NCBI GenBank assembly: GCA_937888715.1
Contig: CALARU010000178.1
Span: 1-64,000, forward strand
DNA: 64,000 nt
Direction of reading: 5' to 3'
Source: an uncultured Planctomycetaceae bacterium
GTDB taxonomy: Bacteria > Planctomycetota > Planctomycetia > Gemmatales > Gemmataceae
Below are positions 1-64,000 of the stretch, piece by piece; within the stretch, counting starts at the first letter, position 1; each line of letters opens with the position of its first letter. Below the pieces are notes generated by a model, which was not told the DNA's origin, searched no databases, and saw only the letters and a list, made by a program, of their open reading frames with translations. The position numbers were made by a program, and so were the translations under genes.

Positions 1-21
1 GGCAAGAAAGCAGAAGCATTT

Positions 22-153
22 GCCACGGAAATAAAACCAAGAATAAGCAGAAGCAGAAGATTAGCCACGGAATGACACGGAAAAACACGGAAGGAAGAAC
101 AAGTGGAAGCAGAAGCAAAGCATTTTTACCGCGAAGACGCTAAGACCGCGAAG
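22..153. repeat. Degenerate CACGGAA and ACCGCGAAG short repeats
   Basis: CACGGAA occurs at 24-30, 66-72, 76-82 and 86-92. The last three are spaced exactly 10 bp apart. ACCGCGAAG occurs at 128-136 and 145-153, separated by ACGCTAAG, giving a roughly 9 bp beat. A purine-rich AGAAGCAGAAGC-like filler lies between them. These are low-complexity intergenic repeats, not coding sequence. Confidence 0.65.
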
Positions 154-200
154 AGGCAAAAAGGAAGTGGAGAGTTGTGTTAAGATAATACTTTCAGTAC

Positions 201-440
201 CAGCGGACTAACATCCGCCGCTCATTAAAACATGGCAATTAAATGCATGCATTGCGATTCTGATTGCCCTGAAGGGGCAACCTATACCAGCCTAGGGCAC
301 CGCCCTAGGTACACAATCCACCGCCCTAGCCAGCCTTAATTCGCCCTTTCAGGGCTTATTTGATGGGGGATTTATTACCCGGGTTTGCGCTCCGCTTCCA
401 CCCCGGGCTATCACATTTTGCCCCTTCGGGGCTTAGGAGC
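201..440. repeat. Cluster of small GC-rich hairpins
   Basis: Several short palindromes lie side by side. CCTAGGGC (291-298) and GCCCTAGG (302-309) form a perfect 8 bp stem with a 3 nt loop. GCCCT-TTC-AGGGC forms another at about 343-355. GCCCTGAAGGGGC near 267 and CCCCTTCGGGGC near 420 are similar. AGCGGA...TCCGC near 202-218 is a fourth type. They could act as transcript ends or be a mobile repeat cassette. No poly-T tract marks them as ordinary terminators. Confidence 0.6.
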
Positions 441-452
441 CGAAAGAAGGTA

Positions 453-517
453 GGCCCTTCGACAAGCTCAGGGCCCGGGGTTCCTTCGGTGCGGTCAGTG
501 AGCTTGCCGAAGGGGCC
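453..517. repeat. REP-like inverted pair (CCCTTCGNCAAGCTCA)
   Basis: GGCCCTTCGACAAGCTCA at 453-470 is matched in inverted orientation by TGAGCTTGCCGAAGGGGCC at 499-517, with one mismatch and one extra C. The spacer is 28 bp. The layout resembles a bacterial REP/BIME unit, an intergenic palindrome usually present in many copies. Only one pair lies in this window. Confidence 0.65.
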
Positions 518-645
518 GATAAAACTCAGGGACCGGAGTTCTCCTGCGGTACGCCCGTCATTCTCTGCGAATGGGAGGAATCCAGAGAGACAAGCAGCAA
601 AAAGAATAGACCACCGTCGCTTACGCATACAGCTCTGCTTAAGCC

Positions 646-1923
646 TTACGCATCTAGCAATTCTCGTACAGGCTTGCCTTCGCTGAACTTAACGGTGCGC
701 CCTATCGGGGTTTGATTTAACTTATCGTAATCAATGCCAAGAGCATCAAAAACCGTTGCATGAAGATCGGGCACTCGTACAGGATTTTTCACATCCGCTT
801 TTCCTTCGGGATCAGTTTCACCGATTATGCGCCCGCCATGGATGCCACCACCCGCCAATGCAATGCTGAACCCGCTGGGCCAATGATCCCTACCCCCAGC
901 AGGATTGATGGAAGGTGTACGCCCAAACTCGCCCATACAAAGGACCAGCGTTTTATCCAACATATTGCGCTGACGAAGATCACGAATAAGCCCGCTAAAT
1001 GCAGGGTCAAGTGTCTTTAAGTTAGTCTTACAAAATTGGTGATTATTAGCGTGAGTATCCCAACCATTAAGGGTGACTTCCACACATCGCACCCCAGATT
1101 CAACCAACCTTCGTGCAGCAAGGCATCCCCTTCCAAAGGCAGTATTGCCATACAGATCTTGAACCGATTGCGGCTCAAGCGAAACATTAAAAGCTTTCAA
1201 TTGTTCGGAGGTCATCATCTTAAGTGCAGCGTTTGTGGTATTTTTATGTTGAGTTTCTTCAACCCTTTTGCTGCGCCCCTTTGCAAAAGTTTGCTCCACT
1301 ATTCCAAGACTTTTAAGCCTGCTCTTTTCCCGATTAGAATCCACATGAGCTTGGGCATCGGGCACTGGCCCCGCTGGATCCGTCATCTGAAACGCATCAT
1401 ACTTATCACCCAAGTAACCGCCTCGGGCTGGCCATTGCGATGATAATATACTCACATGCCGAGGGATTTCCGCTTTGCCTATGCTTAGCTCATGACAGGC
1501 AACTGCGCCAAGGGATGGATGAATCACTGTGGGATCAGGACGAAACCCAGTCTTCAAGTTATAGCTACCGCGTTCGTGATCGCCTTCTTTGCTGATCATA
1601 GAACGAATCAACGAAACCGAACCCATCTCTTCCGCTAATCGCTCAAAGCCACTTGCAAGATAAATGCCTTTTACTGCGGTGGCGATTTTAGTTGTACCCC
1701 CTGCGATAGTTGAATCAGCATGAGGATCAAAAGTTTCAAGTTGGCTGGGCCCGCCCTGCAACCACAACACGATTACAGCTTGTGCGGATTTTTTTGAGGG
1801 CAACGCACCAGGGGCATCGCCATCTGCTGCACGAGCAAGCCATTGGCCCACGGGGGTCAGCCAAGAAGAGCCAGCGAGCATTGCAGTAGTTTTTAGAAAA
1901 GGCCTACGCCCTAATGGTTCCAT
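646..1923 (-). CDS. DUF1501 family protein
   Basis: 425 residues, DUF1501 family, an alkaline-phosphatase/sulfatase-fold group expanded in planctomycetes; the substrate is unknown. Seen: an RRPFLKT twin-arginine-like N-terminus followed by a hydrophobic stretch, so probable Tat export. The family motifs LQGGPSQLETFDPH (about residues 54-67), GWDTHANNH, and GEFGRTP...GGRDHWP near the C-terminal third are all present. The ATG has a GGAG five bases upstream and starts 13 bp inside the end of the DUF1549/1553 gene, so the two are translationally coupled. That pairing is the standard planctomycete arrangement. The family call is sure; the function is not known. Confidence 0.93.
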   Translation of the reverse strand: MEPLGRRPFLKTTAMLAGSSWLTPVGQWLARAADGDAPGALPSKKSAQAVIVLWLQGGPSQLETFDPHADSTIAGGTTKIATAVKGIYLASGFERLAEEMGSVSLIRSMISKEGDHERGSYNLKTGFRPDPTVIHPSLGAVACHELSIGKAEIPRHVSILSSQWPARGGYLGDKYDAFQMTDPAGPVPDAQAHVDSNREKSRLKSLGIVEQTFAKGRSKRVEETQHKNTTNAALKMMTSEQLKAFNVSLEPQSVQDLYGNTAFGRGCLAARRLVESGVRCVEVTLNGWDTHANNHQFCKTNLKTLDPAFSGLIRDLRQRNMLDKTLVLCMGEFGRTPSINPAGGRDHWPSGFSIALAGGGIHGGRIIGETDPEGKADVKNPVRVPDLHATVFDALGIDYDKLNQTPIGRTVKFSEGKPVRELLDA

Positions 1924-3518
1924 GAGAACTCCGTGGAGTTAATTAAAGCCCAGAAGAGATCCTGTATTTGTTGCCCTTTGGATACTTCGGGGTTTTTCAA
2001 ATTCTGTTCAAAAAAATCTGACTCTTCTGCAGTGGGCCGTCTTGTCAGCGCAGTAAGGAATACAGCCTCGATGGATTTAACATCGCTGGGTGCCAGCCAT
2101 TGAATTCGTGTGGTTGCAGAAAACGGGCCGCCTTTGGTTTTTTCCGATACGAGTTTTCCGTTCATCATCACCAACCTTTGCGGGATGGTTCCACCACGGT
2201 TGTCAAATTCGTCATCGCTACTATCGCCATAGCGCTTAACGAAATCATTTTGATCGCCAAACCGTGCCAGGCGGGTAAGGATATGCGATTCTGCATCAAT
2301 CGTAGAAACCGAAGAGGCTTGCAAAATACTACCAGCAACTTGTTCTGGCCTTAGTCTACCCAGGGGGAACTGGGCCCATAATTTCTCTGCATTTACAGAA
2401 TCATCATTAGCTGAGAGGCTTTGCATGCGGTATGTTTTAGTACTGGCAATGATGCGTATTAATCGTGCGATGTCATGCCCATGCAAGGCGAAATCTTCAG
2501 CCAATATTTTTAATGCAGGCGGAACAAAGCCTTCAGTTTCAAGATTATCGACAGGCGAAACCAAGGGTTGACCGCAAAGAATCGCCCATACCCTATTAAC
2601 TGCGGCTTGCGAAAAATAAGTATTCTCCCGATGGGTGACCCAGGCAGATAAGCGCGCCCTTAAAGCGCCTTCCTCTGGAAGCAAATGTGGTGCATAGGAA
2701 ACCTTTGGGGTAATCGTTCGCTTGATGCCTTTGCGTTTATCATCAATTGTGTATTCCCCTGCCCCATCGTAAACGCCGCGTAAGCCCACATGAGTCTGAC
2801 CAAAAAAGGCTGAAAAACTTTCGAAGTCGGTTTGCTTCCAAGGGGCGAATGGATGGTCATGGCACTGGGCGCAATCTAGCCTGATGCCTAGGAAGGCACG
2901 GGTTACGCGGCCTGCCAACCTGACTGGGTCTGGTTGATTTGACTTATCCTTTTGAGCGGTGACTGTGATGAAGTTGGTCGCAGGTTTTTCGGTCCAAATA
3001 CCTTCAGTGGAAATAACCTCACGAACTATTTGATCATAAGGAACATTCAAAGTGATCTGGTCAGAAAGCCAGGAACTGAACTTGCGCCTTCGAAACAAAA
3101 TGAATGGGCCATCCTCTGTTCCTACAAAAACCCTTGCAAATCTTTCTGCAAGGTAATCTGCAAAGCGACGATCCTGCAAAACATGATCAATCCACCAGGT
3201 TAATCTTTCGCCCTCGGGGCGCGATTCAAACTGACGAATTTCTTCTAACGAAGGAATCGTTCCCATCAACCCCAATGCCAACCGCCTAGCTATGGTTAAA
3301 TCATCAGCATTAACCGCGGGTTGAATCTTGTTCTTTTGCCAAGTTTGCTCGAAGGAGGCATTCACCCGGTAAACTGTTTCTAGAAAGTCATTTTTCTGAA
3401 ATACTTCGGGGTTGGTTGGGGTGGGCTTAAACCCATGCTTAGGCGGGATAAGATTTGCAACAAGCGTTGCAGCGCCCCCAAGAATCAAGACTATAAAAAA
3501 CAGATTGCGAAAAAACAT
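1911..3518 (-). CDS. DUF1549/DUF1553 domain protein (planctomycete cytochrome-like)
   Basis: 535 residues from the chosen ATG. An upstream in-frame GTG at 3566 has no ribosome binding site, while this ATG has AGGAG 11 bases before it and opens directly on a hydrophobic signal-anchor segment. DUF1549 fills about residues 45-225 and ends in the haem-type CAQCHDHPF motif (CxxCH near 216). DUF1553 follows to the C-terminus. Such proteins are predicted to be exported and to partner the DUF1501 protein encoded next to them; their biochemical role is not established. The gene is first in a two-gene minus-strand operon. It lacks the extra N-terminal cytochrome domain that many relatives carry. Confidence 0.9.
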   Translation of the reverse strand: MFFRNLFFIVLILGGAATLVANLIPPKHGFKPTPTNPEVFQKNDFLETVYRVNASFEQTWQKNKIQPAVNADDLTIARRLALGLMGTIPSLEEIRQFESRPEGERLTWWIDHVLQDRRFADYLAERFARVFVGTEDGPFILFRRRKFSSWLSDQITLNVPYDQIVREVISTEGIWTEKPATNFITVTAQKDKSNQPDPVRLAGRVTRAFLGIRLDCAQCHDHPFAPWKQTDFESFSAFFGQTHVGLRGVYDGAGEYTIDDKRKGIKRTITPKVSYAPHLLPEEGALRARLSAWVTHRENTYFSQAAVNRVWAILCGQPLVSPVDNLETEGFVPPALKILAEDFALHGHDIARLIRIIASTKTYRMQSLSANDDSVNAEKLWAQFPLGRLRPEQVAGSILQASSVSTIDAESHILTRLARFGDQNDFVKRYGDSSDDEFDNRGGTIPQRLVMMNGKLVSEKTKGGPFSATTRIQWLAPSDVKSIEAVFLTALTRRPTAEESDFFEQNLKNPEVSKGQQIQDLFWALINSTEFSWNH

Positions 3519-3632
3519 AGAACGATTAACTCCTAGTCCAACACTGCTTTTTATGTTACCATGCACCCGTAATATTCTCTTCCTTAATATGTTTACAATA
3601 ACAGAAACTTCATAAACACAAGACCCCAGACT

Positions 3633-4874
3633 ATGAATCTTCCTGACCCGAATTCACCCCCAGAATTACCTTCGCTGCTGCCCCCTCCATTACCACCCGA
3701 TATAGAAATCCCGCCTGCAATTCTTGATCTTAATGTAGCACTTCCACCAGACCTAGAAACTATAAAACGAGGCCCTCTCAAGCGTTTCTTTTTCTGGACT
3801 GTTTTAAAAATAGAGTGGCTATTTGGACTAATTTCAATGGTGATAGCTCTTGCAACTTTAGCTGCAATACCGGGCCTTCAATTTCTTAGCTTAGGCTATA
3901 TGCTTGAATCCTCAACCCGCGTTGCAAAATCGGGAAAGATTCGGGATGGGTTCATTGGCATTCGCACTGCTGCGCGGTTGGGCGGTGCAATTTTAGCGAT
4001 CTGGCTCCTTCTATTACCTTTGCGATATCTCAGTAATGTAGCTTTCACCGCACAGATCATTAATCCAGATGGTAGAAATGCTGCAAGGCTTCGCTTTTGG
4101 GTTTTAATTCTTACTGTTTTTGTAGGGATGCATATTGTTTTTACATTGGCTAGGGGCGGGCGCCTACGACACTTCTTTTGGCCTTTGAATTTCCTAATCG
4201 TGTATCGCCAATTTAAACTTGGCGGGGCCTACACCAAGGCTCGAGATACCACCTGGGATTTCTTATTATCTTTAAGACTGCCCCACTATTTCTGGCTGGG
4301 CCTTCGAGGCTTTTTAGCTGCGTTCCTATGGCTGATTATCCCTGTTACACTTCTGGCTTTTGGGCAGATAAAAATGCCTCTTTCCCCTTTGGTTGGTTTT
4401 TTGGGGGCCCTGCTTTTAGCGATTGTTGTTTTACACCTACCGTTGCTGCAAACCCAGATGGCAATCGAAAATCGATTCCGTGCAGCATTCGATTGGCGTG
4501 GCGTTCGAAGAGCTTTCAATCGTGCGCCTTGGGCCTGCAGTTTCGCTTTGATACTTACGCTAATTTTTGCGCTACCTTTATACTTCCTCAAAATCGAAGT
4601 AGTTCCCCAAGAGGCACTTTGGTTGCCAACCTTGGTGTTCATTCTTTTCATTTTTCCTGCCCGACTGATTACAGGCTGGGCCTTGTGGAGAACAAAAATG
4701 CGAGATACGCAAAGGCATTGGTTTTTTCGCTGGTCTGGCAGGTTACCACTCTTGCCCGCAGTACTTATCTACCTCTTGTTTGTTTTCTTTTCGCAATACA
4801 CAAGCTGGAACGGTATCGCAAGCCTTTACGAGCAACACGCTTTTCTTTTACCAGTTCCCTTTTTAGGGTTGTAA
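3633..4874 (+). CDS. Polytopic membrane protein, unknown function
   Basis: 413 residues. The first 35 or so residues are proline-rich (PPPLPP, IPPAIL) and probably cytosolic. Roughly seven to eight hydrophobic segments follow, beginning near residues 58-80. Between the first two there is a conserved-looking stretch, LSLGYMLESSTRVAKSGKIRDG. I do not recognise a family with a known function; relatives are expected among planctomycete hypothetical proteins. It is transcribed divergently from the DUF1549/1553 gene, with about 115 bp between them, and no strong ribosome binding site is visible at its ATG. A long frame inside it in another phase (4328-4936) is a shadow. Confidence 0.85.
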   Translation: MNLPDPNSPPELPSLLPPPLPPDIEIPPAILDLNVALPPDLETIKRGPLKRFFFWTVLKIEWLFGLISMVIALATLAAIPGLQFLSLGYMLESSTRVAKSGKIRDGFIGIRTAARLGGAILAIWLLLLPLRYLSNVAFTAQIINPDGRNAARLRFWVLILTVFVGMHIVFTLARGGRLRHFFWPLNFLIVYRQFKLGGAYTKARDTTWDFLLSLRLPHYFWLGLRGFLAAFLWLIIPVTLLAFGQIKMPLSPLVGFLGALLLAIVVLHLPLLQTQMAIENRFRAAFDWRGVRRAFNRAPWACSFALILTLIFALPLYFLKIEVVPQEALWLPTLVFILFIFPARLITGWALWRTKMRDTQRHWFFRWSGRLPLLPAVLIYLLFVFFSQYTSWNGIASLYEQHAFLLPVPFLGL

Positions 4875-4971
4875 TGACTCCTAAATGCTTTTTTTTTGAT
4901 TACTCAACCCCTTACAATGCTTTCCAGCTATTATGATTGAATAGGGTATAACCAGAAAGCTTGGAGCCATA

Positions 4972-7077
4972 ATGGCGCAGTCACTTAAAACCATTCACGC
5001 AACTTGCCCGCACGATTGTCCCGATACCTGCTCGATGCTAGTCACCGTGAAAGATGGCAAAGCAATCAGCCTCAAAGGCAACCCTGACCACCCTATAACC
5101 AAGGGCTTTCTTTGTGGCAAAGTCTCTAGATACATTGAGAGAACCTATCATCCAACTCGCCTGCTGCATCCACTGAAAAGGATTGGAGCAAAAGGTGAGG
5201 GGCGATTCGAAAAGATAAGCTGGCAAGAAGCAATCGACACCGTTGCTTCAAAACTTGGTTCTATTATTGATTCACCCTTCGGGCCTCAATCTATTCTCCC
5301 CTATAGCTACGCTGGCACCATGGGAAGGCTTCAAAGTTCCAGTATTGATCGCAGGTTTTTTCATCGTATTGGTGCTTCTCTTTTAGAAAGAACCATTTGC
5401 GCAACTGCAGGGGTTGCTGGAAGCCAAATGACCCTCGGCGCAAGGGCTGCTATCGATCCGGAAGCTGTTTTGCATTCTAAATTCATCATCAATTGGGGAT
5501 CGAACACCAGTGTTACAAATTCTCATTTATGGACAATCATGCACCGGGCCCGAAAAGCTGGCGCTAAAATAATCACCATCGATCCCTTCCGTTCCAAAAC
5601 TGCTGAAAAAAGTGATCTATGGATTCCGATACGCCCAGGCACCGATGCTGCCCTTGCCCTCGGAATCATGCATGTAATTTTCCGCGACAACCTCCAAGAT
5701 CAGGATTTCATCGATAAGTATTGTCTGGGCGGCGAAGATCTCAAATCACGAGCCAACGATTTTACTCCCGCTAAAGTCTCAGCTATTACTGGCTTAAAAC
5801 CAATCACCATCGAGCAATTGGCGCACGAATACGCAAATACCAAGCCTGCGTTTATTAGGCTCAATTATGGGCTGCAAAGGCATGGCGGCGGCGGCATGGC
5901 AGTAAGGGCCATCACCTGCTTGCCCGGTATTATTGGGGCATGGAAAGAAACCGGGGGTGGTGCATTTCTTAGCACTAGCGGTATGTACCCTCTAAAAGCT
6001 GCTAGCGCTTTTGAAAGGCACGATCTCATCCCAAAGGGCACCAGATCCATCAACATGAGCCTGCTTGCAGATGCGTTAAACGACAACAATCTTGCACCGC
6101 CAATTAAAGCACTCATCGTTTATAATTCGAACCCTGCTGCGGTGTGCCCTGATCAATCCAAAGTTATTCGTGGACTAAAAAGAGATGATCTTTTCACCGT
6201 AGTGCTTGAGCAATTCCCTACTGACACCGTCGATTATGCGGATATTGTTTTGCCTGCAACCACGCAGCTAGAACATTGGGATCTTCACACCTCCTACGGG
6301 CATTTGCATGTGCAAATTAATGAGCCCGCGATTGCGCCTCTTGGTGAGTCGTTGCCTAATACTGAAATTTTCAGATTGCTTTCAAAGGCAATGAAACTGG
6401 AGCCTGAACTTTATGAATCGACTGATATTGAATTAATCAAAGAGGCACTTGAGCCATCTGCTGGAGGGTTTAATTCAGCCAAGGTCATGTCTGCTATAAC
6501 GTTTGAGCAGTTAAAAAAGGAAGGTTCGATGCGGTTGGATTTACCGAAGGATTACGCACCCTTTGCGAATGGGCATTTCCCCACACCCTCTGGGAAGTGC
6601 GAGTTTTTTAGTACTTCAATGCAAAAGCTTGGGTTAGATCCCCTGCCCTCGTACACCCCATCACACGAAGATCCACAAACAAGAATAGACCTTGCAACAC
6701 ATTACCCGATCCAGCTTCTTTCGCCCCCAGACCCTGCGTTTTTAAACTCATCATTCGCCAACTTAGATTGGCAAAAACAGGATGCGGGTAGGCCAACTTT
6801 ATTGATCAGCCCCAAAGATGCAGCTTCACGGGGAATTACAGAAGAAGCCAGAGTCCGTATCTTTAACAATCGTGGGGAATTTCTCGCCCATGCGAAAATC
6901 ACCGATGCGGTACTTTCAGGTGTTGCGGTGGCGCAAGGGCTTTGGTGGAACAAAGATATTCCGGGCAAAGCTAATGCCAATGCAACTACAAGTACTGCCA
7001 TCACGGATCTCGGGGCTGGTGCTACTTTTTTCGACAACCTCATTGAGGTCGAACCTGTTTCTAATTCCGACATTTAA
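4972..7077 (+). CDS. Molybdopterin-dependent oxidoreductase with N-terminal [4Fe-4S] domain
   Basis: 701 residues, DMSO-reductase superfamily. The N-terminus has the cluster ligands C12, C16, C20 and C48 (CPHDCPDTC ... FLCGK). The catalytic domain follows, and C143 in TICATAGVAG sits where formate dehydrogenase and NapA-type enzymes place the molybdenum-ligating Cys/Sec. A molydopterin dinucleotide-binding domain occupies about residues 580-700. There is no Tat signal, so it is probably cytoplasmic. The electron donor and substrate cannot be told, and no Fe-S or membrane partner is adjacent. GGAG lies six bases before the ATG. The cofactor genes moaD, moaE and moaA are at 52-54 kb. The sugar isomerase gene follows after 12 bp and may be co-transcribed. 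Confidence 0.92.
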   Translation: MAQSLKTIHATCPHDCPDTCSMLVTVKDGKAISLKGNPDHPITKGFLCGKVSRYIERTYHPTRLLHPLKRIGAKGEGRFEKISWQEAIDTVASKLGSIIDSPFGPQSILPYSYAGTMGRLQSSSIDRRFFHRIGASLLERTICATAGVAGSQMTLGARAAIDPEAVLHSKFIINWGSNTSVTNSHLWTIMHRARKAGAKIITIDPFRSKTAEKSDLWIPIRPGTDAALALGIMHVIFRDNLQDQDFIDKYCLGGEDLKSRANDFTPAKVSAITGLKPITIEQLAHEYANTKPAFIRLNYGLQRHGGGGMAVRAITCLPGIIGAWKETGGGAFLSTSGMYPLKAASAFERHDLIPKGTRSINMSLLADALNDNNLAPPIKALIVYNSNPAAVCPDQSKVIRGLKRDDLFTVVLEQFPTDTVDYADIVLPATTQLEHWDLHTSYGHLHVQINEPAIAPLGESLPNTEIFRLLSKAMKLEPELYESTDIELIKEALEPSAGGFNSAKVMSAITFEQLKKEGSMRLDLPKDYAPFANGHFPTPSGKCEFFSTSMQKLGLDPLPSYTPSHEDPQTRIDLATHYPIQLLSPPDPAFLNSSFANLDWQKQDAGRPTLLISPKDAASRGITEEARVRIFNNRGEFLAHAKITDAVLSGVAVAQGLWWNKDIPGKANANATTSTAITDLGAGATFFDNLIEVEPVSNSDI

Positions 7078-7089
7078 AGAGGGTCTTTT

Positions 7090-7896
7090 ATGAAGGCTTG
7101 TATCAGCCAAGTTTGTGTTTTAAGCAGTACTTTTGCAGAAGATATCAAATCTTTTGTTGAAGGTGGATGCCCTAACATGGAAGTCTGGCTCACCAAATTA
7201 GAAAAGCATCTCGAAACTGCAAGCATTGCTGAAACAAAGGCTTTAATTGCAGATCATGGCGTAAACTTGGTTGCTGGTTCGTATCAGGGCGGATTGTTTC
7301 TTTCCACAGGCGAGCAGAAAAAAAGCCATTATGATCATTTCAAAAAGAGGCTAGATCTTTGCCAAGGCTTAGGCATACCTTTGATGAATATATGCGCAGA
7401 TTTCCCCGCCCGAGTTGATCAACAAATTTTGCAAACCGCAATTGCTGGGTTGCGTGAAGCAGCGCAATGGGCGGAAGCATTCAACACAAAACTATCCTTG
7501 GAATTCCGTGCCCAATCTTCATTCGTCAATAATCTTGAATCTGCAAACACCTTTGTCGCTGCTTCAGGAATGGAGAATGTAGGGATCACCCTCGATACAT
7601 TCCACTTTCACTGCGGACCAAGCAAATTAGCAGACCTAGCTAACATCAATCCAAAAAAACTATTCTTTGTTCAGGTGTGTGATATCTCTGCGGTACCCAA
7701 AGAATTGGCAACCGATTCCGATCGCATCTTCCCAGGCGATGGAGATATCGACATCACTTCCATCATCAAAGAGCTCAAAAGAATTGGGTATGATGGCTAT
7801 GTATCGATGGAGCTTTTAAATCCTGTAATTTCTCAATCCAAAACATCGCAGGTAACGGAATTGGGCATGGGATCGTTAGGTAAAATTCTAGCCTAA
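7090..7896 (+). CDS. Sugar phosphate isomerase/epimerase (xylose-isomerase-like TIM barrel)
   Basis: 268 residues, AP-endonuclease-2/xylose-isomerase-like fold. The family pattern is visible: EFRAQ (about residue 137), a metal-ligand-type LDTFHFHCG (about 169), FFVQVCD (about 194), and the closing RIFPGDGDID plus GYDGYVSMELLNP. Relatives isomerise, epimerise or dehydrate sugars and inositol derivatives using a divalent metal. The substrate cannot be inferred here. It starts 12 bp after the molybdopterin oxidoreductase with an AGAGGG ribosome binding site, so the two probably form an operon. The link between them is unexplained. Confidence 0.88.
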   Translation: MKACISQVCVLSSTFAEDIKSFVEGGCPNMEVWLTKLEKHLETASIAETKALIADHGVNLVAGSYQGGLFLSTGEQKKSHYDHFKKRLDLCQGLGIPLMNICADFPARVDQQILQTAIAGLREAAQWAEAFNTKLSLEFRAQSSFVNNLESANTFVAASGMENVGITLDTFHFHCGPSKLADLANINPKKLFFVQVCDISAVPKELATDSDRIFPGDGDIDITSIIKELKRIGYDGYVSMELLNPVISQSKTSQVTELGMGSLGKILA

Positions 7897-7903
7897 CTTC
7901 ACA

Positions 7904-7935
7904 AAGCCTTGTTAATCTGGGTAAAGGCTTAGATC
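7904..7935 (+). terminator. Weak hairpin terminator
   Basis: AAGCCTT (7904-7910) pairs with AAGGCTT (7924-7930) across a 13 nt loop, followed by AGATCATTTT. It lies eight bases after the stop of the isomerase gene. The stem is short, so this is only a possible terminator. Confidence 0.4.
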
Positions 7936-8034
7936 ATTTTCAAGCAACTCGTCTTGATTTTTGGTGCCCACATCAGACATTATGCAATTATAGGGATTTT
8001 TATTAACGGGCAACAGACTTGTGAGGGATTTATT

Positions 8035-8625
8035 ATGAACAGAACACTTGTTTTTTCAGCACTTATCTTGGTTTTTAGCTTCCAAACTTGGGCCGCGGAA
8101 ACCGTCAGCCTTAGTGGCAGTGGCGTCCGTTTCAGCACCATCACGGAATACATTGCTAATGCAAAAACAAACAAAATGGCACTTACAGGCGTTGCAATGC
8201 GCTCTAAGTTTCTTGTCAATGTTTATGCAATCGCAAGTTATGTAGAAGAAGGCATCAAGCCAAAATCGTCCGATGAAATCATCAATGCAGATATTTACAA
8301 ACAACTCAACCTTGTGATGGAAAGGCAGGTGGATGGCCGTGAAATGGCTTCCAGCTTCAAGGCCTCGGTTCTTTTGAATCACAAAGAAGAAGAGTTTCCT
8401 GAAGAGCTTACCCTTTTAAACAATCTCTTCAAAGAAATCAAAGTAGTAAAAGGCGATCAGGTTAAACTGACCCATATTCCTGGTGTTGGAATTCATTGCC
8501 AAGTTGTAGACAAAATTGAAGTCACCATCAAAAGCGTAGCATTTTCAAAGGCTATTTGGGAAATCTACTTCGGAAAAAACAATCTTGGAGCAGGTATAAA
8601 GAAGAGCCTACTATCCAAGCTCTAA
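8035..8625 (+). CDS. Secreted chalcone-isomerase-like protein
   Basis: 196 residues. It opens with a signal peptide (MNRTLVFSALILVFSFQTWA, predicted cleavage after AWA-like residues near 20). The ATG at 8035 is preferred because TGAGGG lies just upstream and the signal peptide begins there; the frame is open further back. The body resembles the bacterial chalcone-isomerase-like family (Chalcone_3): MALTGVAMRSKFLVNVYAIASYV in the middle and WEIYFGKNNLGAGIKKSLL at the end. Bacterial members are generally not flavonoid enzymes and may bind fatty acids or other lipids. The gene is alone between two likely terminators. Confidence 0.75.
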   Translation: MNRTLVFSALILVFSFQTWAAETVSLSGSGVRFSTITEYIANAKTNKMALTGVAMRSKFLVNVYAIASYVEEGIKPKSSDEIINADIYKQLNLVMERQVDGREMASSFKASVLLNHKEEEFPEELTLLNNLFKEIKVVKGDQVKLTHIPGVGIHCQVVDKIEVTIKSVAFSKAIWEIYFGKNNLGAGIKKSLLSKL

Positions 8626-8647
8626 GAAAAATTAAGTGAACTTTCCA

Positions 8648-8686
8648 AAGACCGCGAGGCATTTAGCCACGCGGTCTTATTTTTAT
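8648..8686 (+). terminator. Rho-independent terminator
   Basis: AGACCGCG (8649-8656) pairs perfectly with CGCGGTCT (8670-8677) across a 13 nt loop, followed by TATTTTTATT. It lies 24 bases after the chalcone-isomerase-like gene. Confidence 0.8.
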
Positions 8687-8748
8687 TCGTAACATATCCT
8701 GCATAAAATGAATTAAACATTCTGATTCAAAACAGGAATAGAATTGCA

Positions 8749-11550
8749 ATGGGCAGATATCTTGCGGGCATTGATCTGGGCACTACAAATAGCGCAATTG
8801 CTTATATTGATTCCTCTTCCAAAGCTAAATTTCCCGAGATCAAACTTCATCAAGTATTCCAGTTAGATGCACCTTCCGAACTTCAACCTCATTCGTTATT
8901 ACCCTCTTTTTTATACCTTCCCGGAGGGCATGATCTTCCTGAAGGTGCAGCGGCCTTGCCTTGGGATAAAAGCCGATCTTTCATTGTGGGTAATTTCGCA
9001 CGCTCGCAAGGCGCCAAGGTACCAGGAAGACTTGTATCCTCTGCAAAATCTTGGCTATGCCATCCGGGAGTTGATCGCAAAGCGCCTTTGCTTCCGTGGG
9101 CCGCCCCTCCCGAGGTTTCAAGGCTTTCCCCACTAGATGTTTCTGCCAAATATTTAAAGCATATCGTTGAAAGCTGGAATCATTCTGTTTCGCTGGGCCA
9201 ACTTGCTGAACCACTCGAAAATCAAACCGTTGTGGTAACTGTTCCCGCATCGTTTGATGACATCGCACGAAGCCTGACCATGGAGGCTGCAAAACTTGCT
9301 GGCCTTAAGAATGTCCTTCTTCTTGAAGAACCACAAGCTGCTTTTTACCGATGGCTTTCTCTTCATCAGCAAAATAAAACTAAAGAAATTGAATTGTCTG
9401 AAGGCATGCAATGCTTGGTAATCGATGTTGGCGGGGGCACCACCGATTTCACACTGATTGAAACCATCAGCGACAATGGCGCAATCAACTTTCTGCGAAA
9501 AGCAGTGGGTGACCACCTTCTTTTGGGTGGAGACAACATGGATCTGGCCCTAGCAAAACTAATGGAATCTCGATTCCCTGCGGGTACAAAACTTGATGCA
9601 TCCCAATATATCCAACTCACTCAAGCATGCAGAAATGCCAAGGAACAAATTCTTTCAGATACGCCACCAGAAAGTATCCCCATTAACATCATGGGGCGGG
9701 GCCGATCCCTTGTTGCAGGCCTGATCCGGGCGGAACTTTCCTCGAAAGAGACAGCCTCTTTTATTCTTGATGGATTCTTCCCCCTTGTAAACAAAGATTC
9801 TGCACCGCTTAAATCAAGCTCACAAACCGGGCTTCATGAAATGGGGCTCCCTTATGTTTCAGATCCTGCAATTACAAAACACCTCGCAAACTTTCTTAAT
9901 TCCCAATCTGAATCTGCATCCTTTAAAGTGCCTAGTGCGGTGCTATTTAACGGTGGCGTCTTCCGCTCCAAAAAACTCCAAAATCAGATCCTTTCGGTGA
10001 TTGATGACTGGAGCAAAAACGATCCCAATAAACAACCAACTGCGGTTTTCGAAAACCCCTCGGTTGACCTCGCTGTTGCTGAGGGCGCTGCTTGGTTTGC
10101 ATGGCTTAAACATACTGGCGGCAAACATATCGGTGGTGGACTCGCAAAATCTTATTACCTTGGAGTAGGAAACGACACAGGCGAAGAAACCTTAATCTGC
10201 GTTCTGCCCAAACATCACGAAGAAGGAAAAATTCTTACCCTCGACCAAAATGAACTAGAGCTGGCAATTGGCCAACCCGTCTTATTTCCCTTATTCACTT
10301 CCACATTAAGAAGTAAGGATCAAGCAGGAACTGTAATCAAAATCCCTAAAAAACAGCTTCAATCATTGCCTCCATTGCAAACCATTTTAAGGGGCGGAAA
10401 ACGATCTGGGGTTAAGGGCATTCCGGTTAATTTAAAATCGCAGGCAACAGCATTAGGCACTTTGGAATTATGGTGCATCGCAAAAGAAGGATCTAACGAA
10501 TGGAAGCTGGAATTTAATCTGCGCGATTCTTTTGAAAGTTCTGATTCAAATTCCGATGAAGAAAACAGGGGCGATACCTGGCCTGAAGCAACCGCACTCG
10601 CTGCCCTCGAATGTCTTCATAAAACCTTTTCCAGTAGCGCTCCAGAAATCGACCCAAAGCTTCTTCCCAAAGTTCTTGAAAATATTTTAGATGCGGGTAG
10701 AGACGATTGGCCCTTGGGGCTATGCAGAAGGCTCTGGGACGAGCTCTTCTTATTAGCACCTGGCAGATTGCTTTCTCCCGATCTTGCATCACGCTGGAGC
10801 AATCTAGCTGGCTTCTTTTTACGGCCGGGTTATGGTGCACCCGGAGACAAAATCCGGTTGGACAAACTCTGGAAAGAGTTAATCGCTCCGCCACGCGATG
10901 ACCGTTCCAAATCTTCGATCATGCCAAGATTTGTGGAATCTGGAGCAGAGTTTTGGATTCTTTGGCGCAGGGTTTCTGGCGGACTTTCATCCAATCAACA
11001 ACAATCTCTTTTCGACAGGATCCGCAACATCTTGCTACCTATTCCAAACAAGCCGGTTGCCAAGCCGTTGCAAAATGAATTGGTGGAGATGTGGCGTGCA
11101 GCATCTTCGTTTGAAAGGCTGGATCTTAAAACAAAAGAAAACATGGGTAACACCTTAATTCGATCGCTTAAGAAAACGCCCCTGCCGCCTTATTTATTTT
11201 GGTCGCTTACAAGGCTTGCATCACGGGCCCTTATTTATGGGCCGCTTAATTCAATTTTGCATCCCGATATTGTTTCGCAATGGGTTACCAGATTATTAGA
11301 ATTCCAACCTTCCCACGCTTCCGAAGAAACGACTTGGGCTTTTTGCCTATCGCAAATGGGAAGAATCACAGGGCAGCGAGCTCTCGACCTCGATCAAGAT
11401 TTACGCGATAGCATCCTGACAAAAATCAGGGATAAGAAAATCCCTGCAGAGTGGATCAAATGCCTAGAAGAATTCGTGCCTCTCGCAAAAGAGAGTCAAT
11501 CCAACCTTCTAGGGGATTCGTTACCCGTAGGATTGCGACTTTATAAATAG
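8749..11550 (+). CDS. Hsp70-family protein with long C-terminal region (DUF3731-like)
   Basis: 933 residues. The N-terminal half is a complete Hsp70/actin-fold ATPase: GIDLGTTNSAIAY (7-19), VVVTVPASFD (161-170), EEPQAAFY (193-200), VIDVGGGTTDF (224-234) and the adenosine-site-like LFNGGVFRS near 405. The C-terminal half does not look like the DnaK beta-sandwich peptide-binding domain. It contains a helical region (about 610-930) that I assign to the DUF3731-type extension known from some long bacterial Hsp70 relatives. No grpE or dnaJ is adjacent and there is no EEVD-like tail. It is probably a cytosolic ATPase with an unknown client. The gene is monocistronic and convergent with purC. Confidence 0.88.
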   Translation: MGRYLAGIDLGTTNSAIAYIDSSSKAKFPEIKLHQVFQLDAPSELQPHSLLPSFLYLPGGHDLPEGAAALPWDKSRSFIVGNFARSQGAKVPGRLVSSAKSWLCHPGVDRKAPLLPWAAPPEVSRLSPLDVSAKYLKHIVESWNHSVSLGQLAEPLENQTVVVTVPASFDDIARSLTMEAAKLAGLKNVLLLEEPQAAFYRWLSLHQQNKTKEIELSEGMQCLVIDVGGGTTDFTLIETISDNGAINFLRKAVGDHLLLGGDNMDLALAKLMESRFPAGTKLDASQYIQLTQACRNAKEQILSDTPPESIPINIMGRGRSLVAGLIRAELSSKETASFILDGFFPLVNKDSAPLKSSSQTGLHEMGLPYVSDPAITKHLANFLNSQSESASFKVPSAVLFNGGVFRSKKLQNQILSVIDDWSKNDPNKQPTAVFENPSVDLAVAEGAAWFAWLKHTGGKHIGGGLAKSYYLGVGNDTGEETLICVLPKHHEEGKILTLDQNELELAIGQPVLFPLFTSTLRSKDQAGTVIKIPKKQLQSLPPLQTILRGGKRSGVKGIPVNLKSQATALGTLELWCIAKEGSNEWKLEFNLRDSFESSDSNSDEENRGDTWPEATALAALECLHKTFSSSAPEIDPKLLPKVLENILDAGRDDWPLGLCRRLWDELFLLAPGRLLSPDLASRWSNLAGFFLRPGYGAPGDKIRLDKLWKELIAPPRDDRSKSSIMPRFVESGAEFWILWRRVSGGLSSNQQQSLFDRIRNILLPIPNKPVAKPLQNELVEMWRAASSFERLDLKTKENMGNTLIRSLKKTPLPPYLFWSLTRLASRALIYGPLNSILHPDIVSQWVTRLLEFQPSHASEETTWAFCLSQMGRITGQRALDLDQDLRDSILTKIRDKKIPAEWIKCLEEFVPLAKESQSNLLGDSLPVGLRLYK

Positions 11551-11585
11551 ATGCAAGCAATGCACTTACCCTATTTGATTTAGGT

Positions 11586-12476
11586 TCACACAAAATCTTT
11601 GCCTGTAAGAATCTTGAATGCTTCAAGATATCTAAGCCTGGTTTGTGCGATAGTTGCTTGGGGCATTGCTGGAGGCTGGCTGTTTTTATCCCAGGTTGTA
11701 GTCTCGAGCCAGTCGCGAATATATTGTTTATCGAATGAAGGCGGACTGATTCCGGTGGCATAGGATTTCTCATCCCAGAATCGCGAACTATCAGGCGTAA
11801 GGGCCTCATCGATCAAAATGATTTCCCCCGACTTCAACTTCCCCCATTCAAACTTGGTATCTGCAAGAATAATGCCCTTTTCATGAGCATATGCCGCAGC
11901 TCGTGAATAAATATCAATGCTTCGGTCTCTAAGAATATTTGCAGTTTCAGAACCAACTTCTTTGACCATTTGTTCAAATGAAATATTTTCATCATGCCCT
12001 GTTTCAGCCTTAGTTGCTGGCGTGAAAATAGGTTCAGGCAATTTTGAACTTTGCTTTAAACCTGCGGGCAGCTTGATGCCACATACAGTTGAAGATGACT
12101 GGTATTCTTTCCAACCTGAGCCAGCAAGCCAACCCCGAACCACACACTCGATCGGAACAACATCTGTTTTTTTTACAAGAATAGTACGGCCTTCAAGTAT
12201 CGATTTCTGACTTGAAAAGGCTGGGCCCATTTCATTTAAATCTGTGCTGATCAGATGATTTTCAACCTTGAGCAAATTCATCCAGAACAAAGTTAGCTGG
12301 GTCAAAATTTTCCCTTTGTCGGGAACACCATCTGCAAGAACCCAGTCGAATGCGCTTATTCTGTCTGTGGTTACGATAACAAGCTTGTCGCCCAGATCGT
12401 AAACATCGCGTACTTTCCCCCGTCGGCAAGGGAATCCTACGATTTCAGTTTTAGTAATCGCCAAGGGCACGCTCAT
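11586..12476 (-). CDS. purC: Phosphoribosylaminoimidazole-succinocarboxamide synthase
   Basis: 296 residues. SAICAR synthase joins CAIR and aspartate with ATP in purine biosynthesis. Hallmarks are RRGKVRDVYDLGD near residue 18, TTDRISAFDWVLADGVPDKG near 40, and the loop KGIILADTKFEWG in the C-terminal half. The length fits the eukaryote-like, roughly 300-residue PurC class. The ATG at 12476 is chosen because GGTGG lies six bases before it; a TTG two codons upstream abuts that site. No other purine gene is adjacent. Confidence 0.97.
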   Translation of the reverse strand: MSVPLAITKTEIVGFPCRRGKVRDVYDLGDKLVIVTTDRISAFDWVLADGVPDKGKILTQLTLFWMNLLKVENHLISTDLNEMGPAFSSQKSILEGRTILVKKTDVVPIECVVRGWLAGSGWKEYQSSSTVCGIKLPAGLKQSSKLPEPIFTPATKAETGHDENISFEQMVKEVGSETANILRDRSIDIYSRAAAYAHEKGIILADTKFEWGKLKSGEIILIDEALTPDSSRFWDEKSYATGISPPSFDKQYIRDWLETTTWDKNSQPPAMPQATIAQTRLRYLEAFKILTGKDFV

Positions 12477-12597
12477 GAACAACCACCTTTTCTTTTGCAG
12501 TTTTAACAGAATTTTCTGCTGCTACTCTTACCTTGATAGAGGATACTAGACAATTGCTTATTGGACATAGTTTTTTATTTATTATGTGGATCTACTG

Positions 12598-14700
12598 ATG
12601 GTGATTTTCAGCAGCAATACCGTTCGAATTGAAAAAGACCAAGATGGAACCATCATGATTGTGTTGGATGTTAAGGGAGAATCCGCCAATAAAGTCAATC
12701 TTTCCCTTCTTCGCGATTTAGATGCAGGCTTGGATAAACTCGACGAGATTCCTTCAATTCCAATCATAACTTTACGAAGCGGGAAGACTTCGGGTTTTGC
12801 TTTCGGGCCGGATTTGCATGAATGGCAACAATTGCAGGCAAGTGGGGATATTGCACACTGGCAAGAAGAAGGGATGCGGGTTTATAAAAAACTCCGGGAT
12901 CTTAAGGCACCTACTATTGCAGCTATCAGCGGTCCTTGTTTGGGTGCGGGATTGGAACTCGCATTGGCTTGTGATTACCGGCTGGTTTACGAGCGCCCAA
13001 ACACCATCTTTGCATTTCCGGAAGTCGAGCTTGGTGCGTGCCCTGCATTTGGTTCCATTTATACTCTGGCCAAGATTATTGGGCTCGAGAAGACCACGAA
13101 ACTTGTGGTTTTTGGGGCACGATGGAAAGCTAGAGAGATTTTCCATAATCGGCTTGCTGACGGTATTGCGCAAACAGAGCCTCAACTTCGGTCTGAATTT
13201 ACCAGATTAATGGGGATTGCTTTAAACGAGGGGAAAAAGAATAACCGTACTTCGGCACCCGTATCTCTTCGATCGATGTTATTTGAAAAGAATTTCGCAG
13301 GCAGAGCTATCTTGAATAGGGCATTCAACAGGATTATTGAAAAAAACACACCCGAAGAAATTCAAGCTCCCCGACAAACACTTAATCTAGTTTCTAATTT
13401 GGTCACCCTCAAAAGCTCTGCTATTGCTGAACAAAAAATCGCTGAGCTTAGCCAACGATTAATTCCTTCGCCAACCTGTAAAAATCTTGTGAAGTTTGCA
13501 CTCGAAGATATTTCTCGTATTCCGGCTGCCCCGGTGGATACCCCTACCCCCAATCGGGTCGCCCTGATTGGCGAAGGCAAAACTGTTGCAGAATGGGCTT
13601 TTCTACATGCCTCCCGTGGGATATCGGTTTCCATCCAAGGAAAAACTGCGGAAGGGCTTGGAAATACCCTTTTGGCATTAAATCGGCTCATGCATGAAAC
13701 CATTCGGAAAGGCATATGGAATGCAGCGGAAGTCGAAAAACGGCTCAGTTTAGTCGATGGCACTACCCACGCCACATTTAAAGAAAAGCCCGACATCGCC
13801 ATTCTAACTGCCCATAGTTTTTTCAGCGCAACAGATATCGATCTATTTAAAAATAATTATCCAGAATGCATGGTTATCAAATCAAAGGAAACAGATCCTT
13901 GGCAAGGCGAGGATGCTTGCTTGTTTCAGCAATACCCTTTAGGAAGATTTCCTTGCTGCGAATTAGTCATCCCAGAAACTAGTTCTCTGATTAAGCGAGA
14001 TTTTTTGCTGGCATGGATTTCGCGCCTGGGTAAAACCACGGTTACAATCAGCAACACAAAATCCAGCATTGCAACTAGAGTTTTATTATCTGGTTTTCAA
14101 GAAAATCTGGAGCTACTTGCCGAAGGCGTTTCATTAGAAAAGATCGAAAACTCGTTAAGAAAGTGGGGCTTTCAATTTGGCCCATTATTCTGGGCTGATT
14201 GGCTTGGTTTAGATTTGATCACTAAACTCTTTGCCCTGCAATATCCAATTGAAACTGAAACTCACGAACTTTTTTCCCAAATGCGAACCCGGTTATGGTT
14301 GGGGATTGAAGAAGGTAAAGGGTGGTTTTTGCACCACAAAAACTCTTGGTGGCCTAACCTACTTGCACAGAATCTGGCAAAACATAATTTAAAACGCAAA
14401 ATCGACCCCGTGAGCAATTCCATGGGTAAGGTAAACCAAGTGCGCGAGGGGCGCGAACGCATCTTGTTTACTATGCTTCTTGAATTTACAAATATCAGGG
14501 CGGGCAATGTTTTTAAAACAGAAGCAGATTTAAATTTCTTGGCGGTAAGAGCGATGGGATGGCCGGCGCATACAGGCGGACCGGGGCCTTGGATAAGGCT
14601 TAAAGGCCAAGATTATTGGGAAGCCCTTTCCGCTAACTATGTCTCCCGATTTGGCAAACGATTTGAATTACCTGAATCTTGGAATCTATGGTTCAATTGA
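12598..14700 (+). CDS. FadB/FadJ-like protein: enoyl-CoA hydratase domain plus degenerate 3-hydroxyacyl-CoA dehydrogenase
   Basis: About 700 residues in the order of the fatty-acid oxidation alpha subunit. The crotonase domain (about 1-290) keeps GPCLGAGLELALACDYR and FAFPEVELG, with acidic residues where hydratases hold theirs. The dehydrogenase half (about 320-620) is recognisable by shape and by LLSGFQENLELLAEGVSLEKIE. However, the nucleotide loop reads IGEGKTVAEWA instead of GxGxMG, the HFFNP catalytic histidine motif is replaced by FQQYPLGRF, and NDCPGFFVNR by SNTKSSIATR. It may therefore hydrate or only bind acyl-CoA. No thiolase gene is adjacent. A GTG lies four codons upstream; the ATG was chosen for its GGA spacing. 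Confidence 0.85.
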   Translation: MVIFSSNTVRIEKDQDGTIMIVLDVKGESANKVNLSLLRDLDAGLDKLDEIPSIPIITLRSGKTSGFAFGPDLHEWQQLQASGDIAHWQEEGMRVYKKLRDLKAPTIAAISGPCLGAGLELALACDYRLVYERPNTIFAFPEVELGACPAFGSIYTLAKIIGLEKTTKLVVFGARWKAREIFHNRLADGIAQTEPQLRSEFTRLMGIALNEGKKNNRTSAPVSLRSMLFEKNFAGRAILNRAFNRIIEKNTPEEIQAPRQTLNLVSNLVTLKSSAIAEQKIAELSQRLIPSPTCKNLVKFALEDISRIPAAPVDTPTPNRVALIGEGKTVAEWAFLHASRGISVSIQGKTAEGLGNTLLALNRLMHETIRKGIWNAAEVEKRLSLVDGTTHATFKEKPDIAILTAHSFFSATDIDLFKNNYPECMVIKSKETDPWQGEDACLFQQYPLGRFPCCELVIPETSSLIKRDFLLAWISRLGKTTVTISNTKSSIATRVLLSGFQENLELLAEGVSLEKIENSLRKWGFQFGPLFWADWLGLDLITKLFALQYPIETETHELFSQMRTRLWLGIEEGKGWFLHHKNSWWPNLLAQNLAKHNLKRKIDPVSNSMGKVNQVREGRERILFTMLLEFTNIRAGNVFKTEADLNFLAVRAMGWPAHTGGPGPWIRLKGQDYWEALSANYVSRFGKRFELPESWNLWFN

Positions 14701-14815
14701 TCGCCCTTAAATACAATTATTAAAACAACACTTGACCTCATCCCTTTTAGAAACGATAAAAGTAGAACTGTTAATTGATTCATATATTTGTATTGAAACT
14801 CTGAAAGGCAACGCA

Positions 14816-15286
14816 ATGGCAAGCAATCCCGAAACTAGACTTCAAGAACTCCACATTCAGCTTCCTCCAGCACCTAAACCCGTGGCTAAATACAAAATTG
14901 CTGTCCAAATTGGCAACATGCTTTATGTTTCAGGCCATGGCCCTGCTAAAGTTCACGAGTCCACACCTCTGAACGGCAGAGTTGGCGAAAATCTTACCTT
15001 AGAACAAGGCAAAGAAGCTGCCAAGGCTGTCGCTATTAATGTGCTTGCAACTGTCAAAGAAACCATTGGTTCTTTAGATAAAGTCAAACGGATTGTGAAA
15101 ACTCTTGGCTGGGTTAACTGCACTGTTGATTTCAAAGACCAACCCAAAGTGATCAATGGGTTTTCAGAATTGATGGCAGAAATTTTTGGAGAAGAGAACG
15201 GCGTAGGCGCGAGAAGTGCTGTTTCCGCACATACCCTTCCCGGTGGTATCCCCGTTGAAATCGAATGTATATTTGAATTACTATAA
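14816..15286 (+). CDS. RidA/YjgF family protein
   Basis: 156 residues, RidA/YER057c/UK114 family. Classical members hydrolyse reactive enamine/imine intermediates. Seen: KYKIAVQIGNMLYVSGHGP near the N-terminus, QGKEAAKAVAINVLATVKETIGSLDKVKRIVK in the middle, and GVGARSAVSAHTLPGGIPVEIECIFEL at the end. The catalytic arginine of classical RidA would fall in GARSAV. The extended GHGP/N-terminal form is one of the longer subfamilies, so the exact activity is uncertain. The ATG has AAAGG seven bases upstream. It is followed after 31 bp by the cupin gene and may be co-transcribed with it. Confidence 0.9.
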   Translation: MASNPETRLQELHIQLPPAPKPVAKYKIAVQIGNMLYVSGHGPAKVHESTPLNGRVGENLTLEQGKEAAKAVAINVLATVKETIGSLDKVKRIVKTLGWVNCTVDFKDQPKVINGFSELMAEIFGEENGVGARSAVSAHTLPGGIPVEIECIFELL

Positions 15287-15317
15287 CCATTATTCCCTTT
15301 GAAAGAGGCTCAATTCC

Positions 15318-16583
15318 ATGGCTAAATCGACAACCAAAAAGAAAATCATCAAAGCTTCTGATAGCAAAATTCGAAATGCAATCGAAGCGGGCGATGGCAT
15401 CTTACGGCTGGCGCCTACTTGGGTTCCACGCAGTTTCCTTATGCCAGGACGAAGAATCAAACTTGCACCACAGGATCTTTATGCCTACGGTGCCCATCGG
15501 GGGGGCATTGATGAACGATGGTTTGCTTCCACCACACCTGCTGCCAACGAAAATCGTGAAATTGACGAAGGCTATAGTTATGTTGTGGTGAATGGCGAAC
15601 GATCCTTCTTGCTCAAGGATGCGGTAAATGTCGAAGGGCAAAAGTTGGTAGGCGCAGCAATTTGGAAGAAATACCAAAAGTGGCCTGTTTATAGTAAGTT
15701 TTTTGACAACATGGGCCCTATCCCCCACCATATGCACCAGAGTAAAAATCAAGCTGCAAAGGTCGGTCAGGAAGGCAAACCTGAATCCTATTATTTCCCA
15801 CCTCAGCTTAATTCCGTGGGCAATAACTTCCCCTACACTTTCTTTGGCTTGGAACCCGGTACCACCAAAGAAGACCTTCGCAAGTGCCTAGAGCGCTGGA
15901 ACGAAGGAGATAACGGAATTCTTAACTTCAGCAAAGCCTACAAACTGCAACCCGGCACCGGCTGGTTGGTTCCGCCATGCGTTCTTCATGCTCCAGGTTC
16001 ATTGGTCACCTATGAACCACAATGGGGTTCTGATGTTTTCGCTATGTACCAAAGCATGGTCGAAGGCCGCGCTGTTCCATGGCATCTTCTTACCAAAGAC
16101 ATGCCCAAAGAAAAACATCACGATATCGATTTCATCGTCAATCAACTCGATTGGGATGGCAATATCAATCCAAACTTTAAAGATAGCCATTATCTTGAAC
16201 CTATCGCTGTGGCCGACACTGAATCTGAAGGCTATGTCGATCGCTGGGTAGTTTACGGCAAATTCGATGGCGAAGAGCTTTTCTCTGCCAAGGAACTAAC
16301 CATCAACCCAGGCGTAAAAGTTACGATCAAAGATCGTGGCGCCTATGGCCTTATCACGGTTCAAGGTACAGGTAAAATTGGGAAGCATGCCCTGCAAACC
16401 CCTGCAATGATAAGGTTTGGCGAACTTACCGATGACGAGGTATTTGTTAGTCACGAAGCAGCGGTGCAAGGTGTCACTTTTGAAAACACAGGCCTCGAGC
16501 CTTTGGTTTCCTTGCGTTATTTTGGTCCTCACACCAACATTGATGCACCCGCTATAGGCGACTACAGAAAGAAAAAGCGCTAA
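15318..16583 (+). CDS. Cupin-fold protein, mannose-6-phosphate-isomerase-like
   Basis: 421 residues. The central cupin region has HHMHQSK (H137, H138, H140), a glutamate-containing PESYYFPPQ shortly after, and PPCVLHAPGS near 220, which together look like a metal site. This resembles class I phosphomannose-isomerase-like cupins, though the overall match is loose and the substrate is unknown. A second cupin-like half (GVKVTIKDRGAYGLITVQGTG) follows. Context: it is the first of three genes with a TIM-barrel isomerase and a Gfo/Idh/MocA dehydrogenase, which suggests sugar or polyol conversion. AGAGG precedes the ATG. A terminator lies 46 bp after its stop, so the three may be two transcripts. 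Confidence 0.75.
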   Translation: MAKSTTKKKIIKASDSKIRNAIEAGDGILRLAPTWVPRSFLMPGRRIKLAPQDLYAYGAHRGGIDERWFASTTPAANENREIDEGYSYVVVNGERSFLLKDAVNVEGQKLVGAAIWKKYQKWPVYSKFFDNMGPIPHHMHQSKNQAAKVGQEGKPESYYFPPQLNSVGNNFPYTFFGLEPGTTKEDLRKCLERWNEGDNGILNFSKAYKLQPGTGWLVPPCVLHAPGSLVTYEPQWGSDVFAMYQSMVEGRAVPWHLLTKDMPKEKHHDIDFIVNQLDWDGNINPNFKDSHYLEPIAVADTESEGYVDRWVVYGKFDGEELFSAKELTINPGVKVTIKDRGAYGLITVQGTGKIGKHALQTPAMIRFGELTDDEVFVSHEAAVQGVTFENTGLEPLVSLRYFGPHTNIDAPAIGDYRKKKR

Positions 16584-16892
16584 TCACGGCTCCATTTCCA
16601 TGGAACGTCTAAACTACCTTTTAAATTACAGATCCAAGCCTTGGTAATACCCAAAGGCTTGGATCTTTCTTTTTCTACCAGCGCTTTCACAAAAAACATC
16701 TTTCCTCTCGGTTGGAATGCAACCAGACAGACGATTCCTATTCAGATAGCAATCAACTAATCTGCTGCGAAGTTTTTGAACATTTCCAAACAAAAAAATA
16801 ATCACCCTAGTTTTTCTTGCCCTCAAGCCTGCAAAGCGGTATGACAATGCTTGGTACAAGTGTGAAAAAGTATAGTTTAATGAGGATCTCCC
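16584..16892. other. Intergenic region with terminator, probable promoter of next operon
   Basis: 309 bp without a gene. The first part holds a strong terminator (listed separately). The remaining 215 bp is AT-rich and presumably carries the promoter of the isomerase/dehydrogenase pair, but I see no clean -35/-10 pair. A small minus-strand frame here lacks a family match or ribosome binding site. Confidence 0.5.
16630..16676 (+). terminator. Strong rho-independent terminator
   Basis: A perfect 13 bp stem: AGATCCAAGCCTT (16630-16642) with AAGGCTTGGATCT (16654-16666), an 11 nt loop, then TTCTTTTTCT. It ends the cupin transcript. Confidence 0.88.
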
Positions 16893-17918
16893 ATGAGCAA
16901 CAGCACCTTGAAATTACATAACGCCATGTGGCCTGGCTTGGTTGGCAAAGAACCGGGCACAGATCATCCCCCCATCAGCCTAGATAATATGCTTGATTTT
17001 ACGGTAAAAGCTCATGTAAATGGGCAGAAATTCGATGGAGTTGACCTCTTTCTTTTTCATTCCCACACTGACCCAGACGCCAGCACCGATGATATTAAAA
17101 AGATGGCAGACAAAATCGCCAGCAAAGGATTGAATGTTGGTTCTGTTGTGGCTCCAATTTGGCCGGGTACTGTTGGAGATTCTTCGTTTGGCAGCCCTGA
17201 TCAACGGGCAAAATTTGTCCTCGCTGTTAAAAAAGCCTGCAGGATCGCTCGTATTCTTAACGATCACGGGGTTCGAAAATACGGCATCATTCGTATTGAT
17301 GCTGCTGGGGGGCCATCCGATTGGGCTAAAGACCCCACCGGTAACACTAAAAAAACCGCTGAGACATTCCGCGAAGCAGGTATCGTAGCTGCAGCCCATG
17401 GCGAACGCCTTGCTGCTGAAGGCGAAATCTGCTGGGGTGGCATGCATTCTTGGAAAAACATGGTTAACCTGTTGGAACAAACTGGCATGCCAGGAACTGT
17501 TGGTTTTCAAGCCGACCTTGCACACACCTACCTCTACCTCATGGGCTACAATGCCCCTGAAGATGCACTTTTAAAGGAAGGCTATTCCCATGCGGAATTT
17601 GAAGCTGCGTACACCAAAATGACCGATGCGTTGCGCCCTTGGACAATCGACTTCCATGTTGCTCAAAACGATGGCACGGTTCACGGCACCGGTTCGCACG
17701 ATAAGACCGGCAGGCATTGCCTTGCCGATGATCCCAAGGGCAAGCTCGATATCACCAAAGCCTCTGGTTACTGGCTAAAAGATTACGCAGGGCGCGGCAT
17801 TCAACACATCTGCTGGGATGGTTGCATGTTCCCGAACAAGGTTCTTGAAACTCAAGAAACTTGGAACAAGATTCTTGCAGCCATGATTGCGGTTCGTGAT
17901 GCTCATGGTTCCAAATAA
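16893..17918 (+). CDS. Sugar isomerase, xylose-isomerase-like TIM barrel
   Basis: 341 residues. Barrel-strand motifs are visible: [19 protein letters not shown] (about 46-64), [15 protein letters not shown] (about 85-99), [20 protein letters not shown] with acidic and histidine ligands (about 170-190), [17 protein letters not shown] (about 205-221), [11 protein letters not shown] and [13 protein letters not shown] near the end. The metal-dependent sugar isomerase/epimerase fold is clear; the substrate is not. It starts after GAGGATCTCCC and is followed 50 bp later by the Gfo/Idh/MocA gene, with which it probably forms an operon. Confidence 0.85.
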
Positions 17919-17968
17919 TAAACAATTTCGCACGGTAACATTTAAATTTCAACAGATTGGAGATGATC

Positions 17969-19123
17969 ATGGCTTCGTCAAAAAAACCTCTTAACATCGG
18001 CATGATAGGTTATGGATTCATGGGGAAAGCCCATTCCAATGGGTATGTAAAAGCACCATTGTTTTTTGATCTACCCTATAAACCAGTATTAAAAGCTGTT
18101 TGCGCACGCAATGCTGAAAAGGCACAGGCCTTTGCCGATACTTGGGGATACGAAAGCATTGAAACTGATTGGCGCAAACTTATCGAACGCAAAGATATCG
18201 ACGCGATTGATATTTGCACACCCAACAACATTCATGCTGAAATCGCTCTTTATGCTGCAGCCCACAAAAAAATCATCCTTTGCGAAAAGCCATTGGCAAT
18301 GAACGGCGAAGAAGGCCTGAAAATGGTCGAGGCTGTTGAAAAGGCAGGCGTACCAAACATCGTTTGGTACAACTACCGCAGGGTTCCCGCTGTTACCTTT
18401 GCCAAGAAGTTAATCGATGAAGGCCGACTCGGGAAAGTCTTCCATTATCGTGCAAAGTTCCTTCAAGATTGGACCATTAACCCTGAACTCCCGCAAGGAG
18501 GGGCAGGCTTATGGCGACTTGATTCCGAAGCGGCTGGCAGCGGGGTTACAGGCGATCTTCTTGCTCATTGCATCGATACTGCAATCTGGCTTAATGGCTC
18601 GATTCATGATGTTAGCGCAATGACCGAAACCTTTGTCAAACAAAGGCAGCACAACCTTACAGGCAAAATGGAAAAAGTTACCATTGACGATGCCTGCACC
18701 TTCATGGGCCATTTCGAAAATGGATCGCTCGCAAGCTTTGAATCCACCCGCTATGCCCGTGGGCACAAGGCGCTTTACACCTTCGAAATCAATGGTGAAA
18801 ACGCATCTATTTCCTGGGATCTTCACGACCTGCACCGATTGCAGTATTTTGATTACAAAGATGAAGGGCCACTACGCGGCTGGAAATCCATCCATGTAAC
18901 CGATGGCGATCATCCTTACATGGGTAACTGGTGGGTGCCTGGTTTGCAAATCGGTTACGAACATAGTTTTGTTCATGAAGTTGCAGATTTTGTTACTTCA
19001 TTGGGAACTGGAAAACCTGTTGGCCCCACTTTCAGAGATGCTCTTGAAACCCAACGCATTTGCGATGCAGTTTTAGAATCAGCCAAGACCAGTCATTGGG
19101 TTGATGTGAAGAAAGACAAGTAA
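17969..19123 (+). CDS. Gfo/Idh/MocA family oxidoreductase
   Basis: 384 residues. NAD(P)-dependent sugar/polyol dehydrogenase family. The N-terminal Rossmann domain has [17 protein letters not shown] (GxGxxGxxH), then [16 protein letters not shown] and the signature [10 protein letters not shown] near 107-116. The C-terminal domain carries [27 protein letters not shown], the usual catalytic-pocket region with DLLAHCID. There is no export signal. The ATG at 17969 is preferred, with GGAG six bases upstream. Together with the preceding isomerase it fits the oxidation-isomerisation steps of an unidentified sugar or inositol pathway, an inference from context. Confidence 0.93.
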
Positions 19124-19141
19124 AAACAAGCTGCTAAAAAC

Positions 19142-19174
19142 AAAAAGCCCGTCAGTCACGACGGGCTTTTTTAT
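19142..19174. terminator. Bidirectional rho-independent terminator
   Basis: AAAAAGCCCGTC (19142-19153) pairs with GACGGGCTTTTTT (19160-19172) around a 6 nt loop. A-tract and T-tract flank the stem, so it can serve both the plus-strand dehydrogenase operon and the convergent minus-strand DUF1501 gene. Confidence 0.9.
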
Positions 19175-19185
19175 TGCTGCTCATC

Positions 19186-20511
19186 CTAACTATAAACCCT
19201 GCCAATCGGAGATACCGTGCTAGGCAATATAGGGTTTGGTCTACCGCTGATATCCACCACCATCGCATGTGGATCGATCCCCATGTTACTGTAGATGGTT
19301 GCAAGAACATCAAGATAGTTAATGGGATAATCTTTGGCTGAACCAGCGCTGCTATCGGTTGATCCGATAACCTGTCCGGTTTTCATTCCGCCACCCGCAA
19401 GCAATGCGAAATTCACTCTAGACCAATGATCTCTACCCGCATCTTTATTGATTTTTGGAGTTCTGCCAAATTCACCCCACACACAAACAGTAGTGGTTTT
19501 ATCCATCCCCCGTGCATATATATCTTCGATGAGTGCAGAAACTCCTTGATCAAAAGTAGGCAAATGCTGCTTCATATGCTTAAAGTTGTTACCATGCGTA
19601 TCCCAAAATCCATAGGCAACCGTCACACAGCGGGACCCCGCTTCAACAAGCCTACGGGCCATTAGAAGTTGATCGTTCCAAAGCGGGCCGCCATCGCCCA
19701 AATGCTTGCTGGAGCCTTTGCCGTAGCGCTCACGCACTTTCGAAGGTTCCTTAGTCACATCGATGGCTTCAACCAACTTGCTAGAAGTAAGAACTTCAAA
19801 AGCACGCTGATAATTCTGGTTCATGCCAGAAACTTCCAACCGATCTGCATTCCTACGGAAAGCATCAACCTGATCCAGAAGGATTTTACGGTCTTCAAAG
19901 CGACTTGAAGTCAACCCTTGAAGCTTCATGTTATCTATGCCCTCGCCATCCAACCTGACACCGGAGGATGCTCTGCCGAGAAACCCGGAACTTGGACTGT
20001 TGTAGGGTTTATGCTGCATGGTTGGAAAAAGATCGACAAACGCAGGCACCGAGGGATTGACCTGACCTTGAACCTTGGAAATCACTGAACCAAAGTGGGG
20101 TTTATTATCTCGTTTGGTAACCGACATTGGGTACCCCGTGGTACTCTGAAAACTTGAGTGCTCATCAATTTGACCAACAAGAGATCTTAATACAATGTAT
20201 TTATCAACACATGCTGCAAGTCTGGGCAGATGCTCGCATACTTCGATACCTGAAACATTGGTTGGGATGGGTTTGAATTCGCCCCGGACTTCAGTAGGCG
20301 CATTTGGTTTAAGATCAAAACTATCCTGATGAGCCATCCCGCCTGAAAGATAAATCATAATGACAGAACGCTGATTACCCTTAATATTCGAAGCTGCTTC
20401 GGCTTGAAAAATTCCGGGTAGGGTAACGCCAAAGGGTGCCAATGCCCCTATGCGCAGGAAATTCCGCCTGTTGACGCCATCGCAAAAATTATTCATCGGT
20501 GTATTATTCAT
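19186..20511 (-). CDS. DUF1501 family protein, Tat-exported
   Basis: 441 residues. A clear twin-arginine signal (NRRNFLRIGALAPFGVTLPG, residues 14-33) precedes the DUF1501 body. Family motifs are YLSGGMAHQDSFDLKPNAPTE (about 54-74), GFWDTHGNNFKHM (about 300) and WGEFGRTPKINKDAGRDHW (about 340). Unlike the copy at 646-1923, no DUF1549/DUF1553 partner is adjacent, so it belongs to the orphan type. The enzyme activity is unknown. A G-rich GGGTAG lies just upstream of the ATG. It shares a bidirectional terminator with the convergent dehydrogenase operon. Confidence 0.92.
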   Translation of the reverse strand: MNNTPMNNFCDGVNRRNFLRIGALAPFGVTLPGIFQAEAASNIKGNQRSVIMIYLSGGMAHQDSFDLKPNAPTEVRGEFKPIPTNVSGIEVCEHLPRLAACVDKYIVLRSLVGQIDEHSSFQSTTGYPMSVTKRDNKPHFGSVISKVQGQVNPSVPAFVDLFPTMQHKPYNSPSSGFLGRASSGVRLDGEGIDNMKLQGLTSSRFEDRKILLDQVDAFRRNADRLEVSGMNQNYQRAFEVLTSSKLVEAIDVTKEPSKVRERYGKGSSKHLGDGGPLWNDQLLMARRLVEAGSRCVTVAYGFWDTHGNNFKHMKQHLPTFDQGVSALIEDIYARGMDKTTTVCVWGEFGRTPKINKDAGRDHWSRVNFALLAGGGMKTGQVIGSTDSSAGSAKDYPINYLDVLATIYSNMGIDPHAMVVDISGRPNPILPSTVSPIGRVYS

Positions 20512-20725
20512 GACTACCCTCTTGGTGTGCTACCTAGATAATATAGCACTATTTCGAACCATCGGGAAATGTTAAACCCTAAATTCCAAGCTTTTTAGCC
20601 CTCTTCTTCATTCGACAATCCCACCCTTATCCTTAAATCCGAACCCTACACCAATTACGAAGTTTATTGAAATTTTTTCAGTTAGAAACAGTCTATTACG
20701 CTTAAAACCGCATACATTAAGAATT

Positions 20726-21187
20726 ATGCATATTATTTTCATTGATGCTGATGCCTGCCCGGTCAAGGACGAAATTTATCGCGTCGCCTGCAGATATTCC
20801 ATGCGAGTTGAAGTCGTAGCCAATTCCACCATGCGGGTACCTGCCAACCCGTTGTTCACCATGGTAGTTCGTCCAGGATTTGGAACTGCAGATGATTGGA
20901 TTGCTGAGAACACGGGCCCGGGCGATCTTGTCATTACTGCAGATATCCCCCTTGCTGCCCGCTGCCTCGAAAAAGGTTCGCTCGTTCTCAATGCCAAAGG
21001 GAAACAATTTACAGAAAACGACATAGGCACAGCTCTGGGAATGCGCAGCCTAATGGAAGAACTTCGCCAAAGTAATTTGGTTTCGGGGGGCCCTTCCCCA
21101 ATGGGAGCAAAGGATCGCTCTAAATTTCTTTCCAAATTTGATGAGCTTATTAATGCAGTTCGAAAAGCATTCCCGCCACGCAAATAA
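20726..21187 (+). CDS. YaiI/YqxD family protein (UPF0178, DUF188)
   Basis: 153 residues, the usual length. Family motifs: IFIDADACPVKDEIYRVA at the start, VVRPGFGTADDWIAE near 50, GDLVITADIPLAARCLEKG near 72, and DRSKFLSKFDELI at the end. The conserved aspartates (DADACPVK, DDWI, TADIPLA) suggest a PIN-like metal-binding fold; the physiological role is unknown. Single gene, divergent from the orphan DUF1501 gene. Confidence 0.93.
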   Translation: MHIIFIDADACPVKDEIYRVACRYSMRVEVVANSTMRVPANPLFTMVVRPGFGTADDWIAENTGPGDLVITADIPLAARCLEKGSLVLNAKGKQFTENDIGTALGMRSLMEELRQSNLVSGGPSPMGAKDRSKFLSKFDELINAVRKAFPPRK

Positions 21188-21309
21188 TTCGCTTCTCCCG
21201 AATCTCGCACCTTGATAAATAGCACCTAAAATCTTCAATCAACTGGATTATTACAAATAGATTGTACATAATTAATCTTTTGTTACTGATCTTTAAGAGG
21301 AGAGATATC

Positions 21310-22236
21310 ATGAACAACTTATCACGCAGAAGCTTGCTTGCTGGCGCAACGATCATCGGGCTATCCGGTACAGAAGTGCTGGCATTTGCAGACAATAAAA
21401 AACCCTTCAAATTCATGCTGAACACCAGCACCATCCGCGGGCAGAAACTTCCCCTTAAAGAGCAGGTCGAGGTTGCTGCTAAGGCTGGGTACGATGCCAT
21501 CGAACCTTGGATTAGCGATATTGACCAATTCATCAAAGATGGTGGAAACCTCAAGGATATGGGCAAGCGAATTAAAGATAGTGGCATGACCATGGAAAGT
21601 GCCATCGGTTTCTTCGAATGGATTGTTGACGATGAAGAAAAGCGAAAACAGGCAATCGAGCTTGCAAAAAAGACCATGGATAATTTGGCACAGCTAGGTG
21701 GAAAAAGGCTTGCTGCGCCCCCTGTTGGTGCTACCAACAAGCCTGGGATTGATCTATATGCTGCAGCCCAGCGATACCGGGCATTGCTTATAGCAGCGAG
21801 TTCTACGGGAGTGATCCCGCAGGTTGAGCTTTGGGGCTTTTCAAAAAACCTGAGCAAACTTGGGGAAGTAGCTTTGGTTGCAATCGAGGCCAAGCACAAA
21901 GATGCCTGCATCCTAGCGGATGTTTACCATTTGTTTAAAGGCGGGTCTGATTTCGAAGGCCTTAAACAACTTGGGCAGGGTGCGCTTCAGGTTTTCCACA
22001 TGAATGATTACCCCAAGAATTTAAACTCGACCGAGATTCAAGATAAGGATCGGGTTTATCCCGGCGATGGTATTGCACCTTTAACAACCATGCTGAAAAC
22101 TTTATGCGACAATGGGTTTAATGGTTTTCTTTCGTTAGAGCTATTCAATCGAGACTATTGGATGCAGGATGCGAACTTGGTTGCAAAAACCGGGCTCGAG
22201 AAAATGAAAGAGGTCGTGCAAAAAAGTTTAAGTTAA
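21310..22236 (+). CDS. Exported sugar phosphate isomerase/epimerase
   Basis: 308 residues. It begins with a Tat-like signal (SRRSLLAGATIIGLSGTEVLAFA), so the protein is probably exported, a feature common for planctomycete isomerases of this fold. The TIM barrel shows YDAIEPWISD (about 60), VPQVELWGFS-like strand with E (about 176), ACILADVYHLFKGGSDF (about 200), LQVFHMNDYP (about 225), RVYPGDGIAPL and GFNGFLSLELFN near the end. These are metal ligands typical of the family. ATG at 21310 is chosen for AAGAGGAGAG upstream. Substrate unknown. Confidence 0.88.
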   Translation: MNNLSRRSLLAGATIIGLSGTEVLAFADNKKPFKFMLNTSTIRGQKLPLKEQVEVAAKAGYDAIEPWISDIDQFIKDGGNLKDMGKRIKDSGMTMESAIGFFEWIVDDEEKRKQAIELAKKTMDNLAQLGGKRLAAPPVGATNKPGIDLYAAAQRYRALLIAASSTGVIPQVELWGFSKNLSKLGEVALVAIEAKHKDACILADVYHLFKGGSDFEGLKQLGQGALQVFHMNDYPKNLNSTEIQDKDRVYPGDGIAPLTTMLKTLCDNGFNGFLSLELFNRDYWMQDANLVAKTGLEKMKEVVQKSLS

Positions 22237-22265
22237 CTCGCTACTAATAAAGTCCTTACTATTTT

Positions 22266-22318
22266 AAGGGAGGAAAAGCGGCAATCCTCTTGCCCCGCTT
22301 TCCTCCTTTATCTATTTC
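22266..22318 (+). terminator. Rho-independent terminator
   Basis: GGAGGAAAAGCGGCAA (22269-22284) pairs with TTGCCCCGCTTTCCTCC (22290-22306), with two one-base bulges and a 5 nt loop. TTTATCTATTT follows. It closes the exported isomerase gene. Confidence 0.85.
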
Positions 22319-22466
22319 CATGAATATCTCTCGCTTTTACCAACCCTTCTCGACTTGACTTGATTCTTCAAATAGGTATTGTTCCCAACTTCATGAGATG
22401 GTGTAAAGATTTTTCCGCCGGTAGGTTTTCTTACTGGTCCTTTGGTTCGAGACGGAAGGTGTATTC

Positions 22467-24365
22467 ATGCGAAGTAAATCATATATGAAAAAGAAATCAC
22501 CCAAGGCTATTCACTGGAGCATGGCATTAGTGCTTGCTTTCCTATCAGTTCTGCCCGGATGCATGCATCAAACCCCAAGGTTAGTTGCGGAAGAAGAAAC
22601 GGAGCGCGATCGCTACGGAGTTCGCACACTGGGCGAATTTTGTACGGTCGGAAATGCAGACCCTCTTCCTTTAGGCGGGATTGGATTAGTGGTAGGGCTA
22701 GATGGAACAGGAGCTGCCCCCACCAGTGATGCCAATCGAACCATGCTGGAAGACGATCTTCGCAAACAAGGCGTTCGAAATATTAAAACAATGCTTGCAA
22801 GCAATACAGTAGCTTTGGTAATGATTTCTGCATCTATACCACCGGGAACCCGCAAGGGCGATGCCTTGGATATCGAAGTAACTCTACCGCCTCGCAGCAA
22901 GGCTACAAGCATACAAGGTGGATATCTAAAAGAGTGCATTTTATATAACTACGATTTTGCAAAGAATCTTTCTCCGACATACACGGGCCCCAAAGGCACT
23001 TTGCGAGGCCACCCTGTTGCAAGGGCTGAAGGTCCACTTTTAGTGGGATTTAGCAAGGCAGGTGAAGATGATGAAGGCAGGGTAAAATCGGGCAGAATTT
23101 GGGGAGGTGGAAAAACACAAATTGACTGGCCCTTTACTCTTATTCTGAATCAGGACCAGCAATTTGCCCGTGTATCTGGCATGATTTCTGATCAGGTAAA
23201 TGAAACTTTCCAAATCAGCAAAGGCGATCCAGGCGCTGTTATTGCCAGCACTAAAAACAATATCTCCGTTTCATTAAGGGTTCCCACACAGTACAAATTA
23301 AATCATCCACGATTTCTTAGAGTGGTAAGGCTCATCCCCACCAGAGAAAACGATGCAGGTAAAGGCGGACAAGGACGCGCCAACTACATCAAAAAACTTA
23401 ATGAAGACCTTATGGACCCTAGTCGTTGCGTAACAGCAGCACTTAGACTTGAAGCATTAGGGCAAGAAACCATTAACACTTTAAAAAATGGCCTTAAGAA
23501 CGAACATCCATTGATTCGATTTAGTTCTGCAGAATCGCTGGCTTATTTGGGCAGCCCTTCTTGTGGTGAAGAATTGGCCCGATCCGTTATTGATCAACCC
23601 ATGCTCAGGGCTTTTTCCCTTACCGCTATGGCCTCACTTGATGAAGCGATTTGCCAGGTAAAATTACGCGAAATTCTATACTCATGCTCAGATGATGAAA
23701 CCCGCTATGGGGCATTCCGTGCCTTACGGGCACTTGACGAAAAGAATGAAACAATTCAAGGCGAATTTTTGAACGAATCATTCTGGCTGCATCGGGTTTC
23801 ACCTGACACGCCTGGCATGGTTCATATCTCCACAAGTAAGCGCCCAGAGATCGTTTTGTTTGGCAAAGAACCAGCCTTTAGGCCTCCTTTCGCGTTGCTT
23901 GCAGGTGAATTCACCCTTACCTCCGGCAAAGATGATGAAAAATGTAATATCTCGCGCATTCCTCTACGGAGCGGTAAAACCATTAGGAAATCAACGGGCT
24001 TAACCGTCAGTGAGATACTTCAAACTTTGGCAGATATGGGGGCCCTTTACCCAGATGTCACTGAACTGCTTCGCCAAGCTGATACGACTCAAGCCCTTAC
24101 TTGCAGGGTAAGAAATGATGCACTTCCCCAGGCTGTTTCGGTGTATGATTTGGTTAAGGCTGGTAAAATGAAAAAAGGAAAAACCGACGAAATCGGACTT
24201 GCAATGGACGCCAGACCCGATCCTTCTGCAACCCCGAATTTATATGCCCCTGTTAAACCTTTGAGTTTTTCAAACGCTGAAGATCAGGAAGCTCTGCTAA
24301 ACAAAAAAACAACTACCAATGATAAAGCAACTGCAGAGCGATTAAAAAATGGGCAGGACAAATAA
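22467..24365 (+). CDS. FlgI-domain lipoprotein with HEAT-like repeats
   Basis: 632 residues. The N-terminus is a lipoprotein signal with lipobox LPGC (C32). Residues about 55-310 match the flagellar P-ring protein FlgI: GGIGLVVGLDGTGAAP, SNTVALVMISASIPPGTRKGDALDIEVTLPP, ATSIQGGYL. About 320-430 looks like HEAT repeats (LRLEALGQ, LKNEHPLIRFSSAESLAYLGSP, YGAFRALRALD). A further region of about 200 residues has no family I know. No flagellar gene is nearby, so a non-flagellar envelope role is likely. It sits 59 bp upstream of smc, separated by a perfect small palindrome. Confidence 0.85.
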   Translation: MRSKSYMKKKSPKAIHWSMALVLAFLSVLPGCMHQTPRLVAEEETERDRYGVRTLGEFCTVGNADPLPLGGIGLVVGLDGTGAAPTSDANRTMLEDDLRKQGVRNIKTMLASNTVALVMISASIPPGTRKGDALDIEVTLPPRSKATSIQGGYLKECILYNYDFAKNLSPTYTGPKGTLRGHPVARAEGPLLVGFSKAGEDDEGRVKSGRIWGGGKTQIDWPFTLILNQDQQFARVSGMISDQVNETFQISKGDPGAVIASTKNNISVSLRVPTQYKLNHPRFLRVVRLIPTRENDAGKGGQGRANYIKKLNEDLMDPSRCVTAALRLEALGQETINTLKNGLKNEHPLIRFSSAESLAYLGSPSCGEELARSVIDQPMLRAFSLTAMASLDEAICQVKLREILYSCSDDETRYGAFRALRALDEKNETIQGEFLNESFWLHRVSPDTPGMVHISTSKRPEIVLFGKEPAFRPPFALLAGEFTLTSGKDDEKCNISRIPLRSGKTIRKSTGLTVSEILQTLADMGALYPDVTELLRQADTTQALTCRVRNDALPQAVSVYDLVKAGKMKKGKTDEIGLAMDARPDPSATPNLYAPVKPLSFSNAEDQEALLNKKTTTNDKATAERLKNGQDK

Positions 24366-24381
24366 TTTATTACTGGGGGCG

Positions 24382-24400
24382 CCAGGGCATCTTGCCCTGG
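24382..24400. repeat. CCAGGGCA palindrome between FlgI-like gene and smc
   Basis: CCAGGGCA (24382-24389) and TGCCCTGG (24393-24400) form a perfect 8 bp stem with a TCT loop. It resembles the hairpins at 291-309 in size and style. No T-tract follows. It could attenuate read-through into smc or be another copy of a dispersed hairpin family. Confidence 0.6.
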
Positions 24401-24424
24401 GCTATACCTTAAACGGAATTCTGC

Positions 24425-27400
24425 ATGCTAAAAAGTTTGGAATTAATCGGCTTCAAATCCTTTGCCGATAAAACAGACTTTAATTTCCCGCTTGGCATCA
24501 CTGCCATTGTTGGGCCCAATGGTTCGGGCAAAAGCAATATTGTCGATGCGATCCGCTGGGTACTAGGCGAACAAAGCGCCCGCAGCCTTCGCGGTGGCGA
24601 GATGACTGATGTTATCTTCAACGGTTCTGCATCGCGAAAAGGCAATGGCCTTGCTGAAGTTTCTCTCCTCTTTGACAACACAAAAAAAATATTCCAAACA
24701 GAAAGTGCCGAAGTCCAAGTAACTCGCAGAGTTTACAGAAATGGCGATAGTGAATACCTGATTAACCGCAAAACATGCAGGCTCAAAGATATAAAAGATT
24801 TATTCATGGGTAGCGGGGCTGGTTCAGATGCTTACTGTATTATCGAACAGGGCAAAGTTGACGGTCTTTTGCAATCTTCCCCTAAAGACCGAAGAATCAT
24901 ATTTGATGAAGCTGCAGGCATCAGCCGTTTTAAAGTAAAAAAACTTGAATCGCTTCGAAGGTTGGAACGAGTTGATCAAAATGTTGAACGCCTCAAGGAT
25001 ATTTTGGAAGAAGTAGAAAGGCAATTAAAAACAGTACGGTTGCAAGCAACGAAGGCACAGAAATGGCAGGAATATTCTGAAAGGCTAAAAGAATTACGAC
25101 TAAACCTTGGGCTTCAGGAATACTCTCAGCTCACAGAAAACCTCGAATCGGAATATGCCAAGCTTTCCTCTCTTAAAAACGAATTGGAACAAGGTTTTTC
25201 GGAAACCGATGAACTCGAGAAAAAGGCTCGGGAAAAAGAATCTCTGGTAGCCCAACTGGATGAACAAATACGAAGCGGAGATCTATTGATTTCTGAAGCC
25301 AGGCAAAATATAGCTGCGGGCGACTCTTCGAAAAAAAGCGACCGCGACTCTCTCGAAAATTCTGAACGAGACCTCCTTCAGGCACGCAAATCTCTGATGG
25401 ATCACAACAAAAGATTATCCCTCTTGGAATCTCAACTTGATTCTCTCAGGCAGGAAGCCGAACTTGCAGAATCGAATTGCGCTGACTCAAAACTAATCGT
25501 CGAAACTCTCGAAAAAGCAGAAAAAGAAGCGTCCGAAGAAGATTCTGCCCTCCGTATTTCAGTCTTAAAATCTAAGGAAGAACACCTTGAGAATATGCGC
25601 ATGCTTGCGCAACTGCAAAACGCCCTTACAGGCTCCAGAGCCAAACTGGAATCTTATCATCGGGAAGCAGAAAGGCTTCGGCAACGTAACGAAAACACCG
25701 TAGGAAGCCTTGCAGTTCTAGACGCAGAACTTGGTGAATTGACAATCGCTGACGAAATTTTACAAATAAGGTTGGCAGCATCAAAGACAACACTTCTTGA
25801 TTTGGGAAAAGAAAAAGAAGCATTGGAGTTGGCACGAGACCAATTCGCCAAAGAAGTTTCGGAATTTCAGGCGAATCGAAGTGGCACCGTCAGCCGCCTT
25901 GAAGTTCTTGAAGGATTAGAAAAAAGTTTGGAAGGCTTTGGCGTTGGGCTTAAAGAAATTCTTGAACTTAGCAAAGACCCATCTTCACTTTTATGGAACA
26001 CCATTCTGGGCGTTGTTGCTGATTTCCTCGAAGTATCAACGGAATTTGCAGTGCTCATCGATCTTGCTCTTGGTGAAAAATCACAACGCATTCTTGTGCA
26101 GGATCAAGAATCTCTGATCAAAGCCCTGGCATTGAACTCAGAGGCTTTTTCAAGCAGGATTTCTTTCCAAGGTTTTTTACAAAACAATATTCAAGTTACT
26201 AATTCCTCATCTGAAACATCGATTCTAGTAGAGAATCAACCCGATATCGTTGGTTGGGCCCATGAGTTTGTTAAATGTAACAATCCAGATTTCCCGAATC
26301 TGCCTCTATGGCTTTTGGGAAAAACACTGATTGTTAAATCCTTGGATTTTGCAAGAACGCTTTCCGCATCTCATCCTTCGATTAGATTTTTAACCCTTTT
26401 TGGCGAAATCCTCGAACCTGATGGCACCCTAACCATGGGAACCCATCATGCGGAAACAGGCCTTCTTTCCCGTAAAGCGGAACTAAGAGAATTAAAAAAC
26501 ACTCTTATTCAAATTGAAGATTCCATTGTTTTGGCTCAATCCAGTTTGGATGAAACAAAAAGCGCAATCTCACTTGCAGATATTCGAATTGAAAATCAGA
26601 GACGCGATATTGATATCCTTTCGGAACAGTTGAGCGATCTTAGGGCCAGAATCGAACGACAAAAACAGCGCAAGGACGGAATGGATGAAGAATTAAAAGT
26701 CAGTGGCAACGAACTGAGGAACCTTGATGATGACACAGAAAAAGAAACCAAGGAACTGGAAGCTTTTAAAAAGCAGGCTGAAGAACTTGAAGTAGTTTGC
26801 CTAAAGATGGAAGAACTCGTAAAGGTTGGGGAAGAAAGACTACGGGACATCGAACTCCAAAGACGGGCGAGAACCGAAAAAACCACTGCAGCAAGAGTTG
26901 CTTTTGCCCAAGCCGAAGAACGAGCTGAAGCTTTTAAAACCAGATTCAATTCTGCAAACGACGAGCAAACAGACAGAAAAACTGAACAAAACCGTACCCT
27001 TACACAAATTCTAGAAATTAAATCACGATCAGACACTCTGAATCTTTCAATCCTCAATGTTACCTCACAACTTGCAATATGGTTTCTGAAAAAAGATCAA
27101 GCCGAAGAAAAGGCCCGATTTCTTTTATTGGAAAAAGCCAAAGCAGTTAAAGAAAAAGAAACATTTGCATCGAAGGCTTATTCCGACAGATCAGCGTGGA
27201 GAAATAAACAAGAGTTGGTGCATGGTCGCGAATTGGCAGTCAACGACCTCCAAATCCGACGCGACTCTTTATGTAGTCGAATGAAAGATGATTACGAAAT
27301 TAATCTTGACGAACTTTATTTGCAAAGGCAGGTCCCAGCAGAAGGCACTGACCAAATTAATTCAATGCCTCCAATAGAAACGACTGTAATTGCTGATGAA

Positions 27401-28063
27401 ATCACAGAACTCCGCAATAAGATTCATAGACTAGGCAATGTTAATATCGAATCGCTCGAAGAATTGACAAACTTGGAATTCAGACATTCAAGCCTTAAAA
27501 TACAATATGATGACCTTGTTTCAGGAAAAAAAGCCCTCGAAGAGATTATCAGTAAAATCAATGCAGATAGCAGATCACTGTTCATCGAAACCTTCCAGAA
27601 TGTAAGGATTCACTTCCAAGATTTATTCCGCAAACTATTCGGTGGCGGTATGGCTGATGTAATACTTGAAGATGAACAGGATGTTTTGGAATGCGGTATT
27701 GAGATTAAAGCAAAGCCACCTGGGAAAGAATTACGCAGCATCTCTTTGATGAGTGGTGGGGAAAAAACCATGACTGCGGTAGCATTACTTCTGGCAATTT
27801 TCCGTAACAAGCCAAGCCCTTTTTGCCTACTCGATGAAGTTGACGCTGCACTTGATGAGGCCAATGTAAATCGATTTACTAATGTATTGCGCGATTTCAT
27901 GGATAAGAGCCAGTTTATCCTTATTACCCATTCCAAACGAACGATGGCGTGTGCTGATGTTCTTTATGGAATTACGATGCAGGAATCGGGCATATCAAGA
28001 AGAATGGCAATCCGATTTCAAGATTGGCCTGCTGACGAGAAAAAAGACGAGCCTTCAGCTTAA
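24425..28063 (+). CDS. smc: Chromosome segregation SMC protein
   Basis: 1212 residues, normal for bacterial SMC. Walker A GPNGSGKS (30-37), then the conserved VDAIRWVLGEQSARSLRG and the Q-loop-adjacent region. Coiled coil runs from about 170 to 490. A hinge-like domain lies around 500-640 (GFGVGLKEIL ... VVADFLEVSTEFAVLIDLALG), with a second coiled coil to about 1000. The C-terminal head has the signature LMSGGEKTMTAVALLLAIF and Walker B PFCLLDEVDAALDE. It condenses and segregates DNA with ScpA and ScpB, neither of which is in this window. The gene follows the FlgI-like gene closely. Confidence 0.96.
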   Translation: MLKSLELIGFKSFADKTDFNFPLGITAIVGPNGSGKSNIVDAIRWVLGEQSARSLRGGEMTDVIFNGSASRKGNGLAEVSLLFDNTKKIFQTESAEVQVTRRVYRNGDSEYLINRKTCRLKDIKDLFMGSGAGSDAYCIIEQGKVDGLLQSSPKDRRIIFDEAAGISRFKVKKLESLRRLERVDQNVERLKDILEEVERQLKTVRLQATKAQKWQEYSERLKELRLNLGLQEYSQLTENLESEYAKLSSLKNELEQGFSETDELEKKAREKESLVAQLDEQIRSGDLLISEARQNIAAGDSSKKSDRDSLENSERDLLQARKSLMDHNKRLSLLESQLDSLRQEAELAESNCADSKLIVETLEKAEKEASEEDSALRISVLKSKEEHLENMRMLAQLQNALTGSRAKLESYHREAERLRQRNENTVGSLAVLDAELGELTIADEILQIRLAASKTTLLDLGKEKEALELARDQFAKEVSEFQANRSGTVSRLEVLEGLEKSLEGFGVGLKEILELSKDPSSLLWNTILGVVADFLEVSTEFAVLIDLALGEKSQRILVQDQESLIKALALNSEAFSSRISFQGFLQNNIQVTNSSSETSILVENQPDIVGWAHEFVKCNNPDFPNLPLWLLGKTLIVKSLDFARTLSASHPSIRFLTLFGEILEPDGTLTMGTHHAETGLLSRKAELRELKNTLIQIEDSIVLAQSSLDETKSAISLADIRIENQRRDIDILSEQLSDLRARIERQKQRKDGMDEELKVSGNELRNLDDDTEKETKELEAFKKQAEELEVVCLKMEELVKVGEERLRDIELQRRARTEKTTAARVAFAQAEERAEAFKTRFNSANDEQTDRKTEQNRTLTQILEIKSRSDTLNLSILNVTSQLAIWFLKKDQAEEKARFLLLEKAKAVKEKETFASKAYSDRSAWRNKQELVHGRELAVNDLQIRRDSLCSRMKDDYEINLDELYLQRQVPAEGTDQINSMPPIETTVIADEITELRNKIHRLGNVNIESLEELTNLEFRHSSLKIQYDDLVSGKKALEEIISKINADSRSLFIETFQNVRIHFQDLFRKLFGGGMADVILEDEQDVLECGIEIKAKPPGKELRSISLMSGGEKTMTAVALLLAIFRNKPSPFCLLDEVDAALDEANVNRFTNVLRDFMDKSQFILITHSKRTMACADVLYGITMQESGISRRMAIRFQDWPADEKKDEPSA

Positions 28064-28209
28064 TTACAACACCTCATCAATTTCGCCTATTTTACCAGCA
28101 TTTCGCTATTAAAAAGAAAATCTGCATCACCTGATAAAACTGGTCTTTCCACAAATTAATATTGAGGATAAAGGCAGATAGTTCCCTTAATTTTTTGGAA
28201 GATACAACT

Positions 28210-29493
28210 GTGAAATACCCTTTCTGGCTTAAAAAAACACTGGCAGAAGCAGGCTTAGGCAACTGGATTCCCGGTGCAAAAAAATTATTTTCCGCACCTA
28301 GCAATATCCTTGCAAGCTGTAGTGATACAATTTTGCAGGGCGATTTTGAATCATTTGCAAACGCCGATACTTTCATAAACACCCCCTCCCCTGATTATCT
28401 TGACCTTTCTTGCGATCACATTCAAGGGTTGGGAATTCCTGTCCAGGTTCTTCCTCGAACCTTGGCTACTAAAGATTTATCTCCACAAGAAGGATTTTCT
28501 GAAACCCGGGATGCAGTTTCAAATTACCTCGACTTGGAATACGGTGTTCCTTTTAATCCAGTTAATGAAGTGTTAATTACAAATGGGATAACTCACGCAA
28601 TTCAAACCGCACTAGAAACCTTTGTAAACCCTGGAGATAATGTCCTTTTACCAGATCCATGCCCAGCGAATCATGAACAACTTGTTCGCAATCATGGCTC
28701 TAATCCAATCTGGATTACTTTACGACATGAAGATGGTAGATTGCATTTTTCCGAAACAGAATTAAAGAGACAGATGCGAAAAAGCAAGGTCGCAATTTTA
28801 TCAAATCCATCAATTCCTACAGGGGGAGTTTTCCATGAGGAAGATTTTCTAAGAATAGGCGACTGTGCTTCAAAAAACAATTGCCTGTTGATTTGGGATC
28901 ATTCTTTGATGGGATTACAACTGGATGGAAGCCCTTTCCACCCAGGCAACTCAAATGAGACTCGAAAATTATCACTTAATGCAGGAAGTTTAAGTATAAG
29001 CCACGGCATATCTGCCGCTAATGTGGGATGGTTAACCGGTAACGAGAATTTAATTGCCCCATGCAAATTATTGTTAAAAATGCGCAATGCAAGTACAAGC
29101 GTATTAAGTCAGCAAATACTTGTTGATGCAATCCAAAAAGCACAATCAAACGAATGGTATGAGTTTCTGCATCGTCTTACGGAAAACAGAAAGCACAATT
29201 TTCAAAAACTTGCAGGGATGGGATTGGATCCTTTTTGGCCTGCCGGGGGGCCATATATTTGGATTCCCATTTGGCGCAAAGAAATCAGTTCAGTTCACTT
29301 CTGCCAAGAACTGGAATTAAATTACAAGGTTTTGATTAAGCCAGGCACTTTCTTTGGTCCATCCGGAGCAGGCTATGCCAGAGTAAGTTTTGGGGTTGAT
29401 GAAGGAAGATCAATCGAAGCCTTAAGGCGAATAGAGCTTTACATGGATAATAAACCATTGATGAAGACAGAGCAAATCAGACTGGCAGCTTAG
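28210..29493 (+). CDS. Aminotransferase class I/II fold protein lacking the PLP lysine
   Basis: 427 residues from a GTG with GGAAG eight bases upstream; a TTG at 28162 lacks a ribosome binding site. The fold-type I aminotransferase pattern is easy to follow: TNGITHAIQTALETFVNPGDNVLLPDPC (about 124-151), SNPSIPTGG (198-206), CLLIWDHSLMGLQ (225-237), and ARVSFGVDEG near the C-terminus. The pyridine-binding aspartate is present (D230), but the position of the Schiff-base lysine (S-x-S-K) reads SISH with H265, codon CAC at 29002-29004. The usual Tyr after the Asp is also lost. It is probably not a transaminase. Its partner is unknown. Confidence 0.82.
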   Translation: MKYPFWLKKTLAEAGLGNWIPGAKKLFSAPSNILASCSDTILQGDFESFANADTFINTPSPDYLDLSCDHIQGLGIPVQVLPRTLATKDLSPQEGFSETRDAVSNYLDLEYGVPFNPVNEVLITNGITHAIQTALETFVNPGDNVLLPDPCPANHEQLVRNHGSNPIWITLRHEDGRLHFSETELKRQMRKSKVAILSNPSIPTGGVFHEEDFLRIGDCASKNNCLLIWDHSLMGLQLDGSPFHPGNSNETRKLSLNAGSLSISHGISAANVGWLTGNENLIAPCKLLLKMRNASTSVLSQQILVDAIQKAQSNEWYEFLHRLTENRKHNFQKLAGMGLDPFWPAGGPYIWIPIWRKEISSVHFCQELELNYKVLIKPGTFFGPSGAGYARVSFGVDEGRSIEALRRIELYMDNKPLMKTEQIRLAA

Positions 29494-29819
29494 AGATAAT
29501 CTTCACGAATGGGACTAAAAATATCAAGGGCTTCAGCGCCCTCTTCAAACGACCAAACCTGATGAACCACATTTGAAGGAATACGATAAAAGTCGCCTAC
29601 AGCAAGTTCTTTCTTTTCATTGCCTATTTTAAAAACCGCCCTACCCTTGAGCACAATTCCAATTTGCTCATGGGGGTGGGAGTGGCTTTTAACTTCCGAA
29701 TTAGGCTCCATCCTAACCAGCGACATCATCATCTGGGAAGCAGCACAGGTGGTGATACTAACCCCTGGAAAGATATTGTGCTTTGCCAATTCGTTAGGAA
29801 GAGGAAAAAACTCACTCAT
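29490..29819 (-). CDS. Small cupin-domain protein
   Basis: 109 residues, single cupin barrel. Motif 1 is visible as HSHPHEQIGIVLKGRAVFKIG (metal-type HxHx4E/Q pattern) and motif 2 as GDFYRIPSNVVHQVWS. Together they supply three histidines and a glutamate or glutamine. Such proteins bind metal and act as dioxygenases, isomerases or ligand sensors; the substrate is not inferable. The ATG at 29819 keeps it clear of the upstream STN-domain gene, which ends at 29848. Its end overlaps the end of the aminotransferase-like gene by four bases (29490-29493), tail to tail. Confidence 0.85.
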   Translation of the reverse strand: MSEFFPLPNELAKHNIFPGVSITTCAASQMMMSLVRMEPNSEVKSHSHPHEQIGIVLKGRAVFKIGNEKKELAVGDFYRIPSNVVHQVWSFEEGAEALDIFSPIREDYL

Positions 29820-29847
29820 AGTAATTTTGTCCGAATAAATTAAACGG

Positions 29848-31116
29848 TTACTTGGATCCAACCAAAAAATGAAACTCTGCTGTTTGCCTAATGATGAGTG
29901 ACATGGTGCTTGGTTCGAAAACAATCGATCCAGCACCATCAGGTTGCCAGCTTTTTGGATCAAGCGCCATGATGCTATTCATGATGTTTTGAACATTCTG
30001 AATGAACACAGCTTGATTATAATTCCCGGGCATATTCATGTTCATATTGCCAATGATATCACCAATCGGGTAGGCCCTGGTGGTCATGGTTTCTTTAGCC
30101 CGATCAGGGCTTGTGATATGGATTGTTTTCTCTTTGATCACATATGATAGCCCAAGATCGGAAAGCACTTTCCGTAGGATCGTACGAGTACTCCAACCCC
30201 GGGAGTTGACAGTAATCGGCGTTTCGGTGGTGATATTCATTAATTGCAATGCTTGTTGATCAATCACCAAGGGGCTGCCAAATTGTTTTTCCATGATATC
30301 AAGGAATGATTGGAAGGGCTCATTCTTAAGGCTAAAGGTTAAAGGGGAAGACATCGTATTCATAATTTTGCGATCTTCTTCACTAACTTTAGCGCCCGCA
30401 GTACGGCGTTTAGACTTCTCAACCCAATCATCAGGGAATGATATATCGCCAGTAACGGGAATTGATGCTTTAAGAATATCTCTTTGAAGAGCAAGCATCA
30501 TATCGGAGCGGGTGGCACGAAGCTTGGATTCAGCACTGATGTTATCCTGAAACTTACTAAGTCTTCCAAGAGCTTGAACCTCGAGATTATTTGGATACTT
30601 TTTTGCAAGTTCATCAAAGCTACGGTTAGCCTCAGAAGTTTGGCCATCTTTACGAAGATTTTTAATTGAGTCGATATTTCTTGAAAGCTTTTCATTTTCT
30701 CGTGAAATGCGGTCGATATCAGCAATACGCTGATTAGCTTGAGCTTGCGATTGAATTGCATCCAGATTTTTGGAAGTGGATACGCCAATATTCTTTTCAT
30801 AAACCTTGATTTGGGATCGGATACCACGAGCAAGAGAATCACGCTTTTCTGCAGGAAGCAGTTCGTCGCTTTCGATGCTTTCGAGAATTGGTTTTAAATA
30901 TTCAGCAGCTCTTGTGAGAGAAAATTTAGACAATCTTAAAGCTTCAGTCAAAGCCTGCTTTGCTTCGTTCTCTTTTTTTTGTATTGCAACTTCCCGGAGT
31001 TGGCGAGCACGCGCCAATAACTCATCTTCTGCAATAGCAGTCGAGTTATTGATTGAAACTATCACCATGAAAGTGACTGCGATTGTAAGTAGATTTTTAC
31101 GGTATGCTATTAACAT
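29848..31116 (-). CDS. Exported protein with coiled coil and secretin N-terminal (STN-like) domain
   Basis: 422 residues. Signal peptide at 1-29 (LLTIAVTFMVIVSINNSTAIA). A long helical, coiled-coil-prone region covers about 30-215 (QREVAIQKKENEAKQAL, IDRISRENEKLSRNID). A domain resembling secretin short N-terminal modules follows: PLTFSLKNEPFQSFLDIMEKQFGSPLVID, then GWSTRTILRKVLSDLGLSYVIKEKTIHITSP and YPIGDIIG. No secretin beta-barrel follows, so it is likely a periplasmic structural protein of planctomycete type. GGAGG lies eight bases before the ATG. The small cupin follows after 28 bp on the same strand. Confidence 0.75.
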   Translation of the reverse strand: MLIAYRKNLLTIAVTFMVIVSINNSTAIAEDELLARARQLREVAIQKKENEAKQALTEALRLSKFSLTRAAEYLKPILESIESDELLPAEKRDSLARGIRSQIKVYEKNIGVSTSKNLDAIQSQAQANQRIADIDRISRENEKLSRNIDSIKNLRKDGQTSEANRSFDELAKKYPNNLEVQALGRLSKFQDNISAESKLRATRSDMMLALQRDILKASIPVTGDISFPDDWVEKSKRRTAGAKVSEEDRKIMNTMSSPLTFSLKNEPFQSFLDIMEKQFGSPLVIDQQALQLMNITTETPITVNSRGWSTRTILRKVLSDLGLSYVIKEKTIHITSPDRAKETMTTRAYPIGDIIGNMNMNMPGNYNQAVFIQNVQNIMNSIMALDPKSWQPDGAGSIVFEPSTMSLIIRQTAEFHFLVGSK

Positions 31117-31270
31117 GTCCGAAATCCTCCCGAACCAAAAAAACTGGTTGTTAAATTACTAACATCATTATACTACCAAAAAAGACCATAAAACTAAAAC
31201 CAATAATTAATTTGTGAGTAATGGTATCTCGAAACAAAAACTTTAAAAAATCGAATTGGCTTTACGCAGA

Positions 31271-32632
31271 TCAATCGCCAGATATTAGCTTTGAAAGGAT
31301 CGGGGAGATTTCTCCAGCGAGAAAGACCGATCCGGTGATGCACAGAATACCGGGGTTGGGTGTTGCAAAAAAAGCTTTTCTCGCAGCTTCTTCTAAAGTT
31401 TCACCAAGAAAAGTTTCACCAGTGCTGTTTTGGGCCCAAATGTCTAACAATTCTTCCGTCTTTGCTGCTCTTGGGCTGTTTATCGATTGCGCAAAGATAA
31501 CCTTGGTAAATATTCCTGAGAATTCTTGAAACATGCCAGAAATGTCTTTGTCGGAACTAGCGCCAAAGAGTAGTACCCTTGGAACTTCTGGAAAACTTTC
31601 TTTGATGGTTCGCACCAACGCCGCTGCTGATGCACGATTATGGGCGCAATCAACCACAACCCATGGTCTTTGACACATAACCTGCATACGGGCAGGCCAT
31701 TTTGTATTGCCCAACCCCCATTGCACCGCTTCATCCGAAATCACAAGCCCCAATAAACGCAATTCTTCTACCACGCTTACAACTATCGCAGCATTTGCGG
31801 CCTGATGCTCACCCAGCAAAATCATTTCCATCCATGGCCATTGTTTTTTTTGAGTTTTAATCTGCACTGAGGGTGCAACAATCAAATTATCTTTAAAGAT
31901 CCCAGGCCGATAATCCCAACTAAAATCCGCATCAGCTTGAATCAACTTAGAACCCATCGTGGATGCAATATCTTCAATGACCTGCCTAGGCCCTGAGTTA
32001 CAAACCCCGCTAACAACGGGAACGCTAGGTTTAATGATTCCAGCTTTTTCCCTAGCAATATGTAGAAGTGTGGGCCCAAGCTGCTTTTCATGATCCAAGC
32101 TAATGGTGGTAATGATAGAAAGCAATGGATTGCAAACATTGGTGGAATCCAACCGGCCTCCCAACCCAACTTCAAGAATTGCCAAATCTACTTTGTTTTC
32201 CAAAAAATGAATGAACGCAACAACGGTTGCAACTTCAAAAAAAGTGGGGACAAACCCAAGTGGCTCGCACTGCGGAAATCCAATGGTTGTTTTGATCTTC
32301 GTAAGAATTAAATCGAGCGAATCCGCAGAAATGTTTTGTCCATTGATACTGAACCGCTCTTCCACAAAAAACAAATGGGGGGAAGTATAAAGCCCTGTGC
32401 GAAATCCCTGCTGCGAAAGAATTGCAGCAAGCATTGCAGAAGTTGAGCCCTTGCCCTTGCTCCCCGCCACATGAACAAATTTGATTTTTTTTTCTGGGTT
32501 ACCGAGAAGGTCTAAAACCTTGCGCATGCGATCGATTTTAAAATCATCCGGTGTGGGAAGGCGATGCTCAAAATTAATCAAACCGTACCAGAACCCCCGG
32601 GGTGAATCATCAAGGTGTTTCGAAGAAAGCAT
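31271..32632 (-). CDS. folC: Bifunctional folylpolyglutamate/dihydrofolate synthase
   Basis: 453 residues. Mur-ligase-like ATPase that adds glutamate to folates and, in bifunctional enzymes, makes dihydrofolate from dihydropteroate. The P-loop is HVAGSKGKGSTSAMLA (about 54-69), with the following YTSPHLFFVEERFSING. VDLAILEVGLGGRLDSTN near 150, TISLDHEKQLG, GEHQAANAAIVV and WVVVDCAHNRASAAALV mark the central and C-terminal domains. The conserved DxAHN is intact. It is upstream of the STN-domain gene by about 150 bp on the same strand. No other folate gene is adjacent. Confidence 0.96.
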   Translation of the reverse strand: MLSSKHLDDSPRGFWYGLINFEHRLPTPDDFKIDRMRKVLDLLGNPEKKIKFVHVAGSKGKGSTSAMLAAILSQQGFRTGLYTSPHLFFVEERFSINGQNISADSLDLILTKIKTTIGFPQCEPLGFVPTFFEVATVVAFIHFLENKVDLAILEVGLGGRLDSTNVCNPLLSIITTISLDHEKQLGPTLLHIAREKAGIIKPSVPVVSGVCNSGPRQVIEDIASTMGSKLIQADADFSWDYRPGIFKDNLIVAPSVQIKTQKKQWPWMEMILLGEHQAANAAIVVSVVEELRLLGLVISDEAVQWGLGNTKWPARMQVMCQRPWVVVDCAHNRASAAALVRTIKESFPEVPRVLLFGASSDKDISGMFQEFSGIFTKVIFAQSINSPRAAKTEELLDIWAQNSTGETFLGETLEEAARKAFFATPNPGILCITGSVFLAGEISPILSKLISGD

Positions 32633-32692
32633 AAATACCGGCCCATCCCAAGATGGCTAAGGTTCAACACAGGCAAAACGCCTACCTATAGC

Positions 32693-34954
32693 TTATTCAC
32701 CTTGGACAGGCATGCAAATCTGCTCGAGCAACTTTTCACATTTTTCTTGAACTAAGTTGGCAAGATTAGGCAGTGGTTGGCCTTCAACCAACCCCTCCGC
32801 CAAGCTTGCTAAAATCCTTGGAAACGCATAAAGAGAAGCACAACCATCAAGGGTAAGGGGTTCCATTCTGCTATGTCTGCCTTTTTTCTCCATATCTTGC
32901 CAGGCCTGTTTTCCCTTACCAACAAGCATCATGTCGGCCTCGGGCCTAAGAAGAATCAAATGATCGATTACTGCAGGCTCCAAATCCCAAGCAGAAAGTT
33001 TAACTGAGAGATCTCGAGATTTCCCCTGACCATTAGCCAAGAATAGCCCAATCCCTACTTTCCATGGCTGACCATCTCTGCAAACCCAATGCGCAAGTGT
33101 AATCGCGCCATAAGTGGGGTGATCACCGAATGTCCATTCCGATACCACATGCTGTAAGCGCCATGGCCCAACCTTAATTCCTTGATCATGGCAAAGATGC
33201 AGTAGACAACCCAAACCAGCCTGCAATTCTTTGGTCGCACCAGCAAGGGCGCCCTCGGGAGTCAACTGTTCCTTGGCAAGAGAAAATTCTTGGGCCCATA
33301 GCTGGCTCAATGCTTCAGGCTGAAGTTCCTGTATTCTTTTTTCTTCTTTCAGTTCTGCGGCAGATTCGTTTTTAAACTCACCACTGCTTGCCAAGCTGTT
33401 TCTCTGTTCGGCTTTTTCAATCTGCGCCTCTTTTCCCATATGCCCTTCGGGGGTCGTATCCAGAATAACCATTGATCGGACACCAGCGGGCAATTGGTCC
33501 TGCGGAACTTCCAACTCGACCGAATCAACATGATAGCCCACGGATGAAGTTTGGCCAGAAGATGAAGGAGCAATCTCGTTGATTGATTCGCTTTCAGCCC
33601 CATAAACAATTTTGTCAAAGAAATGCCTGAATTGTTGAAGCATATCTCGAAGAGTCGGTTCGGTTCTTGCGATACGATCGATTTGTTCCAAGGTAAAAGG
33701 GTAAAACTCTGGAAGGCTTTTGAAATTCGGCAAACCACGAAGTGCAGGTTCGAGCCTGGCCAACACAACTTTCCGCACCAATTCAAATGGGGGCGCATCA
33801 AGCTTCATGCATTTGATTGTGCCATACCCAGGAACATGAACCGGATTATTAAGCCTGTCTTGAATATAACCATCAAGCGAGGGAATGAATCTGTTCCACA
33901 ATCCGCGTTCTGCAAAAACGAGAAAGCTGATGCCATCAAGCTGGTGCATCGCTTTAACAATACCTGCAAAAAAGGTTTCAGCAGTTTTATGGGCGTCATC
34001 ATTTCGTCTGGCAAGCAAAAGATCTTCCAATTGATCAAATGCGATAACCACAGGAATGCGGAGTTCCTGCATTACACCCATCATGGCCTTGAAAAGCGCA
34101 AGCACAAGATCCTGCCTGCCTGGATGCATTTTAAAATCGAGTTCTGCAAAGCCATACGTCAGAAAGCTTGCCAACTCGGTTTCATCCTGAAGCAAAACCG
34201 ATCTAGCAAACCCCTGCAAAATAGCATGTCGCATCATGGCTGCAGCATCGTGACCGGAAGTACGATCTACATATTCGCAAACAAGTTCAAAAGCCCGATA
34301 GCAGGTTAATCCAGCTTCATCACAAAGCTTACGCACCATACCAGGCGACTTAGCATCCTGGCTTGGTCGAGACAAAGCATCGATGAGCCATTGGGTTCGT
34401 TCAAGGGCTTGAGTACTACCTAAGCCAAAAGTTTTCGCAATCCACCCCAAGCCAGGCGGTGGGAAAAGATCGAGCCTTTCCTCGGAGGAAAGATCTGCAA
34501 GAGTGCGGGTTAAAAGCATACGAATCAACTGCTCGCCCACGTATTCGAGGGGCCTGCTGTTTCGTTGTTTACCGCCCCCAAGCAAGGTGTCAAGCAACTG
34601 AAACAAAAGGTACTCTAAAAAATCGGTATCGCGTTGATAAGAACCGGGGGTGACAAGTAATTGCCAATTACCTTCCATGCCATGTTTAATGGAATGCAAA
34701 AGGTGGGTTTTACCTGCGCCCTTATTTCCAAGAATTGGAACCACTTCAGAATGCGTATTAGGGGTGTATCGGTATTGATCAACAACCCGAAGTAGTTGTT
34801 CACGTTCGCGTGAATAAAGCTCGGGAACATGATAAATCGAACAAACTTCATCATCCGGATTGCGGGCAAAATAATTCCGGAATGGGTTACCCTGGCGCTT
34901 GAGCCAATCGATTGCATTCTGATGATTCGGTTCGTTAATTAAAAGCTGGGACAT
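32693..34954 (-). CDS. Large P-loop (AAA-like) ATPase with unassigned C-terminal domain
   Basis: 753 residues from an ATG with GGAG five bases upstream, 19 bp after the preceding gene. Walker A GNKGAGKT is at 76-83, Walker B VVIAFDQLEDLL at 301-312. A sensor-like FLVFAERGLWNRF lies near 343-355 and a sensor-2-like TEPTLRDMLQQFRHFF near 431-445. The two motifs are about 220 residues apart, with a helical insert resembling STAND or ORC/Cdc6-type ATPases. A low-complexity linker covers about 450-560. The C-terminal domain (about 590-725: VSEWTFGDHPTYGAITLAHW, DHLILLRPEADMMLVG) is alpha/beta, and I do not recognise it. A nuclease-like fold is possible but no active-site motif is clear. Function unknown. 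Confidence 0.8.
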   Translation of the reverse strand: MSQLLINEPNHQNAIDWLKRQGNPFRNYFARNPDDEVCSIYHVPELYSREREQLLRVVDQYRYTPNTHSEVVPILGNKGAGKTHLLHSIKHGMEGNWQLLVTPGSYQRDTDFLEYLLFQLLDTLLGGGKQRNSRPLEYVGEQLIRMLLTRTLADLSSEERLDLFPPPGLGWIAKTFGLGSTQALERTQWLIDALSRPSQDAKSPGMVRKLCDEAGLTCYRAFELVCEYVDRTSGHDAAAMMRHAILQGFARSVLLQDETELASFLTYGFAELDFKMHPGRQDLVLALFKAMMGVMQELRIPVVIAFDQLEDLLLARRNDDAHKTAETFFAGIVKAMHQLDGISFLVFAERGLWNRFIPSLDGYIQDRLNNPVHVPGYGTIKCMKLDAPPFELVRKVVLARLEPALRGLPNFKSLPEFYPFTLEQIDRIARTEPTLRDMLQQFRHFFDKIVYGAESESINEIAPSSSGQTSSVGYHVDSVELEVPQDQLPAGVRSMVILDTTPEGHMGKEAQIEKAEQRNSLASSGEFKNESAAELKEEKRIQELQPEALSQLWAQEFSLAKEQLTPEGALAGATKELQAGLGCLLHLCHDQGIKVGPWRLQHVVSEWTFGDHPTYGAITLAHWVCRDGQPWKVGIGLFLANGQGKSRDLSVKLSAWDLEPAVIDHLILLRPEADMMLVGKGKQAWQDMEKKGRHSRMEPLTLDGCASLYAFPRILASLAEGLVEGQPLPNLANLVQEKCEKLLEQICMPVQGE

Positions 34955-34973
34955 AGTAACTCCATTTGGTAAA

Positions 34974-35723
34974 TCAGCCAGCACTGCACAAGGCAAATGA
35001 ACTGTCATCCGGATTAAATACAGCAGCAGCGGGCCCTAAACTTGCATAACAGGCAATTTCATGGCCAGCCATCAAGGCTAACTCAGGCTTGGGAATTTCA
35101 TAAAGTGGGCCGGTCCAAGGATGCAACTCAATGAGTTTCTTCTGCCTTAAATTACGCAGAGCATCATGAAAAGCCCCCGTTGTAATCCCGGGGCATAAAG
35201 GCGATAATTGTTGATAAAGATAATAAAGCTGGCAATCCCCTGCTCTGCCCGAATCACTCCATTCCTTCAAAAGAATGAAAATATGTTTGGCAGGCGAACT
35301 AAAATCTTCTAATAAAGGTGCGCCTAATTTCAAAGGTGCGCCTAATTTCAGGGCGATAGAACCCGCAACTTTCTCCAAAGCTTGATAGAAAGCCATATCA
35401 TCACTTGCCGGATTAATAACGCTCTTTTCAGCAGGAGATTCGATAATTGCGGATGCATTTTCCAACAACCTATCAATCTTAATTCCTTCCAACACTGCAC
35501 GAATACCCAGACGAGTAATCTTGACCATTTCGGTAAAGGGCTTGGTGGATTGTTCAACCACCTTTAATAACCGCATCTCAAAACAATATTTCGCTGCAAG
35601 CTTTCCAGATGCAGATAGCGGAAACAACCCCTGCACACCCTTTTTGTTAAACAAAGAGCAAACGCCTGCAGATTCCAAGGCAAAGCTTAAGGCATGCAAT
35701 ATGATGATTTGTTGATCCGCCAT
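34974..35723 (-). CDS. Winged-helix-like protein paired with the P-loop ATPase
   Basis: 249 residues. ATG at 35723 is chosen because AAGGAGG stands directly upstream. The N-terminal 100 residues are helical with TRLGIRAVLEGIKI. Residues about 155-220 look like a winged helix-turn-helix: HIFILLKEWSDSGRAGDCQLYYLYQQL, then ITTGAFHDALRNLRQKKLIELHPWTGPLYEIP, with the recognition helix and a wing. It could be a DNA-binding or protein-contact adaptor. A perfect in-frame 18 bp tandem duplication at 35314-35349 gives KLGAPL twice. It is the first gene of a two-gene unit with the ATPase. No known family is assigned. Confidence 0.7.
   Translation of the reverse strand: MADQQIIILHALSFALESAGVCSLFNKKGVQGLFPLSASGKLAAKYCFEMRLLKVVEQSTKPFTEMVKITRLGIRAVLEGIKIDRLLENASAIIESPAEKSVINPASDDMAFYQALEKVAGSIALKLGAPLKLGAPLLEDFSSPAKHIFILLKEWSDSGRAGDCQLYYLYQQLSPLCPGITTGAFHDALRNLRQKKLIELHPWTGPLYEIPKPELALMAGHEIACYASLGPAAAVFNPDDSSFALCSAG
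35314..35349. repeat. Tandem 18 bp duplication inside the wHTH-like gene
   Basis: AAAGGTGCGCCTAATTTC is present twice in direct succession (35314-35331 and 35332-35349). It is in frame and adds six codons, giving LGAPLKLGAPL in the protein. It looks like a recent replication-slippage event. Confidence 0.9.
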
Positions 35724-35959
35724 GCCCCCTCCTTGGGTCTTTAAATCGCTAGCCAATTATTCACTTCTTCCATGAAGTAACACTTTCAGGCCATAATCAG
35801 TTCGTAGCATAACTTTTTATTAATAAGAAAGGCAAGATCACAAAGGAACCTAAGATGTAAAGCTTTGGAGTAGAAACCTGCATTATCAATTAGGGTAAAC
35901 AAGGAAACCTAGAGGGTTTAGCCCAGTGTCCAACAATGTGTTCAAGCGCCTATATTCCC

Positions 35960-36547
35960 CTAAGGAGCTAGGTCGATATCAAGCTCTCGGAGTTTAGCGC
36001 CCTGTAAAATCAATTCCAACAGTTCATCCGGTTTTGTTGCAACCAATAAGAGTTGTCTAAACTTTGGCTTTACAAAGCCTTGCTCAATCATTTGATCTAT
36101 CCACGCCAGCAAAGGATCAAAAAAACCTGCGGTATTTAGAATTCCGATTGGATTATGATGAATACCAAGTTGCGCCCAGGTTAGTATTTCGAACAATTCG
36201 TCACAGGTTCCAAAACCGCCAGGCAATGCAATAAAAGCTTCCGATTTCGAAGCCATCAAAGCTTTTCTTTCATGCATGGAATCAACAACAAACAATTCGG
36301 AAAGGCCTTTGTGGGCAATTTCTTTTTCAACTAATTTAGTGGGGATAACCCCTATTACATGGCCATTTGCAGCGAGACAAGCATCAGCAATAACGCCCAT
36401 GAGGCCAATATTGCCTGCGCCATAGATGAGCTTAATTTTTTCTTTTGCGAGCAAAGATCCCAAATGGGAAGCAGCGCTGGCAAAGATGGGATTAATTCCG
36501 GATCGAGAGCCACAAAAAACGCTCACACTTTGTATTTTAACTGGCAT
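35960..36547 (-). CDS. LOG family protein (TIGR00730 type)
   Basis: 195 residues. Rossmann-like LOG family, formerly annotated as lysine decarboxylase. Tested members are cytokinin-nucleotide or AMP phosphoribohydrolases. Signatures are VFCGSRSGINPIF at the start, LIYGAGNIGLMGVIADA near 40, and the catalytic HERKALMASKSEAFIALPGGFGTCDELFE (PGGxGTxxE) near 92-119. The start has AGGTG upstream and lies nine bases after the histidine kinase stop, so it is the third gene of that operon. Confidence 0.93.
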   Translation of the reverse strand: MPVKIQSVSVFCGSRSGINPIFASAASHLGSLLAKEKIKLIYGAGNIGLMGVIADACLAANGHVIGVIPTKLVEKEIAHKGLSELFVVDSMHERKALMASKSEAFIALPGGFGTCDELFEILTWAQLGIHHNPIGILNTAGFFDPLLAWIDQMIEQGFVKPKFRQLLLVATKPDELLELILQGAKLRELDIDLAP

Positions 36548-36556
36548 AAAAGCACC

Positions 36557-38122
36557 TCACAAAGCCACCCCGTACTGAATTTTAAAAGTTGCACCAAAAC
36601 CTTTTTGCGAAGAAACAGTCATTTTCCCGCCCGACTTATCCAGCACCGATTGCACAAAAGAAAGCCCCAAGCCCATGCCCGAACCAAGACCTTCAAAGAT
36701 TGCACTATCCCTGCGCGTGGAAAAATAAGCTTCGGTACACCTTGCAACAACCTCAGGATTCATTCCTGCACCATTATCTTGCACTTCCAAAAAAACATTA
36801 TTTGAAAGGGAAGAAAGGCTGAATGAAATTCTTCCACGCCATGCCGCAGCCTCGATGATCGTTGCTTTTGATTTTTGAATATCATCAATCTGCTGGCTTC
36901 TAGCTTGTTCTCGCAAGGCAAGACGCTGTTCAAAAATGGCATCACGAGCGTTAAAAACAAGATTTTCAAGGATCTGTTGCAAATGAGAGGGGTCAGCTTT
37001 AATAAAGATTTCCTCTTCGGTTTGCCCAATAATTTCAAGATCTATTTTCCACTTATCATTAGCAAGAGCTTTCCAATTAGAAACAGTTCGATTAACCAAC
37101 TCATTCAAATCAAACCGCACGGGTTCAAATTTATCATCCTGCCTGCGAACCGCACGGAGGATTTGTTCCAACCTATCCGCAACTGCACCAAGGGTATTTT
37201 CCACTTCCCCCAGCATGAACGAAGTATTTAGATCAAGCGCTTTGTTTGAGGTGCATCTTCGAAGTAGATCAAGAGGCCGAACCAAAAGGTTTTTAATATT
37301 GTGGGCATAAGAACCCGCCATGATTCCGACACCTGCATACATTTGAGACCTAAGTTCCACCGAATCTTTTTCTGCGGCCTTTGCAACGAGTTGTTGTGCT
37401 AGCAGTTCTTTTTCTGCCACCGCTGCAGCTTGCGCCACCTTTTGAGACTGAAGGAATCGGGCTCGCTCCCGAAAATAGCTATAAAAAGACTGGATTGTAA
37501 CCGCTAGAGCAAGGCCAGCACCGACAAGAAAAAGCCAGCGCCCGCGGGAAAGTTTTTCCTGCTCGATAGATCTTCTGCGATCGTAAGCATGAAGTTGGTA
37601 GTAGAGCTTTACCTTGGCATTATCTGCAATGGAGTATTCAAGAATCTGGGATTGTTCAGGCTGAAAAGGAAACCCTGAAGCCCAACGAATCGGGCGGTCA
37701 GCCTCTTCTGAAATTGTAATTTCGATTTCATAAAAAGTAGGAAACAAAGGAAGAATACCAGGGTGAATTTTTGTCGGGGGCTCTCCAAGAGCGCGAAGAT
37801 GTTGATATATCTCTTCCCTGCGAACCAACACCAATTGATTTAACCCATCCTGCAATGGTTCCACCTTGGTGTTTTCAGTATTTGCGAGTTTCCGATAATT
37901 ATCAATCAACTCTGGTAATGATTTCCTAAAAACCCTGGCTTCTTCAAGCCATTCTTTCAAGATGTTTTGTTCATACTTCGCCTCACCCTTGATCCAAAAC
38001 AATAATGCATCAGAAATAGCAAACAAGGCAATGGCCCAAAAGAACAAAGGCAAAAGGAATAGATACAAACCAAGTCGTGGTGTATTGCTTTTTTCTGGGT
38101 TTAAAAAGCTGGGGTTATTCAC
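36557..38122 (-). CDS. Membrane-bound sensor histidine kinase
   Basis: 521 residues. TM1 at about 15-37, an extracytoplasmic region to about 190, TM2 at about 193-212, then a coiled helix (ARFLQSQKVAQAAAVAEKELLAQQL). The dimerisation/phospho-acceptor region is MAGSYAHNIKNLLVRPLDLLRR with the histidine in AHNIKN. The HATPase domain has the N-box NLVFNARDAIFEQ, the G1 box DNGAGM and G2 GLGSGMGLGLSFVQSVLDKSGG. No response regulator gene is near. It overlaps the ligand-binding-like gene upstream by four bases (ATGA), and the two are probably functional partners. Confidence 0.92.
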   Translation of the reverse strand: MNNPSFLNPEKSNTPRLGLYLFLLPLFFWAIALFAISDALLFWIKGEAKYEQNILKEWLEEARVFRKSLPELIDNYRKLANTENTKVEPLQDGLNQLVLVRREEIYQHLRALGEPPTKIHPGILPLFPTFYEIEITISEEADRPIRWASGFPFQPEQSQILEYSIADNAKVKLYYQLHAYDRRRSIEQEKLSRGRWLFLVGAGLALAVTIQSFYSYFRERARFLQSQKVAQAAAVAEKELLAQQLVAKAAEKDSVELRSQMYAGVGIMAGSYAHNIKNLLVRPLDLLRRCTSNKALDLNTSFMLGEVENTLGAVADRLEQILRAVRRQDDKFEPVRFDLNELVNRTVSNWKALANDKWKIDLEIIGQTEEEIFIKADPSHLQQILENLVFNARDAIFEQRLALREQARSQQIDDIQKSKATIIEAAAWRGRISFSLSSLSNNVFLEVQDNGAGMNPEVVARCTEAYFSTRRDSAIFEGLGSGMGLGLSFVQSVLDKSGGKMTVSSQKGFGATFKIQYGVAL

Positions 38123-39756
38123 CTGTTCGCCCCCGAAGAAAACAATAATTTTGAACGGAGGGTAGGCAAAGGAAGTTGATTTTTACCTTGCGAAAGTAAT
38201 GACCATATTTCCAGTTTTGCTGAAGTACGATCGCTTGGATCCAACAAGGGTTTAAGCACACCAATGAACTCGCCTGTACCTGCATTGCGATTTCCTGCTG
38301 CATCAAACAAGGGCGTTCCTTTTTCTACCGTAACCCGATCTCCATCCCAAGTAAGTTTTTTAAGGTATAAAGATAAATCGCCGGTATCAATAAAAAGCCC
38401 TGGAAGAAGCCCCTCGAGAATCTGACTCGAAAAAATAAGTTCTTCCGTACTCGTGGCTTTTGCCAAATGCCCCGTATCAGCCCAATCATTAATGGGCCTG
38501 AATCCCGCTTCATGGGAAACAGGATTTGCATGGCTAAAAAAAACAATCTTGGAAGGCAGTTCAGAAACCGGCCATGCAACTTCACGATCACGGTAAACGG
38601 TATTCAAGGAAAGAGTATCGCCTGTTACCACCACCATTTTTTGTGCAAGTTTTGGGTCTGAAAGAGAAAGTTCGCGTAAAAATCTTCTTGCTTGCAATGC
38701 CTGCGAACCGACAACCATCAAAGGTTGCGTTTGTTCCGGTTTCAGTTTGATATCTAAAAGCAAAAATCTCAACGCTTCTTTCTCAAAACGATTTGAGGCA
38801 TAACGAACCCCGATGCTAGAGTCAATAATCTGTGGAATAGGATGCGTATTCATAGAAAAAGAAGATGCTTTTTTCCCTAGCATTTGCAAAGGCGGGGCCA
38901 AAAGAAATGCGAAGTTTGTATTTTGCTGGGCTAACACGGTGGAACAAACCCAACCATACGCTGCCAATCCATCTGCGACCGTTTGTTTATTGAGAGAGGC
39001 CCAAAAAGTTGCGACAAAATCCCGTGCATAAGAATCGTCCTCCCATAACACAATATGAACCGGGTCTGAATCGGGTTTCAAATCCGGGTTAGACCAAAGC
39101 AAACGAATTATGGCATCAGACATGATTCGATTATCAAAACCAAATCGAAAAGTTTTTTCAGGGTAAATCCCCATTAATCCAATGTCATCTGCAGAGTTGG
39201 GTCCAAAAGTTCCGTTAAAATCTTTTGCAAGTGTATTAGACGAAGCAGTGGTAAGAATAAGCGGAGGCGCTTTTCCAACATTTACTTTTGCAGCAACCTT
39301 AGAAACGGCTTGAACTATCGCCATTGCGTCGTCTGTAGTTGGCCCCGCAACAATTGCTGAGGGAATTATGCTTCGGGAGAATAATTTTTCCACCCAGTCT
39401 TCATACTTCATGCCACTGGAAATCTTGTACCACTTCACAACAATTGTCAGTTTCGAATTGGGGTGCGATATTTTGAAAAAAGGAACGCTAGCGGTAAGTT
39501 CGGGAAAAGTCTGACTTCCTAATTCAAACTTAACCTTGGCAAGAAAAGGATCCGGATGATTTGCCAACAATTTGCCCGAAGATACAAGCCTTTCCCATGC
39601 GGATGAGTAACTTGCAGGATAAACCCAAGCGATCTCTTTTTGATTGGGTTCTAATTCCTCTTCTTTCTGTCTGAACAGGTAAGGGTTCCACAAAAAAAGC
39701 AGAAACAACACCAATACAAAACTAAACCAATACACCTTGCGCAAGAGATTCCTCAT
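38119..39756 (-). CDS. Membrane-anchored periplasmic-binding-like protein, probable sensor partner
   Basis: 545 residues. One N-terminal hydrophobic anchor (YWFSFVLVLFLLFLWNPYLF, about 9-28), the rest extracytoplasmic. The body resembles a type 1 periplasmic-binding fold (branched-chain amino-acid receptor-like): SAIVAGPTTDDAMAIVQAVSKVAAK near 133-157, LILTTASSNTLAKDFNG, FRFGFDNRIMSDAIIRLLW and VHIVLWEDDSYARDFVATFW near 233-252. It is the first gene of an operon with a histidine kinase whose start overlaps its stop codon, so it may deliver a ligand signal to that kinase (inference). I see no transporter genes nearby. Confidence 0.75.
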   Translation of the reverse strand: MRNLLRKVYWFSFVLVLFLLFLWNPYLFRQKEEELEPNQKEIAWVYPASYSSAWERLVSSGKLLANHPDPFLAKVKFELGSQTFPELTASVPFFKISHPNSKLTIVVKWYKISSGMKYEDWVEKLFSRSIIPSAIVAGPTTDDAMAIVQAVSKVAAKVNVGKAPPLILTTASSNTLAKDFNGTFGPNSADDIGLMGIYPEKTFRFGFDNRIMSDAIIRLLWSNPDLKPDSDPVHIVLWEDDSYARDFVATFWASLNKQTVADGLAAYGWVCSTVLAQQNTNFAFLLAPPLQMLGKKASSFSMNTHPIPQIIDSSIGVRYASNRFEKEALRFLLLDIKLKPEQTQPLMVVGSQALQARRFLRELSLSDPKLAQKMVVVTGDTLSLNTVYRDREVAWPVSELPSKIVFFSHANPVSHEAGFRPINDWADTGHLAKATSTEELIFSSQILEGLLPGLFIDTGDLSLYLKKLTWDGDRVTVEKGTPLFDAAGNRNAGTGEFIGVLKPLLDPSDRTSAKLEIWSLLSQGKNQLPLPTLRSKLLFSSGANR

Positions 39757-39932
39757 TCCAGTAAAAAAAAGTATTTAGTGCTACCAGCTACAACATTTAT
39801 TTTACCTTCCTAAAATTTCAAATGTCTGTCATAATTCATAAATTATATTCAAGGATTATTTGGAAAGACCTTCGGGAGTATTGTAGCGTTCTTTCCAAGA
39901 TATCTCATTATCTAGTTTCAATAAGGTTTTTT

Positions 39933-41429
39933 ATGGCTATCAGCCCGACTACAATTGTTATTTTTGGTGCTTCCGGTGATTTAACCTCACGAAAGCTTAT
40001 CCCTTCGCTTTATCGAATGGATCGCAAAGGAAGGCTCCCTGAAAACATCAGGATAATTGGCGTGGCAAGGTCACCCTTTGATGACGACTCGTTTCGCTTA
40101 AAAATGGCAGATGCAATCAAATCCTTATCCGCAGACGACTGGAATGAAGAAGCTTGGAATAAATTTGCCCCCCGTTTGGGATATGCCCGAGGCGATGCCT
40201 CAACGGATGGCGGCTTAGAAAATCTCCAAAACCAACTTGAAACCATCGAAAATGGATTACCTGGTAACAGGCTTTATTATCTTTCCGTTGCACCACAGCT
40301 ATACCCAGAAATCACAAAAAACCTTGGCAAACTTGGCATGGCAAGCTCCGTCGATGGAAGCGCTTCCAACCCAGGTTGGCGCAGACTTATCATCGAAAAA
40401 CCCTTTGGTCATGACCTTTCTACCGCAAAAAGCCTCAACAGGGTTATCCGAACTCATTTTCACGAAGACCAAATCTACCGAATCGACCATTATCTCGGCA
40501 AAGAAACTGTGCAAAACCTTTTGGTTTTCCGTTTTGCAAACACTCTTTTTGAACCACTGTGGAACAGTAACTACATCGATCATGTGCAAATCACCGTTGC
40601 TGAAACAGTGACGATAGGCAACCGCGCAGACTACTACGATAACGCTGGCATTTTACGCGACATGTTTCAAAATCATCTTTTGCAATTACTTTGCCTGGTG
40701 GCAATGGAAGCCCCAGCACGATATGCAGCAGATCCACTTCGAAACGAAAAAACCAAGGTGCTTGATGCCATGCCTGTTTTTTCTGTCGAAGAAGCAAGGC
40801 AGCGAATTGCAACGGGTAGGTATCAAGGATATTTGAATGAACGAGGTGTTAAACCCAATTCCCAAACACCGACCTTTGCTGCAGTAGAATTTTCAATCGA
40901 TAACTGGCGCTGGAGAGGTGTGCCCTTCTACCTTCGCTCTGGTAAAGGCATGGCTTTACGCTCTAGCGAAGTGGTTATCCAATTTCGTTGCCCCCCACAC
41001 CTAATGTTCCCGATGCCCCCGGGAAGCTCGATCCAATGCAACAGACTGGCAATTTGTATTCAACCTGATGAGGGCATTCATCTAAACTTCATCACCAAAG
41101 AACCCGATCGTGATGGAACCGTTCTAGTGCCCTCTGATATGGAATTTCACTATCGAAACGCTTATGCCAATGTCAAAATCCCCGAGGCATACGAAAGGTT
41201 GCTGCAAGACGCCCTAAATGGCGATGCCTCGCTATTTATGCGGAGCGATGAAATTGAAAGATCTTGGGAATTAATCGAACCTTTTTTGCTCGCAACTGAA
41301 GATTCCCATGCAAAAATCCCCGAAGACTACCACATCGGCACCATGGGTACCGCAGGGGCAGACTCATTACTTGCTAAGAATGGCCGATCTTGGATCTCGA
41401 TGGGATTAGCAAAAAAGCCTAAGGATTAG
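39933..41429 (+). CDS. zwf: Glucose-6-phosphate 1-dehydrogenase
   Basis: 498 residues. First enzyme of the oxidative pentose phosphate route, making 6-phosphogluconolactone and NADPH. The coenzyme fingerprint is FGASGDLTSRKLIPSLYRM (about 11-29), the substrate signature is IYRIDHYLGKETVQNLL (about 181-197) with the conserved RIDHYLGKE, followed by the RADYYDNAGILRDMFQNHLLQ segment. The ATG at 39933 with AAGG upstream gives the usual length; an open frame extends upstream without a family match. No pgl or gnd gene lies in the window. It is monocistronic and divergent from the sensor operon. Confidence 0.97.
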   Translation: MAISPTTIVIFGASGDLTSRKLIPSLYRMDRKGRLPENIRIIGVARSPFDDDSFRLKMADAIKSLSADDWNEEAWNKFAPRLGYARGDASTDGGLENLQNQLETIENGLPGNRLYYLSVAPQLYPEITKNLGKLGMASSVDGSASNPGWRRLIIEKPFGHDLSTAKSLNRVIRTHFHEDQIYRIDHYLGKETVQNLLVFRFANTLFEPLWNSNYIDHVQITVAETVTIGNRADYYDNAGILRDMFQNHLLQLLCLVAMEAPARYAADPLRNEKTKVLDAMPVFSVEEARQRIATGRYQGYLNERGVKPNSQTPTFAAVEFSIDNWRWRGVPFYLRSGKGMALRSSEVVIQFRCPPHLMFPMPPGSSIQCNRLAICIQPDEGIHLNFITKEPDRDGTVLVPSDMEFHYRNAYANVKIPEAYERLLQDALNGDASLFMRSDEIERSWELIEPFLLATEDSHAKIPEDYHIGTMGTAGADSLLAKNGRSWISMGLAKKPKD

Positions 41430-41521
41430 CCAAGATTCTGATTGGCCTTGCCCAGATTTACAAAAGCGTTACGCTACTGCCTTAAGCTGAAACTTTAGTT
41501 CCAGGCAAAAGGCGGGTTTTC

Positions 41522-42226
41522 ATGGATTGGATTTTGTATTTCGTTGATTTGATCAGGCATTTGGATGTGCATCTTAACGACCTAGTAGGAACCATGGGCC
41601 CGTGGTTTTATCTTGCGATGTTTGCTATCATTTTCTGTGAAACAGGCTTGGTGGTAACCCCATTTCTTCCGGGCGACTCTTTGCTTTTCACCTTGGGCGC
41701 AATGTGCATGTCGAGCAATAGCGAATTAAATCTTCCCGCAATGGGCCTCACTCTTTTGGTCGCCGCAGTTTTAGGCGACGCTGTAAATTATTCTTTGGGA
41801 TATTGGACGGGGCCACGGGTATTCAAATCTGAAAAGTCCTTGTTATTAAACAAAGACCACCTTTTAAAAGCTCAGGGATTCTACGAAAAGTATGGAAAGA
41901 AAATGATTATTCTAGCAAGATTTGTCCCAATTATTCGCACCTTTGCACCTTTTGTCGCAGGCATAGGCAAAATGAATTACCCAACTTTTTTAGCATACAA
42001 TGTAGTCGGAGCCATTGCATGGGTAGGACTTTGCATGGGTGCAGGCGTCTTGTTTGGGCAAATACCATGGGTTAAAAAGAATTTTGAAGTGGTAATTCTT
42101 GGCGTCATCTTTATTTCAATTTTACCATTGGTCTACGAATTTGTTGTCAGCCGCTATGCTGCCCAAAAAAAAACGGCTCTTGATGCCAAGGACCTGAGTG
42201 CTGACCTCCAAAGTAAAGCAGGGTAA
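41522..42226 (+). CDS. DedA family membrane protein
   Basis: 234 residues. DedA/VTT family, implicated in membrane lipid flipping and proton-motive-force-dependent envelope homeostasis. Seen: CETGLVVTPFLPGDSLLF (about 38-55) with the membrane-embedded acidic Glu and the conserved FxPGD, then GDAVNYSLGYWTGPRVF, FYEKYGKKMIILARFVPIIRTFAPFVAGIGKM with the RFxPxxR signature, and further hydrophobic segments. About five to six membrane spans. GGCGGG precedes the ATG. The small cupin gene begins two bases after its stop codon. Confidence 0.94.
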   Translation: MDWILYFVDLIRHLDVHLNDLVGTMGPWFYLAMFAIIFCETGLVVTPFLPGDSLLFTLGAMCMSSNSELNLPAMGLTLLVAAVLGDAVNYSLGYWTGPRVFKSEKSLLLNKDHLLKAQGFYEKYGKKMIILARFVPIIRTFAPFVAGIGKMNYPTFLAYNVVGAIAWVGLCMGAGVLFGQIPWVKKNFEVVILGVIFISILPLVYEFVVSRYAAQKKTALDAKDLSADLQSKAG

Positions 42227-42227
42227 A

Positions 42228-42590
42228 ATGCCAAAAATCATCTTAAATCCGATTCAAATCGAAGCTGCTGGTACAGGCAATAAAATCATTCAAGAATTCT
42301 TTGGCAAAATTACCTCTTCAGATTCCAACATTAGTATTGCCAGAATGATAAGCCCTGAAGGATGGTCTGAACCGGGCCAAACTCCTGAATTCGATGAATA
42401 CACCCTTGTGTTAAAAGGCTGTATGCATGTTGAAACAAAAACTGGCCTAAACATTATTAAGGCAGGGCAGGCAATCCAAACTTTTGCAGGAGAATGGATT
42501 CGCTACAGCACCCCGGAAAAAGATGGGGCAGAATATATCGCAATCTGCCTTCCTGCTTTCACCCCAGAATCAGTCAACCGGGACGAATAA
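42228..42590 (+). CDS. Cupin-domain protein
   Basis: 120 residues. One cupin barrel. Visible: EFDEYTLVLKGCMHVETKTG, where the usual HxH is missing but the Glu/Gly pattern of motif 1 remains, then KAGQAIQTFAGEWIRYST as motif 2. Few histidines are left in the expected positions, so a metal site is doubtful and it may bind a ligand without catalysing. ATG at 42228 sits one base past the dedA stop with AGGG just upstream, so co-translation is likely. Confidence 0.8.
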   Translation: MPKIILNPIQIEAAGTGNKIIQEFFGKITSSDSNISIARMISPEGWSEPGQTPEFDEYTLVLKGCMHVETKTGLNIIKAGQAIQTFAGEWIRYSTPEKDGAEYIAICLPAFTPESVNRDE

Positions 42591-42680
42591 TTCATTTTTT
42601 AATCCATTACAATTTGGTAAGCTAATCTTGGTCTAAGTTAATGGTCAACCACATTGTTGGTTACTCATCTAGGAATCGCC

Positions 42681-44024
42681 ATGGATAGTCTTTTGCATCA
42701 CAATCTGACCCAGACACAATGGGTTTCATTTATTACCCTTTTGGTAATCGGCCTTCCTGTTGCTGCATATATTTTAAGAACATGCCTGAGCCTATTTAAT
42801 GAAGAAATGCCTTCCTACCGAAGAGCGATGTTCATTGTTCCTGCTGTCGCCTTGGGAGCTTATCTTGCATTTGATGTACTTTCTTACCTCGTTTTGTTAG
42901 CTATCAGAGATAGCAGAGTGATTCAGCGCACGCCCTATGGGCAATCGGGGTTCGGCTTTTCACAATGGATATTTACTGCTCTACCGATTAAATGGGCCGT
43001 GGTTTCTTTCATTCCGCTGATTCGATACACCCTTGTATTTATCGTGATAGCGATTGCGGGAATATTACAAGTTTTCTTTCTAACGATTCCATTTCGAAAA
43101 GCGTTATTCATCTTTGCAGCTCAATGGACCGCCAACTTATTTGCTTACTTTATCATCAGTAATGTATTGCATTTTTCCTCAGGGCTTATGGGCCATTCTT
43201 CCGGACTGCATATTGATATGCAAACCATTCATGACAAATACGAATCAGTGGTTTCCAATGATAAGGCAAAAGAGGCAGCAAAAGAAACAAATGAAACCGT
43301 AAAAACTGGCCTTCATGCCGTACATGAAAGAGCGGACCCGATACTCAAGGAATTCAAAGAAAACCTTAAGCCAATAACCGATAGGTTACCCGAATCTGTA
43401 AATCATTTTTTGGAATCCGGAGGTTGGTGGTTGGTAATTGGGTTGTTAAGTGTGATCTTTTTCTTTTGGGCAAGATCGCTTTGGTACAAGATCAAACGAT
43501 CATTCAGGAAAGGTAACGCCAACAAGAAAAGACTACTACTATCATCTGAAAAATGGGCAGCAGGAGAACTATTCGAAGATTTATCTAAAATGACTGCCCC
43601 GATCAACAGACCAGGTAAAGATCGTGTGACCGTGAAAGGAATACCTGCAAGAATATACCTTGTTATTATTGCAAAGGCAGGCGGTGCGGGGCCTGATTTA
43701 AGCGAAAGCCAATCCGAAGCCATACTTGATTATGTATTATCAGGGCTAGGTGAAGTTTCGAGCAGAGATTATCCACGAGTAAAGATATGGGAACCGCAAT
43801 ACAGCCCAGAAGGATTCACCCAAATCTTCAATCAAAATATCAGGGTGCCTGAGCCAAAGGGCACCAAATCGAATTGGATATTAGCCAACGGCGCAGTGAA
43901 AATGGGGCGAGATAAAATATATCTAGGCATCGCCTTTTTTGCTGATGAGCCAAACCTAGTCCGAAATATAGCAATCACAGGTGATCAATGGCTTGATGTT
44001 CTGCGCATTGAAACGATTGATTAA
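42681..44024 (+). CDS. Membrane protein with soluble C-terminal domain, unknown function
   Basis: 447 residues from an ATG with AGGA six bases upstream. Four hydrophobic segments in the first 175 residues (about 15-35, 50-75, 110-135, 140-165). A charged helical region (HDKYESVVSNDKAKEAAKETNETVKTG) follows, then a further membrane span near 243-262 (WWLVIGLLSVIFFFWARSLWY). A soluble C-terminal domain (about 285-447) has VTVKGIPARIYLVIIAKAGGAGPDLSE and an ending AITGDQWLDVLRIE. No known family. Its stop shares the palindrome TTAA with the stop of the convergent pseudokinase gene. Confidence 0.85.
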   Translation: MDSLLHHNLTQTQWVSFITLLVIGLPVAAYILRTCLSLFNEEMPSYRRAMFIVPAVALGAYLAFDVLSYLVLLAIRDSRVIQRTPYGQSGFGFSQWIFTALPIKWAVVSFIPLIRYTLVFIVIAIAGILQVFFLTIPFRKALFIFAAQWTANLFAYFIISNVLHFSSGLMGHSSGLHIDMQTIHDKYESVVSNDKAKEAAKETNETVKTGLHAVHERADPILKEFKENLKPITDRLPESVNHFLESGGWWLVIGLLSVIFFFWARSLWYKIKRSFRKGNANKKRLLLSSEKWAAGELFEDLSKMTAPINRPGKDRVTVKGIPARIYLVIIAKAGGAGPDLSESQSEAILDYVLSGLGEVSSRDYPRVKIWEPQYSPEGFTQIFNQNIRVPEPKGTKSNWILANGAVKMGRDKIYLGIAFFADEPNLVRNIAITGDQWLDVLRIETID

Positions 44025-45403
44025 TAATCCTCTGCCGATTGGGCATCATTATTCTGAGAATTGCGCCAATTGCAAAAAGATTCAACACTATAAGAAATTA
44101 CGCCGCCCATAATAAGACAAACCAAGCTCATAAAATGCCAACCAGTGATTAGATGCAAAAAAGCGACAATTAACAGGCTAAGTACCGATCCCAATCCTAA
44201 AAATGTCAAATCTCTTGTATCAGGATTGAATTCTGCAATAAGCTTCTTGATTGAAAATTCTTCATCATCTTCAGAAACATCAGGGCGCACGGTTGGAACT
44301 TTTTTAACTTTCGAGGTTTCTGGTTGGGGCGTTTCAATATTAGGCATGGTAGGCACATAAGGAACAGCAATGTATTCTTCGTTACGGCCAGCAACAGCTT
44401 CTTCCTCAGCTGCCAAAGAAACGCGAAGAGCTTTTGCAGCATGAGCAATTTTTGCGGGCCTTTCTGAAATAGTTGGAGAAACCATCTGATCGGCTAATGC
44501 TGCTAACTCTTCAGGGGCTTCAGGCGTAATCGAACTAAGCGCAGGAAAAACCCCTGATCCTTCCACTTCAGCAGACAATTTCCCTGCTAAAGCTCTATAA
44601 AGTAATTTACCAACCCGAAAATTCTCTTCTGCCAAGGTCAAATCTTTTACACCAGTAAAGTTTGCTCCATTACTTAAAGGAACTATATTCCCCTCCGGCG
44701 AAACCTTAACTTCGGTGGCAATCATACCAGGAGAAATAAAGGCGTTGGCAACCTTGACTGTTTTTGGCCCCTTGGGCTCGGTCTTGTTCGTTGCAAGGAA
44801 TACATCCGAATTCGAAAGGTTGCCACAAGGTACGGATTTTTCCTGGGCATGGGCCACAGCAACCATCACAATCGCCATGATTTTCGCAGCATTTTGGTGC
44901 GGTATTTTACCCCTACGGGAGAGAATCATTTCCAGGCTTTCGCCCTCCAAAAATTCTCGGACGATAAAACTGTGACCGTTTGATTCACCATTATCGACCA
45001 AACCTGCAAGATGCGGGTGCTTTATTTCCAGACCTATTTGCAATTGACCCTGAAACTTCTTATTCAAGGCTTGGTTTTTTATCACTTCATCTTTGACAAA
45101 CTGCAAGGCAAACTGTTCACCTAGCGGATTTTGTACTTTCACCCCACCTGCATAGGCTCCGGTTTTTATTATTTCGATCACTTTATAATTTGCAATTTTA
45201 AGAGCAGATACTTTCCCAGACACCAACACCAATGCTTGAAATTCACTTAAAAACTTGTTCAAAACCATCCATTTCAGAAACATTTTGACATCAGCAGAAT
45301 CAGTCCGATTCGCTACAAACCACCGTTGCTTGGCACTCTCAATATCGCGGGAGGAAAGCAACTTCTTTTCTATAATTGTTTGAATTACTTGGTCAACATT
45401 CAT
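44021..45403 (-). CDS. Membrane-associated protein-kinase-like protein, probable pseudokinase
   Basis: 460 residues. The N-terminus is a short helical module. A kinase-like domain follows (about 70-330) with ANYKVIEIIKTGAYAGGVKV as the glycine loop, HPHLAGLVDNGESNGHSFIVREFLEGESLEMILSRRGKIP as the N-lobe/hinge part, and FRVGKLLYRALAGKLSAE in the C-lobe. Catalytic positions are missing: the VAIK lysine reads FALQF (Q101), the HRDLKPxN loop reads CGNLSNSD (N195 for the Asp), and no DFG is visible. The acidic, proline-rich linker leads to two membrane spans near 400-445. The start is ambiguous between 45415 and 45403; the latter has GGA seven bases upstream. Confidence 0.82.
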   Translation of the reverse strand: MNVDQVIQTIIEKKLLSSRDIESAKQRWFVANRTDSADVKMFLKWMVLNKFLSEFQALVLVSGKVSALKIANYKVIEIIKTGAYAGGVKVQNPLGEQFALQFVKDEVIKNQALNKKFQGQLQIGLEIKHPHLAGLVDNGESNGHSFIVREFLEGESLEMILSRRGKIPHQNAAKIMAIVMVAVAHAQEKSVPCGNLSNSDVFLATNKTEPKGPKTVKVANAFISPGMIATEVKVSPEGNIVPLSNGANFTGVKDLTLAEENFRVGKLLYRALAGKLSAEVEGSGVFPALSSITPEAPEELAALADQMVSPTISERPAKIAHAAKALRVSLAAEEEAVAGRNEEYIAVPYVPTMPNIETPQPETSKVKKVPTVRPDVSEDDEEFSIKKLIAEFNPDTRDLTFLGLGSVLSLLIVAFLHLITGWHFMSLVCLIMGGVISYSVESFCNWRNSQNNDAQSAEDY

Positions 45404-45561
45404 TTCTGCATCCAAATCTTATTTATTAATGCTTTGTTGTTTAATAGACAATTTTAGATGTTACAACATTTAAACCATTATTTCACAATAAAAATACTTA
45501 GACTTATTGCTAAATTCTCAAATTCCCAATATACCTACCCTATTACTTTGGGAGATATTTT

Positions 45562-46059
45562 ATGCGTCATGTACTTTCGGCTTTAGTTCAAAATCAACCC
45601 GGCGTGCTTGCACATATCTCTGGCATGCTTGCTTCCCGTGGTTTTAACATCGAAAGCCTCGCTGTAGGCGAGACCGAAGACAAAAATCTTTCCAGAATGA
45701 CTTTTGTCGTTCATGGTACTAATGCTGAGCTTGAACAAGTTCGAAAGCAATTAGATAAAGTCGTTACTGCTGTTCGTGTGGATGATATCAGTTCTGAAAA
45801 TTTCATCGAACGCGACCTAATGCTTATTAAAGTTCAGGCTATGCCAACGCAAAGAGTTGAAATATCTTTGCTCGTTGAAATGTTTCGGGGTAAAGTTGTT
45901 GATATAGGCACCGAAACTCTGGTTATTGAAATCAGCGGACAAGAAACTAAAGTTGTTGCTTTCATTGATCTCATGCGACCCTATGGCATTATTGAACTAG
46001 CCCGAACAGGCAGAATTGCTCTGGTTCGTGGCAAAGGCAGCAAAGAGGTTCGAAATTAA
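45562..46059 (+). CDS. ilvN: Acetolactate synthase small (regulatory) subunit
   Basis: 165 residues. Regulates the large IlvB/IlvI subunit and confers valine feedback inhibition in branched-chain amino acid synthesis. The N-terminal ACT domain is clear: VLSALVQNQPGVLAHISGMLASRGFNIESLAVG (5-37), followed by the C-terminal small-subunit domain (RDLMLIKVQAMPTQRVEI, FRGKVVDIG, LVIEISGQETKVVAFIDLMRPYGIIELARTGRIAL). GGGAGA lies upstream of the ATG. The large subunit and ilvC are not in the window. It overlaps the next gene by one base (TAATG). Confidence 0.96.
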   Translation: MRHVLSALVQNQPGVLAHISGMLASRGFNIESLAVGETEDKNLSRMTFVVHGTNAELEQVRKQLDKVVTAVRVDDISSENFIERDLMLIKVQAMPTQRVEISLLVEMFRGKVVDIGTETLVIEISGQETKVVAFIDLMRPYGIIELARTGRIALVRGKGSKEVRN

Positions 46060-46364
46060 TGAGCAATCAAGAACTGATTCAATCTTCCACACGGACCCTT
46101 AATCCCGAAATTTCTAATACTTTAAACACCCTCACCAAAGGGCAAAGAATCAGAGTTACTCTCAAACTTCGAGTTGGGAGCACTGCAACTTGGATGGCAC
46201 CTGTTGAAGGCATCTTTAGGCATTTCAATTTTCTCTCAACTGGAATAGCAACCGATCGTATTCCTGAAGACGATATCGTCGTTGTGTGTGTTCATTTCAC
46301 CAAAGACAACGGCGAACTAAGTAGTTTCACCGTGGATGACCATACTACCATCGAAAAGATTTAG
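46059..46364 (+). CDS. Small conserved-looking protein coupled to ilvN
   Basis: 101 residues, no family recognised. The stop codon of ilvN overlaps its ATG (TAATG), so translation is coupled. The sequence reads as a small beta-rich domain: LTKGQRIRVTLKLRVGSTATW, then GIFRHFNFLSTGIATDRIPEDDIVVVCVHFTK and a charged end. No signal peptide or membrane span. Coupling suggests a role linked to acetolactate synthase or simply shared transcription. Confidence 0.75.
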   Translation: MSNQELIQSSTRTLNPEISNTLNTLTKGQRIRVTLKLRVGSTATWMAPVEGIFRHFNFLSTGIATDRIPEDDIVVVCVHFTKDNGELSSFTVDDHTTIEKI

Positions 46365-46366
46365 TG

Positions 46367-47323
46367 TTATCTACTGCGCCAGACTTTTTCTTTGCTAAGG
46401 CCCAACGCAGCAACTTTATCTTTGATTAATTCGTAGAATCGTGGAGCATCACCGGGGTAACCTGCGGTTGGTTCAATTCCTGGAACCTGTTCTGCCCAGT
46501 AAGAATTAAATTGTTTCATCAATCTTTCACGCATCCATTTTGCGAGCATACTCGCAAGACCCACCATGGGGTAATTAACATCCGCCTTAGGAAGAATCTT
46601 GAAATTCCAGTTTTGATCCGCACCCAACGATTTGTAATTACTTTCACTTAAGCCCTCCTGCCCCGCAAGAATCAAACCTTTGTTCAAAATGTTTTGCAAT
46701 GTGGCTGAATAATTGTTTTTCCCGCCATGCTTGTCAACATATCCGTAAATAGAATCATTTTGCGAAAAGTTTGATTCAAAATGCTGGAAGATATTTATCA
46801 TCCCTTTGGAAAGAACCGCACCTTTGTTGTCTTCTTTTTCAACAACCTCATTGAATGCCAGTGAGGGCAGGATAAAAAATCTACAATCAAAGGATTCGAA
46901 CCCGGCCTCAGCAAAATTCAAACTGTTCATGGAATGAAGGGCATCCAAATCGATGCCTGGAAGGAAGGTATTTTCTTCGGGTTTAAACCAAGATTCTTGG
47001 GCTAGATCAGTTATCCCATAAACAGACTTTTCATTAAGCCAAGCCCCAAGTGTTTCCTTGGTATTAAAGAATGAAGCAACAGTTCTTTCCAGCCCTTCGA
47101 GGCCTTCTTTTGCATAGGCTTTTTTCGAATCATCCACCAAGGGCTTAGAGTCCGGTTTTTTCTTGGCAGACCGGGAAAGGGTTTTAAAACATTCAACCCA
47201 ATCGCCCTCTCCCTTCCACTTCGCCATTACTCCTGCCATTACAAATGGTCCTAGGTTTGGGCCATAGCCGGCCTCATCCATTCCTACCACCCATGTTGGC
47301 ATCGCACCCTGAAATTGGCTCAT
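46367..47323 (-). CDS. Divergent RNase HII-like protein
   Basis: 318 residues. The start carries the RNase HII signature GMDEAGYGPNLGPFVMAGV (about 14-32, DEAG with the two acidic catalytic residues), then LVDDSKKAYAKEGLEGLER, where RnhB has its DSKK element. The central acidic YVDKHGGKNNY (about 195) and the end ADVNYPMVGLASMLAKWMRERLM (kAD...aSilAKv.Rd pattern) complete the set. It is about 100 residues longer than ordinary RnhB, with an insert in the middle, so it is a distinct branch that may nick RNA:DNA hybrids or have another nucleic-acid role. It converges with the ilvN pair two bases away. Confidence 0.78.
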   Translation of the reverse strand: MSQFQGAMPTWVVGMDEAGYGPNLGPFVMAGVMAKWKGEGDWVECFKTLSRSAKKKPDSKPLVDDSKKAYAKEGLEGLERTVASFFNTKETLGAWLNEKSVYGITDLAQESWFKPEENTFLPGIDLDALHSMNSLNFAEAGFESFDCRFFILPSLAFNEVVEKEDNKGAVLSKGMINIFQHFESNFSQNDSIYGYVDKHGGKNNYSATLQNILNKGLILAGQEGLSESNYKSLGADQNWNFKILPKADVNYPMVGLASMLAKWMRERLMKQFNSYWAEQVPGIEPTAGYPGDAPRFYELIKDKVAALGLSKEKVWRSR

Positions 47324-47383
47324 AAAGTTCTCGAAGTCTTTCTAAAATTTTGTAGTTTATTTAATAACACAAGGAGACCAACA

Positions 47384-47728
47384 ATGCTTAGTGAAAACAT
47401 ATTCTTAAAAATCATCTCGAAAGCAATTCCAGTAACCATAATTCATGAAGATAGTGAATGCCTTGCATTTAACGATATAAATCCGCAGGCGCCTGTTCAT
47501 ATTCTTATAATTCCAAAAAAAGAAATAAAAACGCACGCTGATTTAATGCCAGAAGACGCCCACCTCATGGGGCATCTTCATCTGGTTGCAACCAAGATTG
47601 CAAAAGATCTTGGGCTGGAAAAAGGCTATAGGTTGGTCATTAATTGCAAAGAAACCGGCGGGCAGACTGTGCCCCACATTCATATGCATTTGCTAGGTGG
47701 CAGAAATCTAAGTTGGCCACCAGGTTAA
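47384..47728 (+). CDS. HIT family (histidine triad) protein
   Basis: 114 residues. Hint-like nucleotide-binding hydrolase of purine phosphoramidates. ATG at 47384 has AAGGAGACCAACA in front. Seen: FLKIISKAIPVTIIHEDSECLAFNDINPQAPVHILIIPKKEI in the N-terminal half and the triad TVPHIHMHLLGGR (HxHxH) at the end. Divergent from the RNase HII-like gene. Its stop shares TTAA with the stop of the convergent sulfatase-like gene. Confidence 0.94.
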   Translation: MLSENIFLKIISKAIPVTIIHEDSECLAFNDINPQAPVHILIIPKKEIKTHADLMPEDAHLMGHLHLVATKIAKDLGLEKGYRLVINCKETGGQTVPHIHMHLLGGRNLSWPPG

Positions 47729-48945
47729 TTCGCCAATAAAGCTTCGATTTTTTCCTGTGCTAAAAGGCCATCCTTCTCCAATAGCAAAACTGATTCACCA
47801 ATTTTTTCCTGATACTCAAGTTCTGTTTTAGAAATGTCATTAATCTCTAAAATATCATCGGGCAAAACAAAATACTTAATCAAAGGGTCTGATTTATCAA
47901 GTTCGGAGGGCTTAAGAAAATAAGCCCTAGAATGTGTCCTCATAACTTTTGAACCCGTTTTCGAATCATGAGTGTAGGCAAATTTCCTGCCACTCTCTTC
48001 CACAAACTTTGTTTGCATGATTGATTTCCCTTTGTATCCCTCAAAGGAAATACCGCAGATATCCGCCAAGGTTGGCGCTAAATCAACATCCTGAAAATAT
48101 CCCATTCGCCTTTGCCCACCCTTACCAGACTTAGGCTGGTAAATCAAAAATGGTAAGTGTGCAAATTCACTGTAAAGCCATTCTGGCTTGGTGCCAAAAA
48201 TCCCATGCTGCGAAGTCGCACTTCCTCTATTTGATGTTATTATGATGCTAAAATCTTCCTCGCCATACTTCTCTTGAATTGAAGCCACCATCGCACCTAG
48301 CATATCATCGACCGCGGCCCAAGCGGCGGCACATCCTGCTGCCAACGCCAGATATGTTTTATCATCGCTTGGCTTAAAATCTTCTCCAGGGTTTAGTATT
48401 GGTTCAGGAAACTCCTCATCTTCCGCAACCTCTTCGCGATTAAGAAAATAGTCCTGCAACTCTTCCTGAACGGGTCCTAAAAATTCTTTCCCAGCGTCCC
48501 ACGGTGGAAGCAATGAAGGCACCTCAATCCAAACTAGAGAGTTTTGCTCCTGTTTTTTAAAACTGGCTGATTCAATCATTGCCTGATGATAAGCAAGCGG
48601 GCTCGAAGAATTGGATCTTAGCAGCGTTTTACCGGTAAAATTGGAGGAGAAGCTTAAGCTTAAAGTATCCTTATCTGCGCCTATAAAGTCGGTGATCCAA
48701 CCATTATTTTTTAAAGTTTCAGCCCAACTTGGCAAATTGGTTGGTAAATGATGTGGCATTTGAAAATCCCCACCAAGCCATACCTTTCGTATTTCACCCT
48801 CATCGTAACTACTGCAATAATAATGATCCAAAACCAGACTTTGTGCTGCAATGACATTCATATTTGGCATTTGAGTCCAATTATTGCCATAACAAGGCAG
48901 AAAAGCTGTATTAGCCCCTTTTAAAACAATAATGAAGGCTTTCAT
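47725..48945 (-). CDS. Sulfatase/alkaline-phosphatase-fold protein with missing active-site residues
   Basis: 406 residues. The superfamily shape is visible: AFIIVLKGANTAFLPCYGNNWTQMPNMNVIAAQSLVLDHYYC at the start, KYGEEDFSIIITSNRGSATSQHGIFGTKPEWLYSEFAHLPFLIY in the middle, and FQDVDLAPTLADICGISFEGYKGKSIM after it. The metal-binding aspartates of strand 1 are absent (KGAN), the catalytic CxPxR is absent (YYCSSYDEGEIRK), and the second DHG reads NRG. There is no signal peptide. Catalysis is unlikely in its usual form. It may be a structural or binding relative, or sequence has drifted; the frame is intact. Confidence 0.8.
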   Translation of the reverse strand: MKAFIIVLKGANTAFLPCYGNNWTQMPNMNVIAAQSLVLDHYYCSSYDEGEIRKVWLGGDFQMPHHLPTNLPSWAETLKNNGWITDFIGADKDTLSLSFSSNFTGKTLLRSNSSSPLAYHQAMIESASFKKQEQNSLVWIEVPSLLPPWDAGKEFLGPVQEELQDYFLNREEVAEDEEFPEPILNPGEDFKPSDDKTYLALAAGCAAAWAAVDDMLGAMVASIQEKYGEEDFSIIITSNRGSATSQHGIFGTKPEWLYSEFAHLPFLIYQPKSGKGGQRRMGYFQDVDLAPTLADICGISFEGYKGKSIMQTKFVEESGRKFAYTHDSKTGSKVMRTHSRAYFLKPSELDKSDPLIKYFVLPDDILEINDISKTELEYQEKIGESVLLLEKDGLLAQEKIEALLAN

Positions 48946-49233
48946 AATAATCGTTAATAACCAGATGAAAAAAAGTTAATTGTAACACCAATCAAAACAT
49001 ACAATTACAATTATAATGGCTTTCGCACAGTTTAGTTAAAAGCAAACTGAAAGGTTTGAATCAAAAGAGGCTGAATTGCAAACGAATCGAGCGATTTTAA
49101 TCTCTAGATAATTTTAATGAAAAAACCGAGGAGTACAGTTAATAATATATTGCGCTTTCTCATCATTTAAGTGGGAATTTTTATAAAAGTAATAGCCGCC
49201 TAAATTCCAGCATTTAATCAGGGGTAAAAAGCA
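48946..49233. other. Divergent intergenic region
   Basis: 288 bp, AT-rich, between two divergent genes, so it should carry both promoters. I see no gene, no hairpin of note and no clear promoter pair. Upstream of the fused dehydrogenase a GGGG lies nine bases before a TTG. Confidence 0.4.
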
Positions 49234-52179
49234 TTGGTTCAGGATCCAGCCATACAGGAAATGATTTTCGATGACCTCAAAGGCATCATCACGGGAAAAA
49301 TCCTGATCGATGCACTGTCGATAAAATTATATTCCTGTGACGCTTCGCCATTTGAAGTTACTCCTATTGCAGTTGTTATTCCTAATAATCAAGAAGATGT
49401 AAGCGCAGTGGTAAAGTATGCATTTGAGAAAAAAATCCCTCTGATTCCCAGAGGTTCCGGAACGGGAACTAGTGGCGCAGCACTGGGAAATGGTATCGTC
49501 ATCGATCTATCCCAAAATTTCAAAAATATCATCAGTCTTGAGGATGGGGTTCTTCATGCTGAATGCGGTGTAACAATCAAACAGCTTTCTGATTTTATTA
49601 CACACACCCAATTCAGAATTCCCTCTGCGCCTTGGAATGAAGAACGCTCGCTAGGAGGCTGGTTATCTTCGGATGCTGCCGGCCCTTTCCTTCTTGCGGA
49701 CAAACATCCAAGGCATTATGTCACTGCATTAAAAGTCGTTTTAGATGATGGCTCGATCAGTTGGTTTGAATCACCAACCCTAGGAAGTGAACCTGCGAAG
49801 GAAAAAGTATCCCGCATGGAAATCCTACAAGAGGGTTTTTCCTTTATTCTAGAAGAACAAAAAGAAGAACTACTCGCAGCTTTTTCCACATTGCCTTTCC
49901 CACATGGAAGCTACAACCTATGCGAAATAATCAAATCCAAGAATAATGATATGCACCAAGTTTTTTTGGGGGCGGAAGGAACTCTGGGTATTATTCTTGC
50001 TGCCAAAATCCGGGTGATCGAAAAAAGCCAAAACCCTCAATGGGGCCTTTATTGCTTTAGCACGCTTCAAGAATGCCTGGAGGCTTCCCACTACGCTTTA
50101 CAGCATTCGCCCGATCTTTGCGATATTCTTGAACACCGTTTTTTCAGCCTTGCCAAAGCTAACGATAACCTTTGTGCAGAGTGGATTCATCCAGACACCA
50201 ACGCTGTTTTACTTGTGTGCTTTTCAGGGGTCAATCAAAACACGTCACTTACTGCATTTGAAAAATCAATCTCCGCAACAGGCGTTATACCCATCCGAAC
50301 TTATCATTGCCTAGATGCTTTAACGCCCAACCCTTGGAGGCTGAGGGAAGTCGCATTAAAAGCACTAGCCCGAGTTAAGGGCCCTGAAACATTTCTGCAG
50401 TTCATCGATGATTTGGTTTTGCCAAGAGAAAATCTCGGACAGTTTCTTGAGCAACTTACCACCGTTTTAAAAGATCATGAATCAACTGCGATATATGCCA
50501 TTTGCCCCGGCACAGGCCAGGTACAACTTAGGGTGCTGGGCACACCACAAAAAAGAAAAGAGAGCGCAAGGCTTTGGTCATTAGCAGATAAAGTTTATAG
50601 TTTGGTGCAAGATTTTGGTGGAGCTTTATCCTGTCAGGAAGCACTAGGTTTATCACGTTTACCCTGGCAAACGAAAATCTCTGCGGAAGTGCTGCCCTCC
50701 CTTCGAAAAATCAAAGATTTATTTGATCCATACAACCAATTCAATCCAGGAAAGGTTGTGGGTACTTCTTCTGAAATCCCAATTTGGCCATTTCGCAGCC
50801 TGGGCAACCTTGAAAACCAATCAGAACAAAACATTGATTCTGTAATCAACTTACAACCAATACTAAAATGGAAAGATAACTCGCCGTTAATTGAGGCCTC
50901 GCATTGCAATGGATGTGGACTTTGCAGAACTCAAAGTAGTGCAAAAAGAATGTGCCCCACCAACCGGGTGATTAAAAATGAACACGCCACCCCCAGAGCC
51001 AAGGCAAACCTCGCCCGAATGCTCTTGGGTTCCCCTAAAGATCAACAGTTATTCAGCTCTGAAGAGATGCGGGATATTTCCGATTTATGTATCAACTGCA
51101 GAATGTGTGCAATCGAATGCCCTTCCCATGTTGATATTCCAGGCTTAATGCTGGAAGCAAAAGTTGCCAATGTTGAAATGCATTCCATCGAGAGATCGGA
51201 TTGGGTTTTATCCCGTACCGAACTTTTTTCATCCTTAGGCAGTATGCTTGCGCCACTTTCAAACTTGATATTGGGAAATATCTTTTCAAGATGGCTGATC
51301 GAAAAACTGTTTGGAATTTCGCGATTAAGAAAGATTCCTCCTTTTGCCCGATCAAACTTCATTAAAAGGGCCAAGAAAAAAGGTTGGACAAAAAAACCCT
51401 CTCCTGCAAAACCAAAAGTCGCCTATTTTGTCGATATCTTTGCCAATTACCATGACCCTTCCATTGGCGAAGCCATTGTTGCTATCCTGCATCACAACGG
51501 TATCGAAGTTCATGTTCCTGAAGGTCAAATGGGGTGTGGTATGGCGCCACTAGCCCAAGGGGATATTGATTATGCAAGGACCGCCCTAAAGCAAAATGTC
51601 CGAATTTTTGCTGATTTAGCTCGTGAAGGTTACCCCATCATTTGTTCGGAACCCACCGCTGCGCTTTTTTTCAAGCAGGATGCCGGGCGACTTTTAGAGG
51701 ATCCCGATGTGGATTTGGTTGCTAGCAAGGTGGAAGAATTTACAAGCTTCCTTTGGAATCTTCATATGCAAGGATTGCTAAAAACTGATTTCGCCCCCAT
51801 CGACTTAAGAGTCGGGCAACATGTGCCTTGCCATCTCAAGGCTTTGGGCCAACCTCTGGTAACTTCACAACTTCTTGGGTTGATTCCCCAACTCCATCTC
51901 GAAGCTTTAACCGATTCTTGTTCAGGAATGGCAGGAACTTTTGGGCTTAAGGCTGCGAATCTGAGCCTTTCAAAGAGCATTGGGCAGCCCATGCTTAGCC
52001 ATCTTGAACAATCAAATTTGGTATTGGGAACCACCGAATGCAGTGCCTGTAGAATCCAAATGGAGGATGTTGGAAACAAACAAACCCTGCACCCTGCACA
52101 ATTGCTGGCACTTGCTTACGGCTTAATGCCTGGATTATCGAAAATGGTGCCCAAGCTGGCGGAAAAAAGGTTACCATGA
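49234..52179 (+). CDS. FAD-linked dehydrogenase fused to Fe-S/cysteine-rich domain (GlcD-GlcF / YdiJ type)
   Basis: 981 residues. FAD-binding domain at about 40-230 (PLIPRGSGTGTSGAALGNGIVIDLS), FAD-oxidase C-terminal domain to about 510 (DPYNQFNPGKVVG). Two ferredoxin-like clusters follow: CNGCGLCRTQSSAKRMCP (about 560-577, four cysteines) and CINCRMCAIECP (about 620-631). Cysteine-rich CCG-like modules (GCGMAP, HVPCHLKALGQP, DSCSGMAGTFG, TECSACRIQM) complete it. This layout oxidises 2-hydroxyacids such as glycolate, D-lactate or 2-hydroxyglutarate and hands electrons onward. The substrate is not known. The start is a TTG; the next in-frame ATG is nine codons inside. It overlaps moaD by four bases. 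Confidence 0.92.
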   Translation: MVQDPAIQEMIFDDLKGIITGKILIDALSIKLYSCDASPFEVTPIAVVIPNNQEDVSAVVKYAFEKKIPLIPRGSGTGTSGAALGNGIVIDLSQNFKNIISLEDGVLHAECGVTIKQLSDFITHTQFRIPSAPWNEERSLGGWLSSDAAGPFLLADKHPRHYVTALKVVLDDGSISWFESPTLGSEPAKEKVSRMEILQEGFSFILEEQKEELLAAFSTLPFPHGSYNLCEIIKSKNNDMHQVFLGAEGTLGIILAAKIRVIEKSQNPQWGLYCFSTLQECLEASHYALQHSPDLCDILEHRFFSLAKANDNLCAEWIHPDTNAVLLVCFSGVNQNTSLTAFEKSISATGVIPIRTYHCLDALTPNPWRLREVALKALARVKGPETFLQFIDDLVLPRENLGQFLEQLTTVLKDHESTAIYAICPGTGQVQLRVLGTPQKRKESARLWSLADKVYSLVQDFGGALSCQEALGLSRLPWQTKISAEVLPSLRKIKDLFDPYNQFNPGKVVGTSSEIPIWPFRSLGNLENQSEQNIDSVINLQPILKWKDNSPLIEASHCNGCGLCRTQSSAKRMCPTNRVIKNEHATPRAKANLARMLLGSPKDQQLFSSEEMRDISDLCINCRMCAIECPSHVDIPGLMLEAKVANVEMHSIERSDWVLSRTELFSSLGSMLAPLSNLILGNIFSRWLIEKLFGISRLRKIPPFARSNFIKRAKKKGWTKKPSPAKPKVAYFVDIFANYHDPSIGEAIVAILHHNGIEVHVPEGQMGCGMAPLAQGDIDYARTALKQNVRIFADLAREGYPIICSEPTAALFFKQDAGRLLEDPDVDLVASKVEEFTSFLWNLHMQGLLKTDFAPIDLRVGQHVPCHLKALGQPLVTSQLLGLIPQLHLEALTDSCSGMAGTFGLKAANLSLSKSIGQPMLSHLEQSNLVLGTTECSACRIQMEDVGNKQTLHPAQLLALAYGLMPGLSKMVPKLAEKRLP

Positions 52180-52424
52180 TTAAAATTTCCGTTGTATTCT
52201 TTGCAGGAGCGCGAGATATTGTGGGCCAAAACCGCTTGGAAATGCAAATACCCGCCCTTACTAGTATTGCAAAACTAAGAGCGCTATTAATAGAAAAATT
52301 TCCGCAGCTTGAAAGCCTAGCTACCAGAGCTGCCTTTGCGGTAAACGAAATATTAGTACTTACGGATACTCTTCTTGTCGAAAACGATGAAGTAGCATTT
52401 TTACCAGCAGTTAGTGGTGGATAA
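52176..52424 (+). CDS. moaD: Molybdopterin synthase sulfur carrier subunit
   Basis: 82 residues. Ubiquitin-like sulfur carrier that donates sulfur to precursor Z with MoaE. The start overlaps the previous stop (ATGA). Seen: VVFFAGARDIVGQNRLEM, SIAKLRALLIEKFPQLE, FAVNEILVLTDTLLVENDEVAFLPAVSGG. It ends in the required Gly-Gly. Followed at once by moaE and moaA. Confidence 0.95.
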   Translation: MIKISVVFFAGARDIVGQNRLEMQIPALTSIAKLRALLIEKFPQLESLATRAAFAVNEILVLTDTLLVENDEVAFLPAVSGG

Positions 52425-52430
52425 GGTTTA

Positions 52431-52853
52431 ATGAGCATGCGAATCAAATTAACGAATGAGCCTATTGCACACGAAGAAATGGTTGAAAATTGTCGAACCA
52501 AGTCGGCCGGGGCGATCGTACTTTTCCTGGGAACTGTCAGAGAAATTACCGGAACTGAGCAGACTTTATTTCTGGAATATGAAGCCTTTGCGCCAGTTGC
52601 TGAAAAAACTTTACTTGAAATAGCTGAAGAGGCTACTTCCAAGTGGGGTATTCAAAAAATCGAAATAATTCACCGCTTGGGCATTCTTTATCCTGGTGAA
52701 ACAAGTATTGCTGTTTGCGTAAGTTGCCCCCATCGGGCCGATGCCTTTGCAGCATGTCAGCAAATAATGAATAAGATAAAAGAAGTGGTTCCGATTTGGA
52801 AAAAGGAAACCAGCCCCAAAGGTGTGTCTAACTGGATTCATCCTAAAAATTAA
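52431..52853 (+). CDS. moaE: Molybdopterin synthase catalytic subunit
   Basis: 140 residues. Converts cyclic pyranopterin monophosphate to molybdopterin with MoaD. Motifs: GAIVLFLGTVREITG (about 29-43), FLEYEAFAPVAEKTL, IEIIHRLGILYPGETSIAVCVSCPHRADAF, and the catalytic-lysine region IKEVVPIWKKETS. Starts six bases after moaD; moaA follows. Confidence 0.95.
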   Translation: MSMRIKLTNEPIAHEEMVENCRTKSAGAIVLFLGTVREITGTEQTLFLEYEAFAPVAEKTLLEIAEEATSKWGIQKIEIIHRLGILYPGETSIAVCVSCPHRADAFAACQQIMNKIKEVVPIWKKETSPKGVSNWIHPKN

Positions 52854-52882
52854 CCCAAATGATCCATGAGCCTTGGAAACCA

Positions 52883-53929
52883 ATGAATCCCCTACCAATA
52901 CACGACCCCCTCATTAATAAAGACCTTGCTCAAATTGCAAGCTCTGGCAATCTCGTAGATACTTTTGGGCGGATCCACAATAATCTTCGTATTAGTGTTA
53001 CCGACCGCTGTAATTTACGCTGCGTCTATTGCATGCCTGAGGATGTTCAATTTCTCGATAGCAAGGAACTGCTTTCCTTTGAAGAAATCACTGCCTTTGT
53101 AAAAATCGCAGTATCCCGAGGAGTCAACAAAGTAAGGCTTACCGGTGGCGAGCCACTCCTACGCAGAGATCTTTCGACCTTGGTGGGGTTCCTATCAAAG
53201 ATAAATGAAATTAAGGATCTAAGCCTTACCACCAACGGAATGTTGCTAAAGAGCCAAGCTGTGGCTTTAAAACAGGCAGGTTTAAACCGCATCACTATTA
53301 GCCTCGACACCTTGATCCCAGATCGATTTAAGGATCTTTGTAAAAGAGATGGCTTGGAGCAAACACTTGAAGGCATCGATGCAGGCATAAATGCCGGATT
53401 TCAAAGTATCAAATTAAACGCCGTTTGCATCAAGGGGATCAACGACGACGAAGTAGTTAGCTTGGCGAAATTTGCCCGCGAGAAGCAAATAGAAATTCGA
53501 TTCATTGAGTATATGCCCATAGGGGCCAACCCTTGGGAAAAGGCAAAAGTAATGCTTGCCCACGAAATCCTCGAAAAAATCGATAAAGAAGTTGGCCCAT
53601 TGGTGCCTGCAACCAATTATGACCCAATGGCGCCCGCCATGGAATTTGTTTATGAAGATGGTAAAGGAAAAGTGGGCATAATAGCCTCGGTATCCAAACC
53701 CTTCTGCCAAAGCTGTAATCGGATTCGAATAACTGCCGAAGGAAAGCTGCGAAACTGCCTCTTTGCCTTGGAAGAAATAGACATAAGGCCATTTCTTAGA
53801 CCAGAGGTGGATGAAAAGAGCATTTTAAGTATGTTAGAAACGAGTGTTATTTCTAAATGGGCTGGCCATCAGTTTAATACAAAAGAATTTATCAAGCCCT
53901 CAAGAACCATGCATGCAATTGGCGGCTAA
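52883..53929 (+). CDS. moaA: GTP 3',8-cyclase
   Basis: 348 residues from an ATG with GGA five bases upstream; another in-frame ATG lies at 52859. Radical SAM enzyme for the first step of molybdopterin synthesis. The N-terminal cluster is VTDRCNLRCVYCMPE (CxxxCxxC), the second GTP-binding cluster is CQSCNRIRITAEGKLRNCLF, and the C-terminal tail ends HAIGG. RLTGGEPLLRRDL and LTTNGMLLK are conserved SAM-pocket elements. Third gene of moaD-moaE-moaA; moaC is not here. Confidence 0.97.
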   Translation: MNPLPIHDPLINKDLAQIASSGNLVDTFGRIHNNLRISVTDRCNLRCVYCMPEDVQFLDSKELLSFEEITAFVKIAVSRGVNKVRLTGGEPLLRRDLSTLVGFLSKINEIKDLSLTTNGMLLKSQAVALKQAGLNRITISLDTLIPDRFKDLCKRDGLEQTLEGIDAGINAGFQSIKLNAVCIKGINDDEVVSLAKFAREKQIEIRFIEYMPIGANPWEKAKVMLAHEILEKIDKEVGPLVPATNYDPMAPAMEFVYEDGKGKVGIIASVSKPFCQSCNRIRITAEGKLRNCLFALEEIDIRPFLRPEVDEKSILSMLETSVISKWAGHQFNTKEFIKPSRTMHAIGG

Positions 53930-53931
53930 AT

Positions 53932-54495
53932 CTAGCGCCTCTGCCAAGATGATTCTGCAAGAGTTTTATCCCATGTTGTTTCGACATAAGACTTTACATC
54001 GACCAATGGAGTTGCTTCCTTAACTTCGTTAAGTTCAACTCTGAAGTCGGCTTCGGAAGGTGTTGCGGCGAGATCAAACCATTGAATCTCGTTTTCCGTC
54101 ATAGTTCCCAAACCCAACCAATCAACAACTTCAATTTCATCTCGTCCGATTACGGTAACCACAGAAGTTGGTGTACCATCAAAGAAATGAACCCTACCCG
54201 AGTTATCTTGCTTATGGAGATAAAAACGACGAACCCTATGGCCAGGGATTCGCGTAAGAGAATCGTCCTTACCTTTTAAAGGAAAGAACTTCATATCAAT
54301 CATTTTTTCATTGCAACCCTGTAAGTACTTACCCAAACCAAGCAAACGCTGACCGTGCTTACAAAGTGCGTCAATTGCGAGTTCAGCAGCAGTTCCATCG
54401 GGCCATAAAATATTATAGCCTTCAAAAGGAATCTTCTCTTCCAAACGATCTTTGGAAGGGTCTCTGCGAAACATTAGGGTTAGCGTTCTCGCCAT
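53932..54495 (-). CDS. Planctomycete-type conserved hypothetical protein
   Basis: 187 residues, no family recognised. Soluble, with an FRRDPSKDRLEEKIPFEGYNIL N-terminal half, then GHRVRRFYLHKQDNSGRVHFFDGTPTSVVTVIGRDEIEVVDWLGLGTM, a beta-rich middle. The C-terminus is acidic, then WDKTLAESSWQRR. No signal peptide. Two starts six bases apart (54501, 54495) are possible. It lies downstream of a good promoter at 54564-54591 and ends two bases from the convergent moaA. It is probably monocistronic. Confidence 0.75.
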   Translation of the reverse strand: MARTLTLMFRRDPSKDRLEEKIPFEGYNILWPDGTAAELAIDALCKHGQRLLGLGKYLQGCNEKMIDMKFFPLKGKDDSLTRIPGHRVRRFYLHKQDNSGRVHFFDGTPTSVVTVIGRDEIEVVDWLGLGTMTENEIQWFDLAATPSEADFRVELNEVKEATPLVDVKSYVETTWDKTLAESSWQRR

Positions 54496-54563
54496 CCACA
54501 TCTCTCAACTTAGACATTAAGTGTCAGTTTAGAACCATCTCCAAACTAAATCTTGCTAGCTCA

Positions 54564-54591
54564 ACTATAACAAAAACGTAATGCATGTAAA
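54564..54591 (-). promoter_or_regulatory. Sigma-70-like promoter upstream of the hypothetical gene at 53932
   Basis: On the minus strand TTTACA (-35, plus positions 54586-54591) and TATAGT (-10, 54564-54569) are separated by 16 bp, with an extended TGT before the -10. The transcript would begin near 54557 and leave a leader of about 60 nt. Confidence 0.6.
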
Positions 54592-54711
54592 TAATTTCTT
54601 TACATTAAATCAAATAGCATAACAAGATATGGAAATTTTATGATGAATAATTGAAATGGCTAGTAAAATCCATTTTAAATACCACAACTTTTGATCATTT
54701 GTACACTATGG

Positions 54712-55758
54712 TTAAAACAGAGAAGGCTGAGAAGTTGTGTCGTCATCCTTCAATTCTTTGGCGGGCTCTTCCTTTCCTAGAAGGCTGTATGCCTTACTAG
54801 TAGCGATGCGACCGCGGGGAGTTCGAATGGTGAATTGCTCTCTAAGCAGATAGGGTTCGATTTCATCACTGAGTGTATCGACCGGAAGATTCATGGTAGC
54901 GCTTAAAGCTTCGATACCAACGGGTCCGCCTGCAAAAACTCCGATAAGTGTTTCCAAGTACCTGCGATCTTGTTTATCTAATCCTGCTCGATCAACTTCT
55001 GCCATCGCTAACGCTGTTTTAGCAATCGCCAAATCAATGCTCCCATCCCCTTCACTTGCAGCAAAATGCCTAGTCCACCACAATCTGGAATTAGCAATTC
55101 TTGGGGTACCACGACTTCGAATAGCGATCTCTTGAGCTGCCTCTTCAGTAATGGGTGTGTTTAATTTCTTGGCATTGATCATCAGAATTTCTGCAAGTTC
55201 CGCAGGCGAATAAAACTCTAAATGCTCATGCATTTTAAAGCGGTCACGCAATGGACTTGAAAGCATCCCACTGCGAGTGGTTGCTCCAATCAAGGTAAAG
55301 CGCTTTAACTTTAGGCTGATCGTTCTGGCATTCATGCCCTCGCCCAAAACGATATCAACACGAAAATCTTCCATTGCAGGATAAATAAACTCCTCAACCG
55401 TTCTGGGAAGGCGATGAATTTCATCAATGAAAAGAATCGAGCCCTCTTCCAAGTTGGTTAAGAAAGGAAGAAGGTCCGCTGGTTTCGTCAAAGCCGGCCC
55501 AGAGGTTAGCTGCAATGCCGTACCCATTTCATTTGGTAAAACGGTGGCAAAGGTTGTTTTCCCCAAACCCGGCGGACCATCAAAAAGCATGTGTGAAAGC
55601 GGTTCCTTTAGTTTCTTACATGCCTTTAATACTATCTGTAATCTTTGCACTACCGCCTTTTGACCAATCACCTCTCGCAACCAACGAGGACGTAACGCCG
55701 AGTCGTGCTCTTTCGGATCCTTTGATGCATCGGGCTGAAGTATCGGTTGTCGAGCCAT
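54712..55758 (-). CDS. ruvB: Holliday junction branch migration ATPase RuvB
   Basis: 348 residues. AAA+ motor of RuvAB. PLSHMLFDGPPGLGKTTFATVLPNEMG holds Walker A (GPPGLGKTT), SILFIDEIHRLPRTVEEFIYPAMEDF is Walker B, TLIGATTRSGMLSSPLRDRF is sensor 1 with the arginine finger region. C-terminal winged helix is DRRYLETLIGVFAGGPVGIEALS and LLREQFTIRTPRGRIATSKAY. Third of ruvC-ruvA-ruvB. Confidence 0.98.
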   Translation of the reverse strand: MARQPILQPDASKDPKEHDSALRPRWLREVIGQKAVVQRLQIVLKACKKLKEPLSHMLFDGPPGLGKTTFATVLPNEMGTALQLTSGPALTKPADLLPFLTNLEEGSILFIDEIHRLPRTVEEFIYPAMEDFRVDIVLGEGMNARTISLKLKRFTLIGATTRSGMLSSPLRDRFKMHEHLEFYSPAELAEILMINAKKLNTPITEEAAQEIAIRSRGTPRIANSRLWWTRHFAASEGDGSIDLAIAKTALAMAEVDRAGLDKQDRRYLETLIGVFAGGPVGIEALSATMNLPVDTLSDEIEPYLLREQFTIRTPRGRIATSKAYSLLGKEEPAKELKDDDTTSQPSLF

Positions 55759-55780
55759 AATTTAATCTTTCAATTCCAAA

Positions 55781-56410
55781 TCAGGAACCTTTGAAAACAG
55801 CATTGATCGCCTCTTCAACAGAGGCAGGCACCTTGCCCGATGCAATTAATTTATCGATGCGTAGTCTGGCCTCGGAAGGTCCCAAACCAAGCGCCATTAA
55901 TGCGTTAAACACATCTGCAAAAATCTTGTCATTGCCTGTTTCTGGGCCACCAGAAATGGCTTTTAACCCTCCATGGGCCAAAGCAAAGGTAGCAACTTTT
56001 TTCCGCAGCCCCGCAACAATTTTTTCCGCCATCGCTGGCCCTATCCCAGGTAATGTCGTTAACCATTTGGTATCTGAACGCTGGATGGCGTCCGCAATCT
56101 GGTCGACCGGCATAGCAATAACCCGAATTGCTTTACGGACTCCAATGCCATCCACGGTACAAATAAGCTCAAAAAAGCTCATGTCAGATTCATGAAGAAA
56201 GCCCAACAATCTTGGGATCATGCGACCTTGCTGAACGGGATTACCCTCAAAAAAATGAAGGGTATGAAGAGATATTTCCTGCCCTATACGATCTTGTATC
56301 TGCCTGCGGACCAATTCCGTAACTAGGACTTGATATTCGAAGGCCCCAACTTGAATTCGGGCGTCTTCTTCTTCGGCCTTGTTCAATATGCCGGTGATCT
56401 TGCTAATCAT
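55781..56410 (-). CDS. ruvA: Holliday junction protein RuvA
   Basis: 209 residues. Tetrameric Holliday-junction-binding partner of RuvB. OB-fold N-terminus (MISKITGILNKAEEEDARIQ, VLVTELVRRQIQDRIGQEISLHTLHFFEG), helix-hairpin-helix middle (VDGIGVRKAIRVIAMP, LTTLPGIGPAMAEKIVAGLRKK) and a C-terminal RuvB-contact domain (DVFNALMALGLGPSEARLRIDKLI). Overlaps ruvC by four bases and precedes ruvB by 22. Confidence 0.97.
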   Translation of the reverse strand: MISKITGILNKAEEEDARIQVGAFEYQVLVTELVRRQIQDRIGQEISLHTLHFFEGNPVQQGRMIPRLLGFLHESDMSFFELICTVDGIGVRKAIRVIAMPVDQIADAIQRSDTKWLTTLPGIGPAMAEKIVAGLRKKVATFALAHGGLKAISGGPETGNDKIFADVFNALMALGLGPSEARLRIDKLIASGKVPASVEEAINAVFKGS

Positions 56411-56955
56411 AAAAGCTCCGGCTTCTCTATGGAAATTGCATGAATATGAGTAAGGCCGATAGCCATGGCATCTGCAACATCGGAAGGTTCAGGCAAATCT
56501 ACCAGCCCTAATTCCCTTTGGATGGCCCATTGCACTTGCAGCTTCCCTGCCCTGCCACTACCAGTCAACGATTTCTTAACCCGGGTAGGATTATAACTGG
56601 TGACAGACAATTTATATTGTGCAGCAGCAAGGAGGATTACCCCCCTGGCGTGAGCCATTAAAATAGCAGTGCGAGGATGTTTATAATGGGAAAACAGTTG
56701 TTCAACAGCCATGGATTGAGGTTTAAATTGTTCGATAATTTCCATCAAACTTTCGTAAAGGGAAGCTATCCGAACATGAAGTAATTTGCTTCCCGAATCT
56801 TTGGTGGAAATAATACCAGCTTCAAGAAGCTTGGCGCCCTGCCCAATTTTCTCCAAAACTGAATACCCAGTAACCTGCAACCCGGGATCAATCCCCAGAA
56901 CTCTTGTAAAGGTCTGAGGCTGTAATTCACGGATATTTGAAGAGGCAATCGCCAT
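56407..56955 (-). CDS. ruvC: Crossover junction endodeoxyribonuclease RuvC
   Basis: 182 residues. Cuts Holliday junctions made mobile by RuvAB. Catalytic acidic residues: LGIDPGLQVTGYSVL (first Asp), MAVEQLFSHYKHPRTA (Glu), and EPSDVADAMAIGLTH (last Asps). The ATG at 56955 has GGAAG five bases before it; an ATG four codons upstream lacks such a site. First of the ruvCAB run, behind cysS. Confidence 0.96.
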   Translation of the reverse strand: MAIASSNIRELQPQTFTRVLGIDPGLQVTGYSVLEKIGQGAKLLEAGIISTKDSGSKLLHVRIASLYESLMEIIEQFKPQSMAVEQLFSHYKHPRTAILMAHARGVILLAAAQYKLSVTSYNPTRVKKSLTGSGRAGKLQVQWAIQRELGLVDLPEPSDVADAMAIGLTHIHAISIEKPELL

Positions 56956-56988
56956 GAGTTCTTCCATGAAAAGCCAATGAAAGGCTGT

Positions 56989-58470
56989 TTAAGGCCCAAC
57001 GCGCCAGCCGGTTTCTCCGGGCCGATCTTCCAAAGTGATGTTTAACTCGGTCAGCCTTTTACGAACCAGATCAGCCAAGGCAAAATTCTTTGCCTTCCTG
57101 GCCTCAGACCGAATTTCGATCAGGAGAGTCATCACCCCATCCATCAACTGATTATTACCTTGAGCGGTTGCAGCTTCTTGTGGTTCAAGAAACAGTCCAA
57201 GAATCTGAGTGATTTCCCTGAAAACACTAACTGCAGCAAGGAATTCAACCTTGGCTTCGGGATTGGCCTCTGGGGTTTCAATCTTCGATTGATCTGCAAA
57301 GCGATTTAAAGCATTCAGAAATTCATGCAAGGTGCCCAGCGCACCGCCCGAGTTAAAATCGTCTGAGAATGCATCCAGGAAAGCATCTCGAAGCTTGTAA
57401 ATTTCACCAAGAAAAGCTGAAAGCCCCTTAGGCGTAGGCTGGTGCTTTAACTTACCAATAACCTGATAAAAGCTATTGCCACTGATGCGTTTAACTCGAT
57501 CAAAGAAACGATAAAAAGATTCAAGCGATCTACGCAGTTCCAGTAAGCGATCTTCGCTATATTCAATAGGGCTGCGATAATGCGATGTTAAAAGCAAATA
57601 CCTAAGGGTTTCTGGCTGATGCTTTTTCAACAACTCGGTAACTACGATTTCATTACCTTCGCTCTTCGACATTTTCTTATCGCCCGTCTTCATCAACCCA
57701 TTATGAAGCCAGTATCGGGCAAAGGTTTTCCCTGTGAATGATTCAGATTGCGCTAGTTCATTTTCATGATGAGGGAACTGCAAATCTAGCCCTCCCCCAT
57801 GCATATCAAATGATTCGCCCAATAATTTCATGCTCATTGCAGAGCATTCGATATGCCAGCCTGGCCTTCCAGATCCCCAGGGGCTATCCCACATCGGTTC
57901 GCCTGGCTTAGCACCTTTCCACAGCGCAAAGTCACCGGGGTTCCTTTTTCGTTCGTTAATTTCAATCCGGGCACCCGCCTCAAGTTGTTCAGGATCTCGG
58001 TTGCAAAGTTTTCCATAATCTTCATCTTTGGAAACATCAAAATAGACATCGCCCATCGATGCGTAAGCAAATCCTTTTTCGATCAAGCCGCCAATCATCG
58101 ATTGAATTTCGCCAATATAATGCGTCGCTCTGGGAAAGTGATCAATGCCCGTAACTTGAAGCTTCTTGAGGTTGGCAAGATAATCAGCAGTCACCCTTTC
58201 AGCGAGTTCAGTGACAGTAGTATTCTGCTTTTTTGATTCGACGATCAGCTTGTCATCAATATCGGTGATGTTAACAACAAAGTTGACCTGATAATCAAGA
58301 TAAGAAAGATAGCGTTTGATGGTATCAAAGATTACGGGGCCAACCATATGCCCAACATGGCTAGGCTTGTAAACCGTGGGGCCACAAACATACATGCCAA
58401 CCTTACCGGGCTGCAATGTTTGAAAATCTTCTTTTTGGCGTGTTAGCGTATTGTAAACTTTAATCTGCAT
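56989..58470 (-). CDS. cysS: Cysteinyl-tRNA synthetase
   Basis: 493 residues. Class I enzyme that charges tRNA-Cys. The HIGH-like site with zinc ligand is MYVCGPTVYKPSHVGHMVGP, VNITDIDDKLI follows, then GRPGWHIECSAMSMKLLG with zinc cysteine and histidine ligands, and KKMSKSEGN is the KMSKS loop. The ATG at 58470 has AGGA seven bases upstream; the frame continues back without family sequence. Between ispF and ruvC. Confidence 0.97.
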   Translation of the reverse strand: MQIKVYNTLTRQKEDFQTLQPGKVGMYVCGPTVYKPSHVGHMVGPVIFDTIKRYLSYLDYQVNFVVNITDIDDKLIVESKKQNTTVTELAERVTADYLANLKKLQVTGIDHFPRATHYIGEIQSMIGGLIEKGFAYASMGDVYFDVSKDEDYGKLCNRDPEQLEAGARIEINERKRNPGDFALWKGAKPGEPMWDSPWGSGRPGWHIECSAMSMKLLGESFDMHGGGLDLQFPHHENELAQSESFTGKTFARYWLHNGLMKTGDKKMSKSEGNEIVVTELLKKHQPETLRYLLLTSHYRSPIEYSEDRLLELRRSLESFYRFFDRVKRISGNSFYQVIGKLKHQPTPKGLSAFLGEIYKLRDAFLDAFSDDFNSGGALGTLHEFLNALNRFADQSKIETPEANPEAKVEFLAAVSVFREITQILGLFLEPQEAATAQGNNQLMDGVMTLLIEIRSEARKAKNFALADLVRKRLTELNITLEDRPGETGWRVGP

Positions 58471-58502
58471 GCATAATCCTTTACTAAACGACCTGTTCCA
58501 TT

Positions 58503-58979
58503 CTAGGAACGACCCAAAAGAACCACAGCCTGGCAACTCATTGCCTCTACCCTTCCAATAAACCCAACTTTTTCACCAGTCTTCGCCTTAACATTCACAC
58601 ACGAGCCATCCAAAGAAAGCAATCGGGCTAGGTTATCTCTGATACGAGATTTCACCATTCCCAATTTTGGCTCCTGAGCAAAAATAATGACATCTACATT
58701 GATAAGATGCCAGCCCAGAGTTGCAATTTGAACCAGTGAATGTTGTAGAAAGATTGAAGAATCCACATCTTTATTGGCAGCATCGGTATCGGGGAAGGCA
58801 TCGCCTATATCCCCAAGCCCAGCAGCCCCAAGTATCGCATCAGTAAGGGCGTGCAACACAATATCGGCATCGCTATGGCCAGCTAATCCACGCGGGTATT
58901 CAACTAATATCCCACCTAGAATTAGCTTTCTTCCTGCTTCAAGCCTATGTGTATCGTGGCCGATTCCAACCCGATTCAT
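58503..58979 (-). CDS. ispF: 2-C-methyl-D-erythritol 2,4-cyclodiphosphate synthase
   Basis: 158 residues. Fifth step of the MEP isoprenoid route. VGIGHDTHRLEAGRKLILGG contains the zinc ligands DTH, GHSDADIVLHALTDAILGAAGLGDIGDAFPDTD the rest of the active site, and VNVKAKTGEKVGFIGR the tail. GGAG lies seven bases before the ATG. Downstream of dnaB by 18 bp. Confidence 0.97.
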   Translation of the reverse strand: MNRVGIGHDTHRLEAGRKLILGGILVEYPRGLAGHSDADIVLHALTDAILGAAGLGDIGDAFPDTDAANKDVDSSIFLQHSLVQIATLGWHLINVDVIIFAQEPKLGMVKSRIRDNLARLLSLDGSCVNVKAKTGEKVGFIGRVEAMSCQAVVLLGRS

Positions 58980-58997
58980 CCCGGGGCTCCATCCTTG

Positions 58998-60359
58998 TTA
59001 GTTGTCAAAAGGCACGCCTACCGCAAAGTTCTCAAAGCGCATCATGTTTTTGTTAAAGGTTAGAGTGATTTCACCCACGGGCCCATTACGCTGTTTTCCT
59101 ATGATCACTTCGGTGAGGCCTTCATGCTGCCCGGGCTCAAACCTTTCAGGTCGGTGCAAAAGTATCACGGTATCTGCATCTTGCTCGATACTACCCGATT
59201 CACGCAAATCCGAAAGTCTCGGCTTATGATCTTGCCTATCTTCAGAAGAACGATTCACCTGAGCCAATGCGATAACGGGGATAGAAAGTTCGCGAGCCAA
59301 GCCCTTTAACCTGCGGCTAATTTGAGCCACTTGCTCCTGCCTGGGGTCTCTACGATTTTCTGGCTCGATCAACTGTAAATAGTCGATCACCACCATTTTA
59401 AGATCATTTCTTAATTTCAATCGCCTAGCATTTGCTGCTATTCGAAGCATACCCTGACCAGGCGAGTCATCAATAAAAATCTTGGCGTTTCTCATCACAC
59501 CACTGGCTGCAATCAGCCTTTCCATATCTTCTGCATTCATCAAACCTTTTCGCAATTTCTGGGCATCAACTCGCGCATGGGAACACAAAAGCCTCTCCAC
59601 GATTTCCACCCGCGATTGTTCCAACGAGCAAAACAGAACCGTCGATTTCTCATCTACAGAAATATTGCGAATCAAGTTCAATGCAAATGCGGTTTTACCA
59701 ACCGATGGCCTCGCTGCGATGATTATCATTTCGCTATTCTGAAACCCTGCAGTTACTTCATCCAAATCTGGATAACCACTGCTTATACCACTTATTGATG
59801 AGCCACCGCGGGTCTGACGCTGGTCAATACGATCAAAGGTTTCTTCCAGCATTTTATCCATGCCATAGACACGGCCTGTTACACCGCGTTCTGCAACATC
59901 AAGCATTTTTCCTGTGGCCTGATGCAGCAATTCATCAGCTGGCCCAACTTGGTCATAAGCATCCCGAAGGATTTCATTACCAACATTTATGAGGGAACGC
60001 ACAATCGAGCGGTCGCGAACAATATGAGCGTAGTGCACAGCATTAGCAGCGGTGGGGGCGGCATCCCAAAGCTCGGCCAAGGCGCCATAGCCTCCAACAT
60101 CATCTATTTGATTGGCTAGTTTAAGAGCTTCGGTGAGAACCACTAAATCTACTGGTTTGCCTGCCTCGTAAAGAACGATCATGGCTTTATAGATTTTTTG
60201 ATGGGCATCAGAATAGAAGTTATCAACATTAAGGATTTGAACGACATCGCCTATGACATCGTTACTTCTGAACATACTACCTAGAACAGATCGTTCAGAA
60301 TCAAGGCTTTGGGGCAAAAGTCGCCCCGAGCCCGAACTTTCATAACTGGCAGAAGCCAT
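58998..60359 (-). CDS. dnaB: Replicative DNA helicase DnaB
   Basis: 453 residues. Hexameric fork helicase. N-terminal domain PQSLDSERSVLGSMFRSNDVIGDVV; RecA-like C-domain with IIIAARPSVGKTAFALNLI (Walker A), KMVVIDYLQLIEP (Walker B), ARELSIPVIALAQVNRSSEDR and IEQDADTVILLHRPE. GGGAGGATTCCC precedes the ATG. No intein is seen. Between rplI and ispF. Confidence 0.98.
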   Translation of the reverse strand: MASASYESSGSGRLLPQSLDSERSVLGSMFRSNDVIGDVVQILNVDNFYSDAHQKIYKAMIVLYEAGKPVDLVVLTEALKLANQIDDVGGYGALAELWDAAPTAANAVHYAHIVRDRSIVRSLINVGNEILRDAYDQVGPADELLHQATGKMLDVAERGVTGRVYGMDKMLEETFDRIDQRQTRGGSSISGISSGYPDLDEVTAGFQNSEMIIIAARPSVGKTAFALNLIRNISVDEKSTVLFCSLEQSRVEIVERLLCSHARVDAQKLRKGLMNAEDMERLIAASGVMRNAKIFIDDSPGQGMLRIAANARRLKLRNDLKMVVIDYLQLIEPENRRDPRQEQVAQISRRLKGLARELSIPVIALAQVNRSSEDRQDHKPRLSDLRESGSIEQDADTVILLHRPERFEPGQHEGLTEVIIGKQRNGPVGEITLTFNKNMMRFENFAVGVPFDN

Positions 60360-60426
60360 GGGAATCCTCCCGGCAAGTGACTTCCCGGGAAGATATGCGC
60401 CCCGGTTGAATGAGGGCTAATATAAA

Positions 60427-60942
60427 TTACTTTCCGGGAATTACAGCAACAGTAAGTTCTGTTTCGATTTCGTAACCAAGATTCAGTTTAACAGCATAGA
60501 TGCCGGTTTCCTTGATGGCACCCTCGAGACGAATCATCTCTTCTTCGATCATAAGATTCTTCGCTTTGAGAGCCTTCAAAATTTCCGCTGCACCAACAGA
60601 ACCGTAAAGATGACCTTCTTCATTAACTCGGGATTCAATATTCACACCACCAAGGCGAACAATTTGCTCAGCCAAGGCTTTAAGGTCGGCGTGACGGGCA
60701 TCTCGGGCTTGTTGAAGCTTGACTTTGAATCGGTCAAGAAGTCGCAAGTTATGTTGGGAAGGCGCAGTTGCAAGGCCTCTTGGCAAAAGAAAATTTCTGC
60801 CATAACCATGGCGAACTTCGACGACTTCGCCTTGTTTGCCAACATGAAGGACATCCTGAGTAAGAACCAGCAGCATACCGCCGGTTTTACCTTTAATTAC
60901 CTGAGCGCGTTTTCGTTTATTATGTTCCATGGTAGTATTCAC
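60427..60942 (-). CDS. rplI: 50S ribosomal protein L9
   Basis: 171 residues. Signature VGKQGEVVEVRHGYGRNFLLPRGLATAPSQHN near 33-64, then the long connecting helix (LQQARDARHADLKALAEQI) and C-terminal domain (GHLYGSVGAAEILKAL). The start is a GTG with GGGAG seven bases upstream. The N-terminus has about 20 basic residues more than usual (NKRKRAQVIKGKTGG). Between ssb and dnaB. Confidence 0.96.
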   Translation of the reverse strand: MNTTMEHNKRKRAQVIKGKTGGMLLVLTQDVLHVGKQGEVVEVRHGYGRNFLLPRGLATAPSQHNLRLLDRFKVKLQQARDARHADLKALAEQIVRLGGVNIESRVNEEGHLYGSVGAAEILKALKAKNLMIEEEMIRLEGAIKETGIYAVKLNLGYEIETELTVAVIPGK

Positions 60943-60966
60943 TTTTAAACTCCCTTAGCCCTTCAT

Positions 60967-61464
60967 TTAGAAGGGAAGTTCTTCATCTTCACGAGGAGCA
61001 GGGCGATTGCCGCCTTCTTCTGCAAAATCCTCAGCACCAAAATCATAAGCATCACCGCCAGAGGATGCTCCACCTTTACGGGGTGCACCTTTGGACTGTC
61101 CGCCGCCATCTTCTGAATTACCTCGGCCATCGAGCATTTGCAAGCTATCGACTACAATTTTAAGAGCTTGCCTTTTCTCGCCAGCCTGAGAAGTCCACTG
61201 TTCTAAGATTATATGACCTTCGAGGTAACATTGCTTACCTTTGGTCATCATTTGTTCAACACGGTCAGCAAGTTTGCCGTAATCACCACGATTAAAAGCC
61301 TGACAATCAAGAAAAACCGGCTCATCAACCCACTCGCCGCCTTTTTTGGTGCGATTATTAACCGCAAAACCAAACTTGGCAACTTTGCCACCATTACTAA
61401 AAGTTCGAATCTCAGGATCCCTAGTCAATCTGCCAATAAGCATTACTTTGTTGAGGTTCGCCAT
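60967..61464 (-). CDS. ssb: Single-stranded DNA-binding protein
   Basis: 165 residues. OB-fold: LNKVMLIGRLTRDPEIRTFSNGGKVAKFGFAVN, then FLDCQAFNRGDYGKLADRVEQMMTKGKQCYLEGHI. A Gly-rich linker (GGGQSKGAPRKGGASSGG) leads to the acidic tip DEELPF that recruits partner proteins. AGGAG upstream of the ATG. Between rpsF and rplI, the usual order. Confidence 0.97.
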   Translation of the reverse strand: MANLNKVMLIGRLTRDPEIRTFSNGGKVAKFGFAVNNRTKKGGEWVDEPVFLDCQAFNRGDYGKLADRVEQMMTKGKQCYLEGHIILEQWTSQAGEKRQALKIVVDSLQMLDGRGNSEDGGGQSKGAPRKGGASSGGDAYDFGAEDFAEEGGNRPAPREDEELPF

Positions 61465-61583
61465 GGTGTCACTGCTCCTGTGAAATTAACGGTACTTTTT
61501 GCCAACTGAAAGCTTGTCACAAGTTAAAATAGAAATCTGAAAAATCAAGCCTAGCAGCAACAAAGGTACGCTGAAAATACTCG

Positions 61584-62075
61584 TTAATCCTTGCTATCAT
61601 AGCGACGACCACCGCCACCACCGCCACCACGACGGGAACCACGATCATCTTCTTGGAAATAATCTTCGCCCGTAGGATCTTGTTGAACAGTCTGCAATGC
61701 AACAGGCCTGTCTTCACGAGCCAAAGAAAGCATAACATCAATAAGTTTGGGGTCAATTTTGAGGAAAAGAAAACGAAGGACGTTTTCATTAAGGAGGCAG
61801 TCATGTTCAACAGCCGCCAAATTTGGCCCTTCAATTTTGATGTAAATTAGATAATAAAGAGCCTTCTTTTGGCCCTTCACGGTATACGCCAATTTACGAT
61901 CATCCCATGGGCGGGAGATTAAAATTTCAGCCTTGTGCTTTTCAAGGATCGCATGAACCTGATTGGATAACTCGGTGGTATTTCCTGCGACCTTATTGGT
62001 GTCGAGCAAAAACATGCATTCATAAACATTCACACTCGCAGTACTCACACTCTCAATATTCGCATTCGCAGTCAT
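61584..62075 (-). CDS. rpsF: 30S ribosomal protein S6 with glycine-rich tail
   Basis: 163 residues. The S6 core is NVYECMFLLDTNKVAGNTTELSNQVHAILEKHKAEI, PWDDRKLAYTVKGQKKALYYLIYIKI, LLNENVLRFLFLKID. It has an N-terminal extension of about 15 residues and a C-terminal tail ending in RRGGGGGGGRRYDSKD, a poly-Gly with arginines not found in short S6 proteins. First-binding partner S18 (rpsR) is not in the cluster. Confidence 0.95.
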   Translation of the reverse strand: MTANANIESVSTASVNVYECMFLLDTNKVAGNTTELSNQVHAILEKHKAEILISRPWDDRKLAYTVKGQKKALYYLIYIKIEGPNLAAVEHDCLLNENVLRFLFLKIDPKLIDVMLSLAREDRPVALQTVQQDPTGEDYFQEDDRGSRRGGGGGGGRRYDSKD

Positions 62076-62117
62076 GATTTACACCCTATCCTTGATAAGA
62101 AAACTACAAAAATTTTG

Positions 62118-62684
62118 TTACTTTACCGGGCCATTGAATCGATTCATACAAACATGAATCCCATCCTTAACCCAGCTCCAAACCGCATCTACCGCATCAT
62201 CTACCATCATTTTCGCTTCGGTCATTTCGTGAGGCCTGAATTTACCCAACACATAACCTGACAAATTCGCTTCACTCGGACCGCCAACACCAAGTCGAAT
62301 TCTGGGGTAATTCGTACTCCCCAATTTATTTTGTATGTCTCGCAGGCCGTTATGCCCACCGTGACCACCTTCCGCCCGAATCCGAATTTTGCCCAAAGGC
62401 AAATTCACATCGTCGCAAAGTACTATCAAATCCGCAAACTCAACCCTGTAAAAACCCAATATCTCTGAAACGCACGACCCACTAAGATTCATGAATGTCA
62501 TGGGCTTTACAAGTAAAATCTTTTGCTCGCCCTTAACTACCTGACAAACTGCACCATGAAACTTTAACGCGTACTTACCATCACCATCTGTCTTCGCTAT
62601 TTTGTCAAGAACATCAAACCCTATGTTATGGCGGGTACCATCATAATCAACACCAGGGTTTCCCAAACCCACAACCACCTTCAT
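62118..62684 (-). CDS. pth: Peptidyl-tRNA hydrolase
   Basis: 188 residues. Releases tRNA from stalled peptidyl-tRNA. VVGLGNPGVDYDGTRHNIGFDVLDKIA (catalytic His in TRHNIGF), LVKPMTFMNLSGSCV, VLCDDVNLPLGKIRIRAEGGHGGHNGLRDI and YPRIRLGVGGPSE are all intact. Its ribosome binding site is within a hairpin (62693-62713). Follows rplY. Confidence 0.97.
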   Translation of the reverse strand: MKVVVGLGNPGVDYDGTRHNIGFDVLDKIAKTDGDGKYALKFHGAVCQVVKGEQKILLVKPMTFMNLSGSCVSEILGFYRVEFADLIVLCDDVNLPLGKIRIRAEGGHGGHNGLRDIQNKLGSTNYPRIRLGVGGPSEANLSGYVLGKFRPHEMTEAKMMVDDAVDAVWSWVKDGIHVCMNRFNGPVK

Positions 62685-62692
62685 GCGTCTGC

Positions 62693-62713
62693 CCTTTTGT
62701 TAAACCCAAAAGG
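62693..62713 (-). promoter_or_regulatory. Hairpin covering the pth ribosome binding site
   Basis: On the minus strand CCTTTTG (62707-62713) pairs with CAAAAGG (62693-62699) across a 7 nt loop. The 3' arm with the following G is the AAAAGGG Shine-Dalgarno of pth, eight to nine bases before its ATG. It starts seven bases after the rplY stop codon, so ribosomes finishing rplY could melt it. Confidence 0.5.
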
Positions 62714-62720
62714 CTAATAA

Positions 62721-63365
62721 TTATTCTTCGTCATCAGCTACTGGCTTGGGTTTCTTAATAACCTCAGGTTCGGTAGCAGCGGCGCCAAGTTCTGGAGGCA
62801 TCGTAGATGCTACTTCAGCTTTAGCAGACACGATTTGAACAACAACTGCATCTTCATCTGCAAGGAATACAACCCCTTCAGGAGCAACCAGTTGTTTCAC
62901 ATGAATTACGCCACCTACTTGCAATTCGCTAACATTAATACGAATCACATCAGGAATATTTATGACCAAGCACTCAATGTGAATAGAATGCATGGGCATA
63001 TCAAGAACACCACCTGCCAACAGGCCGGGTGCAGTGCCCTTCAATTCAAGAGAAACGGTGATATGGATTTTCTCATCTGCGCTAACGCGAGAAAAATCGA
63101 CATGAATCACATCATTTCCAAGATAATCCCATTGCACATCGCGGATAAGCGCCTTTTCAATCTTGCCATCAGTTTCAAGATCGACTAGGCGAACGCCATG
63201 CTTTACGATCTTCATAAGTTCATCATGGCTAGCAGAAAGGCTTACAGCGCTTTCTTTATGGCCATAGATAACACAAGGCACCATGCCTGTTTTTCTAAGC
63301 TTTTTAGCAGCTTTTGATCCGTGTTCTGTGCGACTTGATGCTTTAACTTTTACAACTTGAACCAT
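62721..63365 (-). CDS. rplY: 50S ribosomal protein L25/general stress protein Ctc
   Basis: 214 residues, the longer CTC/TL5 form of the 5S-rRNA-binding protein. N-terminal L25 domain: VKASSRTEHGSKAAKKLRKTGMVPCVIYGHKESAVSLSASHDEL; C-terminal beta domain: LKGTAPGLLAGGVLDMPMHSIHIECLVINIPDVIRINVSEL. An acidic tail ends in DDEE. First of a long minus-strand gene run. The 143 bp upstream should hold the promoter. Confidence 0.96.
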   Translation of the reverse strand: MVQVVKVKASSRTEHGSKAAKKLRKTGMVPCVIYGHKESAVSLSASHDELMKIVKHGVRLVDLETDGKIEKALIRDVQWDYLGNDVIHVDFSRVSADEKIHITVSLELKGTAPGLLAGGVLDMPMHSIHIECLVINIPDVIRINVSELQVGGVIHVKQLVAPEGVVFLADEDAVVVQIVSAKAEVASTMPPELGAAATEPEVIKKPKPVADDEE

Positions 63366-63508
63366 GACATTTATACCTGAAAAAAAAATAAAGGAACCAA
63401 CCCCTACTGGGTAGTTCTCTTGAGTGTCTCAATGCAGATAAGATATTATCGTAAACAGAAGGGCAAGGAGCAATAGGCTGAAGAAAAAAACCTCAATTTA
63501 ACAAGAAT

Positions 63509-64000
63509 TTATGCAGCTTTTTTGAGGCTTCTTGATCGATCTTGATTGGGTAATACTAGCACGCCAGCAAGTCTGCTGCCTGAATCTTCAATTCTTCCAA
63601 GTATTTCTTCTACGGTTGCAGAACCTGATTTGCTTGCGGGTACTAAAAGACAAATTCCATCACATTCTCGGGCCAAACCCAGTGAGCCTGACTCTTCAGA
63701 CCAGATACCACCATCAATAAGAATAAGACGGTGCTGCTTTCTTAAAGTTCGAATCAACCCCCTAGGTGAACGGGCGATCAGTCGTGGGCCATTTTTAGCT
63801 CCACCATTTCGACTTCCTGCAGTCACCACTTTTAATCCAGCTATATTTGTATCTTGCAAGCAATCTTCAAGTTCAGCTTTACCCGATACAACATCTTGCC
63901 AACCTGGAGATTCCTGCAAGCCTAGCCAACGCTGCAAATTTCCAGAATGCTCTTTTGCTTCCACCAAAACCACTTCGCCCAACAATGCGGCTTCTTTTGC
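63509..64000 (-). CDS. CpsD/MinD-like ATPase, C-terminal part (runs off the window)
   Basis: At least 163 residues; the 5' end lies past 64000, so the P-loop is not visible. The visible part follows the pattern of tyrosine-kinase-like capsular/exopolysaccharide ATPases: AALLGEVVLVEAKEHSGNLQRWLGLQESPGWQDVVSGKAELEDCLQDT, then GLKVVTAGSRNG, LRKQHRLILIDGGIWSEESGSLGLARECDGICLLVPASKSG and GVLVLPNQDR. The usual terminal tyrosine cluster is missing (ends SLKKAA). Its role is probably in polysaccharide assembly or a MinD-like process. Confidence 0.7.
   Translation of the reverse strand, partial: AKEAALLGEVVLVEAKEHSGNLQRWLGLQESPGWQDVVSGKAELEDCLQDTNIAGLKVVTAGSRNGGAKNGPRLIARSPRGLIRTLRKQHRLILIDGGIWSEESGSLGLARECDGICLLVPASKSGSATVEEILGRIEDSGSRLAGVLVLPNQDRSRSLKKAA

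Follow-up and report, generated by a model that had tools for sequence, protein, structure and literature searches.

A FlgI homologue with an inserted HEAT-repeat domain, usually encoded upstream of smc, in two classes of planctomycetes

The P-ring and other described relatives

P-ring proteins are the bearings of the flagellum, which the FlgI ring surrounds, and a true P-ring is made of 26 subunits (PDB 7CLR and 7BGL). FlgI is normally exported by a plain Sec signal and carries no added domains; FlgA serves as the P-ring chaperone. Lipoproteins of the Pal/OmpA type are peptidoglycan-anchoring proteins of the outer membrane. The FlgI-like gene described here lies in a window of 64,000 nucleotides, the whole stretch of DNA that was analysed, from contig CALARU010000178.1 of an uncultured Planctomycetaceae bacterium. 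Its product, called the long form below, is like FlgI (PF02119) in the order of the outer-ring (OR), upper inner-ring (IRU) and lower inner-ring (IRL) domains, with significant sequence, profile and structure matches. Unlike FlgI, it possesses a HEAT insert, a lipobox and a polar FlgH pocket, and has no flagellar partners. The helical repeat fold of the insert recalls the HEAT-repeat solenoids (PF13646) and the designed alphaRep proteins, but here some 130 residues of repeats are embedded in a different fold, and the protein that carries them is predicted to be a periplasmic lipoprotein. With the Pal/OmpA type the long form shares a lipid anchor and a domain which, in FlgI, is akin to OmpA-type peptidoglycan-binding domains (accessible text of PMC8298488), whereas the Pfam scan of the window protein gave no OmpA-family match.

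In the open-access literature searched, neither a FlgI-HEAT lipoprotein nor a flgI-like/smc gene pair was found described. Such a protein is not described in the accessible portions of PMC5287468, PMC7175336 and PMC1586193, and the main text of an essential-gene study of Planctopirus limnophila contains no flagellar, FlgI or SMC terms (PMC10632474).

A HEAT solenoid inside the FlgI fold

The long form is encoded by a 632-aa open reading frame on the forward strand, at positions 22467–24365. Against five of six congeners its dN/dS was 0.04–0.08 (the sixth, with saturated dS, was left out of this range), which shows the gene to be real and under purifying selection. The FlgI family PF02119 was matched with an E-value of 1.5e-19 and 70.5 bits, for a cut-off of 25.3, over residues 62–290, which correspond to positions 9–223 of the 343 in the profile. 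The NCBIfam FlgI models reached 63.3 bits, far below their 300-bit cut-off. The first 96 bases (22467–22562) encode a type II (lipoprotein) signal peptide, with the lipobox LPGC at residues 29–32 ending at Cys32. A lipobox-like motif was present in 103 of the 115 family ORFs when a relaxed motif was used (82 with a strict one) and was missing in 12. About a dozen members showed lipoprotein signals of the twin-arginine (Tat) type (the motif was counted 15 times, a few of them loose), at loci L064, L068, L070, L102, L108, L110–L113, L120 and L195. The signals of these members suggest export in folded form.

A set of 39 long forms was compared, profile to profile, with a set made of the E. coli FlgI and 22 true FlgI from planctomycetes; each hhalign E-value is that of one single pair of profiles. 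The N-terminal part (residues ~53–295, positions 22623–23351) aligned to true FlgI with an E-value of 1.3e-30 and covers the OR and IRU domains. The alignment ended near residue 248 of the E. coli precursor, a position at which the OR domain ends according to the domain limits of the Salmonella FlgI structure (accessible text of PMC8298488). The HEAT-repeat solenoid follows (residues ~296–426, positions 23352–23744), recognised by a profile match together with a predicted helical solenoid. Taken alone, the window member falls below the Pfam cut-off for HEAT_2 (residues 325–366, E-value 2e-4), and both FlgI and HEAT_2 were matched at E ≤ 0.01 in all 31 aligned long-form members. The region beyond the repeats (residues ~427–563, positions 23745–24155) aligned to the IRL domain with a score of 44.1 and an E-value of 1.8e-6, compared with 14.8 for the reversed profile and 19.1 for the best of 60 column shuffles. 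In the long form of genome G052, a second FlgI profile match was visible at 233–343, in the same frame and below the family cut-off. The remaining C-terminal tail (24156–24362) is variable, with the highest entropy and a pLDDT mostly below 70, and is probably disordered.

The AlphaFold2 monomer model, built from 68 sequences, had a pLDDT of 87.9 and a pTM of 0.86. When the whole model was compared to the PDB with Foldseek, the top four hits were P-ring chains (E-values of 1.7e-13 to 7.2e-13). These four alignments ran over 511–520 columns, spanning the insert, for targets of 287–306 residues, as fits an insertion. VIA-align superposed model residues 22–263, the first two domains, on P-ring chains with Z-scores of 18.4 and 18.2. 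The C-terminal domain folded alone found no match in the PDB (best Foldseek E-value 0.45, best Z 5.2), and FlgI was not among the hits listed.

All three FlgI domains are thus present in the order seen in FlgI, and the long form is a full homologue of FlgI in which a HEAT solenoid interrupts the fold where OR meets IRL. The first-pass annotation, made from the letters of the window, had correctly read the lipobox ending at residue 32, the FlgI-like stretch and the HEAT-like repeats. It had described the repeats as fused to FlgI; a terminal fusion was rejected, since the C-terminal domain of FlgI lies after the repeats. The last 200 or so residues, which it had left as being of unknown type, are for the most part the IRL domain of FlgI itself, followed by the low-confidence tail. 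Conservation is highest in the HEAT insert, where the mean column entropy was 1.69 bits versus 1.98, 2.10 and 2.07 bits for the FlgI segments, and this points to the binding of a conserved partner. R351, F352, E356 and Y360 are among the conserved residues of the HEAT domain.

Distribution, flagellar genes and the P-ring question

The long form was found in 58 of the 59 genomes of its own class (the source genome included), in 57 of them as an open frame. In the remaining carrier, G029 (L197), it is split over two overlapping frames by a frameshift or an assembly error. In a survey of 147 genomes of the phylum, the full-length form was present in 10/10 genomes of the own class and in 9/137 outside it; G086 and G078 held partial or divergent long forms upstream of smc. 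A second class, which is probably Phycisphaerae, carried it in 80 of 81 genomes, the only one without it being G210. There is one long form per genome. In a maximum-likelihood tree of 86 rows, all 51 long forms fell into one clade with a support of 100/100. Among the best 80 of 319 loci from a scan of named genomes, the titles were those of planctomycetes, save one “uncultured bacterium” and one “Bacteroidales”; two loci among these 80 were titled Kuenenia, apparently by mislabelling. With such counts the oddity of one genome was rejected, and the scope widened from one gene to an smc-linked family of two classes, in which the long form is nearly universal whether a flagellum is present or not. 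One genus (L033:8627–10456 and L034:9047–10876, genomes G050 and G054) also encodes another unusual FlgI-like protein, 610 aa long, which occupied a very long branch in the tree; in L033 it showed a weak ChapFlgA match, then FlgI, and no HEAT match.

The source genome is 99.6% complete and contains a single FlgI match, the long form itself. No FlhA, FlgH, FlgA, rod protein, flagellin or second FlgI was found in it, and the locus of the long form is not flagellar. A true FlgI stood beside the long form in 22 of the 59 genomes. These were exactly the genomes with FlgH, and FlhA was present in all 22. All but one of the 33 genomes lacking FlhA retained the long form. The exception, G019, had no FlgI match, and smc was also missing from its assembly, which makes a gap likelier than a true loss; the latter was rejected on this ground. 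Four genomes of family f3 (G044, G049, G053 and G057) possessed a full-length FlhA and no FlgH, rod protein or true FlgI, so that an export-gate gene is present in the absence of any recognisable flagellum. In G047 and G056 a second FlhA-like gene was short, its match being limited to the last half of the profile.

The sites of FlgI that face its partners were placed with a mature-residue offset of 19, which we take to be the right one. The E. coli letters at these sites match the residues named in the accessible text of PMC8298488, except at position 337 (G), and two cysteine positions were not used. In the FlgH-binding pocket, 23 of the 39 long forms had D or E at position M46, where 15 of 23 true FlgI had M; M104 was replaced by E in 18/39 and L117 by R or K in 19/39. 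The pocket of the long forms is without its former hydrophobicity, judging from these substitutions. Among the rod-facing residues, K95 was T in 26 and K in 8 of the 39 long forms; K63 was P or N in 22 and K in 9, and was K in just 4/23 true FlgI. The comparison with true P-ring proteins which the first-pass annotation had called for has two outcomes: the predicted fold keeps the P-ring domains, and the surface facing FlgH is changed.

The Pfam name of the protein would suit a flagellar P-ring, the rest of the flagellar genes having escaped detection. This explanation is barely conceivable, and was rejected, given the lack of FlhA, FlgH, FlgA, rod protein and flagellin in a genome of such completeness, the 22 genomes in which a true FlgI coexists with the long form, the lost FlgH pocket and the position of the gene outside any flagellar locus. 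A flagellar locus devoid of its own flgI, which would have given the gene back to the P-ring, was likewise not found in the source genome, since the flagellar genes searched for and any other FlgI were missing there. The first-pass annotation had placed the gene far from flagellar genes and had seen in it a P-ring homologue with a role other than motility; the flagellar gene search and the coexistence with true FlgI support this reading. The long form is a FlgI homologue by descent and fold, and by its partners, pocket and context it is not a P-ring protein. In planctomycetes, motility should not be deduced from a gene annotated as FlgI.

FlgA above its cut-off was not found in any genome outside the 22 with FlgH, so that any ring formed elsewhere would form without this chaperone. 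It is possible that no ring is formed at all. The long form would then be a monomeric adaptor between the outer membrane and peptidoglycan, with the P-ring fold as a binding module and the HEAT solenoid recruiting an envelope enzyme. The absence of FlgA and FlgH in the relatives without flagella and the polar FlgH-facing pocket fit this proposal, as does the likening of the FlgI OR domain to peptidoglycan-binding domains of the OmpA type in the accessible text of PMC8298488. The three ring-forming domains are nevertheless all kept across two classes, and we consider the adaptor a real but tentative possibility.

The link with smc and the proposed envelope role

The gene had been noted as lying directly upstream of smc, and indeed smc (24425–28063) starts 60 bases downstream of the long form, on the same strand. 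This adjacency was observed in both classes. In the own class, 100 distinct loci, minus 5 near a contig end and minus L033 (the other paralog), left 94 for the count; smc followed directly on the same strand in 76 of them and the link was absent in 18. In the second class smc directly followed in 35/49 loci (8/9 plus 27/40, the latter 40 being hand-picked, for the most part among the higher-scoring entries), and the link was absent in 14. The pair was broken in the four f3 genomes examined (L032, L044, L048 and L050). Where no long form had been detected in a genome, the ~1.4 kb examined upstream of smc contained none in 25 of 27 smc loci. No other real neighbour of the long form was present in more than 17 of the 100 loci; several larger neighbour clusters were, from where they lie, taken as frames that overlap smc or the long-form gene itself. 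A third neighbour common to both classes was sought and not found, leaving smc as the sole one.

Gene adjacency is no proof of shared function. The lasting link with smc suggests co-expression with a function connected to growth, segregation or division. The long form could be a part of the segregation or division machinery, namely a periplasmic scaffold that would be co-expressed with SMC and located where the cell divides. That smc is the sole neighbour found kept in both classes, and that the HEAT insert is highly conserved, would agree with such a part. We regard it as rather unlikely: SMC is cytoplasmic and the long form predicted to be periplasmic, so that any link would be indirect, and several lineages, the four f3 genomes among them, do not keep the two genes together.

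Crateriform pits are widely described in the own class. The ring-protein ancestry of the long form and its near universality in that class could designate it as the builder of the ring of these pits. In Planctopirus limnophila, pits are outer-membrane complexes touching the cytoplasmic membrane, at about 104 per cell (accessible text of PMC5394234), and the described Phycisphaerae are devoid of them (accessible portions of PMC8882080 and PMC7783415). The long form is present in nearly every genome of the second class. If this class is Phycisphaerae, as is probable, its distribution weakens a role in pits and equally a role limited to budding. The pit explanation appears very unlikely.

The long form is kept without a flagellum and usually adjoins smc, and it therefore probably has a different job in the cell envelope. 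We consider it likely that it is an ancient planctomycete paralog of FlgI recruited to a non-flagellar envelope function. From its domains, it is probably an envelope scaffold whose HEAT domain would bind a conserved partner. In the arrangement that we propose, the protein would be exported and lipidated, and would lie on the periplasmic face of the outer membrane with its OR domain touching peptidoglycan. The retained P-ring domains might pack side by side into a ring or an arc, which the predicted fold makes plausible, and the HEAT solenoid would hold one conserved partner. Co-expression with SMC would connect the whole to growth, segregation or division. The most detailed version, in which a non-flagellar, P-ring-derived ring or arc co-expressed with SMC marks or braces a site of growth, segregation or division at the outer membrane while the HEAT solenoid reaches its conserved partner, is speculative and, taken as a whole, improbable. 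To our knowledge, Planctomycetia have no FtsZ. If such a ring existed in this class, it could belong to a replacement division or budding scaffold. Two whole classes carry the long form in single copy, irrespective of motility, with a conserved domain inside its fold and a lasting genomic link with smc. It is a defined and testable candidate for an envelope structure in bacteria about whose division and outer membrane little is understood.

Between the stop codon of the flgI-like gene and the start of smc, an RNA hairpin is predicted from the fold at positions 24378–24403 of the forward strand, with an 8-bp core stem and the loop UCU. It was kept in five of seven near relatives, two of them with compensatory changes, and no T-run follows it. 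A scan for promoters and terminators gave matches no commoner than in shuffled sequences. The hairpin may act on the expression of smc. In 16–17 of the 100 loci, for instance in L148 and L067, inspection by eye showed a small rnpA-like frame and a dnaJ-like gene upstream of the long form.
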